64,000 nucleotides of DNA from Nostoc sp. CENA543 (GTDB lineage: Bacteria; Cyanobacteriota; Cyanobacteriia; Cyanobacteriales; Nostocaceae): assembly GCF_002896875.1 (NCBI RefSeq), contig NZ_CP023278.1, forward strand, positions 3,410,001 to 3,474,000. The letters are read 5' to 3'. Below, one piece after another: positions 1-64,000 of the stretch. Position 1 is the stretch's first letter, and each line of letters begins with the position of its first letter. A program made the position numbers and the translations under genes. The notes beneath the pieces are model-generated. The model was given only the letters and a program-made list of their open reading frames with translations. It searched no databases and was not told the origin of the DNA.

Positions 1-932
1 GCCATGCGCCGCAGTAAAGGAACAATATCTGGTTCTGGTTGGAAGATTTCCCCAGTTTCTAGTTGAGCAGATTGGGGATTAGCGGCGATCGCCACTACAT
101 CGTTTGTAGCAATAAATCCCCGCACCCTTTGCCGTAACCGTGCTAGGATGACTTCCTTATCTTCGTCTGTATATAAGTCTGTCTTATTGAGAACCAAAAG
201 CGATCGCTTACCAATTTCCGCTAAACCTCGAAGTGGTTCATACTCTGACCGTCGTAAATCATTATCCACCACAAATAATAGTAAATCTGCCTCCGTTGCC
301 AACGCCCTGGCTAATTGTTCTCTTTCTGTCCCTGCTACCCCAGCCTCTAAAATCCCTGGTGTATCAGTAATTAAAATTTTCCTCTCCAGTCCTTTTAACC
401 GTAAACAGTAGGTTTCCCCGGCTGTAGTCGTCCCCATTGGCGCGTCTACTCTCCCTACCATGCGCCCCATAATCGCATTCACCAAGGAAGTTTTGCCAGC
501 ACTCCCAGTGCCAAACACCACAACTTGAATCTCACCCCTGGCTAAATTAGCTTCAATCTCCTTGGTACGGCTGAGTAAAGCTTGGCGTGTGACTTCATCT
601 TGAATTTGCGCCACCTGTTGTCTGACAGCTTGCAAAGTAGAAGAAGCCGCATCTGATTTCGCCGCCGGGATTTGTGCTGGTGTCACCCGTTGACGACGGC
701 GACGGGAACGTTGTTCACCAGCCTGTAACACCAGTACGTAATAAACAAACGCTGCAACCAAACCACCAACTAAGACAATCAGCAGCAACAGCAGCAAATT
801 GCCCAAAAATGGCGAATAGGATAATTGCCAATACAAACGAGACAGGGAATCAATCAGCCACAAGGCGAGTCCCAAAATGACAATTAAACCAACAATTAAC
901 GTGACTAGGCGCGACAGAGGTATGTGTGGCAT
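1..932 (-). CDS. Membrane-anchored small GTPase, probably DUF697 family (3' part outside window)
   Basis: The reading frame runs from an ATG at 932 leftward past the window edge; about 310 codons are visible and the C-terminus is missing. Two hydrophobic segments near residues 8-30 and 45-75 are followed by a basic stretch (RSRRRRRQR). A soluble G domain comes next: the P-loop GTGSAGKTS, the G3 motif DTPG and the G4 motif NKTD are all intact. This order, N-terminal membrane hairpin then an Era-like G domain, is typical of cyanobacterial GTPases annotated with a C-terminal DUF697, but that domain would lie outside the window. Cellular role unknown. HIP1 sites lie inside the gene. Confidence 0.85.
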   Translation of the reverse strand, partial: MPHIPLSRLVTLIVGLIVILGLALWLIDSLSRLYWQLSYSPFLGNLLLLLLIVLVGGLVAAFVYYVLVLQAGEQRSRRRRQRVTPAQIPAAKSDAASSTLQAVRQQVAQIQDEVTRQALLSRTKEIEANLARGEIQVVVFGTGSAGKTSLVNAIMGRMVGRVDAPMGTTTAGETYCLRLKGLERKILITDTPGILEAGVAGTEREQLARALATEADLLLFVVDNDLRRSEYEPLRGLAEIGKRSLLVLNKTDLYTDEDKEVILARLRQRVRGFIATNDVVAIAANPQSAQLETGEIFQPEPDIVPLLRRM

Positions 933-1307
933 TGGTCAAATACTAATTATCCCAATGCTTCTAATCTTAACGTTGTCAGGGTGTCAGGGTGTGGGGGTGT
1001 AAGGGTGTAGGGGTGTAAGGGAAAGTTCGTAGTAAGGACTTCAGTCCTTAGATGAGGACTAAAGTCCTCACTACAAACTGTTTTCTTAACTGAACTGTAT
1101 TGGAATATTAGCGATCGCTCTTTTATTTCTCATCCTTAAGTCTATAGTTTTACATCTACAATTCCTGCACAATAGGGACTGGGCATTGGGCATTGGGAAT
1201 TGGGCATCGGCTAAGAAATTCTACCTTGCTTCCCCTGCCCCCTGCTCCCTGCCCCTTGTCCTCTGCCCCTTCCCCTGCGTACCAAGATAAAAGGAGAAAT
1301 CAACACT
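933..1307. other. Intergenic region with repeats, no gene
   Basis: No credible coding sequence. It holds G-rich repeats (GTGTAGGGGTGTAAGGG-like) near 975-1020, an inverted repeat at 1025-1079 listed separately, and purine/pyrimidine-biased CCCCTGC-type sequence just before the next gene. A good ribosome binding site (AAGGAGAAATCAAC) ends it. Confidence 0.6.
1025..1079. repeat. Inverted repeat, GTAGTAAGGACTT family, copy 1
   Basis: The left arm begins CGTAGTAAGGACTTCAGTCC and the right arm ends GGACTAAAGTCCTCACTAC, so the element folds into a long hairpin. Related copies lie at 1944-1999 and 21464-21501. It looks like a non-coding mobile or REP-like repeat dispersed in intergenic DNA. Confidence 0.75.
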
Positions 1308-1832
1308 ATGGGACTTTTTGATCAAATTCTCGGTGCTGTTAACAACCCAAATCTACAAGGTAATATGGGTCAAATAGAAGGTATTATCAACACTGTACAG
1401 GATTTGAGTACAACGACTGGTACAGATCCAGGCACAATACAATCTGTAATTGGGGTTGTAGGTAATTACGTCCGCGCCGCTTTACAACAAAAGCAAGCCA
1501 GCCAAGGAAATGAATCAGCACAGGCTCTAGTAAATCAGTATGCTGGTAATTCTTTTGACCCACAAGCCGTGAATGCGCTATTTTCCCCCGACACACAACA
1601 ACAAGTTGCAGGTGTAACAGCCCAGCGCACTGGTTTAGATGCCAACACAATTCAACAATTACTACCGATTGTTGTACCTCTAGTATTGAATTTCCTGCAA
1701 TCTGGATCTAATGTCCAAAATGCTCGAACTGCTGGTAATCCCGTCTTAAATAATTTCCTGGATGCAGACGGCGACGGCGACGTTGATATCGCTGATGCTA
1801 TCCAATTAGCTAGTCGGTATGTTCGCAGATAG
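1308..1832 (+). CDS. DUF937-type protein with a C-terminal calcium-loop motif
   Basis: 174 residues, ATG preceded by a strong AAGGAG site. The N-terminal part (MGLFDQILGAVNNP, then alternating helices rich in Gln, Asn and Val) resembles the DUF937 family of bacterial proteins. The C-terminus has Asp at 152, 154, 156, 158 and 160 in a DADGDGDVDIAD segment followed by AIQLA, which looks like an EF-hand or dockerin-type calcium loop. No signal peptide. Function unknown. It is a single-gene unit flanked by two copies of the same inverted repeat family. Confidence 0.8.
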   Translation: MGLFDQILGAVNNPNLQGNMGQIEGIINTVQDLSTTTGTDPGTIQSVIGVVGNYVRAALQQKQASQGNESAQALVNQYAGNSFDPQAVNALFSPDTQQQVAGVTAQRTGLDANTIQQLLPIVVPLVLNFLQSGSNVQNARTAGNPVLNNFLDADGDGDVDIADAIQLASRYVRR

Positions 1833-1943
1833 CTACATTTTTAATTGATGTCAGTAGGGGCGGGTTCTGTGAGATATTCACACTTTCAGTAGAACCGATT
1901 GAAAAATCGAACTATGTTAAGCAATCTAAAAATACGAGGATTC

Positions 1944-1999
1944 AGTTTGTAGTAAGGACTTTAGTCCTTTTTTGACAACTAAAGTTCTCACTACAAACC
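1944..1999. repeat. Inverted repeat, GTAGTAAGGACTT family, copy 2
   Basis: The left arm starts AGTTTGTAGTAAGGACTTTA and the right arm ends AAAGTTCTCACTACAAAC. It has the same design as the copy at 1025-1079 and lies just downstream of the DUF937 gene, where it could also act as a transcription terminator. Confidence 0.75.
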
Positions 2000-2078
2000 T
2001 TTAATTATTTACCTTGTTCTGCTTAAAACAGATATTTTGGTGAAATCCGCCCTTACAATAGCCAATACTCAACAAACC

Positions 2079-3143
2079 TCAGATTCTTCCAGACACCGCA
2101 GAAACTTTCCGTTGGCTAACTGTTGTAGAACTGCTCCTTTCCACTAAAAACGGCGATAACAGCAGATTTTCTACAGTTTTTCCTTGAAATAATTCCAGTA
2201 ACATTGTCATAGCCAATTGACCCATTTCTAACATTCGTTGACTAACCGTTGTCAGTGGTGGTGTAACGTAACTGCTGAGAGCCGTATTATCAAATCCCAC
2301 TAGACTTAAATCTTCTGGAACTATCACACCTAATTCTTTACAAGCTAAAAGCGCGCCGACTGCCACCATATCGTTATAACAAAAAATACTAGTTACTCCT
2401 GCCTCTACTAGTTGAGAGAGCATTTCTTTACCAATATCAAAGTCTTTATTTTTATAGTTTTCAGAATTGCGTTCAGGAATTGCCACCCAATGATTATTTT
2501 GTGGTAAACCCGCATCATTAAGAGCTATTTTATACCCTTCTAAACGCTGTTGTTCGGCTTTGCTACCATCACCTACACCTAGATATCCGATACAAGTGTG
2601 TCCTAAATCTATGAGATGTTTGACGGCTAAAGAGCCACCTAAGCGATCATCTATGGATACAGAGTGAAATATTTCGCCGCGATCATCAGTATCAACGTTG
2701 ATCAGAACTGTTGGCACAGTCAATTGTGTTAACTGCTTTGTGTATTGTTTACTAATGCGGGAGTCAGCTATGACAATCCCGTCTACTCTCCGATAATGAA
2801 AATTCTCAATGGCGGCTAGTTCTTGCTCAAAGTCTCCGTGGGAAGCATTTAATAAAACATTTAAACCTGCTTGTTTGGCGACTTCTTCAATTCCCTCGAC
2901 TAGCTCACCAAAAAAGGGATCAGCAATGGAAGTGACAATTACCCCAACAGTATAGGTACGTTGATTTTGTAAACTTTGGGCGATCGCATTCGGTACATAT
3001 TTCATCTCCTGCGCTAGTCTTTTGATTTCCTCCCGCACCCTCGCACTAATCAAAGGACTATCTCGTAAAGCACGGGAAACCGTGGAATGGGAAACACCCG
3101 CTTTGCGAGCAATATCTTCAATGGATACTTTCCGTTTACTCAT
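2079..3143 (-). CDS. frtR: LacI-family transcriptional regulator, probably fructose-uptake regulator FrtR
   Basis: 354 residues from the ATG at 3143 (MSKRKVSIEDIARKAGV). An in-frame extension back to 3245 exists, but it reads through the operator-like repeats and is unlikely to be translated. Residues 4-24 form the LacI helix-turn-helix (VSHSTVSRAL); the rest is a periplasmic-binding-protein-like effector domain. The gene diverges from a sugar ABC operon starting at 3398. In Anabaena variabilis the LacI-type FrtR controls the fructose transporter frtABC, and the gene order here fits. Family call is secure; the specific name rests on context. Confidence 0.85.
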   Translation of the reverse strand: MSKRKVSIEDIARKAGVSHSTVSRALRDSPLISARVREEIKRLAQEMKYVPNAIAQSLQNQRTYTVGVIVTSIADPFFGELVEGIEEVAKQAGLNVLLNASHGDFEQELAAIENFHYRRVDGIVIADSRISKQYTKQLTQLTVPTVLINVDTDDRGEIFHSVSIDDRLGGSLAVKHLIDLGHTCIGYLGVGDGSKAEQQRLEGYKIALNDAGLPQNNHWVAIPERNSENYKNKDFDIGKEMLSQLVEAGVTSIFCYNDMVAVGALLACKELGVIVPEDLSLVGFDNTALSSYVTPPLTTVSQRMLEMGQLAMTMLLELFQGKTVENLLLSPFLVERSSSTTVSQRKVSAVSGRI

Positions 3144-3188
3144 ATTCAGCATGGCTGTAAGTAACGTAAATAAAATTAACATATTTTT

Positions 3189-3240
3189 TATGCACAGGTG
3201 TGCAAAAATAAAAAACATCAGTAATGCACACCTGTGCATA
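3189..3240. promoter_or_regulatory. Paired operator-like palindromes between frtR and frtA
   Basis: TGCACAGGTGTGCA (3191-3204) and TGCACACCTGTGCA (3225-3238) are each near-perfect palindromes. They are also inverted copies of each other: a perfect 16-bp inverted repeat with 20 bp between the arms. A degenerate third match (TTCATAGGTGTTT) starts near 3272. Position between divergent regulator and transport genes suggests a binding site for the LacI-type regulator; binding itself is inferred. Confidence 0.6.
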
Positions 3241-3384
3241 GGCAAAATCCCAAAAATTAATCACACCAAAATTCATAGGTGTTTCTCAGTAAACAACCTA
3301 CTACTTCAGTTTGAGTAATTAGTTTGATGTTTCAGAATATGAAAATTTCACAGAAGGAAATTCTGTTGAGTTTTGTTAACTAAC

Positions 3385-3392
3385 AACGCGTT
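3385..3392. promoter_or_regulatory. AACGCGTT palindrome just before frtA
   Basis: AACGCGTT ends 5 bp before the upstream frtA start at 3398. LacI-family proteins with a TVSRAL recognition helix often bind palindromes with a central CG, so this is an alternative operator candidate. A short palindrome like this can occur by chance. Confidence 0.3.
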
Positions 3393-3397
3393 ATAGG

Positions 3398-4411
3398 ATG
3401 TCAATGAATGTGAATAAAATTACTTTATCAACAACTTTATTAAGTATTATCGGTAGCTCTCTTGTCGGCTGCACAACCGTTGCTCCCAATGCTGACCTAG
3501 CTACACCAACTGAAGCTAAAAACGTTAGTGATACCAGTACACAGACTCATAAATTACGTTCCGTTGGTGTGACTTTGGGCGATTTAAGTAATCCTTTTTT
3601 CGTCGTCATGGCTAAAGGTGCAGAAAAAGCAGCGAAAAAAATTGGTGGTGATGATGTCAGAGTGACAGTAGTTTCTAGTGGCTATGACTTAAATCAGCAA
3701 TTTAACCAAATTGAAAATTTCGTAGCTGCAAATACTGACATTATTATTCTCAACGCGGCTGATTCTAAAGGCATTAGACCAGCAGTTGACCAAGCTAGAA
3801 AAGTAGGCAAAATTGTCATTGCAGTAGACACAGGCGTAGATGCAGAAGTAGACGCAACCGTCACCACTAATAACTTGCAAGCCGGGGAAATTAGCTGCCA
3901 ATATATTGTTGATCGCCTCCAAGGTAAAGGCAACGTAGTAATAGTTAACGGGCCACCAGTCACTTCCGTAATTCAGCGAGTGGATGGTTGCTTAAAAGTA
4001 TTAACCAAATATCCCAATATCAAAATCCTTTCCAAAGACCAAAACGCCGAAGGTAGCCGAGATGGGGGACTAAGAGTGATGAGTGATTTACTAGTCACCT
4101 TTCCCAAGATAGATGCAGTCTTTGCCATCAATGACCCTAGTGGCGTAGGCGTAGATTTAGCTGCCAATCAAGCCAAACGGCGAGACTTTTTCATTGTAGG
4201 AGTTGACGGCGCACCCGAAGCCATCGAAGCGATCGCCTCTCAAGATAGCCTCTATGCAGCAACAGCTACTCAAAACCCCAGAGGAATGACAGAAACAGCA
4301 GTTCAGGTAGGTAACGACATCTTACATGGCAAAAAGCCTGCATCGCCCAACATATTGATTCCCGCCAAGCTGATCACCAAAGAGAACGTTAGTACATCGA
4401 CTGGATGGTAG
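3398..4411 (+). CDS. frtA: Sugar ABC transporter substrate-binding lipoprotein, probably fructose FrtA
   Basis: 337 residues. The N-terminus ends in a lipobox (SLVGC, Cys25), so a lipid-anchored periplasmic protein is expected. The mature part is a type I periplasmic-binding fold (VGVTLGDLSNPFF near residue 55, then IIILNAADSKG and VFAINDPSGVG) like ribose/fructose-binding proteins. An internal ATG at 3404 has AGGA five bases ahead and may be the true start. It is the first gene of frtA-frtB-frtC; the 200-bp gap to frtB is filled by heptamer repeats. Fructose as substrate is inferred from locus order. Confidence 0.85.
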   Translation: MSMNVNKITLSTTLLSIIGSSLVGCTTVAPNADLATPTEAKNVSDTSTQTHKLRSVGVTLGDLSNPFFVVMAKGAEKAAKKIGGDDVRVTVVSSGYDLNQQFNQIENFVAANTDIIILNAADSKGIRPAVDQARKVGKIVIAVDTGVDAEVDATVTTNNLQAGEISCQYIVDRLQGKGNVVIVNGPPVTSVIQRVDGCLKVLTKYPNIKILSKDQNAEGSRDGGLRVMSDLLVTFPKIDAVFAINDPSGVGVDLAANQAKRRDFFIVGVDGAPEAIEAIASQDSLYAATATQNPRGMTETAVQVGNDILHGKKPASPNILIPAKLITKENVSTSTGW

Positions 4412-4478
4412 AAGAGGCAGGGGGGCAGGGGGAATGGGGAGTGGGGCATGGGGCATTGGGCAGGCGAGAAGTAAGATT

Positions 4479-4602
4479 TCTAACTACTCACCACTCATTA
4501 CTCATTACTCATTACTCATTACTTATTACTTATTACTCATTACTCAGCACTCATCACTCATTACTTATTACTTATTACTCAGCACTCATCACTCAGCACT
4601 TA
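4479..4602. repeat. Heptamer tandem repeat array (ACTCATT type)
   Basis: Tandem copies of TTACTCA/TTACTTA variants mixed with CACTCAG, a classic heterocystous-cyanobacterial short tandem repeat (STRR). It lies inside the frtA-frtB operon and ends about 8 bp before the frtB start codon. Confidence 0.85.
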
Positions 4603-4609
4603 AATAATC

Positions 4610-6163
4610 ATGACAACAAATATGAAAACCGATTTCCCTCCGGCGGCGACTGCCACACCTGTATTAGAAATGCAAGGGATTGCGAAACGATTTCATGGTG
4701 TTCCGGCTTTGCAGGGTGTCAATCTCACCATTTATCCAGGAGAGGTTCACGCCCTCATGGGTGAAAATGGCGCAGGTAAAAGCACATTAATGAAAATCTT
4801 AGCTGGGGCTTATATTGCCGATGAAGGTGAAATTCGCATTCATGGTCAACCTGTGAAAATTACTGATCCAGGTACAGCAAGACAAGCGGGAATTAATCTG
4901 ATCTACCAAGAATTGAATGTTGCACCCAATTTAACTGTCACTGAAAACATTTTTATGGGGAGTGAGTTGCAAAAGGGTCAGTTTTTAGACCGCAAAAGCA
5001 TGGAACTCGAAGCCCAACAAGTGTTAGACAGTTTGGGAGCTAGTTTTTCACCGCAGACTATAGTGGGAAAATTAGCGATCGCAGAACAACAACAAGTCGA
5101 AATTGCCAGGGCTTTAAAAGACAACAGTCGGATTTTGGTGATGGATGAGCCAACCGCAGCCCTGTCTGACCGCGAAACTGAGCGTTTGTTTGAGGTAATT
5201 CGCAAACTCCGCCATGATGGCATTGCCATTATCTACATCAGCCATCGTATGGAAGAAATCTATGCTCTAGCTGACCGTATTAGTGTACTGCGAGATGGTC
5301 AATATATCGGCAGTCTCACCCGTGAGGAGATTTCCCCCCAGCGATTAGTACAGATGATGGTCGGCCGTTCCATGCAGGACTTTTACGAACATCAACGGCA
5401 GAAAAATCCAGGTGCTGTGGTGCTAGAAGTCAGAAATATTAGTGACGGACGCAAAGTGCAGCCTACTAGCTTTCAACTGCGTGCTGGGGAAATTTTGGGA
5501 TTATCGGGGCTAGTTGGTGCAGGCCGTTCAGAAATATCGCGGTTGATTTTCGGTGCTGACCGCAAAATCAGTGGTGAAGTCTTCCTCAATGGCAAAAAAT
5601 TAGAAATTAATTCCCCGACTGATGCCATTGCAGCTGGGATTGGTTACGTCCCAGAAGACCGCAAAGACCAAGGTTTATTTTTGGAAATGAGTTCCCGTAA
5701 GAATATCGGACTCAATCGACTTAAACAGGATGCCAAAGCAGGCATTGTCAATTGGGGTTCAGTCAATAAAATTGCCACGGAAGCCGTCGAAAACTTTCAT
5801 ATCCGACTGGCTAATTTGGAAATTAGAGCCGTGGATCTTTCCGGTGGTAATCAACAAAAACTGCTATTAGCGCGTTGGCTAGCCATTAATCCTAGAGTCT
5901 TGATGTTGGATGAACCCACACGCGGCGTAGATATCGGCGCGAAAAGCGAAATTTACCGCATTATTAGCGATTTAGCAGACCAAGGGGTAGCAATTCTCAT
6001 GGTTTCTAGTGAACTACCAGAGATTGTGGGTATGAGCGATCGCGTTTTAGTCATGCGCGAAGGCAAGTTAGTCGGTGAACTTGACGACACCCAAGGCAAG
6101 GAAATTACCCAAGAAAACATTATGCACTATGCAACTGGAGCATCGGAGGTATCTGCATCATGA
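4610..6163 (+). CDS. frtB: Sugar ABC transporter ATPase with two ATP-binding domains, probably FrtB
   Basis: 517 residues, the usual length for RbsA/MglA-type double ATPases. The first domain has Walker [10 protein letters not shown] (51-59) and Walker [13 protein letters not shown]. The second has the degenerate P-loop GLVGAGRSE (about 299-307), signature LSGGNQQK and Walker [11 protein letters not shown]. It energises uptake through the FrtC permease at the inner membrane. Its stop overlaps the frtC start by 4 bp (ATGA), showing translational coupling. Start choice is between ATG 4610 and ATG 4622; neither has an obvious Shine-Dalgarno because a repeat array occupies the leader. Confidence 0.9.
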
Positions 6164-7158
6164 GTCAAACTTTAAGACCAATCAACAACAGACCCAATCA
6201 AAATTCCTCAGCTAATCGGCGCAAATCCATCAACAACTTACTGCAAGTAGCAGGGATTTTACCGATTTTAGTCATTATCTGTATCTTATTTTCCCTGCTA
6301 AGTCCCAACTTTTTCACACCAGGTAACGCCGTCAATATCTTACGTCAGGCATCAATCAATATTGTCTTGGCAACGGGGATGACTTTTGTGATTCTCACCG
6401 GTGGTATTGACCTTTCCGTGGGTTCAATCTTGGCGGTATCTGCGGTAGTTGCAGTTTTAGTATCTTTACTACCGGCGTTGGGTTGGTTAGCTGTACCTGC
6501 GGCTTTAGTCACGGGATTGCTTTTGGGTTTACTCAACGGTGCGTTAATTACCTTTTTGGATGTACCGCCGTTTATTGTCACCTTGGGTTCATTAACCGCC
6601 TTGCGGGGTGCGGCGTTTCTAGTTGCTAACGGTACGACAGTAATTAACCGCAACATCAATTTTGCTTGGGTAGGTAATAGCTATGTCGGCCCTCTTCCTT
6701 GGTTAGTGATCCTCGCCTTACTGACGGTAGCTGTAAGTTGGTTTGTGCTGCGACAAACGGTTTTAGGTGTGCAGATTTACGCCGTTGGTGGTAACGAACG
6801 TGCCGCCAGATTAACCGGCATTAAAGTCAATCGCGTGTTGCTATTTGTCTATGGTTTGAGTGGATTACTTTCAGGTTTAGCCGGAATTATGAGTGCTAGT
6901 CGCCTGTATAGTGCCACAGGCATTTTAGGACAGGGTTATGAATTAGATGCGATCGCAGCCGTAATTCTAGGTGGTACAAGTTTCACCGGTGGGATAGGCA
7001 CTATCGGCGGTACACTCCTTGGTGCATTAATCATTGCCGTCCTCAACAACGGCCTAACCCTGCTCAATATGTCCTACTTCTGGCAACTAGTCGTTAAAGG
7101 CTTAGTCATCATCGCCGCAGTCATGATTGACAGACTCCGCAGACGTTCTCGACGTTAA
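6160..7158 (+). CDS. frtC: Sugar ABC transporter permease, probably FrtC
   Basis: 332 residues, strongly hydrophobic with roughly eight to ten membrane segments, of the RbsC/AraH branched permease family. Family hallmarks include [16 protein letters not shown] near residue 70, [10 protein letters not shown], and the C-terminal [18 protein letters not shown] loop. It forms the membrane pore of the FrtABC importer and is translationally coupled to frtB by a 4-bp overlap. No clear terminator follows. Confidence 0.9.
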
Positions 7159-7524
7159 AAACCACAGTTACAGGAGGGTTTGATCAGAGGCAGGGGGCAG
7201 GGTGAGGAGGGCAGGGGGAACTAAAAGTACCTCACCCGCAAGTGGCGTGATTTTTCCCCCTGCTCCCCTGCTGTTCATTCATAACTCTCCTTCTCTCCTC
7301 TCTGCACTTTTATCGAAAAATTGGGTTGAAAACCCCGTCCTTGTACAATACTTTTCTTTTCCTTTGTTCCTTCGCGCCTTTGCGCCTTTGCGTGAGACAA
7401 TTCATATTCTCAATCACCAACGCCAAAAATTGAAACCTCTCCAACACCGATACATATAACGAGAGATTTCTAATTTTTCACGCATATTTTTACCCATATC
7501 TAGCCAAACATCACACTACACCCA
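7159..7524. other. Intergenic region between frtC and the porin gene
   Basis: Contains GGGCAGGG-type G-rich sequence, its pyrimidine counterpart, and a CGCGCCTTTGCGCCTTTGCG repeat near 7374-7393. An 85-codon frame inside it reads only repeat sequence. No clear promoter or terminator could be picked by eye. Confidence 0.5.
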
Positions 7525-9126
7525 ATGCTGAAACACCTTTTATCCAGTTTGCCGCTTTTATTGTTGGCATCTCCAGCCGTCTTAGCCGCACCCGTAGATA
7601 ATTCTCAATCCGCAGATATCGACCAAGAACAAGTCACCTCAGTTTCTCAATTCTCCGATGTCCAACCAACAGACTGGGCATTTGCCGCATTGCAATCATT
7701 AGTAGAACGCTACGGTTGTATTGCTGGTTATCCTAACGCCACCTATCGCGGCAACCGTGCCTTAACTCGTTATGAATTTGCCGCAGGTTTAAATGCTTGC
7801 TTAGACCGCATCAATGAATTAATCGCCACATCTACCAGTAATTTAGTCAATCAAGAAGACCTAGTAGTGTTGCAAAAATTACAAACTGACTTTGCTAACG
7901 AATTAGCAACCCTACGTGGTCAGGTAGATAGCTTAGAGACACGTACCGCCACATTAGAACAGCAGCAGTTTTCCACCACTACCAAGCTGAGTGGTCAAAT
8001 TATTACTGCGGTTAGCGACACATTTGGCAATAAAGTCGGTGGCACACGGGATGAATCTCACCTCTTTTTTGCCACCCGTGGCCGTCTTAATTTAGAAAGT
8101 AGTTTTACTGGCAAAGATTTATTGCGAGTCAGATTAGAATTTGGCAACTTTGCCAACAACGCTGGCTCAAGTCAAATAGCCGCAGCCACAGGCACAGGCA
8201 TGACGCGCCTAAACTTTGATAATGATAGTAACAATGATTTATTCGTGCCGCACATTCGTTACTACTTCCCCGTCAGTGATTCCCTCTCCTTTGTTGTCGG
8301 CCCTGTAGGTATCGGCTATAACGACATCACAGATAATGTTACACCCGCCGCGATCGCCGATGATGGTAATGGTATTCCTTCATTATTTGGAAAGAACAGT
8401 TTGCTGTTTGAGAGGGGTGGCGGTGGTGCTGCTGCTAACTGGAAAATTAGCGAAGACTTGATTTTAACTCTCGGCTATTTAGCCAACAGTCCCAATCACC
8501 CCAGTCCAAAAAATGGCTTACTTGACGGCGGTTACAACGCCTTAGCCCATCTTGTTTACTACGGTAAACAAGGTGCAGTAGGTGTGGCTTACTCTCAAGG
8601 ATATAGCCCTGGTGGCAGTGTAGATATCACAGCCGGAAGAGGTAGTGCCTTATCTAGCGCGCCTTTTGGTGATAGCATTGCCACTTCTAACAGTATGCTT
8701 GGTGTACAAGAATACTATCGTTTTTCTCCTAATTTCCAAGTTCATGCTTGGGGTGGCTATATCTGGGCAACTGCTAAGAACTCTGGTTTCAGTAATATTT
8801 CTAATGGCATAGGTAGCAAAGATTCCTTGTTCGTCAATAGTGGAGACAACGCCAACGCTTGGTTTGGGGCGATTGGGATGTCATTTCCAGATGTGGGAGG
8901 TAAAGGCAACTTACCAGGAATTCTCTTAGGTTTACCGCCTCGTGTTGCTCACAGTGATGTCCGAGAAGAAGGGGATAACTCATATCACATCGAAGCATTC
9001 TATCGCTGGCGAATGAACGATCACATCTCAGTGACTCCTGGTTTTTGGATGATTTTAAACCCCGAAAACAACAGTCACAACGATACGCAATACGTAGGAG
9101 TATTACGTACAACCTTTGATTTTTAA
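7525..9126 (+). CDS. OprB-family carbohydrate porin with SLH domain
   Basis: 533 residues. The signal peptide ends near ASPAVLA (residue 21). Residues about 40-95 are an SLH domain (FSDVQPTDWAFAALQSLVE, then TRYEFAAGLNACLDR) that anchors cyanobacterial porins to peptidoglycan. A short coiled coil (about 105-145) follows, then an OprB-type beta barrel ending in the terminal Phe (TTFDF) used for outer-membrane assembly. Lying directly downstream of frtABC in the same direction, it probably lets sugars across the outer membrane. Nostoc species have an oprB gene in similar sugar loci. Confidence 0.88.
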   Translation: MLKHLLSSLPLLLLASPAVLAAPVDNSQSADIDQEQVTSVSQFSDVQPTDWAFAALQSLVERYGCIAGYPNATYRGNRALTRYEFAAGLNACLDRINELIATSTSNLVNQEDLVVLQKLQTDFANELATLRGQVDSLETRTATLEQQQFSTTTKLSGQIITAVSDTFGNKVGGTRDESHLFFATRGRLNLESSFTGKDLLRVRLEFGNFANNAGSSQIAAATGTGMTRLNFDNDSNNDLFVPHIRYYFPVSDSLSFVVGPVGIGYNDITDNVTPAAIADDGNGIPSLFGKNSLLFERGGGGAAANWKISEDLILTLGYLANSPNHPSPKNGLLDGGYNALAHLVYYGKQGAVGVAYSQGYSPGGSVDITAGRGSALSSAPFGDSIATSNSMLGVQEYYRFSPNFQVHAWGGYIWATAKNSGFSNISNGIGSKDSLFVNSGDNANAWFGAIGMSFPDVGGKGNLPGILLGLPPRVAHSDVREEGDNSYHIEAFYRWRMNDHISVTPGFWMILNPENNSHNDTQYVGVLRTTFDF

Positions 9127-9181
9127 TGATTTGAGATTTGAGATTGGGAACTTGTTCTATCTCAAATCCTAAATCTCAAAT

Positions 9182-9574
9182 TTAAAACCTCAAATCCCTA
9201 TTTCCCCATTCCCCAATTCCCAATTCGGGCGTTAACCTTTGCTCTTCATAATTGGTAGCTTTTTGAGTCACAGCCAGCACCCCAAACACAATCGCACCGC
9301 CTAAAGCTAAAGCCAGCCACGGACGTTTACACAGAACAAAATCACGGACAATTCTAGCTAGAGGACTGCTTTGACGACGGATTGCTGAACAAATCAGCAT
9401 TTGATTCAACACAAACGGATCACGCACATAATGCCCGCTTTGACAAACCACTAATCTTTCTTGACAGTACGGACAAGTAAATAAGCCGATATAAGTTTTC
9501 AATACCTTTGCCCTAGTATGTCTTTGGCAGATAGGGCAAATAACATAATGATGATCAAAGGTGTGTGTATTCAT
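9182..9574 (-). CDS. Small zinc-ribbon protein with one membrane segment
   Basis: 130 residues. Two CxxC pairs (CPIC near 13-16, CPYC near 34-37) plus a further Cys suggest a zinc ribbon. A single hydrophobic segment (WLALALGGAIVFGVLAV, about 88-106) sits near the C-terminus. The last residues are encoded by CCCCAATT-type repeat DNA, so the C-terminus may have been changed by repeat insertion. Function unknown. Convergent with the porin gene. Confidence 0.7.
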   Translation of the reverse strand: MNTHTFDHHYVICPICQRHTRAKVLKTYIGLFTCPYCQERLVVCQSGHYVRDPFVLNQMLICSAIRRQSSPLARIVRDFVLCKRPWLALALGGAIVFGVLAVTQKATNYEEQRLTPELGIGEWGNRDLRF

Positions 9575-9759
9575 CTACATCTTCCGCTTAATCCTGTTAA
9601 TTGACTCTCTTGATCTGGTGATATTAAATTCCCAAACAATACTGAGTAAGCTAAAAATTCGTGTATAACTTAATCATTGATTACACACTTACTTATCCAT
9701 GCTGAAAGTTATACAATGCTTGCGCCATAAGGATATTGTAGATAGGTAAGAATTTCTAA

Positions 9760-9836
9760 TATGAATAATGGCAGTATAATTATTTGCTATTGGCAATGTT
9801 CTCTTATTGAGAGAATCAATATAGTCATTATTCATA
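9760..9836. other. Nested hairpin element, candidate structured RNA or small mobile repeat
   Basis: Outer arms ATGAATAATG (9761-9770) and CATTATTCAT (9826-9835) pair perfectly, extended by one T-A pair. Inside are two hairpins with identical TATTG loops: TTGC/GCAA (9784-9796) and TTCTCT/AGAGAA (9799-9815). This three-stem layout is unlikely in random AT-rich sequence, but no family was recognised. Confidence 0.4.
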
Positions 9837-10035
9837 CCTTAATGTTGGTGTTGTTCATTAACCATCGGTTCTCTTTTAATTTAACCATTATCTCCAGAAA
9901 CATTGAGAGCCGCAAAATTTTTTTAACTAAATCTTTGTAACCAGGGATTGGGGATTGGGGACTGGGGACTGGGGATTGGGGACTGGGGACAAAAGAGACA
10001 AGGTAGACAAGGTAGGAGATGAGAACAACTGTTCT

Positions 10036-10122
10036 CTAATGACTATTGACTAATGACTAATGACTAATGACTATTGACTAATGACTATTGACTATTGACT
10101 ATTGACTATTGACTATTGACTC
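10036..10122. repeat. Heptamer tandem repeat array (TGACTAA/TGACTAT)
   Basis: Consecutive TGACTAA and TGACTAT units, changing from one variant to the other along the array. Located 90 bp before the ClC gene. Confidence 0.85.
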
Positions 10123-10209
10123 TGACTTGTCTGCTGAATGAATAATGTCTCACAATAAGAGATAACAGATAAAAACTTAAATTTCTTCCCAGATTTACCT
10201 GTTTTTTCA

Positions 10210-12087
10210 ATGACTCTATTGCCCTCTGCTGAACTGGGGAAGGCAAAGGAACAAATTGTTTTGTCTTCCTCCCCTAACCGTTTATTGCATCTCATTAACC
10301 GTTTTCAACTTTCGCCTGAAACCGTCGTGCTGTTTTTAGCTTTAATTATCGGCGGTGGTACTGGTATGGGTGTGGTGACTTTTCATTATTTAATCGAGTT
10401 GATTCACCAACTCATGCTAGAAAATTTGATGGGTGTAATTGGGGCTTGGGGTGCTTGGACTCTGGCTTGTGTCCCCATGTTAGGTGGCTTAGTTGTAGGG
10501 TTAATGCGTTGGCGGACTCAAGATTTTGGCCCCGGACTTTCATCTTTAATTGCTGCTTCTGATGGTACAGAAATTAAGCGGCAATTACGACCAGTGACTA
10601 AAATGTTGGCTGCATCGGTTTCCTTGGGAAGTGGTGCTTCTTTGGGGCCAGAAGGGCCAAGTGTGGAAATTGGCGCGAATTTTGGGATGTTGCTGTCTCT
10701 AATTTTGCAAGTTTCCCAAGAAAAACGGCGTTTATTGTTGGGTGCTGGTGCGGCGGCGGGATTAGCAGCCGGATTTAATGCCCCGATCGCCGGAGTATTT
10801 TTCGCGCTAGAAGTAGTTATGGGGGCAACTTCTTTTGCTACTTCGGCGGTGAGTATTGTGTTACTCGCCGCAGTGGTTGCAGCTTTAATTGCTCAAATTG
10901 GTTTGGGGGCGCAACCTGCTTTTACTTTGCCAGTTTACCAAGTCCGTAGCCCTTTGGAGTTACCGATTTATTTGGGCTTGGGTTTTGGTGCTAGTTTAGT
11001 TTCTCTGATATACACACAATCAATTCGTTTAGCAAAGGCTTGTTTTGCTGGTTCAATTCCTGGCTTAAGTTTTTTTGGTAAAATTCCTCAACCCATACAC
11101 CCAATTATCGGAGGTGTAATTGTTGGTATCGCGGCTTTACAATTCCCGCAAATTTTGGGTACTGGCTATGAAACAGTCCAAGCAATGCTGCAAGATGTAG
11201 AATTTTCCCTAAATTTACTTTTAGCTTTACTACTAGTTAAGTTGCTGATGACGGCTATTAGTGCAGGTAGTGGTTTTGTGGGGGGTTTGTTCGCGCCTGC
11301 AATGTTTCTCGGTGCTTCTTTAGGATCAGCTTATGCCAAGATTTTACCCCTGATTGCTCCTGGTTTTGCTGAATATATGGCTGCACCACCAGCTTATGCA
11401 ATGGTGGGAATGGCGGCTGTATTAGCTGGGAGTGTGCGCGCTCCTTTAACGGCAATTTTAATGCTGTTTGAATTAACGCGCGACTATAGAATTGTTTTGC
11501 CTTTAATGGCGGCTGTAAGTTTAAGTGTATGGCTAGTTGACCGCATTCAACCCAATGCTGATGCTAATGCCAATTTGCAACAAATTGGCCTAGCAGAGTT
11601 GAAAGATGAACAGGAGGAATTATTACAGCAAATTTTAGTAGAGGATGCAATGCTTTCTTGCCCGAAAAAACTCCCTGCTAGCTTGGGAGTTTTGGAAGCT
11701 GCAAAAGCAATGACACGCGATCGCACCCGTAGTGCTTTAGTAATTAATGGATCAGAACAATTAGTTGGTATCCTCTCTCTAGAAGATATTAACCGCACGC
11801 TTTCCCTATGGCAAAATTACTCTAATTCTTCCACCGAAAACCAGAGTAATTTTGCCAGTCAAACTATCATGGATATCTGTACCACTGAAATACTTTATGC
11901 TTGGCGTGATGAACCTTTATCTGAGGCTTTTGATCGAATGACGCTCAGAGGTTTGCATCAGTTACCAGTGGTAGCACGGGATAACCATGAATTGATTTTA
12001 GGTTTATTAGATCGAGAACAAATCGCGCTCACCTATGACTTGGCAGTTACAAGTAAAGCAATTCATGGGTTAGTCAATGGCCATTAG
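10210..12087 (+). CDS. ClC-family chloride/proton antiporter with C-terminal CBS pair
   Basis: 625 residues. Residues 30-440 are a ClC membrane domain with the family stretches LGPEGPSVEIGA and GGLFAPAMFLG. Glu148 (in GPEGP) corresponds to the gating glutamate and Glu201 (FALE) to the internal proton glutamate of E. coli ClC, so a Cl-/H+ exchanger is expected. Residues about 480-620 form two CBS domains that usually bind adenine nucleotides. The second half of the window has another, quite different ClC at 40293. Single-gene unit. Confidence 0.9.
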   Translation: MTLLPSAELGKAKEQIVLSSSPNRLLHLINRFQLSPETVVLFLALIIGGGTGMGVVTFHYLIELIHQLMLENLMGVIGAWGAWTLACVPMLGGLVVGLMRWRTQDFGPGLSSLIAASDGTEIKRQLRPVTKMLAASVSLGSGASLGPEGPSVEIGANFGMLLSLILQVSQEKRRLLLGAGAAAGLAAGFNAPIAGVFFALEVVMGATSFATSAVSIVLLAAVVAALIAQIGLGAQPAFTLPVYQVRSPLELPIYLGLGFGASLVSLIYTQSIRLAKACFAGSIPGLSFFGKIPQPIHPIIGGVIVGIAALQFPQILGTGYETVQAMLQDVEFSLNLLLALLLVKLLMTAISAGSGFVGGLFAPAMFLGASLGSAYAKILPLIAPGFAEYMAAPPAYAMVGMAAVLAGSVRAPLTAILMLFELTRDYRIVLPLMAAVSLSVWLVDRIQPNADANANLQQIGLAELKDEQEELLQQILVEDAMLSCPKKLPASLGVLEAAKAMTRDRTRSALVINGSEQLVGILSLEDINRTLSLWQNYSNSSTENQSNFASQTIMDICTTEILYAWRDEPLSEAFDRMTLRGLHQLPVVARDNHELILGLLDREQIALTYDLAVTSKAIHGLVNGH

Positions 12088-12187
12088 TTATTAGTCATTA
12101 GTCATGTAGTTATTGACTTAACTTCATTTGATAGCTCACATATCGAGTCTTAAATCAGTTAACTGTTGACTATTGACTATTGACTAA

Positions 12188-12601
12188 TTATGCTGTAGCT
12201 TCCTCAGCCTCTACGCCTAACTTTTCATCTTCATCTACTTGACGCAGGCGAATGTGCTTTTTACCTAAAGTAATGAGAAATTCATCTCCTGGTTTGAGGT
12301 TCATCTGTTTTGTATAGGCTGAACCAATTAACAAGTTACCATTGGACTGCACACTAATTCTATAGCTAGCACTGCGTCCACCGCGTCCATTAGCATTGGG
12401 CGCGCTGTCTAACTGAATGCCTTCAGCATCAATTAGGGCATTCAAGAACTTCATCATATTGACGCGCTCTACACCATTTTTAGTAACGGTATAGTAGCCA
12501 CACTGCTTTGCTTTTTCTTCTTTGCTAAGGTTCTCTAGCTCTTTGACTTTCTTGAGCAGCTCTTCACCGACTAGGGGTTCAATCTTTTTCTGTTTAGGCA
12601 T
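12188..12601 (-). CDS. Cyanobacterial AbrB-like transcriptional regulator (cyAbrB)
   Basis: 137 residues from the ATG at 12601; a TTG codon just upstream is unlikely. The N-terminal helical region (EELLKKVKELENLSKEEKAK) is followed by a C-terminal AbrB swapped-hairpin domain (SYRISVQSNGNLLIGSAY, then LKPGDEFLITLGKKHIRL). This inverted arrangement is specific to the cyAbrB family, whose members tune carbon, nitrogen and hydrogenase genes in Synechocystis and Anabaena. I cannot tell from sequence alone whether it is the CalA (cyAbrB1) or the cyAbrB2 type. Confidence 0.88.
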   Translation of the reverse strand: MPKQKKIEPLVGEELLKKVKELENLSKEEKAKQCGYYTVTKNGVERVNMMKFLNALIDAEGIQLDSAPNANGRGGRSASYRISVQSNGNLLIGSAYTKQMNLKPGDEFLITLGKKHIRLRQVDEDEKLGVEAEEATA

Positions 12602-13084
12602 CAACTTAGGTCAAAAATCAATGGTTAAAGTAGTTGAATCGATTTTATTTTAGCTGACTTGAGCTAATAGGAACATTATCCTTTAGTTTTTATCTCAGCC
12701 TAGCCAAGTATATTACATTCAAAGGTAAAAATGTTGCAAGTTTTCCAATATTGTTAAGACCATCTATTTTTGATCATGCTGATAAATATCTTTAGTTTGT
12801 TGATCACTGCTAAACTATATTTATTTAAGTTTTCTAAAGTGGTGCAAAAAAACTTGTCTATTTACTGAGATTGATCATTTGAGTGAAAAGTGATAAGCAA
12901 AACTGATCCTTAGTCAACAGTCAACAGTCAATAGCTAAATACAGTTGCTAGCTTATAGAAGATGTGGTAAATGGTGCTGATAATTGCTAAAGGGTAGTTC
13001 CTAAGAAACGATGACTTACTCACATACTGTTGACTAATGACTAATGACTAATGACTAATGACTAATGACTAATGACTAATCCCC
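12602..13084. other. Intergenic region, AT-rich, ending in a heptamer array
   Basis: No coding sequence. TGATCA-containing AT-rich DNA (12770-12910) is followed by AGTCAACAGTCAACAG near 12913 and a TGACTAA array at about 13027-13080 that runs to within 5 bp of the next start codon. Confidence 0.5.
13027..13080. repeat. Heptamer tandem repeat array (TGACTAA)
   Basis: Near-perfect tandem TGACTAA units immediately upstream of the Rrf2 gene, leaving no room for a conventional ribosome binding site. Confidence 0.9.
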
Positions 13085-13528
13085 ATGAAACTAACTACTA
13101 AAGGACACTACAGCGTCAAAGCATTACTTGACTTGAGTTTACAACCTGATTATGGGCCTGCATCTGTGAAAGTAATATCTAAACGCCAAGATATTCCGGC
13201 TCCATACCTGGAAAAATTACTAATAGAAATGCGGCGTGCTGGACTTGTCAAATCAATTCGCGGTAGTGTAGGAGGGTATCAACTAGCAAAGAAACCCGCG
13301 CAAATTTCGATAGGACAAATTTTAGAAGCCGTAGGAGAAACAGTCACAAATTTACCTCATCATACCCCCACACCAGCGCAAACAGAAGATTGGGTAACAT
13401 TTAGCTTGTGGCAACGACTCAACCAAAAGCTGAAAGAGGCTTTGTATAGTATTACCTTGGCAGATTTATATTACGATGCTCGTAGTTGGCAAGCATCTTT
13501 AGGAGAAGAAGCGAGTTTTGTGGTTTAG
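13085..13528 (+). CDS. Rrf2-family transcriptional regulator without cluster cysteines
   Basis: 147 residues. The N-terminal winged helix-turn-helix (KLTTKGHYSVKALLDLSL, PYLEKLLIEMRRAGLVKSIR, wing RGSVGGYQLAK) is typical of Rrf2/IscR proteins. There is no cysteine in the whole protein, so it cannot bind the Fe-S cluster that IscR or NsrR use. It may sense another signal or act constitutively. It is followed by another repeat array and then cobD; co-transcription is possible but not shown. Confidence 0.85.
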   Translation: MKLTTKGHYSVKALLDLSLQPDYGPASVKVISKRQDIPAPYLEKLLIEMRRAGLVKSIRGSVGGYQLAKKPAQISIGQILEAVGETVTNLPHHTPTPAQTEDWVTFSLWQRLNQKLKEALYSITLADLYYDARSWQASLGEEASFVV

Positions 13529-13654
13529 TCAATAGTCAATAGTCAATAGTCAATAGTCAATAGTTTTTCTCCTCTCCTACCTTGTCCCCAGTTCCCATTC
13601 CCCATTCCCCATTCCCCAGTCCCCATTCCCCAGTCCCCAGTCCCCAGTCCCCAT
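13527..13654. repeat. Heptamer arrays (AGTCAAT then CCCCATT/CCCCAGT)
   Basis: Two different heptamer families back to back fill the Rrf2-cobD gap: AGTCAAT units to about 13563, then CCCCATT and CCCCAGT units to about 13654. Confidence 0.85.
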
Positions 13655-13664
13655 TCTCAAAAAC

Positions 13665-14621
13665 GTGCTATCTGCTATCATCCTTATCTTGGCGGCAATT
13701 TTAGATTATTTAATTGGTGATCCTTGGGGTTGGCCTCATCCTGTGCAGATGATGGGATGGGTGATTTCTCGTTTGAGTAAATTATTTCTGCAATTTTGCC
13801 ATAAACCTTTCACCCAAAGATTAGTAGGAATTATCTTGGCTGTGATTTTAATTATTGGTAGTGGTGGTGTGGGTTGGGTAGTGATTTACATAGCGGGATG
13901 GTTACATCCATTATTAGCGATCGCTGTTCAAGTTATACTTTTAGCTAGCTGTTTTGCTTTTCGGAGTTTGCGAAATGCAGCAGTTGATGTTTTAACACCA
14001 CTAACAGCTAAAGATTTACCATTAGCACGTCAAAAGTTAAGTCTATATGTAGGTAGAGACACTGAAAATCTATCAGAATCAGAAATTTTACGCGCGGTTT
14101 TAGAAACAGTCACAGAAAATGCTACCGATGGCGTAACATCTCCACTATTTTACGCTATTGTTGGTGCTTGCATTCCAGGATTAGGTGCTGCACCTCTAGC
14201 GTTAGCATACAAAGCTAGTAGTACCCTAGATTCAATGGTGGGTTATCGAGAACTTCCCTATACATATATAGGATGGTGTAGTGCGCGACTAGAAGATTGT
14301 TTAACTTGGTTGCCTTGTCGTCTCACAGTGTTAACTTTAGGTTTATTATCAGGAAAACCTGGATATGTATGCCGCATTTGTCGCCGTGATGCTAAAGCTG
14401 ATCCTAGTCCTAATTCTGGTTGGAGTGAGTGCGTTTATGCAGCGATTTTGGGTGTGCAAATGGGTGGTACAAATTGGTATCGAGGAGTTCCTAAGCCAAA
14501 ACCACTGTTAGGAGATCCCATTCATCCCATCCAACCAATTCATATTAACCAAGCCTTACAGCTTACCAGATATTGCTTTTTACTATGGTTAGGAATAGCG
14601 ATCGCAATCCTAATAAACTAG
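13665..14621 (+). CDS. cobD: Adenosylcobinamide-phosphate synthase CobD/CbiB
   Basis: 318 residues, normal length. GTG start at 13665. It is an integral membrane enzyme that attaches aminopropanol to the corrin ring in cobalamin synthesis. Family hallmarks: DYLIGDPWGWPHPVQMMGW near the N-terminus, ENATDGVTSPLFYAIVG, and APLALAYKASSTLDSMVGY in the middle, among several hydrophobic segments. The gene lies between repeat arrays and no other cobalamin genes are nearby. Confidence 0.92.
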   Translation: MLSAIILILAAILDYLIGDPWGWPHPVQMMGWVISRLSKLFLQFCHKPFTQRLVGIILAVILIIGSGGVGWVVIYIAGWLHPLLAIAVQVILLASCFAFRSLRNAAVDVLTPLTAKDLPLARQKLSLYVGRDTENLSESEILRAVLETVTENATDGVTSPLFYAIVGACIPGLGAAPLALAYKASSTLDSMVGYRELPYTYIGWCSARLEDCLTWLPCRLTVLTLGLLSGKPGYVCRICRRDAKADPSPNSGWSECVYAAILGVQMGGTNWYRGVPKPKPLLGDPIHPIQPIHINQALQLTRYCFLLWLGIAIAILIN

Positions 14622-14687
14622 TCATTATTTCATACACTGGGCATAGGGTATAGGGCATTGGGCATAGGTAAAAAATTCTCTCCAGTC

Positions 14688-14754
14688 CCCATTCCCCAGT
14701 CCCCATTCCCCATTCCCCATTCCCCGTTCCCCATTCCCCATTCCCCATTCCCCA
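14688..14754. repeat. Heptamer array (CCCCATT)
   Basis: CCCCATT/CCCCAGT units occupy the leader of pyrR up to 3 bp before its start codon. Confidence 0.85.
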
Positions 14755-14757
14755 ATT

Positions 14758-15300
14758 ATGCCTACACCAAGCAAAATTGTTGAAATCCTTTCTGCCGAAG
14801 ATTTACGCCGTACTGTGACGCGTTTAGCTTCTCAGATTATCGAAAGAACCCGCGATTTATCACAGTTGGTACTAGTTGGTATTTATACCCGTGGAGTACC
14901 GTTAGCCGAACTATTAGCACGTCAAATTGAGATACTAGAAGGTATTGATACACCAGTGGGAGCATTAGATATTACTTTCTATCGGGATGATTTAGATCAA
15001 ATTGGTTTGCGAACTCCAGCCAAAACCAATATTCCCTTTGACTTGACAGGAAAAACAGTAGTGTTAGTGGATGACGTGATTTTCAAAGGCAGAACAATTC
15101 GTGCTGCATTAAATGCCGTTAATGAGTATGGTAGACCGGAAGTCATTCGTTTAGCTGTGCTAGTTGACAGAGGTCATCGCGAATTACCTATTCATCCAGA
15201 TTTTATAGGTAAGCAATTACCCACCGCCAAAGAAGAAGTTGTGAAAGTTTATTTCCAAGATTGGGACAATAAAGATGCAGTGGAGTTAATTGGTTATTAA
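14758..15300 (+). CDS. pyrR: PyrR bifunctional pyrimidine regulator / uracil phosphoribosyltransferase
   Basis: 180 residues, full length for PyrR. The phosphoribosyltransferase PRPP loop is clear ([18 protein letters not shown], residues about 101-118), with DITFYRDDL upstream. PyrR proteins convert uracil to UMP, and in some bacteria bind pyr mRNA to control attenuation. No pyr operon adjoins it here, so the RNA-binding role is uncertain. No Shine-Dalgarno is visible because the heptamer array abuts the start. Confidence 0.93.
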
Positions 15301-15719
15301 TCAAGCAGGGGTGCAGGGGAAAACATTATTTACTTTTGAGTGGTGAGTGCTGTTAGCGGAAGCGGGGCGTTTAGCCCGTGGTGAGTGCTGAGTAATGAGT
15401 AATGAGTAATGACTATCGACTAATGACTAATGACTATTGACTATTGACTATTGACTATTGACCAACTGTTTCCTTCTTTACCTCGTTTAAACGCTTTTAT
15501 TCCTGTAGAGGGATTACCAAATCACTCTAAAGTAAGGTTTATTGTTAAGAGTGAGTTTTTGAATTGTGGGTGACATAGGACAAAATACCTCTTTTATCTA
15601 AAGATGACTAAAATTTAGACTTTATAGACAAAGATGCAATGTTATTTTTTATTGTCCTGACAGCATCACAGTAGAGGGATATAGATATCATATTTAATTA
15701 TGAGTCGTGATACGTAAAA
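15301..15719. other. Intergenic region with repeats
   Basis: Holds a GTTAGCG-family hairpin repeat (15349-15380), a TGACTAA/TGACTAT array (about 15401-15460) and AT-rich sequence. No gene seen. Confidence 0.5.
15349..15380 (+). repeat. GTTAGCG-family hairpin repeat
   Basis: GCTGTTAGCGGAAGCGGGGC followed by GTTTAGCCCGTG. The segment GGGC-GTTTA-GCCC can form a small stem. An almost identical copy lies at 37531-37562, with variants at 40152-40182 and 45331-45364 (minus strand). Confidence 0.75.
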
Positions 15720-15740
15720 CCCCCGTCATTCAGGCGGGGG
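15720..15740. other. Terminal hairpin of a decayed IS200/IS605-type element
   Basis: CCCCCG (15720-15725) pairs with CGGGGG (15735-15740) across a TCATTCAGG loop. It precedes a TnpB-like start at 15829, the position expected of the subterminal hairpin at the left end of such elements. Confidence 0.4.
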
Positions 15741-15828
15741 ATATAAGAAGCGAATGCGCGGGTTTTAACCTTAACACTATAAAACCGTAAACAATGAGAT
15801 AATTAATAATATTAAGGAGGTGATTTAT

Positions 15829-15968
15829 TTGTACGGTTGTCAACAAGTTTTGATTGACGTATCTCCAGAGTTGAAAGCAATTTTAGAGTTATCTGTTCAG
15901 AAGCAAATAAACTTTCTAACTGTGCTGTTTACCAAACCACATACTTTCATATCGTGCTGGGATGAGAC
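15829..15968 (+). pseudogene. TnpB N-terminal remnant, frameshifted
   Basis: A strong site (AAGGAGGTGATTT, 15814-15826) precedes TTG at 15829. The frame reads LYGCQQVLIDVSPELKAILE, the usual N-terminus of cyanobacterial TnpB proteins. It then loses frame near 15890; a shifted frame continues ICSEANKLSNCAVYQTTYF and soon stops. Everything after roughly residue 45 of TnpB is missing. This is a dead fragment of an IS200/IS605 or IS1341-like element. Recognition is from memory of the family, not an alignment. Confidence 0.65.
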
Positions 15969-16031
15969 AATTGATAGCAAAACGCTGGTTGGAAACTGAA
16001 GAACTGCCACTAGTAGCAATGGGAGGCAGCA

Positions 16032-17921
16032 ATGGAAAAAAGTCCAATTAGAGTCTTGTTAATTGATGATAATGAAAATGATTATTTCCTCACTCGTGAT
16101 TGGTTAAGTGAGTGTCAAATAATCACCTGTGAACTAGAATGGGTTGATAACTATCAAGCTGCTCAAGTTGCGATCGCTCAAGCTCAACATGATATCTATC
16201 TTGTAGATTACCGTTTAGGACTAGATAGCGGACTGGAATTGATTCGTGAAGCAGTTAACAATGGTTGCAAAGCACCCATAATTTTACTGACTGGTCAAGG
16301 AGACAGAGAAATCGACCTACAAGCAATACAAGCAGGCGCAGCAGATTATTTAGAGAAAGGATTATTGAATGCACCTTTACTAGAACGTGCGATTCGTTAT
16401 GCTATTGAACGCAAACACACAGAAAAACAAATTAAGCAACAAGCTGCTTTACTGGATATTGCTAAAGATGCCATTTTTGTCCAGAATTTAGCCGGACAAA
16501 TTTTATTCTGGAATCAAGCTGCCGAGTTACTTTACGGCTGGGAGAAAGCAGCAGCTATTGGGAAGAAAACACATGAACTGTGGCAAGAAACTAATTTACA
16601 ACTATTAAATACAGCTTTAGAAGATTTAAAAAAAAATCACTATTGGGAAGGCGAATTAAATCAAAAAACTAAAGCTGGAAAAAATATCATTGTTGAAAGT
16701 CGTTGGACGCTAGTAAATGAATTTGGAGAACAAACCGAATCAATTCTTGTAGTCAACACAGAAATTACCGAGAAAAAACAACTAGAAGCACAGTTTCTCC
16801 GCGCTCAACGTTTAGAAAGTATCGGCACTCTAGCTAGTGGAATTGCTCACGACCTCAATAATGTCTTAGCTCCCATTTTAATGACAGCACAGCTATTAGA
16901 ATCTCAAATTCAAGATGAGCGTTCTTTGCGACTACTGCCTATATTAATTAGCAATGCTAAACGAGGCGCAAATTTAGTTAAACAGGTACTTTCTTTTACT
17001 CGTGGACTAGAAGGCGATCGCACTCTTTTGCAACTCAGGCATTTAATTCTGGAAATTCAACAAATCATTAAAGAAACATTCCCGAAATCAATTGAAATTG
17101 CCACCAAAATCTTACCAAATCTTTGGATTGTATCTGCGGATGCTACACAAATTCATCAAGTCCTGATGAATTTGTGTGTTAATGCTCGTGATGCTATGCC
17201 AAATGGAGGGATATTACAAATTGCGGCTGAGAATTTTTTCATAGATGAAAATTATGCCAGGATGAATTTAGATGCGAAAGTCGGCTCTTACGTGATGGTA
17301 ACGGTGACAGATACAGGTAGCGGTATTAGTCCAGAAATGTTAGACCGGATATTTGAGCCATTTTTCACCACCAAAGAAATAAATCAAGGGACTGGGCTTG
17401 GTCTTTCTACTGTTCTTGGTATTATTAAAAGTCACGGGGGTTTTATCAACGTCACTACGGAAATAGGCAAAGGCAGTCAATTTAAAATCTATTTACCAGC
17501 ACAAGAAGCTAAAGAAACTCTGGAAGAAATAGAAGCAGAATCACCTCTAGGTAATGGAGAACTGATTTTAGTCGTAGATGACGAAGATGCAATTAGAAAT
17601 GTTACTAAAACATCCCTAGAAAACCACAACTACAAAGCTATCACAGCCAGTGATGGTATTGAGGCTATAGCTTTATATGCAGAATATCAATCAGAAATAT
17701 CCTTAGTATTAACAGATATGGTCATGCCATCAATGGACGGATTAACAACGATTCGCACATTGCAAAAAATTAACCCTAGAGTCAAAATTATTGCTGTCAG
17801 TGGACTGGCAACTAGTGATAAAGTAAGTGCAGCCCATAATATAGGTATTCAAGCTTTTTTAGCAAAGCCCTATACAGCAAGCCAACTATTACAAACAATT
17901 AGTAGAGTCAACCAATTTTAG
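16032..17921 (+). CDS. Hybrid histidine kinase (REC-PAS-HisKA-HATPase-REC)
   Basis: 629 residues, GGGAGG ribosome site six bases before the ATG. Domains: receiver (5-125, phospho-acceptor Asp59 in LVDYRL), PAS (about 137-245), HisKA with His273 (GIAHDLNNVLAP), HATPase with NARDAMPNGG, DTGSGISP and GTGLGLST, and a second receiver (about 510-625, Asp562 in LTDMVMP). No membrane segment, so a cytoplasmic kinase. The N-terminal receiver suggests it is itself controlled by an upstream kinase. A SnoaL-like gene follows after 57 bp. Confidence 0.92.
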   Translation: MEKSPIRVLLIDDNENDYFLTRDWLSECQIITCELEWVDNYQAAQVAIAQAQHDIYLVDYRLGLDSGLELIREAVNNGCKAPIILLTGQGDREIDLQAIQAGAADYLEKGLLNAPLLERAIRYAIERKHTEKQIKQQAALLDIAKDAIFVQNLAGQILFWNQAAELLYGWEKAAAIGKKTHELWQETNLQLLNTALEDLKKNHYWEGELNQKTKAGKNIIVESRWTLVNEFGEQTESILVVNTEITEKKQLEAQFLRAQRLESIGTLASGIAHDLNNVLAPILMTAQLLESQIQDERSLRLLPILISNAKRGANLVKQVLSFTRGLEGDRTLLQLRHLILEIQQIIKETFPKSIEIATKILPNLWIVSADATQIHQVLMNLCVNARDAMPNGGILQIAAENFFIDENYARMNLDAKVGSYVMVTVTDTGSGISPEMLDRIFEPFFTTKEINQGTGLGLSTVLGIIKSHGGFINVTTEIGKGSQFKIYLPAQEAKETLEEIEAESPLGNGELILVVDDEDAIRNVTKTSLENHNYKAITASDGIEAIALYAEYQSEISLVLTDMVMPSMDGLTTIRTLQKINPRVKIIAVSGLATSDKVSAAHNIGIQAFLAKPYTASQLLQTISRVNQF

Positions 17922-17978
17922 ATTCAAGCAAAAATTGACATAATTTCAAACAGAAATAACACTGAGAATCATAGTGTC

Positions 17979-18377
17979 ATGCAAACTAATCAAACTATAA
18001 AATCTGAAGTTTTAGCAGCTAATACAGCCTTTTATCGAGCTTTTGAAAAAAAAGATATGGAAGCTATGAGTAATGTCTGGTCAAAAGGTACTGGTAGTTG
18101 CTGTATTCATCCTGGACGCGATGCTCTACGGGGTTGGCAGGAAATCAGCATCTCTTGGGAACAAATATTTAAAAATACAGCTTATATGGAAATTAATACT
18201 GATATTCTGAATATAGAATTAGTGGATAATTTAGCTTATTTAATTGTGACAGAAAATATCTTACAAGTGGTTAGAGGTAAAAGGTTAGAGGCACGCTCAA
18301 TAGCTACCAATATATTTCAATTGTTGGGAGGTAAATGGTATTTAGTGCATCATCACGGTAGCCCAATTATGAGATAG
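17979..18377 (+). CDS. SnoaL/NTF2-like fold protein
   Basis: 132 residues. The pattern NTAFYRAFEKKDMEAMSNVW, then GRDALRGWQEI and a C-terminal WYLVHHHGSP, is that of SnoaL-like (DUF4440/DUF3225-type) NTF2-fold proteins. These form a conical pocket and may be enzymes or binding modules. No catalytic set can be assigned. It lies between the kinase and moaE in the same direction. Confidence 0.75.
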   Translation: MQTNQTIKSEVLAANTAFYRAFEKKDMEAMSNVWSKGTGSCCIHPGRDALRGWQEISISWEQIFKNTAYMEINTDILNIELVDNLAYLIVTENILQVVRGKRLEARSIATNIFQLLGGKWYLVHHHGSPIMR

Positions 18378-18424
18378 TAATTAGTAACTGGGATTGAGAT
18401 TTAGGATAATTTTTTACTTAACTT

Positions 18425-18934
18425 ATGAAATCAGTGCTGACATCTACCCATATTGCTATTCAAAAACCTAGAGAGGAAGATAGCTTTGCTATTACCTTGG
18501 CACCATTATCTATAGATGAAATCTATCATCAAGCCGATGATCCTGCTAATGGTGCTGTTGTAATTATGAGTGGGACGGTTCGCAATCAAACTGATGGTAA
18601 ACCAGTGATTGCACTGGAATACCAAGCGTATGAACCGATGGCCTTGCAAGTTTTTTATCAAATTGCAGCTGAGATTCGCCATCAATGGACTGATGTAAAT
18701 CGTGTAGTTATTCACCATCGCATCGGACGTTTGCAAATAGGAGAAATTAGCGTTTTAGTAGCAGTTGGTTGTCCGCATCGCAGTGAAGCTTTTGATGCTT
18801 GTCGCTATGCGATTGATACTCTAAAACACAATGCACCCATTTGGAAAAAGGAATGGTACAGTGCAGAAGATGGGAATTTATCTAGTACCTGGGTAAGTAT
18901 TGGAGCTTGTGAACAGTCAGGAGAAAACTGTTAA
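18425..18934 (+). CDS. moaE: Molybdopterin synthase catalytic subunit MoaE
   Basis: 169 residues with a 25-residue N-terminal extension relative to the core. Family motifs present: GAVVIMSGTVRNQTDGK, ALEYQAYEPMA, HHRIGRLQIGE, CPHRSEAFDACR and the active-site segment LKHNAPIWKKE with its catalytic lysines. It transfers sulfur carried on MoaD to precursor Z to make molybdopterin. No moaD is adjacent, so the partner must be elsewhere. Confidence 0.93.
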   Translation: MKSVLTSTHIAIQKPREEDSFAITLAPLSIDEIYHQADDPANGAVVIMSGTVRNQTDGKPVIALEYQAYEPMALQVFYQIAAEIRHQWTDVNRVVIHHRIGRLQIGEISVLVAVGCPHRSEAFDACRYAIDTLKHNAPIWKKEWYSAEDGNLSSTWVSIGACEQSGENC

Positions 18935-19016
18935 ATCAAGATGAGGAAAAAGTAACTTCCCTCATCTTAGTAGTATTCCATCCGATTGATTTTGGCTGGT
19001 TGCAGGTGTTCAGATT

Positions 19017-19042
19017 CCCGACTTTTTTAAAAAAAGTCGGGG
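19017..19042. terminator. Perfect 26-bp palindrome between convergent genes
   Basis: The left half is CCCGAC followed by seven T; the right half is its exact complement ending GTCGGG. It sits between moaE and the convergent protease gene and could end transcription from both sides. Related hairpins occur at 36293-36324 and 48540-48560, so it is also a dispersed repeat. Confidence 0.6.
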
Positions 19043-19104
19043 AGCTATGACTTGTCATAATTTGTGTGGTGGACTAGTAGTTATGCAAGTGCTGCGATTC
19101 TAGT

Positions 19105-20760
19105 TTAGTTTCTCACCATGACCAGTCCTGACTCTTTACCGTTGGTGTAGTAAGCACTACCAGCTACCACACCTCTTTCATGGTTGAGATGGCGGCCTAA
19201 AAGCTGACCATCCCCAGATTCTAAAGTTGATGCAGGATCTCCCAAAATAGCTGGAATGCGAATACTAATCTCATTGGGGTTCAGTTTACTGACTAAAGCT
19301 TGTGCTGGGTAATTTGTAGTCCCAACTTGGAATACGCCTGTAAGTCCTGAATATTGGCTTCTTTCTGTTAAAGAGAGGAAGCTATTATCCTGACGAGACA
19401 GTGTTAAATTGCCTTGAATGTTGTTGAATCGAGTATTCCAACTCGCCAGATAAGAACTAGGTTGAAGTGGCCTAGGAGTTTGAGACACAGATGCTAACAA
19501 ACCCTGCTTTTTAGCATACCCGCCATAACGGCTACCATCTGGGTCTTTGTGGCTACCAGCCATGATTGTACCGGAATTGTCCACCATCGTGTAAGAAAAT
19601 TCTCGGTCATTACCGATTTGATCCCAACGAGCATTAGGATTTCTACCATCGATGTAGAAGCGAATTGTCTGTCCAGTTACTAACCCATTCACCTTAAAGG
19701 CTTTGCCACTGGTATCGTAAAATGTACCGATTCTGCGGTCTGTAGTAGTTACCCCAGATTTGGCGAATATCCATTGGGAATAGCCGGGTAAATGGTAGAT
19801 ATCTAGAACACCTTTCCAACCATCAAAATTGATATCCCAGCGTCCGATAAATGCTACTTCATACCAACGTTGAGGAGGCTTAATTGCTTCGATATAACCA
19901 GCGTCATAACCATATTGAAGATAGTTATAAGCAATTTTGGTATATCCACCACCCCAACTATTTTTCACGAGGAAATAGTGTTTTGTGGGGTCGGGATCAC
20001 GTCGGTCATAACCGATAATCAACATGGAGTGTGCGCCATTGGGACAATTCGCTTGACCGGTACTACAAGGCCGCCAGATAGGATTTGCTGTATTAGCAAG
20101 TAATGTATCCCATACTACTTCTTTACCTTGAGCCAAGGCTGTCTCAATTTCTACAGCACTTCTAGGGTTGATTCTTTTGAAAGATTGTACTGAGTAATAT
20201 TTATCAGCATTAAGAGCGGCAGTAGGGAGAAAACGCGGGTCTAAGTTAATATCACTCATCCGTCGTTGTTTGTTCCAGAAGGAACTGTCCCAAGGATTGG
20301 CTAGGTGAGGATGATCTGCAACTGTGTAGTTGGTGGTGCGGTAAGGCATGAGATTTTCAGACGGGACTTTAAACCCTCTGGTGAGGTTTTCGATGTAACC
20401 TACACCACCACCCCCACCAAAAACACCTACTTGAGTTTCGCTACCATCTTCCCCCTTAGCTAGAATGTCACTCCAGTTGGGATGAAGCCAGAAGGTTTTG
20501 CCGATATGGTTGAGAAATTGTTCACTCAAATCCAGATCACCATAGCCTGCTCGTTTGTAGGCGGCTTCTAAAGCTGCGATCGCACCAAATGTAATACAGG
20601 TGTTACGGCTTCCCTGATTTTTAATACTTGTTTGATAAGGACTCAGGTCTACATAGTTGGGTCTAGTCTGTGCCAAACTAACTTTTGAAGCAATTATGGT
20701 ACTGGAACTAAGAGCAATAATTGTACCTAATACCACAGATTTAATTGATGGTTTAATCAT
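19105..20760 (-). CDS. Secreted papain-like (C1A) cysteine protease
   Basis: 551 residues with a signal peptide ending near KVSLAQ (residue 31). The peptidase domain shows the papain elements: oxyanion Gln49 and catalytic Cys55 (NQGSRNTCITFG), catalytic His in GAHSMLIIGYD, and Asn in VKNSWGGGY. The usual Trp after the Cys is replaced by Ile. The C-terminal 230 residues form a separate beta-rich domain (WDINFDGWKGVLDIYHLPGY and following) of unknown role. No pro-domain is evident between the signal peptide and the protease. It heads a group of three secreted-protein genes on this strand. Confidence 0.88.
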   Translation of the reverse strand: MIKPSIKSVVLGTIIALSSSTIIASKVSLAQTRPNYVDLSPYQTSIKNQGSRNTCITFGAIAALEAAYKRAGYGDLDLSEQFLNHIGKTFWLHPNWSDILAKGEDGSETQVGVFGGGGGVGYIENLTRGFKVPSENLMPYRTTNYTVADHPHLANPWDSSFWNKQRRMSDINLDPRFLPTAALNADKYYSVQSFKRINPRSAVEIETALAQGKEVVWDTLLANTANPIWRPCSTGQANCPNGAHSMLIIGYDRRDPDPTKHYFLVKNSWGGGYTKIAYNYLQYGYDAGYIEAIKPPQRWYEVAFIGRWDINFDGWKGVLDIYHLPGYSQWIFAKSGVTTTDRRIGTFYDTSGKAFKVNGLVTGQTIRFYIDGRNPNARWDQIGNDREFSYTMVDNSGTIMAGSHKDPDGSRYGGYAKKQGLLASVSQTPRPLQPSSYLASWNTRFNNIQGNLTLSRQDNSFLSLTERSQYSGLTGVFQVGTTNYPAQALVSKLNPNEISIRIPAILGDPASTLESGDGQLLGRHLNHERGVVAGSAYYTNGKESGLVMVRN

Positions 20761-20838
20761 GGCTTTTATTCCTAATTAATTCAGGTGATTTTTCAGGCGA
20801 AAATTTAACTCAAATTAGTGAGATGTTTCTTGATATAT

Positions 20839-21153
20839 TTATCGAGAATTGCGGGGATTAGGAGAAGCAGGAATCAATTGAGGCGATGGGTCTGGTTGTG
20901 GTTGGGGAATTCTAATTCCACGACCCTCTTGTGCGGCTCTAATTTTTTTCAGCCATGCTTCACATTGTTTTGGAGAACGTGAACCGCAGATGATGGTGTT
21001 GGGACGCAATATTTCGGGACGGACAGGAGTTGGGTAAATACGAATTGGTGGAGTTTGTGCAATTGCCGATGGTATAGCGATCGCCACCGAAGAAATAATA
21101 CTAACTAATGCTAGTAGAAGATTTTGTCCAGCACTCGAAGTGAAGTATTTCAT
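20839..21153 (-). CDS. Small secreted protein, unknown function
   Basis: 104 residues from the ATG at 21153, chosen because AAGGA precedes it and a signal peptide starts there (ending near AIPSAIAQ). An upstream in-frame start at 21189 would add 12 charged residues. The mature protein has two cysteines (TIICGSRSPKQCEAW) and a Pro-rich C-terminus (PQPQPDPSPQ). It lies 78 bp upstream of the papain-like protease gene and may be co-expressed with it. A protease inhibitor or chaperone role is speculation only. Confidence 0.65.
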   Translation of the reverse strand: MKYFTSSAGQNLLLALVSIISSVAIAIPSAIAQTPPIRIYPTPVRPEILRPNTIICGSRSPKQCEAWLKKIRAAQEGRGIRIPQPQPDPSPQLIPASPNPRNSR

Positions 21154-21384
21154 ATCTTTATCCTTGAATAATCGGTTAATTGGCTTCAATTACTACAACA
21201 AATCAGCAAGGAAAAATATTCCCATAACTTTGCAAATTAGCAAGTTATTTTTACCCTCGTCTGTAATAGTTAATTGGGATAATTAAGTAGAAAGACTTGA
21301 AAAAACGAACTATGTAATACCATTTCACGAAAAATCTGATACAGATGTAAACCCTAAAATCCTTGCTACATCTAAGTTTTTTAA

Positions 21385-21438
21385 TTGCGTTAGCGTAGCG
21401 GGACGTTAGTCCATTGCGAATTGCGAATTGTGAATTGG
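21385..21438 (+). repeat. GTTAGCG-family unit followed by TTGCGAA heptamers
   Basis: TTGCGTTAGCGTAGCGGGAC and GTTAGTCCA, then TTGCGAATTG-type units. Same unit as the tandem array at 36915-37086 and the copy at 58724-58783. Confidence 0.75.
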
Positions 21439-21463
21439 TATAAAGTAATGCAAAAATTGCATT

Positions 21464-21501
21464 TAGTTTGTAGTAAAGACTAAAGTTCTTACTACAAAAC
21501 T
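21464..21501. repeat. Inverted repeat, GTAGTAAGGACTT family, short copy 3
   Basis: AGTTTGTAGTAAAGACTAAA and TTCTTACTACAAAACT form one hairpin. It looks like an internally deleted version of the copies at 1025 and 1944. Confidence 0.65.
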
Positions 21502-21784
21502 TTAGTTATTTACACCGTTCTACTTAGTATTGTTTTGAGATTCTGCAATAGGATTTTAGTCCAAAATACCAAATTGGTATTATCCCAATATTGCAAAATT
21601 AAGCAACAGATAATTTATTCACCAAAGCTTGTAAAATATTACTTAACTTGCAATTAGAATTAAGGAATTGACAGAAAATAAATTATCCCATTTCTGCGAG
21701 AAGACATCGTGATTTTCCCCCTGCCCCCTGCCCCTCTGCCTACACAGTGATAGTATATTTTTTTAGTTGTAAGTCCCGAATTTC

Positions 21785-22696
21785 TCAGCGCAGGTTAATG
21801 GGATATTTCCTAAATGTATCTTTGCCAGTGAAACGTACCAGTGGTCGTCCCGTTCTATTAACAAGTTGTACCGCCGCAGAACAACTTTCAGGTGTCACAA
21901 CTCTGACTTTATCTACATTCCAGTTATCGTAACTTTCAAATGCGTTACGTGGAGAGCCATCGTGTTCTATTCTTAATGCAGCCAAGTCACCAACTTTTGT
22001 TCCTGATGGTAAAGGAATAGTTACTGTATTGGTGAAGTTATTTGGCCAATTTCTTCCCTGGTTAAGATTTACCTTTGACAGTGTTGTGCCATTCTGTAGT
22101 TTAATTACTCCGTAGGCTACAGAACCGCCTCGGAGGTCATCACCGCCAGTGGTAATGGCTACTTGCAAGGATGAAATAGGTGTATTTCTGGCTGAGGATG
22201 GGGCATTGAGGGTAATATCGTGAAATGTGTTGACTCCAGTCAAACGCACCAATGGCCGTCCAGATGTGTTTGCTAGTTGTACCCCAGCAGAACAGGTTCT
22301 AGGTGTAGCAACCTTGAGGGTATCAACATTCCAGTTATCGTAGCCATCAGGAAATCGTCGGGGCGCGCCATCATGTTCTAGGGTGAAAGAAACTAAATCC
22401 CCAAGTGTTGTACCTGTGGGTAAAGGTAGAGACACCCTGTAGGTGGAGTTGTTACCCCAGTTTCTACCACGATTTAGATTAACTTTTTCTGTCCTTCCAC
22501 CTCTTAATTCCACAATTCCGTACACAACAGAACCACCACGCAAATCATCACCACCAGTAGTAATGGTTACATCTAAAGCGGAAACCTCTGTTGTGGGAGA
22601 TTGAGCGATCGCACTAGACTGTTTTAGAGCCAAAACAGCAGTAGTGGGTACAAGTAAACTCAGAATTAGGCTTTTAAATCTAATATATTTGTTCAT
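21785..22696 (-). CDS. Secreted protein with two tandem copies of an unknown domain
   Basis: 303 residues with a signal peptide ending near SSAIAQ (residue 31) and a good AGGAGG site. Two repeats of about 130 residues follow, each with TTGGDDLRGGSV, KVNLN(R/Q)GRNW, LEHDG or IEHDGSPR, (Y)DNWNVD and a closing GRPLVR.TG segment. The repeats are clearly a duplication. Conserved Asp/Gly and Trp positions suggest a ligand-binding beta sandwich, but no family was recognised with confidence. Confidence 0.75.
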   Translation of the reverse strand: MNKYIRFKSLILSLLVPTTAVLALKQSSAIAQSPTTEVSALDVTITTGGDDLRGGSVVYGIVELRGGRTEKVNLNRGRNWGNNSTYRVSLPLPTGTTLGDLVSFTLEHDGAPRRFPDGYDNWNVDTLKVATPRTCSAGVQLANTSGRPLVRLTGVNTFHDITLNAPSSARNTPISSLQVAITTGGDDLRGGSVAYGVIKLQNGTTLSKVNLNQGRNWPNNFTNTVTIPLPSGTKVGDLAALRIEHDGSPRNAFESYDNWNVDKVRVVTPESCSAAVQLVNRTGRPLVRFTGKDTFRKYPINLR

Positions 22697-23043
22697 AACT
22701 ATTTCCTCCTACTTAACTTTCTGCAATCACGAGAGTTAATTGATTTTGTCCTCACTTTCAACAACAGATGAGGCTGAGAAAATATTCCGAAATTTGCTAA
22801 AAAATTTCTGCTCAACATCATAAAAAGGCTGCAAAGCAATACTCAATGAGCTTTTCGTCCCTCATGCAATCTCTAGCGGGTGCATAAAATCTCATCCCCA
22901 AACCTATATATCTAAGTGTTTTTGATCTGACAAATAGCAATTTCATTTGGTACAGAAGCATTAAGGATTAGTCTATTGAGTAATCTGCAATTGCTGTCCT
23001 CTTTTGTTCTGCTACCTTTTTTTGTAGTTGAGATAATATACTT
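22697..23043. other. Divergent intergenic region
   Basis: Shared upstream region of the secreted-protein gene (minus) and the sigma-like gene (plus). The AGGAGG site of the minus gene is at about 22706-22711. No repeat or clear operator seen. Confidence 0.5.
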
Positions 23044-23679
23044 ATGCAGTCAAAACCAATCGCAGATACCGTTACACATTTCATCATCGATGCCGAGTAT
23101 CAAGACGTAATCAGCAAGATTGCGCGCAAATATACTAGAGGCAGTTCTATGTCTTGGGAAGATGCGGCACAAACTGCAATGGTGAAAGTTTATGAAGCCG
23201 TGAAAGCTGGGAAGTTTCACCAAGGGGGAATGGCCGAATTTCAGCGTTGGGCTACAGTTGTGGCGCGATATGAGATTATTAACTATGTGAAAAAAGAACA
23301 GCTGCGTAACTACCAAAGTCTCGATGCTACTATCGCTGGTACAGATTTATTTTGGGTAGACACAATTGCTGATGATAGTAATTTATGGGATGCTGTTACC
23401 CGCGCCGATTTAATTATCCAAGCAAAACAAGCAATTATCAATCTAGATTCGCGGTATAGCGATCGCGGTTATCTCAAATTATGGCAGCTGATGGTTGCAG
23501 GGAAAAACCAAACCCAACAAGCGTCTGCACTAGGAATTAGTCAAGGGGAAGTTTCCAAGCGTTGGAAAGAATTAGTCGGACGTGTCGCAATGGAATTAGG
23601 ATTATTACAACCGGAAGCTATTAAACACGCACAAACTCAAACCAAAGTTACTCGCAGGCGTTCACAAGCCACATGGTAG
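23044..23679 (+). CDS. Sigma-70-family (ECF-like) RNA polymerase sigma factor
   Basis: 211 residues. Residues about 15-85 resemble sigma region 2 (SWEDAAQTAMVKVYEAV, AEFQRWATVVARYEIINYVKKE). Residues about 135-185 resemble region 4 with a helix-turn-helix (QTQQASALGISQGEVSKRWKELV). The two-domain layout fits a small ECF-like sigma; no anti-sigma gene is obvious next to it. The following genes are a DUF1822 protein and a CHAT protein on the same strand, so they may be its targets or partners. Confidence 0.8.
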   Translation: MQSKPIADTVTHFIIDAEYQDVISKIARKYTRGSSMSWEDAAQTAMVKVYEAVKAGKFHQGGMAEFQRWATVVARYEIINYVKKEQLRNYQSLDATIAGTDLFWVDTIADDSNLWDAVTRADLIIQAKQAIINLDSRYSDRGYLKLWQLMVAGKNQTQQASALGISQGEVSKRWKELVGRVAMELGLLQPEAIKHAQTQTKVTRRRSQATW

Positions 23680-23781
23680 TTTTTTCGCCAATTTGGAAGA
23701 ATTTATTATTTGTTGGCATAGAATAATCCACTTACTTGTTAACACAATTAACAACCCTTCAATATCGGGAAATTTTCACCT

Positions 23782-25155
23782 ATGCGTAGAGAATCTGAAA
23801 CATCTCAATCTGCTAATCTGCGAAAACCTTTAGCAGCACCACAACCTGGAGAAATCTGGGAAATCAGTCGTCACATACAATATTATGGTGAGTTTTGCCC
23901 CACTGCCGAAAATCAATTCTACTCTACCGCAGCTCAAAGCTTTTTACGGGGAGAAACTCCACCCCGCTACGTCATGATTATTACAGAACCGGAAGCAGAG
24001 ATTGTTTCTGTCATGGTGTTGTCTACCGAAACTAATTTTACTTCTGATATTAATTTATTAATTCCTGCTCAGATTTCTGGTTCAGCACAAGATTTATTAG
24101 CAGAAACTTGGCACGTACAACCGATGTTAGTTAGTAATTTATTACAGCCAGTTGGTCAAAGGTTATCAAGGAAGATTTACGATCTTTTACTAACAGTAGG
24201 AGACTATTATCATGGTTTAGTCGAGCTAAAATTAGAAAGTCATCATATTGAAAGCTTAGGTTTAAAATTAAACACTGCAACATCTTTAGACATCAATAAA
24301 ATAACGCTCTTTCACCAACAAGAACAAGCATGGAGTGATGTTTTAACAATACCTGTAGCAGCTTATTATACCTATATTAAAACTGTAAACTTTACCGATA
24401 AAATTCTCCAAGAGCAATTACACATAGAGCAAGAATTAGCAGAATTTGAGTCCCATGAACATAAATTTCTCAGTTCACTAGCTACAGCCTTAAATAAAAC
24501 CCATACTATTCTCAGTCGCTGGACACAAAATATTTTTGACCCCGAATGGCAAAATTCTTCTCAATTACCAAAATTTGCAGTTGCCACCCGCAGTGCTAGG
24601 GAATTACAACATTCTCCTCTAAACCCTAATGAAATTACGGCAATTATTCAGCAATTATCATCTACGAATAACGAAAAACAACGCCAGCGTGCAGCTAAAG
24701 ATTTAGGAGAGGTTGCTGTTGGTAATAGTGATGCAATTCAAGCCTTGGTGAATTTGTTACGCAGCACGGCTGATGATGAAACATTATGGATAGCGGTAGA
24801 AAGTTTGCGAAAACTTGATCCAGTAAATCCTGCTGCTGGTATCAGAAGAATTAAACTGATTGATTTAGGAGTGGAGATTGCAGGCAAAGATATAGCTTTA
24901 GCCGTGGCATTTTTACAAAAGATTGATGGTGATGTTAGCGTACTTTTACAAGTTTATCCCACAGGTAATCATAATTATTTACCACCTGATTTAAAACTGA
25001 TACTGCTGGATGATTCAGGTAATATATTGCGAGAAGTTACAGCTAGACGCGCTGACATTTATATCCAACTTAAGTTTAGCTGTGCAGTGGGAGAAAAATT
25101 TACTGTGCAAATAGCTTTAGATGAGACGAATTTTGGCGAAGATTTTATGATGTAA
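23782..25155 (+). CDS. DUF1822-family protein
   Basis: 457 residues. The C-terminal third (VALAVAFLQK-like stretch, LLQVYPTGNHNYLPPDLKL, ILLDDSGNILREVTARRADIYIQLKF) matches my memory of the cyanobacterial DUF1822 family. Residues about 285-345 look like two HEAT-type helical repeats (QRAAKDLGEVAVGNSDAIQA). The N-terminal part (GEIWEISRHIQYYGE) is of unknown fold. No signal or membrane segment. It lies 102 bp downstream of the sigma-like gene and 93 bp upstream of the CHAT gene. Function unknown; a regulatory link between them is plausible. Confidence 0.75.
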   Translation: MRRESETSQSANLRKPLAAPQPGEIWEISRHIQYYGEFCPTAENQFYSTAAQSFLRGETPPRYVMIITEPEAEIVSVMVLSTETNFTSDINLLIPAQISGSAQDLLAETWHVQPMLVSNLLQPVGQRLSRKIYDLLLTVGDYYHGLVELKLESHHIESLGLKLNTATSLDINKITLFHQQEQAWSDVLTIPVAAYYTYIKTVNFTDKILQEQLHIEQELAEFESHEHKFLSSLATALNKTHTILSRWTQNIFDPEWQNSSQLPKFAVATRSARELQHSPLNPNEITAIIQQLSSTNNEKQRQRAAKDLGEVAVGNSDAIQALVNLLRSTADDETLWIAVESLRKLDPVNPAAGIRRIKLIDLGVEIAGKDIALAVAFLQKIDGDVSVLLQVYPTGNHNYLPPDLKLILLDDSGNILREVTARRADIYIQLKFSCAVGEKFTVQIALDETNFGEDFMM

Positions 25156-25248
25156 TTTAACGAAAATATGTAGGTTATGGGAAAATTAATCGCAGACATA
25201 TTTTTTGTTAATTGCCAAAGCCATACCTACATATAAACATTTTAAATT

Positions 25249-28005
25249 ATGGCGTTAGTAACGTTTTTGAACTTTGCAGGTCAAAATCTTCAGGGTCGTG
25301 ACTTCAGTGGTCAAAACCTGACAAATGCAGACTTTAGTAACTCTGATATTCGCGGGGCAAATTTTACCAACGCTATTCTAAAAAATGCTAACTTTCAAAA
25401 TGCCAAAGCTGGTATTAAGAATGATTGGGCATTTTTCCTAGTCTTAGTGGCTTTTTTACTATCCATAATATCAGGAACTTTTTCAGGTTTCTCTGGCACT
25501 TATTTAATAACTTTTATATTGAGAACTGCTCCCGACATTAATATTTACCTATTTTTGGCATCATTCACCGCACTGGCACTTTTTTTTATTGTTAACATTT
25601 TTCGAGGGATCAGAGCAGCTTTAGTAACAGTTGTAATTATAAGTGCGATCGCAGGAGCTTGTTGTGGCATATTTGCTGGCACATTTCCTCAAGCAGTGGT
25701 GATTCCATTTGTCACTGGTTCTTTTATGATTGCGATTACGGTTGCTTTCCTCACGGGAGTTATAGCTTGTACTATTGCTGGCATAATTGCTATTTCCTTC
25801 ATCGCAACAATAGTTATTCTCAGTTTAATTGGCATTATTCCCGGCTCGCTGGTAGTAGCAAGAATGGCTGTGAGTATGGGACTTTTTACAGGAGATATTA
25901 CCAGTGCTTTTATTGAAAGTTTTCTTGGTGCTATTAGTGTCACGATTCTTGTGATGTTACTCAATAGTTATGTCGGTTGGCAAGCTCTAAATCTCCATGA
26001 AAAATACGACGTAATTATGAAGATTGCTGTTGCAGTAGTCAGCCTGCGCGGCACTTGTTTGAGAAATGCTGATATCAGTTCAGCTAATTTTGCTCACGCT
26101 ACTCTCCGCAATATAGACATCAGAAATGCAACTCTGACTCACTGCAACTTCTATGCTGCTAAACAACTTGATTATGCTTTGTTTGGGGAAACAATTTTAA
26201 AAAACCCAAAAGTCCGCAAGTTACTAATATCTAAAATCGGCGCGCATCAAGATTTTGTCGGTTGTAACCTGAAGGGTGCAAACCTGACAGATGCATATAT
26301 GAGTTATGCTAATTTTAGTGAAGCAGATATCAGCGAAGCTAATTTAGCAGGTGCAACTTTAGAGGGTGCAAATTTAACAAAAACTCAAGCCGTCAAAACG
26401 AATTTTCAGCAAGTAAATTTAACAGCAGCTTGTTTAGAGTCCTGGAATATAGACAACACAACTCAACTAGAAGAAGTGATTTGTGACTACGTTTATCTAT
26501 TAAATAATCAACAAGAACGTCGTCCTAGTAGTGGGGAATTTGCACCAGGGGAATTTACTAAATTATTTCAAGTCGTCATCAATACTGTTGATTTAATTTT
26601 TCGTAACGGCTTAGATTTACAAGCTTTATCTGCGGCTTTAGCAAAAGTGAAGATAGAAAATGAAGATATCCCTTTAACAATTAAAAGTATTGAAAACAAG
26701 GGAGATGGTGTTGTAGTTGTGCGGGTGGATGTACCAGAAACAACGAATAAAGCAAAAATTCATACTGAAGTTATGCAAAATTATCAATTGGCTCTGCAAC
26801 AGTTAGAAGCTAGATATCAGGCGGAATTAAAAAGTAAAGATGAACAGATTACCCTGTATCGCCAACATCAAGCAGATTTAAAAGAAATAATGCAAATGAT
26901 CGCTCCCCGTCCGCAACAATTGACACCAGGGAAGCTAGTAGTTTTAAAATTAGTGCAAGCTGATTTAAATACAGGATTTTCAGTTATCCTAGAGATTAGT
27001 TTAGAAGGCGATCGCCCATATTTTCAATCTCATGGACAATTACCTCCAGCCTCAGAATTATCCTTAGCTTACCATCAATGGCAAACTGCATATCGTCGCA
27101 GTTTACAGGGAAATGCACGCATCAAGTTTCCTGAAATGCAAGTTACTAATATTAGCCAACGAGAGTTATTTAAAGAATGCGATAAATTAGCCTATGCCGT
27201 CAAAAAACAGTTAAATTTATGGTTAAATTCAGAATTATTTCGTCCTGTTAAAGAGCAACTACTCGAAAAACTCAATCCCTCCGAATCAATTCGGATCATC
27301 TTGCAAACGGAAGATAACCTATTACGCCGCATACCCTGGCAAATTTGGGATTTTTTTGACCGATATCCTCAAGCAGAAATTGCTCTTGCTGCAACTAATT
27401 ATGAAAGAAAAGAAAAATACCAATCTGCAAAATCTCACATCAAAATATTAGCGATATTAGGAGACAGCACTGGTATTAATACGCAAAAAGATAAAATATT
27501 CCTCGAAAAATTACCTCATGCCGAAGTTCAGTTTTTGATAGAACCACAACGCCAATTACTCAATGATCAACTTTGGCTACAACCTTGGGATATTTTCTTT
27601 TTTGCTGGACACAGTTTTACTCAAATTGACCAAAAAGTTGGAAATTTTCACATTAATCAAAATGAGAGTTTAACTATTGCTGAGTTAAAAAATGCCCTCA
27701 CTAAAGCTATAGATAAAGGTCTCAGCCTAGCAATTTTTAATTCCTGCGATGGGTTAGGATTAGCAGCTAATTTTGCTGATTTGCATATCCCTCAAATGAT
27801 TGTGATGCGCGAACCAGTACCCGATAAAGTAGCACAAGAATTTTTAAAGAATTTTCTTACAGAATTTTCTAGTGGTAAACCTTTGTATCAATCAGTAAGG
27901 GAAGCACGCTTAAAATTACAAGGTTTAGAAGATGAGTTGCCTTGTGCAAGTTGGCTACCAGTAATTTGTCAAAATCCAGCAGAAATTCCTTTTACATGGT
28001 ATTAG
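25249..28005 (+). CDS. Membrane protein with pentapeptide repeats and a C-terminal CHAT protease domain
   Basis: 918 residues. Residues about 8-50 are pentapeptide repeats (QNLQGRDFSGQNLTNADFSN). About 60-245 is a bundle of roughly six hydrophobic segments. About 270-400 is a second pentapeptide block. About 520-545 is a short coiled coil. About 720-915 is a CHAT (caspase-like) domain with the catalytic pair His788 (FAGHS) and Cys833 (FNSCDG). The protein thus couples a membrane-embedded sensor or scaffold to a putative protease. It is third in the sigma/DUF1822 cluster. Confidence 0.85.
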   Translation: MALVTFLNFAGQNLQGRDFSGQNLTNADFSNSDIRGANFTNAILKNANFQNAKAGIKNDWAFFLVLVAFLLSIISGTFSGFSGTYLITFILRTAPDINIYLFLASFTALALFFIVNIFRGIRAALVTVVIISAIAGACCGIFAGTFPQAVVIPFVTGSFMIAITVAFLTGVIACTIAGIIAISFIATIVILSLIGIIPGSLVVARMAVSMGLFTGDITSAFIESFLGAISVTILVMLLNSYVGWQALNLHEKYDVIMKIAVAVVSLRGTCLRNADISSANFAHATLRNIDIRNATLTHCNFYAAKQLDYALFGETILKNPKVRKLLISKIGAHQDFVGCNLKGANLTDAYMSYANFSEADISEANLAGATLEGANLTKTQAVKTNFQQVNLTAACLESWNIDNTTQLEEVICDYVYLLNNQQERRPSSGEFAPGEFTKLFQVVINTVDLIFRNGLDLQALSAALAKVKIENEDIPLTIKSIENKGDGVVVVRVDVPETTNKAKIHTEVMQNYQLALQQLEARYQAELKSKDEQITLYRQHQADLKEIMQMIAPRPQQLTPGKLVVLKLVQADLNTGFSVILEISLEGDRPYFQSHGQLPPASELSLAYHQWQTAYRRSLQGNARIKFPEMQVTNISQRELFKECDKLAYAVKKQLNLWLNSELFRPVKEQLLEKLNPSESIRIILQTEDNLLRRIPWQIWDFFDRYPQAEIALAATNYERKEKYQSAKSHIKILAILGDSTGINTQKDKIFLEKLPHAEVQFLIEPQRQLLNDQLWLQPWDIFFFAGHSFTQIDQKVGNFHINQNESLTIAELKNALTKAIDKGLSLAIFNSCDGLGLAANFADLHIPQMIVMREPVPDKVAQEFLKNFLTEFSSGKPLYQSVREARLKLQGLEDELPCASWLPVICQNPAEIPFTWY

Positions 28006-28107
28006 TCACAGGATGTTTAGTTAAGTTGTGTATAGGGGAAGACTGAAAATAATCTTTCTATTCCATACTACAAAAGTAGGTTTTATATTTAATAAAGTTC
28101 ATGAAAT

Positions 28108-28581
28108 ATGAAAATACTCCCCCATGATACGTTTACCATTACGACACCTGACTCAGTAAATATAGTTAGACAAAGACTAAGTCAGAAAGTTGAACCACCA
28201 AAAGCATTTAGATTTTATACAAAACACGCTCCCTATGAAGGAAGCATTTCTGAAGATGGTTTTCAGATAAGTCGAATTATTCACTACCGTAATTCATTTT
28301 TACCAATGATTCGGGGACGGTTTGAAGTGCAATCTCATCAAACTTTAATTCATGTGGAGATGAATATACATCCTTTTGTGATGGCGTTTTTAGGATTTTG
28401 GTTTTTCTTTTGGTACAGTGCAGTTATTCCCATATTATTCACTGGTTCTATACCTAATCACATAACCCCAATATTTGTAAGTATGCCTATACTAATGTTG
28501 TTTATCTGTTGGGGATCTTTTTGGTATGAGGCAAAGCGTAGTCGCACTGAATTGACGCAAATTATTCAAGGACAAGTGTAA
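28108..28581 (+). CDS. Small membrane protein, unknown function
   Basis: 157 residues. The N-terminal 90 residues are soluble (including YTKHAPYEGSISEDGFQISR). Two hydrophobic segments follow at about 91-112 and 118-138, then a short charged tail. No family recognised. It is 102 bp downstream of the CHAT gene and convergent, 5 bp apart, with the metalloprotease gene. Confidence 0.7.
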   Translation: MKILPHDTFTITTPDSVNIVRQRLSQKVEPPKAFRFYTKHAPYEGSISEDGFQISRIIHYRNSFLPMIRGRFEVQSHQTLIHVEMNIHPFVMAFLGFWFFFWYSAVIPILFTGSIPNHITPIFVSMPILMLFICWGSFWYEAKRSRTELTQIIQGQV

Positions 28582-28586
28582 TTTCA

Positions 28587-31280
28587 TTAACCCTGAGATA
28601 GTAATTGTGCATTTAAGGCTTTGGTAATGCGATCGCTAGAAAATTGTAAGTGAGCTATTGTATAAATATCCAGTTGGGGGGCGAATTTTTGCAGTTGGTA
28701 GTCAATGGCTCGTTGGAGTTGTTGTAGTTCATACCAAGCTAGTGTACAAGCATCTTCTGGTAAATCATTTTGATGGAGGAGCATCGCTAGGAGAATATTC
28801 AGGTGTTCTCGTTGCAATGAACGACGCATACTAGAAATCTGCTTTGGTTGCGTGTTGTGGAAAAGTTCTGTCCAAATACCTGTTTGTAAGCTGTCAAACA
28901 GTTCAGGAATAGATAAAGCTTGATTATTGGGGTTTTTTAATTCTAAATCACGTAACCGATGCAAGCGATCGCTATCTAACAGCGATCGTAATATCCTAGT
29001 TTGAAACTGCAAAATCCGTTCGTGAATGGGATAGTCAAGGCGGTTACTGGGTGTCATGCTTCCCCAGTGTTCCCAGCGTGAAGGTGCTAGCTGATTTAAT
29101 AATTGTGGTGAAAAAGTGAAAGCATCTTCAGCAAATACATACTCCTGTAGTTTTGTCAATGCTTGATGTTGTTTGTCTCGTGGAACTCCGACAAACACCC
29201 AAGAATAATCATCACCTACATGGAGACGCTGAAAAGATTGTCCACCGATGTACTTTGAAAGTAAAGTGGCATTGCGAAAATAATATTGCAATATCTTATT
29301 AAATAAAACACCCAAATTACTATAACTTTCGCCTTTCGCCAAAGAATGCTCATTCAAATGCTGCCACATCACACGGGCGTTATCCATTTGCCATTGGGAA
29401 TAGACTAAAACATCACTACTCATATCCCAAACATTAGCCAGGGGATTAATATCCCAAATATCTTCATCAGTAGAGTAAGATAATTCTGGTTGTGGTGAAG
29501 CTAAAGCAATCTGCTCTAAAAAATCTTTCTCTGCTTCTGGGATGTAGGGTTTAAGTCCTGCGTGTGGACTGGGTTTATAGCCATACTCTATCGCCCACTC
29601 GTCATAGGGGCCGACAACCCAAGGAAAATAGTCTCCCTGTTTTACTCCCTGGGGTGCAATATTCACAGGTACATAATCCATCACCGAAGCTACTAAACCT
29701 TTAGTATGGGTAATGGCAGTATCATTTAATTGTTCAGGCGTTAACATGGTACTGCCTTGAAAGTTGTGGCGTAAACCCAGAGTATGTCCCACTTCATGCG
29801 CCACCACTGAACGCAGATATTGATGCACATATTCTTGCATCAGTTCTGGTTGCGGTGTCGTTTGCGGCAAAAGTGACAACGCCAAAGATCCAAACGCGGC
29901 TTGATTTGTAGATTCCATCCCATAGCAAAATTCTGAAGACTCCTGTTGTTTATCTAGAGTCGGACAGGAATTATCACCCAGGGACGTAGTTGTATTTCTC
30001 AAGGCGCGATACTGCTGATTGACTGAACGCACCATATTGGCATCAATAATGATATCTGCGTCTAAGATTTCCCCAGTCAGTGGGTTGACGCGAATTGGCC
30101 CCTTGGCAAAGCCTGCATCGAGGGAATTAAACCAGCGAATCGTATTGTAGCGCACATCAGCCGGTTGCCAATTAGCATCATCCGGCATTTGCCGCACTTC
30201 CACCGCATTTTCAAAACCAGCTTTAGCAAAAGCTTTGTTCCACATCAACACACCTTCACGGATGGCATTGCGGTATTCTAAGGGAACAGCATTTTCAATC
30301 CAAAATACTATCGGTTTTTTGGGTGGAGATAGGGCTGCATCAGGATCAGATGGTTCTAAATGCCAACGATTAATGTAGCGCACAAAGGTATCTAACCCGT
30401 CATTGTGCGAAAAATCTTGAAAAGCTGTAATGAAATATCCTACTCGGTCGTCAGCCAGTCGGGGAATATAGCCGTTGTTTTCTGGAAGTTGGGAAAAACT
30501 GTAATGTACCTTCAGCGTTAAGGCTCGACTATCGGGTAATGTAACTAAATTTGCTCCTTCTGCTGAAGAAAACCCATAAATGGTATCTATTTCTACATTC
30601 TCTGGAAAGCTGCTGATTTTACCGAAATAAGACTTATCGATTTCTAAACGGTAATCAGTTTGAAGTGAGTATTTTAACAAGGGTGTTAAACCTGGAAAAT
30701 CCCGCATCAATAGATCATGCAGGTTAATCAAAATATGATGATTGTAAGGATTAATACTATCTATAGGTAGGGAATACAGAACCGAATCACTAAAAGAACG
30801 AGCTAGCGATCGCTGTTCTGGTTTTGTAGCATCAGTGCGAAATTTAACATTACGCACCACAAAATGCAAGTGATTATTAACTGGGCGCAAGTAAAATAGA
30901 AAGTCCGCCAACGGTAAGCCACTATAAATTCCACCTTCCCCAATGCCCGATTCCAAAGTTACCGCCGCCAGGTAATTTTTATTTAACTGCTCAGGCTGAA
31001 TTTCCCAGTAAATGTTTCCAGAATCAGGACTTTGATAAAAGTTAAACAGCCCCTCTTGTTTGTCTGTTGCTTGCATTATCTCCCGAAATCGCCAGAAATC
31101 ACCCTTTCTACCTAACTCAAAAGCATCAGCATCAACTAAGTTTTCCTCCATTGCCATTGAATTTAGTTGCTGTACATCAGGATTGGTCACTTGGTCAGCT
31201 GCTGCACCGATAACATTAAATAGAAAACTACACAACACCAATATGGTATAGATTGCCAATTTCCTGAGCCAGTTTTTCAT
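28587..31280 (-). CDS. Secreted zinc-dependent metalloprotease (DUF5117/DUF4953-like)
   Basis: 897 residues with a signal peptide (AIYTILVLCSFLFNVIGAAA). The zinc-binding motif is complete in VVAHEVGHTLGLRHNFQGS (HExxHxxGxxH, metzincin type), with a downstream Met-turn candidate ASVMDYVP. Overall organisation matches large bacterial zinc-dependent metalloproteases with DUF5117 and DUF4953 regions. It probably acts in the periplasm or outside the cell. The window has a second secreted protease at 19105. Single-gene unit. Confidence 0.88.
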   Translation of the reverse strand: MKNWLRKLAIYTILVLCSFLFNVIGAAADQVTNPDVQQLNSMAMEENLVDADAFELGRKGDFWRFREIMQATDKQEGLFNFYQSPDSGNIYWEIQPEQLNKNYLAAVTLESGIGEGGIYSGLPLADFLFYLRPVNNHLHFVVRNVKFRTDATKPEQRSLARSFSDSVLYSLPIDSINPYNHHILINLHDLLMRDFPGLTPLLKYSLQTDYRLEIDKSYFGKISSFPENVEIDTIYGFSSAEGANLVTLPDSRALTLKVHYSFSQLPENNGYIPRLADDRVGYFITAFQDFSHNDGLDTFVRYINRWHLEPSDPDAALSPPKKPIVFWIENAVPLEYRNAIREGVLMWNKAFAKAGFENAVEVRQMPDDANWQPADVRYNTIRWFNSLDAGFAKGPIRVNPLTGEILDADIIIDANMVRSVNQQYRALRNTTTSLGDNSCPTLDKQQESSEFCYGMESTNQAAFGSLALSLLPQTTPQPELMQEYVHQYLRSVVAHEVGHTLGLRHNFQGSTMLTPEQLNDTAITHTKGLVASVMDYVPVNIAPQGVKQGDYFPWVVGPYDEWAIEYGYKPSPHAGLKPYIPEAEKDFLEQIALASPQPELSYSTDEDIWDINPLANVWDMSSDVLVYSQWQMDNARVMWQHLNEHSLAKGESYSNLGVLFNKILQYYFRNATLLSKYIGGQSFQRLHVGDDYSWVFVGVPRDKQHQALTKLQEYVFAEDAFTFSPQLLNQLAPSRWEHWGSMTPSNRLDYPIHERILQFQTRILRSLLDSDRLHRLRDLELKNPNNQALSIPELFDSLQTGIWTELFHNTQPKQISSMRRSLQREHLNILLAMLLHQNDLPEDACTLAWYELQQLQRAIDYQLQKFAPQLDIYTIAHLQFSSDRITKALNAQLLSQG

Positions 31281-31500
31281 ATTAGGTAAAAATGTGGATT
31301 AATTTGCCAAAAATCCACCCTGGAAAGATTGAATTGTGATTTAACAAGGGGAACGCCACCAGGCTTGCAGTAGCGTCTATTTAATCATTGCTATTAGCAT
31401 TTTTTGGGAATTTTTTTCATAAATTTAAAATCGCTATATAGCAATATATATATCTCAGGATAGATGAATCGACAAATATAAAATTGTGTAACAAATTACA

Positions 31501-31720
31501 TTTATGGGGACAGGGGATTGGGGACTGGGGACTGGTGATTAGGGACAAGGGGGACAAGGGAGACAGGGAAGATAAGGGAAGGTAGGAGATGAGTAATGAG
31601 TAATGAGTAATGAGTAATGAGTAATGAGTAATGACTAATGACTAATGACTAATGACTAATGACTAATGACTAATGACTAATGACTATTGACTAATGACTA
31701 ATGACTATTGACTATTGACC
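31501..31720. repeat. Long compound heptamer array
   Basis: GGGGACT/GGGGATT units (about 31504-31545), then TGAGTAA units, then TGACTAA units, then TGACTAT units. Three different heptamer families meet in one block, the longest array in the window. Confidence 0.85.
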
Positions 31721-31804
31721 AATCCTAAAATTTTTCCGAGATTGCATAACATCACCCCTATTGAATGATACATAAGTAACAAATGCCCTCCTAGAAGTGA
31801 ATCA

Positions 31805-31836
31805 CCCCCTGAAAATCAGGGGGATTTTTGTTTTTT
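31805..31836 (+). terminator. Intrinsic terminator without an upstream gene
   Basis: CCCCCTGA (31805-31812), loop AAA, TCAGGGGG (31816-31823), then ATTTTTGTTTTTT. A textbook rho-independent terminator on the plus strand, but the nearest plus-strand gene ends at 28581. It may end a small RNA or act as an attenuator in the leader of the CheR gene. Confidence 0.7.
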
Positions 31837-31937
31837 GGGTAATTTTCCCAATCCCCAGTTCCCAATCCCCAGTTCCCAATCCCTATTACCTTGCTCCACT
31901 AATGATTTAGGATTGCTATATCTTCACTATCCTCATT

Positions 31938-32768
31938 ATGATTTTGCCTAAACCCGATTTAGAGGACATTGAAATTCAGTTGCTATTGCAAGGTTTATAC
32001 CTATATTACGGTTATGACTTCCGTAACTATGCTCAGGCTTCTTTGAAAAGACGCATTCTGAGTTTCATACACTCTCAGGGTCTGAAGAATATTTCCGCAT
32101 TACAAGAAAAATTACTGCACGATCGCACATCTTTGGAACAATTTTTAACTAATATCACCGTCAACGTCACATCAATGTTCCGTGACCCTAGTTTTTATTT
32201 GTGCTTTCGGAGTAAAGTTATACCATTACTCAAAACTTACCCTTTCATTCGTATCTGGCACGCTGGCTGTTCTACTGGGGAAGAAGTCTATTCAATGGCA
32301 ATTCTCCTCCAGGAAGAAAACCTGTATCACCGTTGTCGCATATATGCTACTGATACTAATGAAAAGGTACTGCAAACTGCCAAAAGTGGGATTTTTCCAC
32401 TCAAGTTAATGCAAGAATATACCCAAATGTATCTGAAAGCTGGTGGCAAGCAGTCTTTCTCAGAATATTACACTGCTGCTTATGATCACGCAATTTTTCG
32501 CACTACATTGAAAGAAAATGTGATATTTGCCCAGCATAATCTGGCTACAGATAGTTCTTTCAATGAGTTCAATGTGATAATATGCCGCAACGTTTTAATC
32601 TACTTTAATCAAATATTACAAAAGCAAGTGCATACACTATTTCATAATAGTTTGTGTAATTTTGGTATCTTGGGTTTAGGTAAACAAGAATCACTGAGAT
32701 TTACCCCTTATGAACAATACTATGAAGAAATAGCTAAAGGTGAAAAACTTTACCGGAGGCTGAACTAG
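31938..32768 (+). CDS. CheR-type protein-glutamate methyltransferase
   Basis: 276 residues. An N-terminal CheR helical domain (LLLQGLYLYYGYDFRNYAQASLKRRI) is followed by the SAM-binding domain (RIWHAGCSTGEEVYSMAILL, IYATDTNEKVL, VIICRNVLIYFN). It would methylate glutamates on a partner receptor. No chemoreceptor is adjacent. Its stop overlaps the GTG start of the CheB-like gene by 1 bp, so the two are translated together. Confidence 0.92.
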   Translation: MILPKPDLEDIEIQLLLQGLYLYYGYDFRNYAQASLKRRILSFIHSQGLKNISALQEKLLHDRTSLEQFLTNITVNVTSMFRDPSFYLCFRSKVIPLLKTYPFIRIWHAGCSTGEEVYSMAILLQEENLYHRCRIYATDTNEKVLQTAKSGIFPLKLMQEYTQMYLKAGGKQSFSEYYTAAYDHAIFRTTLKENVIFAQHNLATDSSFNEFNVIICRNVLIYFNQILQKQVHTLFHNSLCNFGILGLGKQESLRFTPYEQYYEEIAKGEKLYRRLN

Positions 32769-33340
32769 TGTGTTTTAAAATTGTTGTAGTGGGGACTTCG
32801 TTGGGGGGATTATCAGCTTTGCAAAAAATTCTTGGTAATTTACCACCTCATTTTCCTGCCGCGATCGCCATTGTGCAGCATCGTCATAAGGAATCAGACG
32901 CTACCCTCAAAGCATTACTGCAAACATACACATTATTACCAATTCAAGAGGTAGAAGATAAAGATGAAATCATCCCAGGTAGAGTGTATTTAGCACCACC
33001 TGATTATCATTTGCTAGTTGAACCTGGTTATTTTGCGCTGTCGATAGATCAGCCTGTGTCTTACGCTAGACCATCAATAGATGTATTGTTTGAATCAGCA
33101 GCTGATACCTACGGGGGACGCGTGATTGGTCTAATATTAACAGGAGCAAATCAAGATGGTAAACAAGGACTGAAAAAAATTAAGGCGCGAGGAGGTATTA
33201 CCATCGTACAAGAACCAAGTACGGCCGAAAGTCCGATTATGCCTGCCGCAGCTATGGCTGATCTGGCAGTAGATTGGATTTTACAACTACCAGAAATTTC
33301 GGATTTACTAGTCAATATTTGTTATTCCACAGGGAACTGA
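32768..33340 (+). CDS. CheB-type protein-glutamate methylesterase, catalytic domain only
   Basis: 190 residues, GTG start overlapping the CheR stop. There is no receiver domain, unlike classical CheB. Catalytic triad candidates: Ser in GTSLGGLSAL, His in IVQHRHKESD, Asp in LTGANQDGKQG. It removes methyl or amide groups from glutamates. Without a receiver it cannot be switched by CheA-type phosphorylation directly. It lies 4 bp before the hybrid kinase gene. Confidence 0.9.
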   Translation: MCFKIVVVGTSLGGLSALQKILGNLPPHFPAAIAIVQHRHKESDATLKALLQTYTLLPIQEVEDKDEIIPGRVYLAPPDYHLLVEPGYFALSIDQPVSYARPSIDVLFESAADTYGGRVIGLILTGANQDGKQGLKKIKARGGITIVQEPSTAESPIMPAAAMADLAVDWILQLPEISDLLVNICYSTGN

Positions 33341-33344
33341 ACTC

Positions 33345-35423
33345 ATGCAGCCCGAACTCAAAGTCAACATCCTCCTAGTAGATGATAAGTTGGAAAATTT
33401 GCTCGCACTAGAGGCGGTTTTAGAACGTTTGGGCGCAAATCTAGTGCGAGCTACCACCGGCGAGGACGCTTTAAGATGCCTGCTAAATCAGGATTTTGCC
33501 GTCATTTTATTAGATGTGCAGATGCCGGGAATGGATGGTTTTGAAACCGCGACAATGATTCGCAGTCGGGGGCGATCGCGTCAAACTCCCATTATCTTTT
33601 TAACAGCATTTAGTAGCAACGAACAAATGTTGTTTAAAGGTTATGCTTTAGGAGCTGTAGATTATCTCCTGAAACCGATAGAATCTCATATTTTACTGTC
33701 GAAAGTGACAGTATTTGTCGAATTATTTAAAAAAACTCAAGCAGTCCAACGTCAAGCAGCGCAACTCACAGCCATGAATGCAGAATTGCGCCAAAGTGAG
33801 GAAAGATTCCGTTGTTTGAGTACCTGTTCTCCTGTAGGCATTTTTGAAACAGATACAGAAGGACACTGTAAATATACTAATCCCCGCTATCAGGCGATTT
33901 GTGGTTTGAGTGCGGTAGATACCTTACATACAAAATGGATCGATTCAGTTCACCTAGAAGATAGAGCCAGAGCCGTCGCCAGTTGGAATGCTTATATTCA
34001 ACAAGGTGGCGACTATTCAGAAGAATTTCAGTTTTATACCCATGATGGTAGCCTGCGATGGGTGCAGGTGCGCTCCTCTCCTATGCTTTCTAATCAAGGG
34101 GAATTATTGGGCTATGTAGGGACTTTAGAAGATATTACCGCCCGTAAACAAGCCGAAGAAATCCGCGCTCAAGTAATTCGGGAACAAACCGCAAGACAAG
34201 AAGCAGAAGCTACCAATCGCATGAAGGATGAATTTTTAGCGGTATTATCCCACGAACTGCGAACACCCCTCACCGCCATGTTAGGCTGGTCGAAAATCCT
34301 CCGCGCTAAAAAGCTAGACGCAACAGCCACAGCCCGCGCCCTAGAAGCAATTGAACGCAATGCCAATACTCAAGTACAGCTAATTGAAGATATTTTAGAT
34401 GTATCGCGGATTATTCGTGGTCAACTGCGCCTCAATTTATGTGCAGTGAATCCTGTGTCAGTCATTGAAGCCGCTTTAGAGGTAGTGCGCCCCTTAGCAG
34501 ATACTAAAGATATTGAATTACACACTTTCTTGAATATGAACTTGGGTTCAGTGTGTGGTGATCCATCACGATTACAGCAGATTGTCTGGAATCTGCTCAC
34601 CAACGCCATTAAATTTACACCCCAAGGTGGTAAGGTAGAAGTCCATTTAACAGGTATTGAACTGGAAAGGACTGAACAAGAAAATCAGAAAATTTCGGCT
34701 TCTATTCCTGTGGGTATTCCTAAATCTTCTGTTTACGCTCAAATTCAAGTTATTGATACAGGAATTGGGATTACTCCAGAATTTCTGCCGAAAGTCTTTG
34801 AACGTTTCCGTCAAGCCGATAGTACCACCACGCGATCGCACAGTGGACTGGGTTTAGGATTAGCCATTGTCAGGCATTTAGTAGAATTGCATGGTGGTAT
34901 AATTACCGCCGATAGTCCAGGAGAAGGACAAGGTGCAATCTTTACAGTCCAACTACCTTTGATCGGTGCAAATCAAGAGAATGTCAATCAACCACAGGAA
35001 GTAAATTTTTGGCAAAGTTCCACACCCCTCCAAGGAGTCAAAGTCTTAATCGTCGATGATGAAATTGATACCTGTAATTTATTAGTTTGCTTATTAGAAG
35101 AATCCGGCGCGATCGCGCATGCTGCCAACTCCACAGAAGCAGCGTTAGCAATACTAGAAGAATCACAACCTGACATTTTAATCACTGATTTAGCAATGTC
35201 AGACTCAGATGGTTATAGTTTCATTCACAGATTACGCAACCTAGAAGCACACCAAGGCGGTAATATTCCAGCGATCGCCCTCACAGCTTGTTCTCCTGAA
35301 GCCGCATCTCCTCCATCTATTCCCCTGGGATTTCAGCAACATTTATTCAAGCCGATTGAATCCGATAAATTAATTGCTACAGTCATCAATCTTTTGGAGA
35401 AAACCGCAGTCGGGAAAATGTAA
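33345..35423 (+). CDS. Hybrid histidine kinase (REC-PAS-HisKA-HATPase-REC)
   Basis: 692 residues. Receiver at about 8-125 with Asp57 (ILLDVQMPG), PAS/PAC at about 155-275, HisKA with His303 (LSHELRTPLT), HATPase with NLLTNAIKFTP, DTGIGITPEF and GLGLGLAIVRH, and a C-terminal receiver at about 565-685 with Asp615 (ITDLAMSD). No membrane segment. Third gene of the cheR-cheB-kinase operon; this trio is common in cyanobacteria but its signal is unknown. No separate response regulator with an output domain adjoins it. Confidence 0.92.
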   Translation: MQPELKVNILLVDDKLENLLALEAVLERLGANLVRATTGEDALRCLLNQDFAVILLDVQMPGMDGFETATMIRSRGRSRQTPIIFLTAFSSNEQMLFKGYALGAVDYLLKPIESHILLSKVTVFVELFKKTQAVQRQAAQLTAMNAELRQSEERFRCLSTCSPVGIFETDTEGHCKYTNPRYQAICGLSAVDTLHTKWIDSVHLEDRARAVASWNAYIQQGGDYSEEFQFYTHDGSLRWVQVRSSPMLSNQGELLGYVGTLEDITARKQAEEIRAQVIREQTARQEAEATNRMKDEFLAVLSHELRTPLTAMLGWSKILRAKKLDATATARALEAIERNANTQVQLIEDILDVSRIIRGQLRLNLCAVNPVSVIEAALEVVRPLADTKDIELHTFLNMNLGSVCGDPSRLQQIVWNLLTNAIKFTPQGGKVEVHLTGIELERTEQENQKISASIPVGIPKSSVYAQIQVIDTGIGITPEFLPKVFERFRQADSTTTRSHSGLGLGLAIVRHLVELHGGIITADSPGEGQGAIFTVQLPLIGANQENVNQPQEVNFWQSSTPLQGVKVLIVDDEIDTCNLLVCLLEESGAIAHAANSTEAALAILEESQPDILITDLAMSDSDGYSFIHRLRNLEAHQGGNIPAIALTACSPEAASPPSIPLGFQQHLFKPIESDKLIATVINLLEKTAVGKM

Positions 35424-35727
35424 TTCTTTTACGTTAGGTGTTTTACGTGAAGTTTTGTATCTAAAAACTCATATACTATTTATGGGTAAAGATGCACACA
35501 CTTTTACATAAGTAAGTGTTGTTTGTATTTGGAGATTAACACATATGCTGATTAAATAGTAAAGAGACTTATTGATTTATCAAAACCTAGCAATAATCAC
35601 TGATTTTCTCTGGTTTTTGGTATTTAATAAAGTCAATGGAAGTCAGTAAATAACTTTTCGGTCAAGCAAATTTTGAAGAGATATTAAATACTTCCAAAGT
35701 TCGGCAGTTTCTTGAGGAGAAACTGGT
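35424..35727. other. Intergenic region, nothing recognised
   Basis: AT-rich, no repeats from the families seen elsewhere and no coding frame. It must hold the promoter of the secreted-protein gene, whose ribosome site is GAGGAGA near 35714. Confidence 0.5.
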
Positions 35728-36162
35728 ATGAAAACTACACTTCAGTCGGTTATTGCTGGATTTTTAGGAGTCCTTTGTACAGTTCCCATCAGCTTGATTT
35801 ACAACCAAGCAGCACAAGCTCAATATAATGAAGACTATCCTGGAGATACTGTTACAAGAATCATACTCCACAACCACAGTCGCAGAAGCTCCATAACAGG
35901 ATTATATGTCTGGAATCGTGAGCGACAAGAATGGAGTCGTAATCGCTTAGACTCACCCCTTGAAGCAGGTAGCGATTCTAGAGTATTGCTTTCTCGTCGG
36001 AGAGATGAATGCAATTACAGAATCAAAGTAATTTATTCTGAAGGTCGTGATTTAGAAAGCAATGATGAGTTAACCACAAGGTTTAATGCTTGTGAATACC
36101 GTCATTTAGTTGTGCGTCGTAGAGAAATTATAGCTGTCCGCAGAAATCCTGACCGCAATTAG
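35728..36162 (+). CDS. Small secreted protein, unknown function
   Basis: 144 residues with a clear signal peptide ending near QAAQAQYN (residue 31) and a good GAGGAGA site. The mature protein is Arg-rich with two cysteines (DECNYR, NACEYR) that may form a disulfide. Patterns such as HNHSRRSSITGLYVWN suggest a small beta domain. No family recognised. Confidence 0.75.
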   Translation: MKTTLQSVIAGFLGVLCTVPISLIYNQAAQAQYNEDYPGDTVTRIILHNHSRRSSITGLYVWNRERQEWSRNRLDSPLEAGSDSRVLLSRRRDECNYRIKVIYSEGRDLESNDELTTRFNACEYRHLVVRRREIIAVRRNPDRN

Positions 36163-36292
36163 CAATTAAAAGCATCATTGTTAATAGTTGTTGTTTAATT
36201 GAAACTTTTGTACTGTAGTTTTCCTCCGTGTTATCTTGTACCGGATTTGAACTTGATATCACAGTCCTAAATCACTCATTCGTGAGAAACAA

Positions 36293-36324
36293 GATCCCCG
36301 ACTTTATCAAAGAAGTTGGGGATC
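36293..36324. terminator. GATCCCCGACTT hairpin
   Basis: GATCCCCGACTT (36293-36304) pairs with AAGTTGGGGATC (36313-36324) with one G-T pair. Downstream of the secreted-protein gene and related to the palindromes at 19017 and 48540. Possible terminator or dispersed repeat. Confidence 0.5.
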
Positions 36325-36352
36325 TATCTCATATTTGGCTACTGTATTTTTA

Positions 36353-36376
36353 TTTTTAGTACAATTGTACTAAAAA
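36353..36376. promoter_or_regulatory. LexA-box-like perfect palindrome
   Basis: A 24-bp perfect palindrome with core AGTACAATTGTACT, flanked by five T on the left and five A on the right. The core fits the cyanobacterial SOS box RGTACNNNDGTWCB as I remember it from Anabaena LexA work. It ends 43 bp before the start of the next gene, a normal operator position. Confidence 0.55.
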
Positions 36377-36419
36377 GCTGTTAAAATGCCTAAAAAGCCT
36401 AGTAACATTGCGAACAACA

Positions 36420-36875
36420 ATGAAAAAAACTGTAGCCAGCAACAAACAGCCTATTTCACTACCATTAGCACTATTACCAGCAAACTTAAATACTGCCATA
36501 GTGCCATTACAGCCACCACAAGACACAATTAGCACCTGGGAGAGATTAAATACACTGGTGCAGAACATTAATCAGATAGCAGCAGAATTAGAAGCCAAAA
36601 TATTAGAATTAAAAGCGATCGCTAGCAATATCAACAGTCAAATCAATAGTCAAATCAATTACTCGACAGCAAGTAGCCAGCAGTCATATCAAAGTATTTG
36701 CCAGTATTCATCTGTAAGTATTCCCTGGGTAAGACAAAAGCCAGATTATTCCTTTCTGCTCACAACCAGAAAAATTGATTTATTCAAAGCCGAAAGAGAA
36801 GCAGCACTCCTGGCACAACAGCTGCGTCAACGCGCCCATAGGAAAAAATTAGGCAAGCAGCGTCGGAGGAAGTAG
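36420..36875 (+). CDS. Unknown protein with predicted coiled coil and basic tail
   Basis: 151 residues from the ATG at 36420; an upstream TTG at 36408 is less likely. Residues about 40-75 form a Glu/Ile-rich helix (RLNTLVQNINQIAAELEAKI), probably a coiled coil. The C-terminus is strongly basic (QRAHRKKLGKQRRRK), suggesting nucleic-acid contact. No family recognised. The LexA-box-like palindrome upstream raises the possibility of DNA-damage control. Confidence 0.65.
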   Translation: MKKTVASNKQPISLPLALLPANLNTAIVPLQPPQDTISTWERLNTLVQNINQIAAELEAKILELKAIASNINSQINSQINYSTASSQQSYQSICQYSSVSIPWVRQKPDYSFLLTTRKIDLFKAEREAALLAQQLRQRAHRKKLGKQRRRK

Positions 36876-37206
36876 GGGATAGGGGACTGGGGACTGGGGA
36901 CTGGGGATTGCAAATTGCGTTAGCGTAGCGGGACGAAGTCCATTGCGTTAGCGTAGCGGGACGTTAGTCCATTGCGTTAGCGTAGCGGGACGTTAGTCCA
37001 TTGCGTTAGCGTAGCGGGACGTTAGTCCATTGCGTTAGCGTAGCGGGACGTTAGTCCATTGCGAATTGCGAATTGCGAATTGCGAATTAGTTCCCTGTTC
37101 CCTGACTGAAGGGTTCGGTCGCTTGATTAACAGAAGATAAGAGATAATAATTTGAACAAAGACGGAGGAAGCAAATCGCTCGACGTATCTTAAGAGGACA
37201 AGAGAA
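36876..37206. other. Intergenic region dominated by a tandem repeat
   Basis: GGGGACT heptamers (about 36876-36908), the 29-bp tandem array and TTGCGAA heptamers (36915-37086), then ordinary AT-rich DNA to the next gene. Confidence 0.6.
36915..37086 (+). repeat. Tandem 29-bp GTTAGCG-family array plus TTGCGAA heptamers
   Basis: Five contiguous units starting at 36915, 36943, 36972, 37001 and 37030. The first is 28 bp with GAAGTCC, the other four are 29 bp with GTTAGTCC. Four TTGCGAA heptamers follow (37059-37086). There are no spacers between units, so this is not a CRISPR array. Single copies lie at 21385 and 58724. Confidence 0.9.
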
Positions 37207-37509
37207 GTGTTTAGGACACTTTTACTAATTACTATTGGTTTGTTACCTTCCCTGTTTTCGCTATGGGTAATTCGTAAAACCCATTGGCGGATACGTTTAC
37301 GGTTGCGCCAAGCCGCCATTAACGCTTCTAGAGCTAGGATACAACAAAGTCTTAGACCAGTAGAGGGCGATCGCTATTACCTAGAAGGAGTAGGCTTCCT
37401 CATTGGTGACATTAGTTGTAAATTCAATGCCCGTTGTGGTTATCTCCGTTGTGCAGTCAACCCTCACGGCCCCTGTAAAGGGTGTAGGTATTATGAGGCG
37501 AGGGATTAA
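37207..37509 (+). CDS. Small Cys-rich protein, probably DUF6464 family
   Basis: 100 residues, GTG start with AAGAGGACAAGAGAA before it. One N-terminal hydrophobic segment (LLITIGLLPSLFSLWVI). The conserved C-terminal core (YYLEGVGFLIGDISCKFNAR, then CGYLRCAVNPHGPCKGCRYY) has five cysteines and resembles a cyanobacterial family I recall as DUF6464. The cysteines may bind metal or a cofactor. Function unknown. Confidence 0.75.
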   Translation: MFRTLLLITIGLLPSLFSLWVIRKTHWRIRLRLRQAAINASRARIQQSLRPVEGDRYYLEGVGFLIGDISCKFNARCGYLRCAVNPHGPCKGCRYYEARD

Positions 37510-37530
37510 GGGCATGGGGAGTTAATGAGT

Positions 37531-37562
37531 GCTGTTAGCGGAAGCGGGGCGTTTAGCCCGTG
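37531..37562 (+). repeat. GTTAGCG-family hairpin repeat
   Basis: Nearly identical to 15349-15380, again with the GGGC-GTTTA-GCCC stem. A TGACTAA array follows directly (37568-37616). Confidence 0.75.
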
Positions 37563-37567
37563 CTGAG

Positions 37568-37616
37568 TAGTGACTAATGACTAATGACTAATGACTAATG
37601 ACTAATAACTATTGAC
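37568..37616. repeat. Heptamer array (TGACTAA)
   Basis: Tandem TGACTAA units ending in TGACTAATAACTATTGACC, 60 bp before the Tab2 gene. Confidence 0.85.
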
Positions 37617-37677
37617 CATCCTTGGTAGAGTGAGAATATAAGCAAAATATAAACTCGCCAGATTTTTACGGCAAAAC

Positions 37678-38541
37678 ATGGGCAGTATTTGGGAAATAGA
37701 TTTTTACTCCCGTCCGATTTTGGACGAAAATCAGAAAAAAATTTGGGAAGTCTTAGTCTGTGAAAGTCCTTTAGATATTCGCACAAACTTAGATTCTCTA
37801 TTCCGTTATGCAAAGTATTGTCCTAGTACACAGGTAAACTCAGTCTGGTTAAGGACAGCATTACAGGAAGCTATCGATAAAGCTGGGGAAGCACCAATCA
37901 AAATTCGCTTTTTCCGCCGCCAAATGAACAATATGATTACTAAAGCTTGCGAAGATTTGGGGATTCCTTCCCTACCTAGTCGCAAGACTTTGGTACTTAA
38001 CCAATGGCTGCAACAGCGTATGACTGAGGTTTATCCCCAAGAAGCAGGCTATCAAGGGGGGACAAATCCTTCAGTCAGGTTAGATAGTCCTTTACCCCAG
38101 AGATTACCTGATGCCCTAGAAGGACAACAATGGATATTTGTCTCCTTATCGGCTGGAGAGTTGGCGGAGATGCCAGAATGGGAAATCGGCTTTAGTGAAG
38201 CTTTTCCCCTAGATTTGGCACAACTAGCCCCCGAAACCCGCATCCCTGGTATTTTGATTTTCTCACCTAGGGCTTTACCTTTAGCTGGCTGGATGTCGGG
38301 TTTGGAGTTGGCATTTTTGCGGATTGATGAGAAACAAGGAACGAAGTTAGTTTTAGAAACTGGTTCTACAGAAAGTTGGATTTTAGCCAATATCAAAAAT
38401 CCCACCACCTTAGCTGAAGCCAAGGGTTTTGAAGCTGCCAAGCAAAAAGCTAATGGTGTACATTTTCTAGGCGTACAATCTGATCCGCAAGCCGAAGCTT
38501 TCGCAGGATTTTGGCTATTACAGGAGATTAGTTTGCCTTAA
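37678..38541 (+). CDS. Tab2/Atab2-family RNA-binding protein
   Basis: 287 residues, normal family length. It begins GSIWEIDFYSRPILDENQKK and contains YPQEAGYQGGTNPSVRLDSP and LPQRLPDALEGQQWIFV, all typical of Tab2. In Chlamydomonas and plants Tab2/Atab2 is required for translation of psaB mRNA and photosystem assembly. The cyanobacterial orthologue is less studied. Single-gene unit. Confidence 0.9.
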   Translation: MGSIWEIDFYSRPILDENQKKIWEVLVCESPLDIRTNLDSLFRYAKYCPSTQVNSVWLRTALQEAIDKAGEAPIKIRFFRRQMNNMITKACEDLGIPSLPSRKTLVLNQWLQQRMTEVYPQEAGYQGGTNPSVRLDSPLPQRLPDALEGQQWIFVSLSAGELAEMPEWEIGFSEAFPLDLAQLAPETRIPGILIFSPRALPLAGWMSGLELAFLRIDEKQGTKLVLETGSTESWILANIKNPTTLAEAKGFEAAKQKANGVHFLGVQSDPQAEAFAGFWLLQEISLP

Positions 38542-38831
38542 ATGGGGCATGGGGCATTGGGCATGGGGCATTGGGGTTAAATCTGTTCTCATCTTTCTTG
38601 TGACTGTATTTACCGATTCCTGATTCCCAATTCCCAATTCCCAATTCCCGATTCCCGATTCCCAATCTAATAAATGCGAAGAGATACCAATCATTTGGGA
38701 TAATTATCTGCGTCCGTCTGCATTGCGAATTTATCAAATGCTAATTTACGCGGATAATTGCTAATGATTTGGGATAATGATCTGCGTTGAGTGGCGGTTC
38801 AAAATCCAAAATCCATCATTTACCGAGAGTC

Positions 38832-40139
38832 ATGGGTTCTGAAAATTTGTTACAGGATACACTAGCAGAACGGCTACTGGAGTTAGCTATCAAATCGGGC
38901 GCAGAAGCAGCTGAGGTGTATCAGTCGCGATCGCTATCTCGTCCGGTGTTTTTTGAGGCTAACCGACTCAAACAACTAGAAACCAGTCAATCTGAAGGTA
39001 CAGCACTGCGATTATGGCGCAATGGCCGTCCAGGACTCACGGTAGCTTATGGTTCTGTAGAACCACAAGCAATGGTAGAAAGGGCGATCGCTTTGAGCAA
39101 ACTTAACCAGCCAGAAGTCTTGGAGTTAGTCAACGATTCTCAGGAAGTTTATCCCAATTTAGGGACAGCTGTACCTGTAGAAGTTTTAGTGGGTTGGGGA
39201 AAAGAAGCGATCGCCATCATCCGCGATGCTTATCCAGACGTGGTCTGTAATAGTGATTGGGAATGTGATTTAGAAGTAACAAGAATTGTCAACAGTAGAG
39301 GTTTAGACGCATATTATACTGATACAACATTAAGTTGCTATATGTCGGCTGAATGGGTAAGAGGGGATGATTTTTTGAGTGTTTCCGATGGTCAAACCCA
39401 GCGCGACATTTTAGAACCAGAAAAATTAGCCCAGCAAATTTTACAAAGATTGACGTGGGCAAAGGAAAATGTTTCGTCTCCTCATGGACGCGTCCCGGTG
39501 TTGTTCACATCGAAAGCGGCTGATATGTTATGGGGAACTGCCCAAGCGGCGTTAAATGGTAAACGAGTGCTAGAATCAGCTTCTCCTTGGGCAGAACGTA
39601 TTGGTCAACAGGTAATTGCTTCTAGTCTAACTTTGTATCAAGACCCCTCAGCAGGCCCTTATAGCTGTCCTTTTGATGATGAAGGTACACCCACCAATCC
39701 TTTAGTATTTGTCGAAAGTGGCATCTTACAAAATTATTATTGCGATCGCACCACCGGAAAGAAACTAGGTACTGATACAACTGGGAACGCTGTCCGTCCT
39801 AGTTTAAGCAGTTATCCTACCCCTGGGTTATTTAATTTTCTGATCAAACCTGGTACAGCATCATTACAAGAGTTAATTCAAAATATCGATGACGGTTTAA
39901 TCGTAGATCAAATGTTAGGTGGTGGTGGCGGTATTTCCGGCGACTTTTCCATCAACATCGAACTAGGTTATCGCGTCCGCAAAGGAGAAGTTATCGGACG
40001 TATAAAAGATACGATGGTAGCAGGTAATATCTATACGGCTCTCAAACAAATAGAATTAGGTAGTGATACTGATTGGAATGGCTCTTGTTACACTCCATCT
40101 TTGATAGTAGAAGGACTATCGACAACGGGGAGGAATTAG
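38832..40139 (+). CDS. TldE/PmbA-type peptidase subunit
   Basis: 435 residues from ATG 38832; an in-frame TTG at 38787 is less likely. Family segments include AAEVYQSRSLSRPVFFEANR, TALRLWRNGRPGLTVAYGS and YCDRTTGKKLGTDTTGNAVR. The HExxxH motif of the active TldD subunit is absent, so this is the TldE/PmbA partner. TldD/TldE proteases process peptides such as microcin precursors and CcdA. No tldD lies in this window. Confidence 0.88.
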   Translation: MGSENLLQDTLAERLLELAIKSGAEAAEVYQSRSLSRPVFFEANRLKQLETSQSEGTALRLWRNGRPGLTVAYGSVEPQAMVERAIALSKLNQPEVLELVNDSQEVYPNLGTAVPVEVLVGWGKEAIAIIRDAYPDVVCNSDWECDLEVTRIVNSRGLDAYYTDTTLSCYMSAEWVRGDDFLSVSDGQTQRDILEPEKLAQQILQRLTWAKENVSSPHGRVPVLFTSKAADMLWGTAQAALNGKRVLESASPWAERIGQQVIASSLTLYQDPSAGPYSCPFDDEGTPTNPLVFVESGILQNYYCDRTTGKKLGTDTTGNAVRPSLSSYPTPGLFNFLIKPGTASLQELIQNIDDGLIVDQMLGGGGGISGDFSINIELGYRVRKGEVIGRIKDTMVAGNIYTALKQIELGSDTDWNGSCYTPSLIVEGLSTTGRN

Positions 40140-40151
40140 TGAGTGATGAGT

Positions 40152-40182
40152 GCTGTTAGCGGTAGCGGGGCGTTTAGCCGGT
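40152..40182 (+). repeat. GTTAGCG-family hairpin repeat, variant
   Basis: GCTGTTAGCGGTAGCGGGGC then GTTTAGCCGGTG; the stem is shortened to GGC/GCC. A long mixed heptamer array (40184-40288) follows. Confidence 0.7.
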
Positions 40183-40183
40183 G

Positions 40184-40288
40184 CTGAGTAATAAGTAATG
40201 AGTAATAAGTAATAAGTAATAAGTAATGAGTAATGAGTAATGAGTAATGACTGTTGACTAATGACTAATGACTAATAACTAACAACTA
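40184..40288. repeat. Heptamer array (TGAGTAA/TAAGTAA/TGACTAA)
   Basis: Mixed seven-base units running from the GTTAGCG repeat to 4 bp before the ClC start codon at 40293. Confidence 0.85.
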
Positions 40289-40292
40289 ACTT

Positions 40293-42890
40293 ATGGACTT
40301 TCGTAGGTGGTTGCAGCCAAGAAAAGGGTTAGCGATCGCAGAAGCTTGTATTATTGGGGTGGTGGCTGCTTTCTCGGCAGTTATCTTAAAGGTGGGTTCG
40401 GGTTCTTTGGGTGCATTTCGGGTTCAGAGTTCCCATATTTTACCGGCATGGGTGGCTTTACCTCTAGTCGGGGTGAGTTTTGGGTTTTTAGCTGGCTGGC
40501 TGGTAGAAAGGTTAGCACCACAGGCGGCGGGTAGTGGTATCCCTCAAGTCAAGGCGACTTTGGCTAATGTCCCGACGAAATTATCTTGGCGGGTAGCTTT
40601 AATTAAGCTATTCACTGCCATTATTGTCTTAGGTTCGGGAATGACTTTAGGAAGACAAGGGCCGACGGTGCAAGTGGGTGCTGGTTTAGCGGCGGGGATG
40701 AGTCATTTAGTTCCGACTTCGCCTGATCATCGGCGACAAATGATAGCAGCCGGTGCGGGGGCTGGTTTGGCGGCGGCGTTTAATGCTCCGATTGCTGGGG
40801 TACTATTTATTATTGAGGAATTACTGCAAGATTTATCAGGTTTAACTTTAGGAACTGCAATTATCGCGGCGTTTATTGGTGGGGTGATGTCGCGATTGCT
40901 GGGTGGTGGCAGTTTTGATTTAAGTATCCAATTAATGCACTATTCCAGTAAATTTTACTTTACAGAAATTCCCTTTTTCTTGTTGTTGGGTGTTTTAGCA
41001 GGGATACTGGGGGCATTATTTAATCAAGGCTTGATTTTAAGTATTAAATTATATCGTCGGTTGCATATTAGCTTACCCTTGAGGATGGCTTTAGCTGGCT
41101 TAATTTCAGGAATTATTGTTTCTTTATTGCCAGCATCTTTTAGGGATAATACGGGATTACGAGAATATATTATTACAGGTGAATTACAGCCTACCGTAGC
41201 CGCGATCGCTTTTATCTCTCAGTTTATTCTCACCTTAATCGCCTTTGGTTCGGGCGCGCCGGGAGGATTATTTGCACCGAGTCTGATTTTAGGTTCAGTT
41301 TTGGGTCACATGGTAGGGGTGTTGAGCTTCCAAGTTGTTGATCAAGCTTCTCCCATTACCTATGCTTTAGCTGGGATGGGGGGATTTTTTAGTGCAGTTT
41401 CTAAAGTCCCCATCACTGCTATTGTGATTGTCTTTGAAATGACCACGGATTTTAATTTAGTGCTACCTTTAATGATTGTGGTAGTCACGGCTTATTTAGT
41501 AGCTGATAAAGTATTTCCTGGTTCGCTGTATGAAAAGCTGTTGCAATTGAATGGTATTACCTTAACTAAAAAAGTTTCCGTCGAAGGCATTTTAAACCAG
41601 TTAACCGCCAAGGATGTAATGCAACAACGGGTAGAAACCCTAGATGCAGACATGACTTTAGAAGAAGTCACACAAGCCTTTTCTACTTCCCATCATCGCG
41701 GGTTTCCGGTTGTGGAGAATAGTAAACTAGTGGGAATTGTCACCCAATCAGATTTAACTAAAATTCAAAATCGTCACTTACAAAAGGATACAACTTTACG
41801 AGAGATTATGACCGCCAATCCCATGACGGTGACACCTGTGCATAACTTGAGTAATGTGTTGTATTTACTAGATAGATATCAACTCAGCCGCTTACCTGTA
41901 GTAGAGGGGAAAAAACTAATTGGGATTATTACCCGTGCAGACATTATCCGCGCCGAAGCAGATCAATTGAACGGGAAAACCGCAATTCCAGGGCCACAAC
42001 CGGAACCTTCCTATGTAGTTTACCAAACGCGATCGCCTAGTGTTGGCAGAGGTAGATTATTAGTCCCCGTCGCCAACCCCGAAACCGCCGAGACATTATT
42101 AGAAATGGCTGCTGCCATTGCCCGCGATCGCCACTATGAAATAGAATGCGTCCAGGTGATTTTAGTATCGCGCCACAGTTCCCCCGCCGAAACACCAGTC
42201 AGAACTACAAAAAGTCGCCGTCTCCTCAGACAAGCGGAAGTTTTAGCAAAAAAATGGCACATTCCCCTACATACTCAGATTCGCGTTGCCCACGACACCG
42301 CCCAAGCTATCCTAGAAAGCATCAATGAAAGCCATATAGACCTAATTTTGATGGGTTGGAAAGGTAACACCTCCACCCCAGGACGAATTTTTGGCAACGT
42401 CGTAGATACCATCATCCGCCAAGCCACCTGTGACGTAGTGCTAGTTAAATTAGGTAGCAGTCAACAGTCAACAGTCAATACTCAGCACTCCTTCAACCGT
42501 TGGTTGGTGCCTATGGCTGGGGGGCCGAATGCAAGATTAGCAATTAAACTGTTACCAGCTTTAGTTACGCTGGGAGATCATCCCCAAATTTGTTTAACAC
42601 GGGTGTTTAAACCCCTGGAATTTCAGCCAGATATGACGGTGATAGAACAAGCCTTGCGTCAATTGATGCGTCGCCGTCAATTAGCGAGTACAGTCGTCGC
42701 AACTCCCGTACAAGCTAATTCTGTGGCTGAGGGTGTAATTGACTTAGTAGAAAACCAAGGCTTTGATGTGGTGGTGTTGGGTGCTTCCCGCGAAGGCTTA
42801 CTACAACAGGCTATTCAAGGAAATATACCAGAAGCGATCGCCTCTGGTGTAGATAGTACGGTGATATTAGTGCGGGGAGCAATTACATAA
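40293..42890 (+). CDS. ClC-family chloride channel/transporter fused to CBS and universal stress domains
   Basis: 865 residues. The ClC domain (about 15-430) has GSGIP near 83, and GGLFAPSLILG. The gating-glutamate position of the GREGP motif is Gln122 (GRQGPTVQ); the internal Glu175/176 (FIIEE) is kept. Two CBS domains (about 445-565) and two universal-stress-protein domains (about 585-720 and 735-865) follow. The linker between the last two, residues about 722-733 (SSQQSTVNTQHS), is encoded by heptamer-repeat DNA. Gln in place of Glu suggests channel-like, uncoupled chloride flux. Confidence 0.9.
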   Translation: MDFRRWLQPRKGLAIAEACIIGVVAAFSAVILKVGSGSLGAFRVQSSHILPAWVALPLVGVSFGFLAGWLVERLAPQAAGSGIPQVKATLANVPTKLSWRVALIKLFTAIIVLGSGMTLGRQGPTVQVGAGLAAGMSHLVPTSPDHRRQMIAAGAGAGLAAAFNAPIAGVLFIIEELLQDLSGLTLGTAIIAAFIGGVMSRLLGGGSFDLSIQLMHYSSKFYFTEIPFFLLLGVLAGILGALFNQGLILSIKLYRRLHISLPLRMALAGLISGIIVSLLPASFRDNTGLREYIITGELQPTVAAIAFISQFILTLIAFGSGAPGGLFAPSLILGSVLGHMVGVLSFQVVDQASPITYALAGMGGFFSAVSKVPITAIVIVFEMTTDFNLVLPLMIVVVTAYLVADKVFPGSLYEKLLQLNGITLTKKVSVEGILNQLTAKDVMQQRVETLDADMTLEEVTQAFSTSHHRGFPVVENSKLVGIVTQSDLTKIQNRHLQKDTTLREIMTANPMTVTPVHNLSNVLYLLDRYQLSRLPVVEGKKLIGIITRADIIRAEADQLNGKTAIPGPQPEPSYVVYQTRSPSVGRGRLLVPVANPETAETLLEMAAAIARDRHYEIECVQVILVSRHSSPAETPVRTTKSRRLLRQAEVLAKKWHIPLHTQIRVAHDTAQAILESINESHIDLILMGWKGNTSTPGRIFGNVVDTIIRQATCDVVLVKLGSSQQSTVNTQHSFNRWLVPMAGGPNARLAIKLLPALVTLGDHPQICLTRVFKPLEFQPDMTVIEQALRQLMRRRQLASTVVATPVQANSVAEGVIDLVENQGFDVVVLGASREGLLQQAIQGNIPEAIASGVDSTVILVRGAIT

Positions 42891-43246
42891 TTGTGGTGCC
42901 ACCGCACAATCAAAGATATGGATATTTAAGTTTCGTTGTTGCCAAACAAGACAAAACTTGAATTTTTGGGTTAATTTAGATGAGTATCTCTATTTTTTGC
43001 TTGTATAGCCTTATTTTTAAGCAAAACACTAGCTAATTAATAAATTGATACTCACAGTAATTATACGGTTAATTCATTGAGTTTCGTAACAATCGGTTTT
43101 ATTCCACAAGGTAAAGATGTTGTCAGTTAGTAATTATACTTATTTAAATAAAAATTAATTTTACATTAATATTTCATAGATATCTAGGCAAAACTATCTT
43201 CCATGCTTGATCAATAAACTCATTTAATTTGACGGGACAAAAAACT
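42891..43246. other. Intergenic region between ClC and cysC
   Basis: Begins with a short hairpin (ATTGTG at 42890 with CACAAT at 42905-42910), without a T tract. The rest is AT-rich with no recognised repeat or gene. Confidence 0.5.
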
Positions 43247-43810
43247 ATGAGTAAAAATCTTGGTGTAACCGTTTTATTGACCGGTTTAAGTGGTGCGGGT
43301 AAATCTACTATTTGTCAAGTTGTGGAAAAAGAATTAAGAATGATTGGACGTAAAGTTGAAGTGTTAGATGGTGATCAAGTCCGTCAACATTTAACTAAAG
43401 GTTTAGGCTTTAGCAAAGAAGACAGACAAGAAAATATCCGTCGTATTAGTTTCGTCGCGCACTTACTCACTAGAAATGATGTAGTTGTATTAGTACCAGT
43501 GATCGCACCATATTATCAGATGCGGGATGAAATGCGTAATTTAATTGGCAATTTTATTGAGGTTTATGTCAATGCACCTTTAGCAGTATGTGAACAACGA
43601 GATGTTAAAGGTTTATATCAACAAGCCAGGTTGGGTAAAATTCAGCAGTTTACAGGCATTGATGATCCTTATGAAGTTCCGCTTCATCCAGATGTTGAAT
43701 GTGACACTGTTCAAGAGAGTGTAGCTGAAAGTGCTAATAAGGTATTAAATAAGTTAAACGAATTGGGTTACATATCTTACTATAGAGAGCTTGTGAATTT
43801 TTCAGCTTAG
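43247..43810 (+). CDS. cysC: Adenylylsulfate (APS) kinase
   Basis: 187 residues from ATG 43247; an upstream in-frame TTG (43229) is less likely. P-loop GLSGAGKST near residues 12-20, then LDGDQVRQHLTKGLGFSKEDR, and KGLYQQARLGKIQQFTGIDDPYE, all typical of CysC. It phosphorylates APS to PAPS in sulfate assimilation or sulfation. No other sulfate genes are nearby. Confidence 0.9.
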   Translation: MSKNLGVTVLLTGLSGAGKSTICQVVEKELRMIGRKVEVLDGDQVRQHLTKGLGFSKEDRQENIRRISFVAHLLTRNDVVVLVPVIAPYYQMRDEMRNLIGNFIEVYVNAPLAVCEQRDVKGLYQQARLGKIQQFTGIDDPYEVPLHPDVECDTVQESVAESANKVLNKLNELGYISYYRELVNFSA

Positions 43811-43870
43811 ACACTTGCAACTTAACAACAAATGATAAAACTTGTATGTCATTGTTGACAAAAAATTAGA

Positions 43871-43995
43871 AGTAGTGGCGTGACCGGACTAAAATAGTGC
43901 ATTAAATTGGAAAAATTTAAACGCAAATAAACGCCGATAAACGCGGATAAAACCGATGTTTTCATGCAACATTTTAGCCTTGCCACGCTACTACT
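43871..43995. mobile_element. MITE-like element with about 35-bp imperfect terminal inverted repeats
   Basis: The left end starts AGTAGTGGCGTGACC and the right end is AGTAGTAGCGTGGCA on the other strand. By eye 27 of the first 35 bases match, including CTAAAAT and TGCAT blocks. The centre carries three 10-bp tandem units (ACGCAAATAA, ACGCCGATAA, ACGCGGATAA at 43921-43950). It has no coding capacity. No clear target duplication could be seen. Confidence 0.5.
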
Positions 43996-44073
43996 AATTT
44001 AACGTTTGCGTATTACGCGCAAGCTGTATACGCCAAACTGTAACTGCGCCCGCCACCTAATATTCTGTTTGGG

Positions 44074-45282
44074 TTAACTTGGATAAACTCTGCCTTTCCA
44101 TGCGCCGCCGCGTCCTTGCCAATGACGTAATGCAGAATCTATCGTCATTAAGGTGTAAAGAAAAGCGATCGCAGGTAAACTAAAAGCAAATATAAATGAA
44201 CATCGGTAAAAACGCACTGTTGGAAAATAAGCCAAAGTCATCAACAACCATGTAATTAAACCAGTAAGTGCAATAAATTGATTTCCCAGCAATGCACCTA
44301 TAAGTAAACCCAGAGGCGGAACTAAATAAATCAACGTCATCGCCACTACAGTTCCCAACAGTAACCAGGGAGAATAATTTAATTGAGTATATGCAGTCCG
44401 CGCCACCATATCCCAAATTGTTTGCAAAGATGGATAAGGACGCAGACTGCGAGTTAAAGAACTCAAACCCAGCCAAATTTTTCTAGAAGGAGTTGGGAAA
44501 GATGAGGGAGTATTTTTCCCTCTTTCCCAGTCCCCAGTCCCCTTTACAGCTTGTGCTAAGGCGCAGTCATCAATTAAAGCTTGACGGATAGCTGAAATAC
44601 CGCCGATTCTCTCTAATGCTGAAGCGCGAATCAAAATAGAACCGCCAGCAGCCGCCGCCGTTTTATTTTTAGGATTATTTACCCAACGAAAGGGATAGAG
44701 TTTTTGAAAGAAGAAAACAAATGCGGGAATTAATAATTTTTCCCAAAAGCTTTGACATCTTAGCTTCACCATAATGGAAGCTAAATCTAAATCTTCTTGT
44801 TCAGCCTGGGCAACTAATCGCCGCAGATTATTGACATCATGTTCAATATCTGCGTCAGTGAGGAAAAAATAATCTGGTGCTAATTTTGTACCGTTTTGAA
44901 TTCCTTGTTCTACCGCCCAAAGTTTACCAGACCAGCCAGGGGGTAAAGATGCACTAGAAATAATATGTAACTGTTGCGCCTTGTCAACAGCATGGGCAAC
45001 CCCTTCAGCAAAAGCAGCCGTCCCATCTGTACTATGATCATCTACGAGAAAGACATGAAACTCCCCAGGGTAATCTTGAAGTAAAAGCGATCGCAGTGTA
45101 ATCGGTAACAATTCCGCCTCATTACGCGCCGGAACAACTACACACACTTTAGGTAAAGATGTTAACACAGGCTCAACCGCTTCTAATTGCGGATCTACTC
45201 GCCAAAACTGCCCCCGCAAAGTCAACAACCCCAACCAAATCAATAAAGATAGTAATGTGATTCCCAAGATAAATGCACCCAT
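44074..45282 (-). CDS. hpnB: Hopene-associated glycosyltransferase HpnB (family GT2)
   Basis: 402 residues from ATG 45282, which has AGGAG five bases ahead; a TTG at 45297 is less likely. N-terminal membrane anchor (GAFILGITLLSLLIWLGL), GT2 domain with VVPARNEAELLP, VFLVDDHSTDG and TDADIEHD, then several C-terminal membrane segments. It diverges from squalene-hopene cyclase, the usual hopanoid context of HpnB. Residues about 251-264 (GDWERGKNTPSS) are encoded by CCCCAGT-type repeat DNA and look like an insertion in the catalytic region. Confidence 0.87.
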   Translation of the reverse strand: MGAFILGITLLSLLIWLGLLTLRGQFWRVDPQLEAVEPVLTSLPKVCVVVPARNEAELLPITLRSLLLQDYPGEFHVFLVDDHSTDGTAAFAEGVAHAVDKAQQLHIISSASLPPGWSGKLWAVEQGIQNGTKLAPDYFFLTDADIEHDVNNLRRLVAQAEQEDLDLASIMVKLRCQSFWEKLLIPAFVFFFQKLYPFRWVNNPKNKTAAAAGGSILIRASALERIGGISAIRQALIDDCALAQAVKGTGDWERGKNTPSSFPTPSRKIWLGLSSLTRSLRPYPSLQTIWDMVARTAYTQLNYSPWLLLGTVVAMTLIYLVPPLGLLIGALLGNQFIALTGLITWLLMTLAYFPTVRFYRCSFIFAFSLPAIAFLYTLMTIDSALRHWQGRGGAWKGRVYPS

Positions 45283-45330
45283 ATTGCTCCTAGTCAACAG
45301 TCATTAGTCAGTAGTCATTAGTCATTAGCC

Positions 45331-45364
45331 AGCACCGGCTAAACGCCGCGCTACCGCTAACGGC
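45331..45364 (-). repeat. GTTAGCG-family hairpin repeat, minus-strand variant
   Basis: On the minus strand GTTAGCGGTAGCGCGGCG and TTTAGCCGGTGC. The stem here is CGGC/GCCG with a GTTTA loop, so both sides of the stem changed together compared with other copies. Located between hpnB and shc. Confidence 0.7.
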
Positions 45365-45478
45365 ACTCACCACTTATTCCCAATAAATCCCTCAAACACA
45401 ATACAATATTTGCTAAATGCGGGAAAAATTTTTTCTCCGTACTGCCGTATTCATTGCGAAAATATTGAGTAGTATTTA

Positions 45479-47389
45479 ATGCAGACACAAGACAGGGTAC
45501 AAGTCAATCAACTTGCAGAAGCGATCGCAGCTAGTCAACAATATTTGCTATCACTGCAAAATCCGGCTGGTTACTGGTGGGCTGAGTTGGAGTCTAATGT
45601 TACTATCACGGCTGAGGTGGTTTTACTCCATAAAATTTGGGGAACTGATCAAACTAGACCTCTGCATAAAATAGAAGCATATCTGCGTTCTCAGCAACGG
45701 CAGCACGGAGGCTGGGAATTATTTTATGATGATGGTGGTGAATTGAGTACGTCTGTTGAGGCGTATATGGCGTTACGGTTGCTGGGTGTGCCAGCTAGTG
45801 ACCCTGATATGATGCGGGCGCGAGATTTTATTCTCCAACGGGGCGGTATTAGTAAAACTCGCATCTTTACTAAATTTCACTTGGCTTTGGTGGGTTGTTA
45901 TGACTGGCGTGGTTTGCCTTCTCTACCGGCTTGGGTGATGCTATTACCAAAAGAATTTCCGGTGAATATCTATGAAATGTCAAGTTGGGCGCGTTCTAGC
46001 ACTGTGCCGTTGTTAATTGTCTTTGACCAAAAACCGGTTTTTGTGACTAATCCCAGCATCAATCTTGATGAGTTATACGCCGAAGGTGTAGAAAATGTCC
46101 AGTGGGAGTTACCCCGCAATAATGACTGGACAGATTTATTTCTTACCCTCGATGCGGGATTTAAATTAGCCGAAAGTTTTAATTTTATTCCTTTCCGCGA
46201 AGAAGGTATTAAAGCCGCAGAACAATGGATTTTAGAACGCCAAGAAGCAACAGGAGACTGGGGGGGAATTATTCCCGCTATGCTTAACTCTATGTTGGCT
46301 TTGCGGTGTCTAAATTATCATGTCAATGATCCCATTGTGGAACGGGGTTTACAAGCCATCGATAACTTTGCCATTGAGACAGAAGATAGTTACTGTGTCC
46401 AGCCTTGTGTTTCTCCAGTTTGGGATACAGCTTGGGTAATACGCGCATTTATAGATTCTGGTATTGCCCCAGATCATCCAGCGATCGCTAAAGCAGGAGA
46501 ATGGTTATTACAAAAGCAAATCCTTGACTATGGTGATTGGATGGTGAAAAATCGCCAAGGGAAACCGGGTGCTTGGGCGTTTGAGTTTGACAATCGATTT
46601 TATCCCGATGTAGATGATACAGCTGTAGTAGTTATGGCACTGCACGCCGCCAAGCTACCTAATGAACAATTAAAACAGATGGCTTGCGATCGCGCCTTGA
46701 AGTGGGTAGAGTCAATGCAGTGTAAACCTGGTGGTTGGGCAGCTTTTGATATTGACAATGACCAAGATTGGCTCAATGCCATACCCTATGGTGATTTGAA
46801 AGCAATGATTGACCCCAATACAGCCGATGTCACCGCTAGAGTTTTAGAAATGCTGGGTTTATGCAATTTATCCATTGCACCCCACAACCTAGAACGGGCG
46901 TTAAATTATTTATTAAACGAACAAGAAGCAGAAGGTTGTTGGTTTGGGCGTTGGGGTGTAAATTACATCTATGGGACAAGTGGTGTACTTTCAGCATTAG
47001 CTGCAATTTCACCTACAAAATATCAACGTCAAATCGAACGTGGTGCAGCTTGGTTAGTTAGCTGTCAAAACCCTGATGGCGGTTGGGGTGAAACCTGCCA
47101 AAGTTACAATGATCCTAGTCTCAAAGGCAAAGGACGCAGCACTGCCTCCCAAACAGCTTGGGCAATCATTGGTTTAATAGCAGCCGGAGAAGCCACCGGT
47201 AAATTTACCCGTGAATCTCTAGAAAAAGGAATTAATTATCTAGTATCCACTCAAAAATCTGATGGTAGCTGGTTTGAAGCAGACTTCACAGGTACAGGCT
47301 TCCCTTGTCACTTTTATCTCAAATACCACTATTACCAACAATATTTCCCCTTAATTGCCCTGGGTAGATATCAAAAGATTGGGCAATAG
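45479..47389 (+). CDS. shc: Squalene-hopene cyclase
   Basis: 636 residues, normal length. The catalytic acid motif is intact at 377-380 (DVDD in YPDVDDTAVV). Several QW motifs are visible (QNPAGYWWAEL, QRQHGGWELF, QNPDGGWGETCQS, QKSDGSWFE). It cyclises squalene to hopene at the membrane. It diverges from hpnB, so the two share a promoter region carrying a repeat. Confidence 0.95.
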   Translation: MQTQDRVQVNQLAEAIAASQQYLLSLQNPAGYWWAELESNVTITAEVVLLHKIWGTDQTRPLHKIEAYLRSQQRQHGGWELFYDDGGELSTSVEAYMALRLLGVPASDPDMMRARDFILQRGGISKTRIFTKFHLALVGCYDWRGLPSLPAWVMLLPKEFPVNIYEMSSWARSSTVPLLIVFDQKPVFVTNPSINLDELYAEGVENVQWELPRNNDWTDLFLTLDAGFKLAESFNFIPFREEGIKAAEQWILERQEATGDWGGIIPAMLNSMLALRCLNYHVNDPIVERGLQAIDNFAIETEDSYCVQPCVSPVWDTAWVIRAFIDSGIAPDHPAIAKAGEWLLQKQILDYGDWMVKNRQGKPGAWAFEFDNRFYPDVDDTAVVVMALHAAKLPNEQLKQMACDRALKWVESMQCKPGGWAAFDIDNDQDWLNAIPYGDLKAMIDPNTADVTARVLEMLGLCNLSIAPHNLERALNYLLNEQEAEGCWFGRWGVNYIYGTSGVLSALAAISPTKYQRQIERGAAWLVSCQNPDGGWGETCQSYNDPSLKGKGRSTASQTAWAIIGLIAAGEATGKFTRESLEKGINYLVSTQKSDGSWFEADFTGTGFPCHFYLKYHYYQQYFPLIALGRYQKIGQ

Positions 47390-47502
47390 GGAATGGGAGA
47401 AGAAAGAAGGCAGGGGGGCAGGGGGGCAGGGGGGCAGGGAGAAATGGGGAAATTTTTCTCCCCCTTGCACCCTGCGCCCTGCACCAATTCCTCTTCTATG
47501 CC

Positions 47503-47542
47503 CAAAAAAAAGGGGAAACAAGGTAAAGTACCTAATTTCCCC
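47503..47542 (-). terminator. Rho-independent terminator of the carotenoid-protein homologue gene
   Basis: On the minus strand GGGGAAA (47542-47536), an inner AGGTA/TACCT stem, TTTCCCC, then eight T (47511-47504). It lies about 30 bp after the stop of the 47572-48093 gene, so it fits as its terminator. Confidence 0.8.
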
Positions 47543-47571
47543 GTCTTCAGCAACACTGAAATTCTTTATGT

Positions 47572-48093
47572 TTAGACTTGAGTTTGCAGCACTTGTTTCA
47601 AGAAAGAGACTAAATCATCCGTGTCTAATGATTGCAGATTGCTTAAAACTTCTGTAGCTTGGTCTGAGGGGATGTAGTCGTCTGGGATGTCGATAACGGT
47701 GCTGCCTAATCGTTGTCCTAAGTAATACCAAAAAGCTAATTTCTCTTCGGCTTTGAGTGCGCCATATTCGCCTGTGGGAATTGTTGTGCCACCTTGGGCT
47801 AGTTCTACCATCGCTTTACTCGGATGGGGATCTAATATGGTTTCATCTTGATCATTCCTAGTAGCTGGTAGCAAATCACGCAAAGCAAAAATCTGTTCTT
47901 CTGGGGAAACTTGCTGAATTTGGGCTACTAATTCCGCAGCTTTTTGTGTGGGTAATTTATCTATATCACTGGTGGAGATTGTATCACTAACTTGCTCAAA
48001 CAATGCACCCAATACTACTAGGCGATCGTCTATATCTAATTGCTGGAAATTCGCTGCGGCTTGTTCTACAGGATTAACATTGGTAGAAGTCAT
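47572..48093 (-). CDS. Divergent helical carotenoid protein homologue (OCP N-terminal domain)
   Basis: 173 residues with an AGGAGG ribosome site. The overall pattern (QLDIDDRLVVLGALFEQV, SPEEQIFALRDLL, YGALKAEEKLAFWYYLGQRL, LSNLQSLDTDDLVSFLKQVL) is that of the all-helical OCP N-terminal domain. It keeps the FWYxLG segment (OCP Trp110 region), but the WFxYxEMG segment that carries OCP Trp41 and Tyr44 is replaced by LGALFEQVS. Carotenoid binding may be altered or lost. A clear HCP paralogue lies 708 bp upstream in the same direction. Confidence 0.75.
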   Translation of the reverse strand: MTSTNVNPVEQAAANFQQLDIDDRLVVLGALFEQVSDTISTSDIDKLPTQKAAELVAQIQQVSPEEQIFALRDLLPATRNDQDETILDPHPSKAMVELAQGGTTIPTGEYGALKAEEKLAFWYYLGQRLGSTVIDIPDDYIPSDQATEVLSNLQSLDTDDLVSFLKQVLQTQV

Positions 48094-48539
48094 AAAGCCC
48101 TCCTAAAAGATTATCATCTATTTGTTACTAAGGTGAATGTAATTTTTTACGGATTCAATTTATTTTTAATTTTATTCACCAAGTAAAAAAGTCAACGCCA
48201 AAATAAATTCGCCAAATGATTGTATTCACTTCGTTTAAGTTAAAAAAATATCTATGTCTAAAACACTATAAAAAGGCAGACGTAATCACACAAAAAAATA
48301 AATTTAAACCAGTCAAAAGGTAGAGGTTTTATTTTCAAATTTAATTTATATTCAAAAATACAAGGCAAAGGGCGTTACGAGCTTTGGGTGCATCTAACCT
48401 ATCAGAAATTCAAAAATAACAAAAGTAGATATTTAAAAATTATTCTCTTGTTCATTTATAAAAAATAAATTACACAAAAGTAAGTATAAAATTGTCTAAC
48501 TTTTAAACCTTTATCTCCGTCCCTAAACAAACAAGATAC

Positions 48540-48560
48540 CCGACTTATCAAAAAAGTCGG
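48540..48560. repeat. CCGACTT/AAGTCGG hairpin
   Basis: CCGACTT (48540-48546) and AAGTCGG (48554-48560) with an A-rich loop. Third member of the hairpin family at 19017 and 36293, with a shared ACAAGAT flank at two of the sites. Confidence 0.55.
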
Positions 48561-48637
48561 AAACCTAGACACAGTAAATTACTGCATCCTTCAACTATAG
48601 GATTACTATTCGATTTTTAAACAGATAAGTATATAGC

Positions 48638-48715
48638 TAGGGTGTGTTAGGAGTAAGCCGTAACGCTCCCAGGGGATTGATAGTAGGTGTGTTAGCAACA
48701 GCGTAACACACCCTA
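48638..48715. repeat. 78-bp element with perfect 12-bp terminal inverted repeats
   Basis: TAGGGTGTGTTA (48638-48649) and TAACACACCCTA (48704-48715) are exact inverted copies. The interior has GTAACGC and GCGTAAC segments. It resembles the GGTGCGTTACG-type repeats common in cyanobacteria. Confidence 0.65.
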
Positions 48716-48801
48716 CATATACTTATATTTTTTCTCCAAACCAAATTAGATTTTTATACTTTAATGAGTCAGAGAAAAAATACCAAGTTGAAACTTTTTT
48801 G

Positions 48802-49293
48802 TTAAATCTCAGCACCAGGTTTTGGTTCAGCACCCATTGGGGAAACATAGTCACGGAAAAGTGTAATTTGCTTTTCAAATGACAACGTTTTGATTCCATC
48901 TAAAAGCTCTTCTGCTTCATCAGAAAGTTCATAATCACCAGGCATCGGCACAATAGTATTATCGTCCATACCTTGAGCTAAACGATACCAAAATAGTAGT
49001 TTGGTTGTATCACTCAATGAGCCGTATTGACGACTGAGTCGATTATCTACACGGTTGATTAAATCGCGTTGTAACTGCAATTGTTCTTCATGGCTTAATT
49101 CTAGAACTTGATTAAATAAACCTTCAGCAATTTCTGGAGAAGCAGTGCTAGCATTAGGTGCTGCTGGTGTAACCGATTCACCCATTTCTGTGTAGATAAA
49201 CCAGAATAAAGCCAACTGTTCGTCTGTATCTAATTGTCGCCATGCTTGAATATGTTGGCGAATAGTTGGATCACCAGTTTGTGTAAAAGTCAT
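48802..49293 (-). CDS. Helical carotenoid protein (HCP)
   Basis: 163 residues. Closely follows the N-terminal domain of orange carotenoid protein: QLDTDEQLALFWFIYTEMG (Trp and Tyr equivalents of OCP Trp41 and Tyr44 present), LSHEEQLQLQRDLINR, and TKLLFWYRLAQGM (Trp110 equivalent present). HCPs bind a keto-carotenoid and quench singlet oxygen or phycobilisome excitation. The OCP C-terminal sensor domain is absent, as in all HCPs. The HCP subtype cannot be fixed from sequence alone. Confidence 0.88.
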   Translation of the reverse strand: MTFTQTGDPTIRQHIQAWRQLDTDEQLALFWFIYTEMGESVTPAAPNASTASPEIAEGLFNQVLELSHEEQLQLQRDLINRVDNRLSRQYGSLSDTTKLLFWYRLAQGMDDNTIVPMPGDYELSDEAEELLDGIKTLSFEKQITLFRDYVSPMGAEPKPGAEI

Positions 49294-49585
49294 AATGATT
49301 GCGGTTGTGATTATTTCATTAGCAACCCTAACAAGTCTCAGTGAGGTTTAAAACCATACCCAAGATATAATTACGCTCATCAGAAAGTAGAATTGTCTAT
49401 CAGTATTTATAGATAATTTACTGGCGTAGGAAGGTAACAAGGAAGAGGGAACCGGGAACAGGAAACAGAAAAGCACAGGTAAGACTTTTCATAGCCAAAC
49501 ATAAAAAAGCGACTAATATTTTTACTCAGCACTCACTACTCACTAGTCATTACTCAGCACTCACTCACCATCATTGCTGCTTTTC

Positions 49586-51805
49586 ATGAGAAAATCTCAG
49601 CAACAAACACGAAAAGTGTTGTGTATACATCCTCCCTACTCCCTATTTTCAGACAGTGTTATGGCTTATCAACTCGTTCGTCAGTTCAGCGAAGAAGATT
49701 GTGGAGCAGCTTGTCTGGCTACAGTAGCCAAGCACTACGGGCGTATACTGAGTATGAGCCGTGTTCGTGAGGCTGTAGGTACAGGACAACTGGGTACTTC
49801 TTTATTAGGGCTAAAACGAGGTTCGGAAGTTTTAGGATTTAATGCTAGGGGTGTAAGAGTTGCCATAGAAATTTTAGAACAACTACATCAGCTATCTTTA
49901 CCAGCGATTATTCATTGGCAAGGTAATCATTGGGTAGTTTTATATGGCAAAAAAGGAAAGTGGTTTATTATAGCTGATCCGGCTGTTGGGGTGCGTTATC
50001 TCACCAAAGATGAATTATTAGCGGGTTGGGGAAATCGCCTCATGCTTTTACTTGAGCCGGATAATATCCGCTTTTTTAGTCAACCCCATGAGAATTTAAG
50101 TAAGTTTCAGCGTTTTTTGCAGCCTGTATGGAATAATCGCGCTATTCTGACAGAAGCTTTTTTACTTAACATTTTTTTGGGATTGCTATCCTTAATTTAT
50201 CCTTTTTTATTACAGTTACTCACTGATGAAGTGTTAGTACGTGGAGATAATCAATTATTAACAACAGTGATGATTGCTGCTGTTGTCATGAATTTGATGA
50301 GTAGTATTGTCAGACTAGTACAATCAAATTTAATTACCCACTTTTCTCAAAAATTGCAACTAGGATTAGTGCTGGAGTTTGGGAAGCAAATTCTTCAGTT
50401 ACCACTGATATATTATGAGTCGCATCGTAGTGGTGAAGTTATTAGTCGTTTGCGGGATATCCAAGAAATTAATCAGTTAGTTTCTCAATCAGTGATTGGA
50501 TTACCCAGTCAACTATTTATTGCTGTAGTATCTCTAGTTTTTATGTTTTTTTACAGTGGTAAATTGACAATTATGGCATTAATATTTGCCATCTTAATGT
50601 CAGTGTCAACTGTGATTTTTTTACCACTTCTGCAACAAAAAACTCGTTCTTTATTAGTTTTAGAAGCTGAAAATCAAGGAATTTTAGTTGAAACTTTTAA
50701 AAGTGCTATTACTCTCAAGAGTGCAACTATAGCTCCCCAGTTATGGGAAGAGTTGCAAGAACAATTTGGTAAACTAGCAAATTTGGCATTGAAAACTATA
50801 CAAATTTCCACAATTAATAATGTCTTTTCGAGTCTAGTATTAGCAACGAGTAGCGTAATTTTATTGTGGTTTGGTAGTAGTTTAGCCATTACACGAGAAA
50901 TAACTTTTGGGCAATTATTAGCATTCAATAGTATGAATGGAAATTTCCTGAGCTTTATTGGTGCGTTAATTGGCTTTTCTAATGCGATTGTCCAAGCGAA
51001 AACTTCATTGCAGCGTTTAGAAGATGTTATTGATACAACGCCTGAAAGCCAAGGTAATGAACAAAAATCTTGGGTAAAAATTTCTGCTAATGCTGATATT
51101 GTTTGTACTAATTTAAAGTTTCACTATGCAGGTAGAGTAGATTTATTACAAGACTTTTCTATCACCATTCCTGGAGGTAAAGTAATTGCTATAGTAGGTC
51201 AATCTGGTTGTGGCAAAAGTACCTTAGCTAAGTTGATTTCAGGGCTTTATACTCTACAGTCTGGTAATATTAGAATAGGTGATTATAATTTGCCAGATAT
51301 TGCTCTAGAAAATTTGCGTCAGCAAGTTGTATTAGTTCCTCAAGATGCACAATTTTGGAGTCGTTCTATTGTTGATAATTTTCGCTTAAGTATCCCAGAA
51401 ATTACTTTTGAAGAGATAGTTAAAGCTTGTAAAATTACAGGTGCAGACGAATTTATTAGTTATCTACCAGATAAATATCAAACTGTCTTGGGTGAATTTG
51501 GTGCTAATCTTTCTGGTGGACAGCGTCAGAGATTAGCTATAGCGAGAGCAATTGTTGGTAATCCACCTATTCTAATTATGGATGAATCTACAGGTTCTAT
51601 TGACCCATCTAGTGAATCAAGATTACTAGAGCAATTATTGAGCGATCGCAGTGGTAAAACTACAATTATGATTACTCATCGTCTCCATGTCATGCAACGT
51701 GCAGATTGGATAATTGTCCTTGATGAAGGACGATTGATTGGAGAAGGTACTTTTGCAGATTTAACAGCATCAGTAAAAAAGCCTTTGTCTTTTTTAGGGA
51801 TGTAA
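49586..51805 (+). CDS. Peptidase-containing ABC exporter (C39 bacteriocin-type)
   Basis: 739 residues from ATG 49586; an alternative ATG at 49661 (MAYQLVRQF) would start exactly at the peptidase domain. C39 peptidase (about 26-150) with Cys in EEDCGAACLATVAKHYG, His in IHWQGNHWVVLYG, and Asp in IIADPAVG. Then a six-segment membrane domain and an ATPase with GQSGCGKST, LSGGQRQRLAIARA, ILIMDEST. Such exporters cleave a GG leader and secrete the peptide. No precursor gene was found next to it. Confidence 0.9.
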   Translation: MRKSQQQTRKVLCIHPPYSLFSDSVMAYQLVRQFSEEDCGAACLATVAKHYGRILSMSRVREAVGTGQLGTSLLGLKRGSEVLGFNARGVRVAIEILEQLHQLSLPAIIHWQGNHWVVLYGKKGKWFIIADPAVGVRYLTKDELLAGWGNRLMLLLEPDNIRFFSQPHENLSKFQRFLQPVWNNRAILTEAFLLNIFLGLLSLIYPFLLQLLTDEVLVRGDNQLLTTVMIAAVVMNLMSSIVRLVQSNLITHFSQKLQLGLVLEFGKQILQLPLIYYESHRSGEVISRLRDIQEINQLVSQSVIGLPSQLFIAVVSLVFMFFYSGKLTIMALIFAILMSVSTVIFLPLLQQKTRSLLVLEAENQGILVETFKSAITLKSATIAPQLWEELQEQFGKLANLALKTIQISTINNVFSSLVLATSSVILLWFGSSLAITREITFGQLLAFNSMNGNFLSFIGALIGFSNAIVQAKTSLQRLEDVIDTTPESQGNEQKSWVKISANADIVCTNLKFHYAGRVDLLQDFSITIPGGKVIAIVGQSGCGKSTLAKLISGLYTLQSGNIRIGDYNLPDIALENLRQQVVLVPQDAQFWSRSIVDNFRLSIPEITFEEIVKACKITGADEFISYLPDKYQTVLGEFGANLSGGQRQRLAIARAIVGNPPILIMDESTGSIDPSSESRLLEQLLSDRSGKTTIMITHRLHVMQRADWIIVLDEGRLIGEGTFADLTASVKKPLSFLGM

Positions 51806-51847
51806 GAGTAATGAGTAATGAGTAATGAGTAATGAGTAATGAGTAGA
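51806..51847. repeat. Heptamer array (TGAGTAA)
   Basis: GAGTAAT units between the exporter and the four-helix protein genes, which converge here. A second ACTCATT array lies on the other side of that gene (52260-52312). Confidence 0.85.
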
Positions 51848-51854
51848 TTATTTT

Positions 51855-52226
51855 TTATTTGTCTTTCAATTTGTTGATTGAAGTTGTTAATATCTTAATA
51901 ATTTTTTCGTTCTCTTCTATCAGATTTTGAAATTTTAATTCGGACACCAACTCAGACTTTATCATTATTTTTATCCAATAAAGGGTTTCATTAGCTTCTT
52001 TTAAAGCTATAGAATACTTATTGATGAAGTCTTTATTTGATTGTGCATATTTAGCTTCTGAACAGTTTGCACCTATTGATGTCCCACTTCTTAAAAATTG
52101 TTGAGACAAAATTTTACCCGCGTCGTCAAAAGGTCTTTTATTTAGCTCGGAATAAGCTTTGATAACTCTTATTGCAAATTTTTCTGTTCTTTCTTGAATA
52201 CTGATATTTGCGTTATAATTAATCAT
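51855..52226 (-). CDS. Four-helix-bundle protein (23S rRNA intervening-sequence type)
   Basis: 123 residues from ATG 52226. Family signature visible: LRSGTSIGANCSEAKYAQSN, then ALKEANETLYWIKIM. These proteins resemble the one encoded in 23S rRNA intervening sequences and Avd of diversity-generating retroelements. No rRNA or reverse transcriptase is nearby. The gene is a free-standing unit flanked by heptamer arrays on both sides, suggesting it was brought in as a cassette. Confidence 0.85.
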   Translation of the reverse strand: MINYNANISIQERTEKFAIRVIKAYSELNKRPFDDAGKILSQQFLRSGTSIGANCSEAKYAQSNKDFINKYSIALKEANETLYWIKIMIKSELVSELKFQNLIEENEKIIKILTTSINKLKDK

Positions 52227-52259
52227 GAGCAAAAAAGACTTTTGTAGTTAAATTTTACT

Positions 52260-52312
52260 TAATAAGTAATGAGTATTTATTCATTACTCATTACTCATTA
52301 CTCATTACTTAA
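52260..52312. repeat. Heptamer array (ATTACTC)
   Basis: ATTACTC units between the four-helix protein gene and the end of the TPR-CHAT gene. Confidence 0.85.
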
Positions 52313-52331
52313 TCACCCTGCACCCCTAAAA

Positions 52332-55300
52332 TTACAACCCATTCCCAATTAAGATAAATGAAGCCCAATAATAGGGGTGTTGAAATTGGCTATTTGCTGC
52401 TGTTAATAATTGCAGTTGTGCGTTGCGTAAAGCTTCAGATTTAGTGATTTTTCCAGTTTTTAAATTTGCGTAAAACGCATCCATTAAGGCTTGTGTTCCA
52501 CCATCGGAAACAGCCCAAAGAGAAGCAACAGAAGCTTTAGCACCTGTAAGCTGGATTTGATATCCTAAACCGAGAATTTCTTGTCCGTTACCTAATTGTT
52601 TACCTAAGCCAGTTTGACAAGCACTTAACACTACTAAATCGACATTAGGTAAAGACCAATTTTCTATATCTTTGAGGGTGACGCGTTCACCATCACCAAA
52701 AAGAATAAATGAATCTTCAGGATCACCACTAACTAACATTCCATGTGTAGCTAAATGTACAATTTTGTAGTCATTCATCTGGGGAATGACTACTTTAGTG
52801 CTGAATTCTTTATCTAATAAAATCTTTGTGTCTTTGATTGTTTTTGCTAAGTTTTCGACCTCAGTTTTCGCAAATTCTAACCCACTCAATACCTCTTTTC
52901 TTTCTCCAACAGCTACTTGATAATCACCTTTGGTAAAGGCTGCGGCTAGTGTGGGTAAGGAGGCTGGGGTTTTGTTGTTTAATTTTGTCAAACTAGCAGC
53001 AGTGATATTATTCACAATATACTTTTCAACTAGCCAGTTTTTCCCATCATATAATGCTGCTAACGGTATATATCTGAGTTTACTATCTGGAGCATAGATA
53101 ATTGCTTGAGCATTAGCTTGTTTGAGGTCATTTTCTATGGGTTTAATTAGCCAATTATATAATTTACTCGCTGGGGTTTTACTATCTTTGTAAGGTACAA
53201 CTATCGTTTGGCGAAATTCCGCAATTGTCTGATTTAATTCTGTGGCTTTGACTGCGACTGGACGATGAATTGGGGGTGAATCAGCAGTTACTACAACTAA
53301 CTCTAGTCTGTCTTCTAGAACTAAGGGATATAATAAAACCGCTTGTTGATTTAACTGACGTAAATTATCTCGTAGTGAGTTGAGTTGACGTAAGCTTAAG
53401 TTTTCCTGCCCAGAATTTGCAGATAGTTGCTGTACTAGGGCGACTACAGCCGGATTTTTGGTAAATTTATTAAACTCAGCTGCAATTGTTTGTTCTAATT
53501 TCACTAATTCTGTAAGACGTTTTTCCTGTGCTGGTGTACGTGAACTTTGGGGAATTTTACGCAGATTTGTGAGTTCTTGTCCCAAGGCGATCGCTTTATC
53601 TTGAATCGCGCTATATTTTTGTGTAATGTCTTGTTCTTGTGGCTTTAATGGTAGATTTTGTGGTGCGGGTGTTTCTGTATTTGTTCCCCGTTGTCCATTA
53701 TTAACTACGGCTGTTTTCTTGGGTGTACTGCGTTGAGTTCCTATAAAGTCATTCATTTCTTGGATTTTAAGTAAATCCAAAACTTGCTGTGCTTCACTGG
53801 GGCGATTTTGTTTGAGTAATAAATCAGCTAAACGGCGATATCTTTCGGCAACGGTTTCTGTATATGATTGTTGAATATTAGTGGGTAAAACACGCAAATT
53901 TTGCCGAATTACTTCTGTTAAATTGACTGATTGTTTATAAAATGCAATGGCTAGCTGTGGTTGATTTTGTGCAGATAGGCTATCAGCTAAAAACTTCAGG
54001 GTTGTAGCTTCACTGGCTTTATCACTAACTTCCCGATGTATGGCTAAAGCTTGCTGATATAGTTCCCCAGCTTTGGCGAGTTGGTTTTGTTGTTGATAGA
54101 TTTGTCCTACATTACTTATTGTCACACCTTCACCAGTGCGATCGCCTACTTGTTTATAAATAGTTAAGGCTTGTTGATTTAACTCAATGGCTTGGGGATA
54201 TTTACCTTGCTCACTTTGTACCCTAGCTATATTATTCAGTGTGACTGCTACGCCTGGTTGATAGTTGTTTTCCTTATAGATATTGAGTGCTTGTTGATAA
54301 AGTTTTAAAGCTTGCTCATATTTACCCAAATTAGCATAAATTTGCCCAATATTATTTAAATTTACTGCCCTACCTTGGAACTGAAATGAGTCTTTACCAA
54401 AAGCCTCCCCTACAACAGCACGACTACTAAATTGCTGTACGGCTTGAGAATTTTGACCCAGATAATCGTATAGTAATTTAATATCTTGCTTATTTAGTTC
54501 CTCAGAATTTGTACTACCTAGTCGTTGATATATATTGGCTGACTTCTCTGCTAGTTCCAAAGACTTTTGATACTGCCCCAAACTAAAATAAACACCCGCT
54601 AAATTATTCATAGTTGCTGCTTGTGTACCCAGATAATTAGAGCAGCATTCCTGTAGACTATTTAAAGCTTGTTGATAGGCATCTAAAGCTTGAGTATAGT
54701 TACCCAAATTAACGTGAACAACACCAATATTATTAAGAGTTTGAATACTGCCAATTTTATCATTACTGGCTTTTTGGAGAGCTAAACTTTGTTGATAAAA
54801 ATCCAAGGCTTTAGCATATTGTCCCAGGCGAAAATAAACCGCACCTACATCACCCAGGATAATTTTTTCACTGCTAGTATAACTAGAGTCTGTAGAGTTA
54901 GTAGCTTTCAATTCCTTGATAATGGCTAAAGCACTTTGGTATGTTTCTATAGCTTTAACATTCTGCCCCAAATTGACATAAATTTCACCCATATAAGAAA
55001 GGGGTATCCATTCATTTTGTTTGTCACGGGTTTTTCTGTGAATCTCTAAAGACGATTGAAAATACTCCAGTGCTTTAGGATATTCGCCTTGACGAAAATA
55101 TACATAGCCGATGTTAACAAGGGCGTTAGCTTCTCCAGCTGCTGCACCATATTTTCTGAACATAGCTAACGCCTGTTGGAATTGCGTTAAGGCGGCTTGT
55201 AGTTCATTTAACCCAACAAAGTCTTTATAAATCACACCCTCAGCATTATTATTCAGCATAATTGCTTCTGTGATTTGTTCTTCTGCTGTGGGTGTTGGTG

Positions 55301-55364
55301 CTTGTGCTAGCGAGGGGGAAGCCAAAACCAGGATCAACGTGAGGGGAATTATAGGAAGTCTCAT
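52332..55364 (-). CDS. Secreted TPR-CHAT protein
   Basis: 1010 residues from ATG 55364, where a signal peptide begins (MRLPIIPLTLILVLASPSLA). A longer in-frame start at 55535 would add 57 residues encoded by heptamer repeats and is rejected. Residues about 60-520 contain about ten tetratricopeptide repeats (ALNSLQECC, LNNIGQIYANLGKYEQALKLY and similar). Residues about 700-1010 form a CHAT domain with His874 (HLATHGM) and Cys916 (LSACQTGLG). TPR-CHAT proteins are abundant in filamentous cyanobacteria; targets are unknown. Confidence 0.9.
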   Translation of the reverse strand: MRLPIIPLTLILVLASPSLAQAPTPTAEEQITEAIMLNNNAEGVIYKDFVGLNELQAALTQFQQALAMFRKYGAAAGEANALVNIGYVYFRQGEYPKALEYFQSSLEIHRKTRDKQNEWIPLSYMGEIYVNLGQNVKAIETYQSALAIIKELKATNSTDSSYTSSEKIILGDVGAVYFRLGQYAKALDFYQQSLALQKASNDKIGSIQTLNNIGVVHVNLGNYTQALDAYQQALNSLQECCSNYLGTQAATMNNLAGVYFSLGQYQKSLELAEKSANIYQRLGSTNSEELNKQDIKLLYDYLGQNSQAVQQFSSRAVVGEAFGKDSFQFQGRAVNLNNIGQIYANLGKYEQALKLYQQALNIYKENNYQPGVAVTLNNIARVQSEQGKYPQAIELNQQALTIYKQVGDRTGEGVTISNVGQIYQQQNQLAKAGELYQQALAIHREVSDKASEATTLKFLADSLSAQNQPQLAIAFYKQSVNLTEVIRQNLRVLPTNIQQSYTETVAERYRRLADLLLKQNRPSEAQQVLDLLKIQEMNDFIGTQRSTPKKTAVVNNGQRGTNTETPAPQNLPLKPQEQDITQKYSAIQDKAIALGQELTNLRKIPQSSRTPAQEKRLTELVKLEQTIAAEFNKFTKNPAVVALVQQLSANSGQENLSLRQLNSLRDNLRQLNQQAVLLYPLVLEDRLELVVVTADSPPIHRPVAVKATELNQTIAEFRQTIVVPYKDSKTPASKLYNWLIKPIENDLKQANAQAIIYAPDSKLRYIPLAALYDGKNWLVEKYIVNNITAASLTKLNNKTPASLPTLAAAFTKGDYQVAVGERKEVLSGLEFAKTEVENLAKTIKDTKILLDKEFSTKVVIPQMNDYKIVHLATHGMLVSGDPEDSFILFGDGERVTLKDIENWSLPNVDLVVLSACQTGLGKQLGNGQEILGLGYQIQLTGAKASVASLWAVSDGGTQALMDAFYANLKTGKITKSEALRNAQLQLLTAANSQFQHPYYWASFILIGNGL

Positions 55365-55718
55365 ATGTGTATTAATAACAACAAGATGCTTCCTATGATA
55401 GTTGGGAGTTATTCTAACTGTAAGGTGGGTGAACGGAGTGCTGAGTGCTGAGTAATGAGTAATGAGTAATGAGTAATGAGTGGTAAATGAAGTTTTTCTT
55501 CCCCTGCACCCCTGCCCCCTTGCCATCAACACCATAGTATGCGTTCTTAGTTAGAAGTCTCTGGACTCTGGAACTTAAGGCATACTATCGCAGTCACTTA
55601 TCATACAGACCGTAACATATTAGAGTAAATGATTTAAATGACACAATCATTTAACAAAGCTTAAAGTTGCTTTATCATATTACTTACCGAAGGTGTGAGT
55701 TGTGGAACTTAAATAGCG
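55365..55718. other. Divergent intergenic region
   Basis: Contains an ACTCAGC/TGAGTAA heptamer block (about 55438-55481) and a CATACTAT/ATAGTATG inverted pair near 55533-55590. No gene. Confidence 0.45.
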
Positions 55719-55910
55719 ATGACTACTTGTATATCTACTACTGCTGAACGTGAAACTCAATCTGTTCGAGTCCGCGAACTAACCAAAACTTGTTATCAAG
55801 GTGATCAACAAGTCAAATTTATGAGCTTGCAAGCAGAAGTTGACTCTCTGTTGTTGCAACTGCAAAGCATCAAAGAACAGCGTTTAGCTACCACTAGCGC
55901 AGAATCATAA
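55719..55910 (+). CDS. Small conserved cyanobacterial protein
   Basis: 63 residues. Core segment VRVRELTKTCYQGDQQVKFM and coiled-coil-like AEVDSLLLQLQSIKEQR. I recall similar short proteins in many cyanobacteria without assigned function. No signal or membrane segment. A strong hairpin follows at 56067-56109. Confidence 0.65.
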   Translation: MTTCISTTAERETQSVRVRELTKTCYQGDQQVKFMSLQAEVDSLLLQLQSIKEQRLATTSAES

Positions 55911-56257
55911 GATCAATTTTTTTAGCGATCGCCGAGCTTTCATCTTGCTTAATCGCAATCTCTATTGCTTTAAGGAGCAAATTTACACTCAACCGACAGG
56001 CGATCGCTCAACCCAATCATTAAAAATTTGTTAAATCTGTATATCAATTTACCATTACTTCAAATAAAAAACCAGAAACGGTAAGGAAATCTTTACATTT
56101 CTGGTTTTTAGTTTTTTGAGGGTGCAGAGGAGGCAGAGGAGGCAGGGGGGCAGGGAGCAGGGGAAGAAAAACTTCACTCAGCATCAGTTAAACGCCCCAC
56201 TACCGCTAACATCACTCATTACTCATTACTTATTACTCATTACTCAGCATTTACCCT
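55911..56257. other. Intergenic region with terminator hairpin and repeats
   Basis: HIP1 sites, the 56067 hairpin, a GGAGGCAGGGG stretch, a degraded GTTAGCG-family copy (about 56181-56212, minus) and an ATTACTC array to about 56248. No gene. Confidence 0.5.
56067..56109 (+). terminator. Strong hairpin terminator
   Basis: AAAAACCAGAAA (56067-56078) pairs exactly with TTTCTGGTTTTT (56098-56109). An inner GTAAGG/CTTTAC stem stacks on top, and AGTTTTTT follows. It lies 160 bp after the small protein gene and reads well on the plus strand. Confidence 0.6.
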
Positions 56258-57988
56258 CTAAAAATAACTACCTGATTTCCGATGTTCTATGGCCGTCACC
56301 CCGTCACCTTCTAACACTTCCCCTTTATCGATTACGGCATAAATCAAATATCTATCACCACATTCGAGTTGATTGATGACTGTACATTCCAGATAGGCTA
56401 AAGCTTCAGTCAGAATTAAACAACCATTGTCGGCTGTTTTGGTTTCTAGGTGGGCAAAGGGATTATCACCTAATGTGCTTTGACGAGAAAAATAACGCCG
56501 GACGTTTTTACCTTCTTTGAGGATATTCAGCACAAACTTATCGCCAGGATGACGCATTAAATCGGCGTTTTGCTCTTGGGCAATAGCCAGCATAATTCCT
56601 GGGGGATTAAAGGTGGCTTGGGAGATCCAAGAAGTTAAAATACCTTTGTGATGATCTTGGTCGCGAGTGGTGACAACACACAAAGAACCAATGATTCGCC
56701 CTACAGCTTGTTCAGTGCGGTCAATTTGTGCTTCTGTGACGGCTTGGCGAGTGGTGCGTAATTTCTTGGTTTTCTTTAAGGTTTGGGCAAAGTTTGCGCC
56801 TGCTGTCTGACAGGCTTGTAATATCTCTGATGTTGGAGTGAAGCGGACGCGAATTGTGTCAAATCCTAAACGATAGTTAGCGTCTTTGAGCTTATTTTCA
56901 ATTAAATCAACAGCTTCACCACTCCAACCATAAGAACCAAAGACCCCAGCTAACTTAGTTTTTGCAGCTGTAGAAAGAACTATACCCAAAGCCGTTTGAA
57001 TTTGTGTAGGTGCATGACCTCCAAGCGTGGGAGAACCAATAATAAAACCGTCGCAAGCTTCGATAATGCGCGTGATTTCTGCTGGTTCTGTTAGTTCGCA
57101 GTTAATTGACTCTACATTAATGCCATTGTCAATTAAACCTTGAGCGATCGCCTGGGCTAAAATTGCTGTATTCCCATAGGCAGAAGCATACAGTAACGCT
57201 ACAGTTAAATCCTGTGATTTCTGTGCTTGACACCATTGACGATAATCGTGACTAAACCGACTCAAACTATAGCGAATCACTGCCCCATGAGCAGGTGCAT
57301 AACATTTAGCACCTAAATTAGTCAACTTATCTAACGCTAATTCTACTTGTTTAGCTTGGGGTGCATGGAGACAATCAAAGTAATAACGCCGTTCTGCCTC
57401 TAACTTTTTCCAGTCTTCATCAAATAAAGTATCCTCACAGATATGTGCGCCAAAAAACTTATCTGTATAGAGAATTTTCGTAGCTGGGTCATAGGTACAT
57501 AAACCATCTGGCCATCGGGGAGTCGGAACAGTAATAAAACTGAGGCGATGTCCTTGTCCTAAATCTAGGGTGTCTTCCCAACGCACAGCTTGAATGCGTG
57601 ACTCCCATTCGGGAAAAGTGGACTTGAGAACATTAGCAGCCGGACGGGAACAAATGAGAGTCACTTGGGGTGCTTGCGCTAACAATGCCTTTAAAGTGGC
57701 AGTACGGTTAGGGTTAACGTGACCGAGAATAATGTAATTGAGGCTGTAAAAATGGAGATGTTGGGCGAGTTGATCAAGAAAAATGTTCGTAAAAGATTCC
57801 CCAGGCGGGTCAATTAAAGCAGTTTTGTCACCTTGGATGAGATAAGAATTGGCTGTAGTTCCCTTTTGACGGGAATACTCAACCTCAAATTTTAATCTTT
57901 CCCAAGTACGCGATCGCAACACCAATGTATTCTGACCAATTTCTGCAACCTGTACATCTCTGGGACGAATGTTAGTTGATATAGTCAT
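56258..57988 (-). CDS. flv2: Flavodiiron protein with non-canonical metal site, probably Flv2
   Basis: 576 residues with three modules: metallo-beta-lactamase-like (1-250), flavodoxin (about 265-400) and flavin reductase (about 425-576). The diiron ligand motif is replaced: HVNPNR stands where active enzymes have HxExDH. This is typical of the Flv1/Flv2 subunits that pair with an active Flv3/Flv4. It is last in the order Flv4-like, PsiE-like, this gene, matching the flv4-sll0218-flv2 operon of Synechocystis. Flv1 remains possible. Confidence 0.75.
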   Translation of the reverse strand: MTISTNIRPRDVQVAEIGQNTLVLRSRTWERLKFEVEYSRQKGTTANSYLIQGDKTALIDPPGESFTNIFLDQLAQHLHFYSLNYIILGHVNPNRTATLKALLAQAPQVTLICSRPAANVLKSTFPEWESRIQAVRWEDTLDLGQGHRLSFITVPTPRWPDGLCTYDPATKILYTDKFFGAHICEDTLFDEDWKKLEAERRYYFDCLHAPQAKQVELALDKLTNLGAKCYAPAHGAVIRYSLSRFSHDYRQWCQAQKSQDLTVALLYASAYGNTAILAQAIAQGLIDNGINVESINCELTEPAEITRIIEACDGFIIGSPTLGGHAPTQIQTALGIVLSTAAKTKLAGVFGSYGWSGEAVDLIENKLKDANYRLGFDTIRVRFTPTSEILQACQTAGANFAQTLKKTKKLRTTRQAVTEAQIDRTEQAVGRIIGSLCVVTTRDQDHHKGILTSWISQATFNPPGIMLAIAQEQNADLMRHPGDKFVLNILKEGKNVRRYFSRQSTLGDNPFAHLETKTADNGCLILTEALAYLECTVINQLECGDRYLIYAVIDKGEVLEGDGVTAIEHRKSGSYF

Positions 57989-58112
57989 GGTTTTAATTCA
58001 AAATTCAAAATTAAATAATTCTGGGCATGGGGCATTGGATATTGGGAACGGGAATAAAAATCTACCCTGTCTACCTTGTCTACTTAATCCCCAATCCCCA
58101 ATCCCCAGTCCC

Positions 58113-58598
58113 TCACTTACCACGGTTCTTGTAACGTTGAGACACCTGTTGTTCTGGGTCGATACCTTCAAAAGTTGGGGGTAGCCAGACTCGTACTACT
58201 AAAAGTATGCCGAGAACTAAAAGAAAGGCGCAGGTTGCTAAAACTTGACTCCAAGAAATTTCTAGTACACCTTTGACGATAATTTCTCGTAAGACGGACA
58301 CAATAGAAACTTCCACTGCTACGCCAATAGATATGCGTTGTTCTTGGAGGTAAATAATCAATAGGCGAAATAATTCGACTAAAATCAGCAGAAACAAAAT
58401 ATCTGCGGTGACAATGTGAAAGTCTAAAGGGGGAAGCAGGGAGAGAAACATATCTCGCACCTGAATCACCATGAAGCTAAATAATCCCATACAAAGGGAG
58501 ATGACAATCACATCTTGAATCAGTTCCAAACTGCGGACAATGCGACTCCGATTGATTTCGTACAGAGAAATTGGGTTATCTTCTACAGATTTATACAT
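58113..58598 (-). CDS. PsiE-like membrane protein, likely equivalent of Sll0218
   Basis: 161 residues from ATG 58598; an upstream start at 58637 would add 13 residues read from CCCAATCCCCA-type repeats. Four hydrophobic segments (VIVISLCMGLFSFMVIQV, ILFLLILVELFRLLIIYL, and two near the C-terminus) with RISIGVAVEVSIVSVLREI fit the phosphate-starvation-inducible PsiE family. In Synechocystis the small membrane protein Sll0218 lies between flv4 and flv2 and helps photosystem II; this gene has the same position. Orthology is inferred. Confidence 0.7.
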   Translation of the reverse strand: MYKSVEDNPISLYEINRSRIVRSLELIQDVIVISLCMGLFSFMVIQVRDMFLSLLPPLDFHIVTADILFLLILVELFRLLIIYLQEQRISIGVAVEVSIVSVLREIIVKGVLEISWSQVLATCAFLLVLGILLVVRVWLPPTFEGIDPEQQVSQRYKNRGK

Positions 58599-58723
58599 GG
58601 TGGTGGGAATGGGGATTGGGGACTGGGGATTGGGCATTGGGAATCGGGCATTCTAATACCAATTCTCCAAAATTAAGAAACAGATGCAAAGCTTGAAACC
58701 AAGATGGTATCTGACTTTCTTAA

Positions 58724-58783
58724 TTGCGTTAGCGTAGCGGGACGAAGTCCATTGCGAATTGCGAATTGCGAATTGCGAATTGT
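58724..58783 (+). repeat. GTTAGCG-family unit followed by TTGCGAA heptamers
   Basis: TTGCGTTAGCGTAGCGGGAC with GAAGTCCA, then TTGCGAA units. It lies in the gap between the two leading genes of the flavodiiron cluster, just upstream of the 3' end of the Flv4-like gene. Confidence 0.75.
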
Positions 58784-58798
58784 GATAACTTTTGCCTT

Positions 58799-60529
58799 CT
58801 AATAATGATTGCCGACTTTGCGATGATGAACGGCGGTGAGGGCGTTGATGTCTGCGACTCTACCATTTTGGACTGTGCTGTAAATTATCCAGTGGTCGCC
58901 GCAGTCTATGCGACTGCTGATTTCACATTCCATGTAGGCTAAGGCTTCGGCGAGAATGGGCGCGCCGTTATTAGCAGGATAGGTTTTCACTCCGGCGAAG
59001 CGGTCTGCACCAGGGGGAAAACGTTTGAGGAAATGTCTCATTAATCCTTGATAGTTGCCTTCTGCTAGGACATTTAACACGAAGCGATCGCCTATTTGCA
59101 TTAAAGATTCAATGGCGCGTTCTTTACCTACTGCTACCGCTACACCTAACGGGTTGAGACTGGCTTGTGTCACCCAGGAGGCAAACATGGCACTTTGAAT
59201 TTCGCCTTTTTTGGTCGTGATAATATACAATCCCCCACTAATCCGACCCAGGGCTTTTTCTAATTCACTGTTAATTGATTTGATTTGTTTGATATTGCGA
59301 TCGCGGGTCAACCATTGCCCCATATCTGTCCCCGCTTCATCACACAGTTTTTCTAGGCTTTGGCTAGGAGTTTCTTTAACTAAAATCGGGGGAAAGGCTT
59401 CTACTAAACCCAATTCTTGTAACTTATTGCGTAGGGGATAAATTGGTTCATCTTCTCCCCCGCCGGATTCTAATAAACCAATAGCTTGCTTTTGATGCAC
59501 CGCCGCCAAAATGGTACTTAAAGCTGCTTGTGCATTCATCGCCGATTGGGAGGGCATGGCAATAATTAATCCGGCTGCTTGTGCAACTATTTCTCTAACT
59601 TCTTGCAGTTCAGCACTATTTAAATCAATCAGTTCTACAGCCACCCCCGCCTTTGTACAGCCATGCCCAATATTACGGACTAAATGCTCACTGTAACCGT
59701 AATCTTCAGCATAAAATAAAGCCACTAATTTCTCAGTTTTGGCTTGTTCTAAACTCCAAGTTTGATATTTTTCGATCCAAGCTGGAATGTGATGCTGTAA
59801 TAAAGGCCCGTGTCCTGTAGCTATTGTTTTAATTTCTAATTTTTCAATTCGCTTTAAAGCTGCTAAAACTGACCGGGCATTTGGCCCCATCAGACAATCA
59901 TAGTAATACTGAAAATCTGCTTCCACTGCCGCAAAATTTTCATCATAGGTATGATCATCGCAGTAGTGCATTCCAAACACATCGCAGGTGTAGAGAATGC
60001 CTGTTTGATAGTCGTAGGTAAAAATTGTGTCAGGCCAATGTAAGTTAGGCGCGGAAATAAATTCTAACTCGTGACCTTTACCTAAATCTAGGCGATCGCC
60101 ATTTTTCACCACTATTGATTTAAATGGCTGGTGAACCATATTCTCTAAAAACTGCATAGCCACCTTAGCACCAACCACCGTGATATCAGGGGCTAACTGC
60201 AAAATATCTTTGACTAAGCCACTATGGTCTGGTTCTGTGTGGCTAATAATTAAGTAATCTATTTGATTGGGATTAATTAATCCCGTAATTAACTCTAGAT
60301 ATAACTGCTCGAATTTTCTATGGGAAGTATCAACTAAAGCAATCTTTTCACCTTGAATTAAAAAAGAATTATAGGTAGTGCCGTTGCGTAATCCAAACTC
60401 AATATCAAACCGTTCACGATCCCAATCCAAACAACGGATACCTATAGTTTCTCCGGCTATTTCTACAGTTTCTACTGTCAAAAGCCCAGAATTAGAAAGA
60501 TTTTGAATATTTGCTGTGAGTGCTACCAT
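58799..60529 (-). CDS. flv4: Flavodiiron protein with canonical diiron site, probably Flv4
   Basis: 576 residues with the same three modules as the 56258 gene. The diiron site is complete: HTEPDH, HWPD, TCDVFG and TGHGPLL. It reduces oxygen to water or serves as a photosystem II electron sink using NAD(P)H. The N-terminal segment (MVALT...) and position at the head of the cluster favour Flv4 over Flv3. Ribosome site GGAG seven bases before the ATG. The pair with the non-canonical protein downstream suggests a heterodimer. Confidence 0.75.
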   Translation of the reverse strand: MVALTANIQNLSNSGLLTVETVEIAGETIGIRCLDWDRERFDIEFGLRNGTTYNSFLIQGEKIALVDTSHRKFEQLYLELITGLINPNQIDYLIISHTEPDHSGLVKDILQLAPDITVVGAKVAMQFLENMVHQPFKSIVVKNGDRLDLGKGHELEFISAPNLHWPDTIFTYDYQTGILYTCDVFGMHYCDDHTYDENFAAVEADFQYYYDCLMGPNARSVLAALKRIEKLEIKTIATGHGPLLQHHIPAWIEKYQTWSLEQAKTEKLVALFYAEDYGYSEHLVRNIGHGCTKAGVAVELIDLNSAELQEVREIVAQAAGLIIAMPSQSAMNAQAALSTILAAVHQKQAIGLLESGGGEDEPIYPLRNKLQELGLVEAFPPILVKETPSQSLEKLCDEAGTDMGQWLTRDRNIKQIKSINSELEKALGRISGGLYIITTKKGEIQSAMFASWVTQASLNPLGVAVAVGKERAIESLMQIGDRFVLNVLAEGNYQGLMRHFLKRFPPGADRFAGVKTYPANNGAPILAEALAYMECEISSRIDCGDHWIIYSTVQNGRVADINALTAVHHRKVGNHY

Positions 60530-60782
60530 TGGGTTTCTCCAAAAATTAATATCTGGAGTTGATTTTGCTTTCTTCTATATTTACCCAAGAATATAAAATG
60601 GTAAAATGCCAATCTCTAAAGCTATCGATTAGAAATATTTATCATCAAAAAATATGTCAATTAGTTTAGATTAAAACTAATTAACTATTGAAATTAATCA
60701 ATGTTTACTATAAGAATCCGACTTTATTATTAAAGTTACTTGTGTAGGTAGGGAAAAATCAACACTCAACACTCAACACTCA
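60530..60782. other. Upstream region of the flavodiiron cluster
   Basis: AT-rich leader and promoter region; ends with CAACACTCAACACTCA repeats before the polysaccharide gene. No gene. Confidence 0.45.
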
Positions 60783-62066
60783 TTAAACATACTTGTCCTT
60801 AGAGCCAATACCCATAACGACTAATCCTTGCCAGTATAGGTAAACTAAAATCTCTAAATTTTCCCCAAAAGTATAGAGAAACAAAATCATTAAAATACTC
60901 AAGCCAACTTTAGCGGCGGGACGTTTGGGATCTAAAGACTTAATTAACAAATCAACAAAACTTACGCCCATTGGTATAGCTAAAGCAATAAACCCGACAA
61001 TTCCTTTAACAAACAATACACCTGCCCAAGTATGGTGAGAACCAATAGGCATATGTTCCACAAGGTGAGGGCCGTCTTCAACTACCCCATGTCCCCAAAT
61101 TGGTGCTTCAGTATGCCAACGATAAACTGCAATCCGTTTTAAAGCCATCCTTACCCGTGTCGAACCTGCCCTTGCAGCCTTAAAACCGTCCCAAAAATTA
61201 TTAAAAGCCAGAATAATCGATGGTGAGAAAATACCCCCCAGGTAACTAGAGATTCCTAGGCCAATCAGGATCATGGGGCGAGTCAGTCCAGATAAAACCG
61301 TTGTGAGCAACGGAATCGCCACAATACAAACCTGAGCCATACGGGACTTGCAAACGAAGCACATGAGGATAGATCCGATTAGGCCAAACCATCGCCACTT
61401 TTGATTTTTTTCTTGCAACGCCAGCATAAAATTAACATTGCCGACAAAACCTAAAGCTGGCCCCCAAGGAGTAAATAACCGCCAACGCAAATCACCCGTA
61501 CTACCATCAATTTCATAGAGAGGGACATCAAAAAATTCATTACCCGGCCCCCCAACCGCTTTGAGTGGAGAGACATACAAGATTTGGGGTAAATGAAGAG
61601 AAGGAGTTAATAATAAAAAGGGAGTTATTATCAGAGTATGAAACCCAACAACACAAACAGCTCGATAAATAATTTGTGGACGAATCTTTAAACAACCAGC
61701 CAAAGGATAAAGAGCCAATGCTGCCCAACCTTTTGCCCAACCAATAGAAGATTTAATAATTAAACCAGTGGGCAAATTATAGTCCATATGCCCCGCTATT
61801 AATGCTACTTCCATTGCCAACATCCCAGCAATCCATACCCAGATAGACCAGGGAATAGAAATTTTCTCCTCTGGTGGGGTGTCTTTTGTTTGTGCCAGGA
61901 CTTTAATTAAGAGAAATGCAAACAGCACCCAACACAAAACAGACCCAACAACATATAGTCCACCAAAAACCCAAATAATGTAGGTGTTAGCGATCGCCCA
62001 CCATATCACTTTTTCCGGTACGTTCTCCGGCTGAATATCATGCTCTAACTTAAAAAATTTTTTCAT
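60783..62066 (-). CDS. O-antigen ligase/polymerase-like membrane protein (Wzy type)
   Basis: 427 residues from ATG 62066; a GTG at 62069 is also possible. About ten hydrophobic segments and a large hydrophilic loop ending in RRIAVYRWHTEAPIWGHG-like sequence (about 310-350) with MPIGSHHTW, the layout of Wzy_C/WaaL proteins. It likely polymerises or ligates exopolysaccharide repeats. Nine bp downstream of the Wzc-like gene, so in one operon with the export genes. Confidence 0.75.
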   Translation of the reverse strand: MKKFFKLEHDIQPENVPEKVIWWAIANTYIIWVFGGLYVVGSVLCWVLFAFLLIKVLAQTKDTPPEEKISIPWSIWVWIAGMLAMEVALIAGHMDYNLPTGLIIKSSIGWAKGWAALALYPLAGCLKIRPQIIYRAVCVVGFHTLIITPFLLLTPSLHLPQILYVSPLKAVGGPGNEFFDVPLYEIDGSTGDLRWRLFTPWGPALGFVGNVNFMLALQEKNQKWRWFGLIGSILMCFVCKSRMAQVCIVAIPLLTTVLSGLTRPMILIGLGISSYLGGIFSPSIILAFNNFWDGFKAARAGSTRVRMALKRIAVYRWHTEAPIWGHGVVEDGPHLVEHMPIGSHHTWAGVLFVKGIVGFIALAIPMGVSFVDLLIKSLDPKRPAAKVGLSILMILFLYTFGENLEILVYLYWQGLVVMGIGSKDKYV

Positions 62067-62078
62067 CACTCAGCACTC

Positions 62079-63473
62079 TCAAGACAACCACTTAGCCAGC
62101 TTATCTATCCAAGGTTTGCGAATCCACAGGATTAAAAGACCAAGGGTAGAAAAGACTGAACCAGCCGCCGCCCCAGCGAAAATCAAGCCCTTTTTAGGGG
62201 CTGTGGGTTCTTTTGGTAAACTAGGCTCCATTGCCAACTGCACCAGAGGATAAGCGGCAAACACATCTCCTTGGCCTAAATCTAATTTGGTGAGAGTGGA
62301 AGCAAAGACAGCTTCAGCAATCTGTTGATCTCGCTTCAAATTTTCTAAGGTAGATTGCCGTTGAGATAAAGTATTTAAACGCATTTCTAGACGAGCAATT
62401 TCTGAGTCCAAAGCTTTAATCTGACCGATAAGTCCCTTTTGATCAGATTGGTAAACTATTAAACTTTGAAATAATGTATCCCGACCAGAGCCATTCACAG
62501 CTAAAGTTAAACGTGTAAGTATATTGGCAGTCAGTTGTTTACCTGTAAGAAATTTACTACGCTCTAACAGGGCAATCCAAGCAGCCTCACGACGTTTGGT
62601 TTCCTTAATAACTTGGGGATGGTTATCACCATACTTAGTCATTAAAACTTCTAAGGTTGTCGTAGCTTCACTATAGTCCTTGAGGTTTTTTTGAAAGATT
62701 TGGTCTGCATGGAGTAAAAACGCATCGGCTGCTTCTTGGGGAGTCAGTCCTAAATCTTGAATCAGCTGCTGCATGCGTTTGCTGGTGAGTTGTTCTTGGG
62801 CTGTAGCCTCTGCACGCTGTCGCCGCAACTGCTCAATATTAGAAGAGAGATTACCTATTTGATCAGGAAAACTCAAGCCAGAACGGACTTTATATTCCGA
62901 AAGCCGTTTCTGAGATTCTTCAAGTTTCTGTTGGGCGGAAAGTAAGATTTTTTGCGTAGGTTGACCACGCTGACTAATTTCCCCAGCCCGTAAGGTGTTA
63001 ATACGATTCACCATTGCTTGATACAAAGCCAAAGATTTCAAGCGGGCATCTTCTGGACTTTTGCCTGTCACCTCAAATAACATCATTGTGGTGTTGTCTA
63101 ACAGTTTAATTCGGGGCTTGAATGACTCATCTGGCATTTTAGCGATCGCAGCTGCTGCCTTTAATACTGGCTCACTGGTAAAAATATACTCATAATTAGC
63201 TCTAGCATCGAAAGTAGAACTACTTAACCCAGAAGCACTAGAGGAAGAAGCCTGACCAATTTCTGGGAGGTTAACATTCACACCAAAACTTGCCCCAGTT
63301 AAAATCAGTGCAAATTCACTGGTATAGGTTGGTTTGGTCACTTTTAAATACTGGATTGTTGACCCCCAGATCAGCACATTACCCAACACACCCAGAACTC
63401 CATAACGCAACCATCGGGCTTTTATCAGACCGATGATGATTGCTAAGGGAAAAATCAACCGTCTTTCTGTCAT
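62079..63473 (-). CDS. Polysaccharide co-polymerase/chain-length regulator (Wzz/GumC type)
   Basis: 464 residues. Membrane segments near residues 20-42 and 430-452 flank a long helical periplasmic region (about 150-420) with coiled coils (ILLSAQQKLEESQKRLSEYK, IARLEMRLNTLSQRQSTLEN). No kinase P-loop follows, so it lacks the tyrosine-kinase part of Wzc. It would set chain length and bridge polymerase and exporter. The start overlaps the Wza stop by 4 bp. Confidence 0.85.
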   Translation of the reverse strand: MTERRLIFPLAIIIGLIKARWLRYGVLGVLGNVLIWGSTIQYLKVTKPTYTSEFALILTGASFGVNVNLPEIGQASSSSASGLSSSTFDARANYEYIFTSEPVLKAAAAIAKMPDESFKPRIKLLDNTTMMLFEVTGKSPEDARLKSLALYQAMVNRINTLRAGEISQRGQPTQKILLSAQQKLEESQKRLSEYKVRSGLSFPDQIGNLSSNIEQLRRQRAEATAQEQLTSKRMQQLIQDLGLTPQEAADAFLLHADQIFQKNLKDYSEATTTLEVLMTKYGDNHPQVIKETKRREAAWIALLERSKFLTGKQLTANILTRLTLAVNGSGRDTLFQSLIVYQSDQKGLIGQIKALDSEIARLEMRLNTLSQRQSTLENLKRDQQIAEAVFASTLTKLDLGQGDVFAAYPLVQLAMEPSLPKEPTAPKKGLIFAGAAAGSVFSTLGLLILWIRKPWIDKLAKWLS

Positions 63474-64000
63474 CGGAATATACTTCGCAGAGTTGAGAGA
63501 GGATTAAGAATGGTTTGGAGGACATCCCGAACTCCCACTACTTTGGAGTCATAACAAGCTACAACATCATTAGCTTTTAAAAAGGGATTATTGGTGTCAT
63601 CATTCACACCTGTGAGCAGTTTATTGACACTGCGTTCTATGTAGGTTGTTTTGCCTGTTAATTGTTCAGTGGTCACTAAAACGGCTTTGCGTTCAGCATT
63701 AGTTCCTCTTGTGCCTCCTGCACAGTTAGCCGCAGCCACCGCATGAGAAAAACGCGCACCGTAGGGAAAAGATGAGCCATCATTACCCACAGCCGAAGGC
63801 GCATTACCTGTGGCTGGTACAGTCAAATTCGAGAGGAAAACTTTGATCCCGGTTGGAGTAATAGGTGAAGGACGCACTAACTCATTGTGCATCTTGCCAG
63901 CATCAGGAACGATAATGCGATCGCCTGCAATTAGAGGGATATCTGCAAAGGGTTCACCAGTTATCACTCCAGATAAGTCAATTACTCGCGTTTCTCGTTC
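63470..64000 (-). CDS. Polysaccharide export protein, Wza/SLBB family (N-terminus outside window)
   Basis: At least 176 residues are visible and the frame stays open to the window edge (ERETRVIDLSGVITGEPFAD). The segment DIPLIAGDRIIVPD is typical of SLBB-domain export proteins. The C-terminal half (NLTVPATGNAPSAVGN, FLKANDVVACYDSKVVGVRD) resembles cyanobacterial outer-membrane polysaccharide exporters. First visible gene of a Wza-Wzc-Wzy-type operon reading leftward. Confidence 0.75.
   Translation of the reverse strand, partial: ERETRVIDLSGVITGEPFADIPLIAGDRIIVPDAGKMHNELVRPSPITPTGIKVFLSNLTVPATGNAPSAVGNDGSSFPYGARFSHAVAAANCAGGTRGTNAERKAVLVTTEQLTGKTTYIERSVNKLLTGVNDDTNNPFLKANDVVACYDSKVVGVRDVLQTILNPLSTLRSIFR

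Follow-up and report, generated by a model that had tools for sequence, protein, structure and literature searches.

Gene cluster and associated elements

The DNA analysed here is a stretch of 64,000 nt from Nostoc sp. CENA543 (GCF_002896875.1, NZ_CP023278.1 positions 3,410,001–3,474,000, forward strand), which is referred to as the window. It contains a cluster of four ORFs that encode, in order, a sigma factor, a DUF1822 protein that is called the adaptor here, a CHAT protein and a small protein (Table 1). The intergenic gaps are 102, 93 and 102 bp, in agreement with an earlier note on this DNA that had described four genes in one direction separated by 93–102 bp. A papain-like gene and a 303-aa gene stand upstream of the cluster.

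Table 1. Genes and non-coding elements of the cluster; positions are those of the window.
Feature	Position	Strand	Evidence
Conserved element TATTCCGAAATTT... 5' of the sigma gene	22783..22807	+	9-mer count against shuffles
ECF-type sigma factor ('sigA-type'), 211 aa	23044..23679	+	Sigma70_r2 34.8 bits (cut-off 24); TIGR02937 50.5 bits (cut-off 42.9)
Bipartite ECF-type promoter-like box GGCATA-N16-TGTTAA	23715..23742	+	In the sigma-adaptor gap, 39 bp before the adaptor ATG
Adaptor, 457 aa: MazF/PemK-like N-domain, helical linker, HEAT, C-terminal beta domain (DUF1822)	23782..25155	+	Pfam, AF2, Foldseek, profile
Possible RNA hairpin (inverted repeat between the adaptor and CHAT genes)	25166..25234	+	z -2.56; window and L039
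CHAT protein, 918 aa: pentapeptide, membrane helices, pentapeptide, alpha/beta and coil, EACC2-like, CHAT	25249..28005	+	Pfam, AF2, Foldseek, dyad
Fourth gene, 157 aa	28108..28581	+	

The earlier note had counted a small membrane protein as the fourth member of the cluster. The ORF is present; however, tblastn finds no counterpart in the stretches that flank the cluster in the five relatives checked (L007, L038, L039, L040 and L041, the last being a short contig), and the gene was therefore left out of the system. It may still occur elsewhere in the genomes of these relatives. Searches of Pfam and NCBIfam with its product gave nothing at E ≤ 0.1.

Upstream of the sigma gene, TATTCCGAA is found in 7 of 22 sigA-type regions, whereas no 9-mer exceeded 4 when the regions were shuffled five times. 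The inverted repeat between the adaptor and CHAT genes was rejected as a general feature of such clusters, as it is seen in 2 of 22 among the gaps listed, and Rfam gives nothing above gathering scores for it.

The sigma factor

The first gene encodes an ECF-type sigma factor, as the earlier note had read it: both the region 2 match in Pfam and the match to the sigma70-ECF superfamily model of NCBIfam lie above their cut-offs. Kinship with the sigma factor of type III-E CRISPR systems (NF041236) was rejected, as the score of 20.8 bits lies below the cut-off of 100. The sigma-like genes found beside DUF1822 fall into four types, A to D. Profile comparison links type A with C (E 7e-10) and B (8e-9), type C with B (3e-5), and type D with B (3e-16), and the links of type D to A and to C are weak (0.004). 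The term sigma-like rests on these profile links in the case of types C and D, because the four members of these types that were scanned have poor or no Pfam and NCBIfam scores.

The adaptor protein

The adaptor matches DUF1822 in Pfam with 125 bits over residues 233–456, which bears out the earlier assignment of the second gene, and it also matches HEAT_2. An AF2 model built from six sequences (pLDDT 62.6, modest confidence) features a beta-barrel N-domain at residues ~20–145, a poorly ordered helical region at 190–280, HEAT-like helices at 282–345 and a beta domain at 356–456. Foldseek aligns the N-domain with MazF structures at a probability of 1.00, with E from 1.5e-5 and target TM-scores of 0.63–0.81 among the MazF matches listed. 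The 50 matches listed for the adaptor model comprise MazF structures together with a few helical proteins, and no entry among them is named Csx30.

In an independent comparison at the sequence level, a profile of 21 adaptor N-domains searched against PDB sequences returned ten matches up to E 10. Five of these, including the two best, are MazF chains with marginal E-values of 0.018–0.053; a designed inhibitor (0.038) and four ribosomal S2 proteins make up the rest. The four N-domains scanned with Pfam have no PemK/MazF match up to E 10, a range in which HMMER drops most matches above 0.1. The N-domain is a predicted MazF-like fold and should not be called a MazF toxin.

Arg62 and Ser81 of the N-domain are taken here to be the MazF catalytic positions. 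Of 21 N-domains, 16 retain Arg62 and 20 retain Ser81, and the fold and this conservation would suit an active mRNA interferase that is released by the protease as a toxin. This reading is very improbable, however, since the Arg62 position is occupied by I, N or E or falls in a gap (two cases) in the other 5 of 21 N-domains, and the Pfam scan of four N-domains recovers no PemK/MazF match.

The CHAT protein

Pfam finds pentapeptide repeats and a CHAT domain (54.3 bits against a cut-off of 24) in the 918-residue protein, as the earlier note had proposed. Residue 788 is the His of FFAGHS and residue 833 is the Cys of FNSCDG, so that the protein has both an above-cut-off match to the CHAT peptidase family (PF12770) and the His/Cys pair that the earlier note had called intact. 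This dyad is kept in 55 of 55 distinct aligned modules (56 aligned rows, of which the window protein takes up two). Hydropathy and the AF2 model (pLDDT 59.3, again of modest confidence) place membrane helices at residues ~55–266, where the helices merge, which is compatible with the count of about six in the earlier note without establishing it. No TPR match is found in Pfam at E ≤ 0.1.

The EACC2-like region and the CHAT domain behind it would probably correspond to the EACC2-caspase module of Kaur et al. The module of the window protein begins at residue 561 of 918 and is thus C-terminal. Of 57 EACC2-CHAT modules that score above 60 bits, 42 begin no further than 60 residues into their protein, 14 begin after residue 300 and one begins at residue 133. 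All but one of the 14 late-starting modules come from clusters with the same sigma type as the window; the exception is L118. A single profile detects both the N-terminal and the C-terminal arrangement, and the window protein aligns with the N-terminal-module proteins of L003, L004, L005 and L006 at 55%, 36%, 49% and 27% identity, respectively. Among the structures that Foldseek matches to the CHAT model, a Craspase complex chain ranks first (7zoq_A, E 1.9e-7), and a phmmer search of the module against PDB gave no matches.

The promoter-like box

The pattern of the box in the sigma-adaptor gap, GGCATA-N16-CGTTAA-like, was found and fitted by eye on 20 such gaps, in a region of 223 nt scanned from the sigma stop codon. 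It occurs with a spacer of 16 nt in 16 of 20 gaps of the window's cluster type, a figure that overstates its frequency because the pattern was fitted on the same gaps, which include two pairs of close relatives (the window and L038; L073 and L075). Other spacer lengths between 8 and 26 nt are each seen in 0–1 of 20 gaps, and in 500 first-order Markov resamples of the gaps the mean is 0.13 of 20 with a box and the largest value is 2. The gaps that lack the box are those of L041, L082, L084 and L087.

The pattern was then frozen and applied to 22 later gaps, where it occurs at spacer 16 in six and at other spacers from 10 to 23 in 0–1. About 0.14 matches are expected, which gives a binomial P of 5e-9 if the gaps are treated as independent; however, three of the six come from sister members of a single genus (L159, L162 and L164), and the L160 box is almost the same as that of L081 in the first set. 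Six of the 16 gaps without a match (L167, L168 and L173–L176) are too short for the box, and L169 and L170 hold near-misses, judged by eye, with a different -10 half. Upstream of the sigma gene the pattern occurs once among the first 20 clusters and once among the later 22.

The spacer letters vary while the length of 16 nt is fixed, and the two hexamers are unlike TTGACA and TATAAT. This layout corresponds to that of ECF promoters. The sequence thus suggests an ECF promoter-like box and hints at feedback by the cluster's own sigma factor, which would read the box. The earlier note had held that separate promoters would speak against a common system; they would not, because the box resembles an ECF promoter and thereby suggests such feedback. 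Alternatively, the box may serve a different regulator or ordinary transcription by SigA, a reading that concerns the feedback step only and is compatible with every other explanation considered here. It draws on L087, in which the pattern lies upstream of the sigma gene instead of in the sigma-adaptor gap, and on the later gaps without a box, but the rigid spacer with its variable letters and the character of the hexamers argue against it, and it is considered somewhat unlikely.

A wide regulon was rejected. The strict box has four sites in the 7.2 Mb genome, two of them at the two sigA-type clusters, compared with 3 for a reversed control. In the window, 9 matches with up to two mismatches are found where 12.9 are expected by chance.

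Association across genomes

The genome of Nostoc sp. CENA543 carries 8 DUF1822 genes and 27 CHAT matches. A sigma-like gene lies upstream of all 8 DUF1822 genes and directly upstream of 7; in L003 a TPR-CHAT gene sits between the two. A Pfam CHAT match lies within ~4 kb of 7 of the 8 genes, L001 being the one without.

A wider set consisted of every DUF1822 match above the curated cut-off in 21 genomes of the class among 59 drawn; matches below the cut-off and those in 21 genomes outside the class were set aside. Such a match is present in 17 of the 21 genomes. Neighbouring genes were labelled with profiles built on the clusters of the Nostoc sp. CENA543 genome, the CHAT profiles being restricted to the CHAT part. 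A sigma-like gene on the same strand lies directly upstream of 51 of the 58 DUF1822 genes and within four genes upstream of 54; the four genes without a sigma match are those of L100, L103 and L112 and the second gene of L133. A CHAT gene is near on the same strand for 37 of 58 genes and on either strand for 41, which leaves 21 without a nearby same-strand CHAT gene. An EACC2-CHAT gene lies downstream in 30 cases, and sigma and CHAT genes are both present in 34. Random association of the three families, which the earlier note had named as the result that would count against it, is not what these genomes contain: sigma, DUF1822 and CHAT associate far beyond chance.

Module sorting and exchange

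The MazF-like domain, detected with profile A7, occurs in 17 of 388 class genomes and in 32 of 388 order genomes, two draws that overlap. Once the duplicates L156 and L182 are dropped, the loci of both draws contain 48 MazF-like genes. The domain is joined to a DUF1822 part in 32 of these, and an EACC2-CHAT gene lies within four genes of 29 of the 32. The other three, in L038, L072 and L076, have no such gene within this distance, and the L076 gene lies at a contig end. EACC2-CHAT is near none of the 16 MazF-like genes that lack DUF1822 (Fisher p 4e-10, uncorrected for relatedness). A profile-detected sigma gene lies directly upstream of 41 of the 48 genes. In L159 the sigma gene is one small ORF further upstream, in L172 it is nearby on the other strand, and L072 and L180 have no sigma gene beside the MazF-like gene. 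L088 has a neighbouring gene with region-4 similarity (21.6 bits against a cut-off of 24.1), and L089 has a gene that resembles it and has no Pfam score. Because EACC2-CHAT accompanies the MazF-like genes that carry DUF1822 and none of those that do not, the MazF-like domain tracks the sigma gene and DUF1822 tracks the CHAT gene, which also fits the earlier suggestion that the DUF1822 protein is an adaptor. L177, the last of the seven loci without a sigma gene directly upstream, was considered as a sigma-MazF fusion and rejected; it is read as decay because its sigma match is partial and its CHAT gene is cut short.

Several loci contain the parts in other combinations. Two of the 16 MazF-like genes without DUF1822, those of L088 and L089, follow a sigma-like gene and encode 1300-aa proteins with the MazF-like domain at the front; the L088 protein is mainly WD40 by Pfam with an NB-ARC/STAND part read from the sequence, and the L089 protein is similar. 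L100 features an XRE-type HTH gene, a PIN-DUF1822 gene and an EACC2-CHAT-pentapeptide gene. The sigma factor and adaptor of L038 are 92–95% identical to those of the window and have no CHAT gene adjoining them; the L038 genome carries other EACC2-CHAT genes as well as a 715-aa protein that corresponds to the pentapeptide-membrane-pentapeptide part of the window protein without the CHAT module. Judging from L088, L089, L100 and the 715-aa protein, such systems seem able to exchange their sensor, their protease, their DUF1822 part and their sigma partner.

Distance correlations over 25 clusters, uncorrected for relatedness, are highest between DUF1822C and EACC2-CHAT (0.79) and least between the MazF-like domain and DUF1822C (0.52), though both are in one chain. 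The sigma factor correlates at 0.74 with both DUF1822C and EACC2-CHAT and at 0.64 with the MazF-like domain, and these values therefore do not favour the MazF-like domain as the face that meets the sigma factor.

Proposed mechanism

In Craspase, Csx30 is an inhibitor of CASP-sigma and a substrate that the CHAT protease Csx29 cuts (PMC10028731). DdvA is described as a transmembrane anti-sigma factor of the ECF sigma factor DdvS, which is active once DdvA is inactivated (PMC4374960). By analogy with these precedents, the adaptor is proposed to restrain the sigma factor and to be cut. The MazF-like N-domain would contact and probably restrain the sigma factor, and the C-terminal DUF1822 part would dock on the EACC2-CHAT protein. 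The latter would sense a signal via its pentapeptide and membrane segments, upon which the His788/Cys833 protease would cut the adaptor, most likely in the linker at ~190–280, or itself, and the sigma factor would be freed. The freed sigma factor would read the box at 23715–23742, yielding more adaptor and protease in a local feedback loop. We infer the sigma binding, docking and cleavage steps. The reading as a whole, a membrane-bound, protease-gated sigma switch with a two-faced adaptor and feedback from the box, is tentative; it is quite possible, and falls somewhat short of probable. The correlation between DUF1822C and EACC2-CHAT is counted as weak support for it. On the opposite side stand the lower correlation of the sigma factor with the MazF-like domain, the L038 pair without an adjoining CHAT gene, the DUF1822 genes without a same-strand CHAT gene (21/58), and the box misses in both sets of gaps (4/20 and 16/22).

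Kaur et al. 2021 propose autopeptidase activation with sigma output for EACC2-caspase systems (PMC8195603). Applied to the window, the CHAT protein would cleave itself on sensing and so activate the system, the sigma factor would carry a wider response, and the DUF1822 protein would be a scaffold and not a substrate. The invariant dyad fits such self-cleavage, but this reading by itself leaves unexplained why the DUF1822 part, and not the MazF-like domain, tracks the CHAT gene, and it is judged unlikely. Kaur et al. also group caspase-type systems of this kind with mechanisms of cell death and immunity (PMC8195603), and the cluster could accordingly be a cell-death module in which the membrane-bound CHAT protease acts as a suicide effector while the sigma factor and the DUF1822 protein merely set expression; the box could put the adaptor and CHAT genes under sigma control in this way. 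Two weak counter-points are that the four window proteins have no match among 5027 PADLOC models at E ≤ 0.1 and that the adaptor has no match in 50,697 phage records, and a cell-death module is regarded as distinctly improbable.

The protease-gated switch gives the cluster a wiring that can be tested, with a sigma-holding domain, a protease-facing domain and an output promoter. To our knowledge, few CHAT proteins have a known substrate. If the switch is true, the cluster would parallel the sigma switch of Craspase without any CRISPR component, and DUF1822 would gain a function. A further step, a new class of protease-gated transcription switches that use toxin folds (MazF-like, or PIN in L100) as sigma or HTH partners and share the link through DUF1822 to a membrane CHAT protease and the feedback from a sigma box in the cluster, is doubtful.

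Comparison with known systems

The window combines a CHAT protease, a middle protein and an ECF sigma factor, like type III-E Craspase (PMC10028731). Unlike the TPR-CHAT protein of Craspase, the window CHAT protein has a pentapeptide and membrane N-terminus. The likeness of the CHAT model to DdvA (PDB 8rot) is a weak Foldseek match with E 3.5e-4 and a TM-score of only ~0.2. The adaptor N-domain shares its predicted fold with the MazF/PemK endoribonucleases; unlike them, it has no Pfam match, its Arg is not invariant, it is fused to DUF1822 and it adjoins a sigma gene.

The closest comparison is with the EACC2-caspase systems. Kaur et al. 2021 describe a constant N-terminal EACC2 domain and caspase with variable C-termini, and state that most EACC2-caspase neighbourhoods without TRADD-N encode an ECF sigma factor and DUF1822 (PMC8195603). 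The association of sigma, DUF1822 and EACC2-CHAT genes is thus already published in that text, and the statement in the earlier note that there is no described system of this make-up is wrong for the gene association, because Kaur et al. had reported the same families together. The window likewise has ECF sigma and DUF1822 neighbours and an alpha+beta domain directly before the caspase-type domain. In contrast to the constant N-terminal module of the text, the window module is C-terminal, behind pentapeptide, membrane and pentapeptide segments, an arrangement that may appear in the figures or supplements of that paper. The window's DUF1822 protein also differs in its MazF-like domain, the word 'MazF' having 0 occurrences in the text of PMC8195603. 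In the literature searched, which mostly excludes subscription papers, the MazF-like front of the adaptor, the module sorting and the internal box look new. The window cluster is a variant of the published association, distinguished by the MazF-like domain encoded next to the sigma gene, by the reversed order of parts in the protease and by the promoter-like box inside the cluster.

Variants of the cluster

The sigma factor and adaptor of L038, a stretch fetched around a related cluster, share 92–95% identity with those of the window, and no CHAT gene was seen next after the adaptor gene. The gap after the adaptor gene begins similarly to the gap in the window, suggestive of a deletion in this cluster. 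The gene of the 303-aa protein with two similar halves adjoins the cluster in L038 as well. In the tandem arrangement of L039, the CHAT gene of the second cluster is broken into two frames. The further CHAT match in the window is stronger than that of the cluster.

Locations of features in the window and in related stretches (L-numbers, own coordinates)
Feature	Location	Strand	Remark
Papain-family protease gene	window 19105-20760	-	beside cluster
303-aa protein, two similar halves	window 21785-22696	-	beside cluster
Further CHAT match	window 52341-53174 (G000:C1:3462341-3463174)	-	1072-aa frame
Sigma + adaptor, no CHAT gene after them	L038 9263-11660		Nostoc sp. CMAA1605
Two sigma-adaptor-CHAT clusters in tandem	L039 1559-12209		Richelia MAG
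HTH / PIN-DUF1822 / EACC2-CHAT cluster	L100 (G042:C5:19000-33000) 5797-9431		gene content
Sigma-like gene, then ~1300-aa MazF-like protein	L088 5682-11045; L089 443-5830		
TATTCCGAAATTT element	L040 12900-13204		before CHAT gene
Recurring TAAAGTTTTGTAA element	5' of sigma genes of type C (L004, L091, L096, L097 and L122 among others)		

L100 features an XRE-type HTH gene together with genes for a PIN-DUF1822 protein and an EACC2-CHAT-pentapeptide protein. It is a sigma-less version of the cluster, in which PIN is a second toxin-type fold attached to DUF1822. The ~1300-aa protein encoded 3' of the sigma-like gene in L088 and L089 features a MazF-like domain, a STAND-like part (called by eye) and WD40 parts (by Pfam, L088 only); DUF1822 and CHAT are absent from this arrangement. 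Partial adaptor matches occur in nine cyanobacterial plasmid records of PLSDB, where, for example, a Nostoc sp. UHCC 0302 plasmid matches the adaptor N-half at 49% identity.

Upstream elements

In L040, the sigma and adaptor genes are apart from the CHAT gene, which is preceded by the TATTCCGAAATTT element that elsewhere lies 5' of sigma. AAGTTTTGT is present in 9 of the 37 regions upstream of type-C sigma genes (one of four sigma-like types near DUF1822), while in five shuffles any 9-mer reached at most 4. The reverse complement of the TAAAGTTTTGTAA element is reminiscent of the RpaB HLR1 site.
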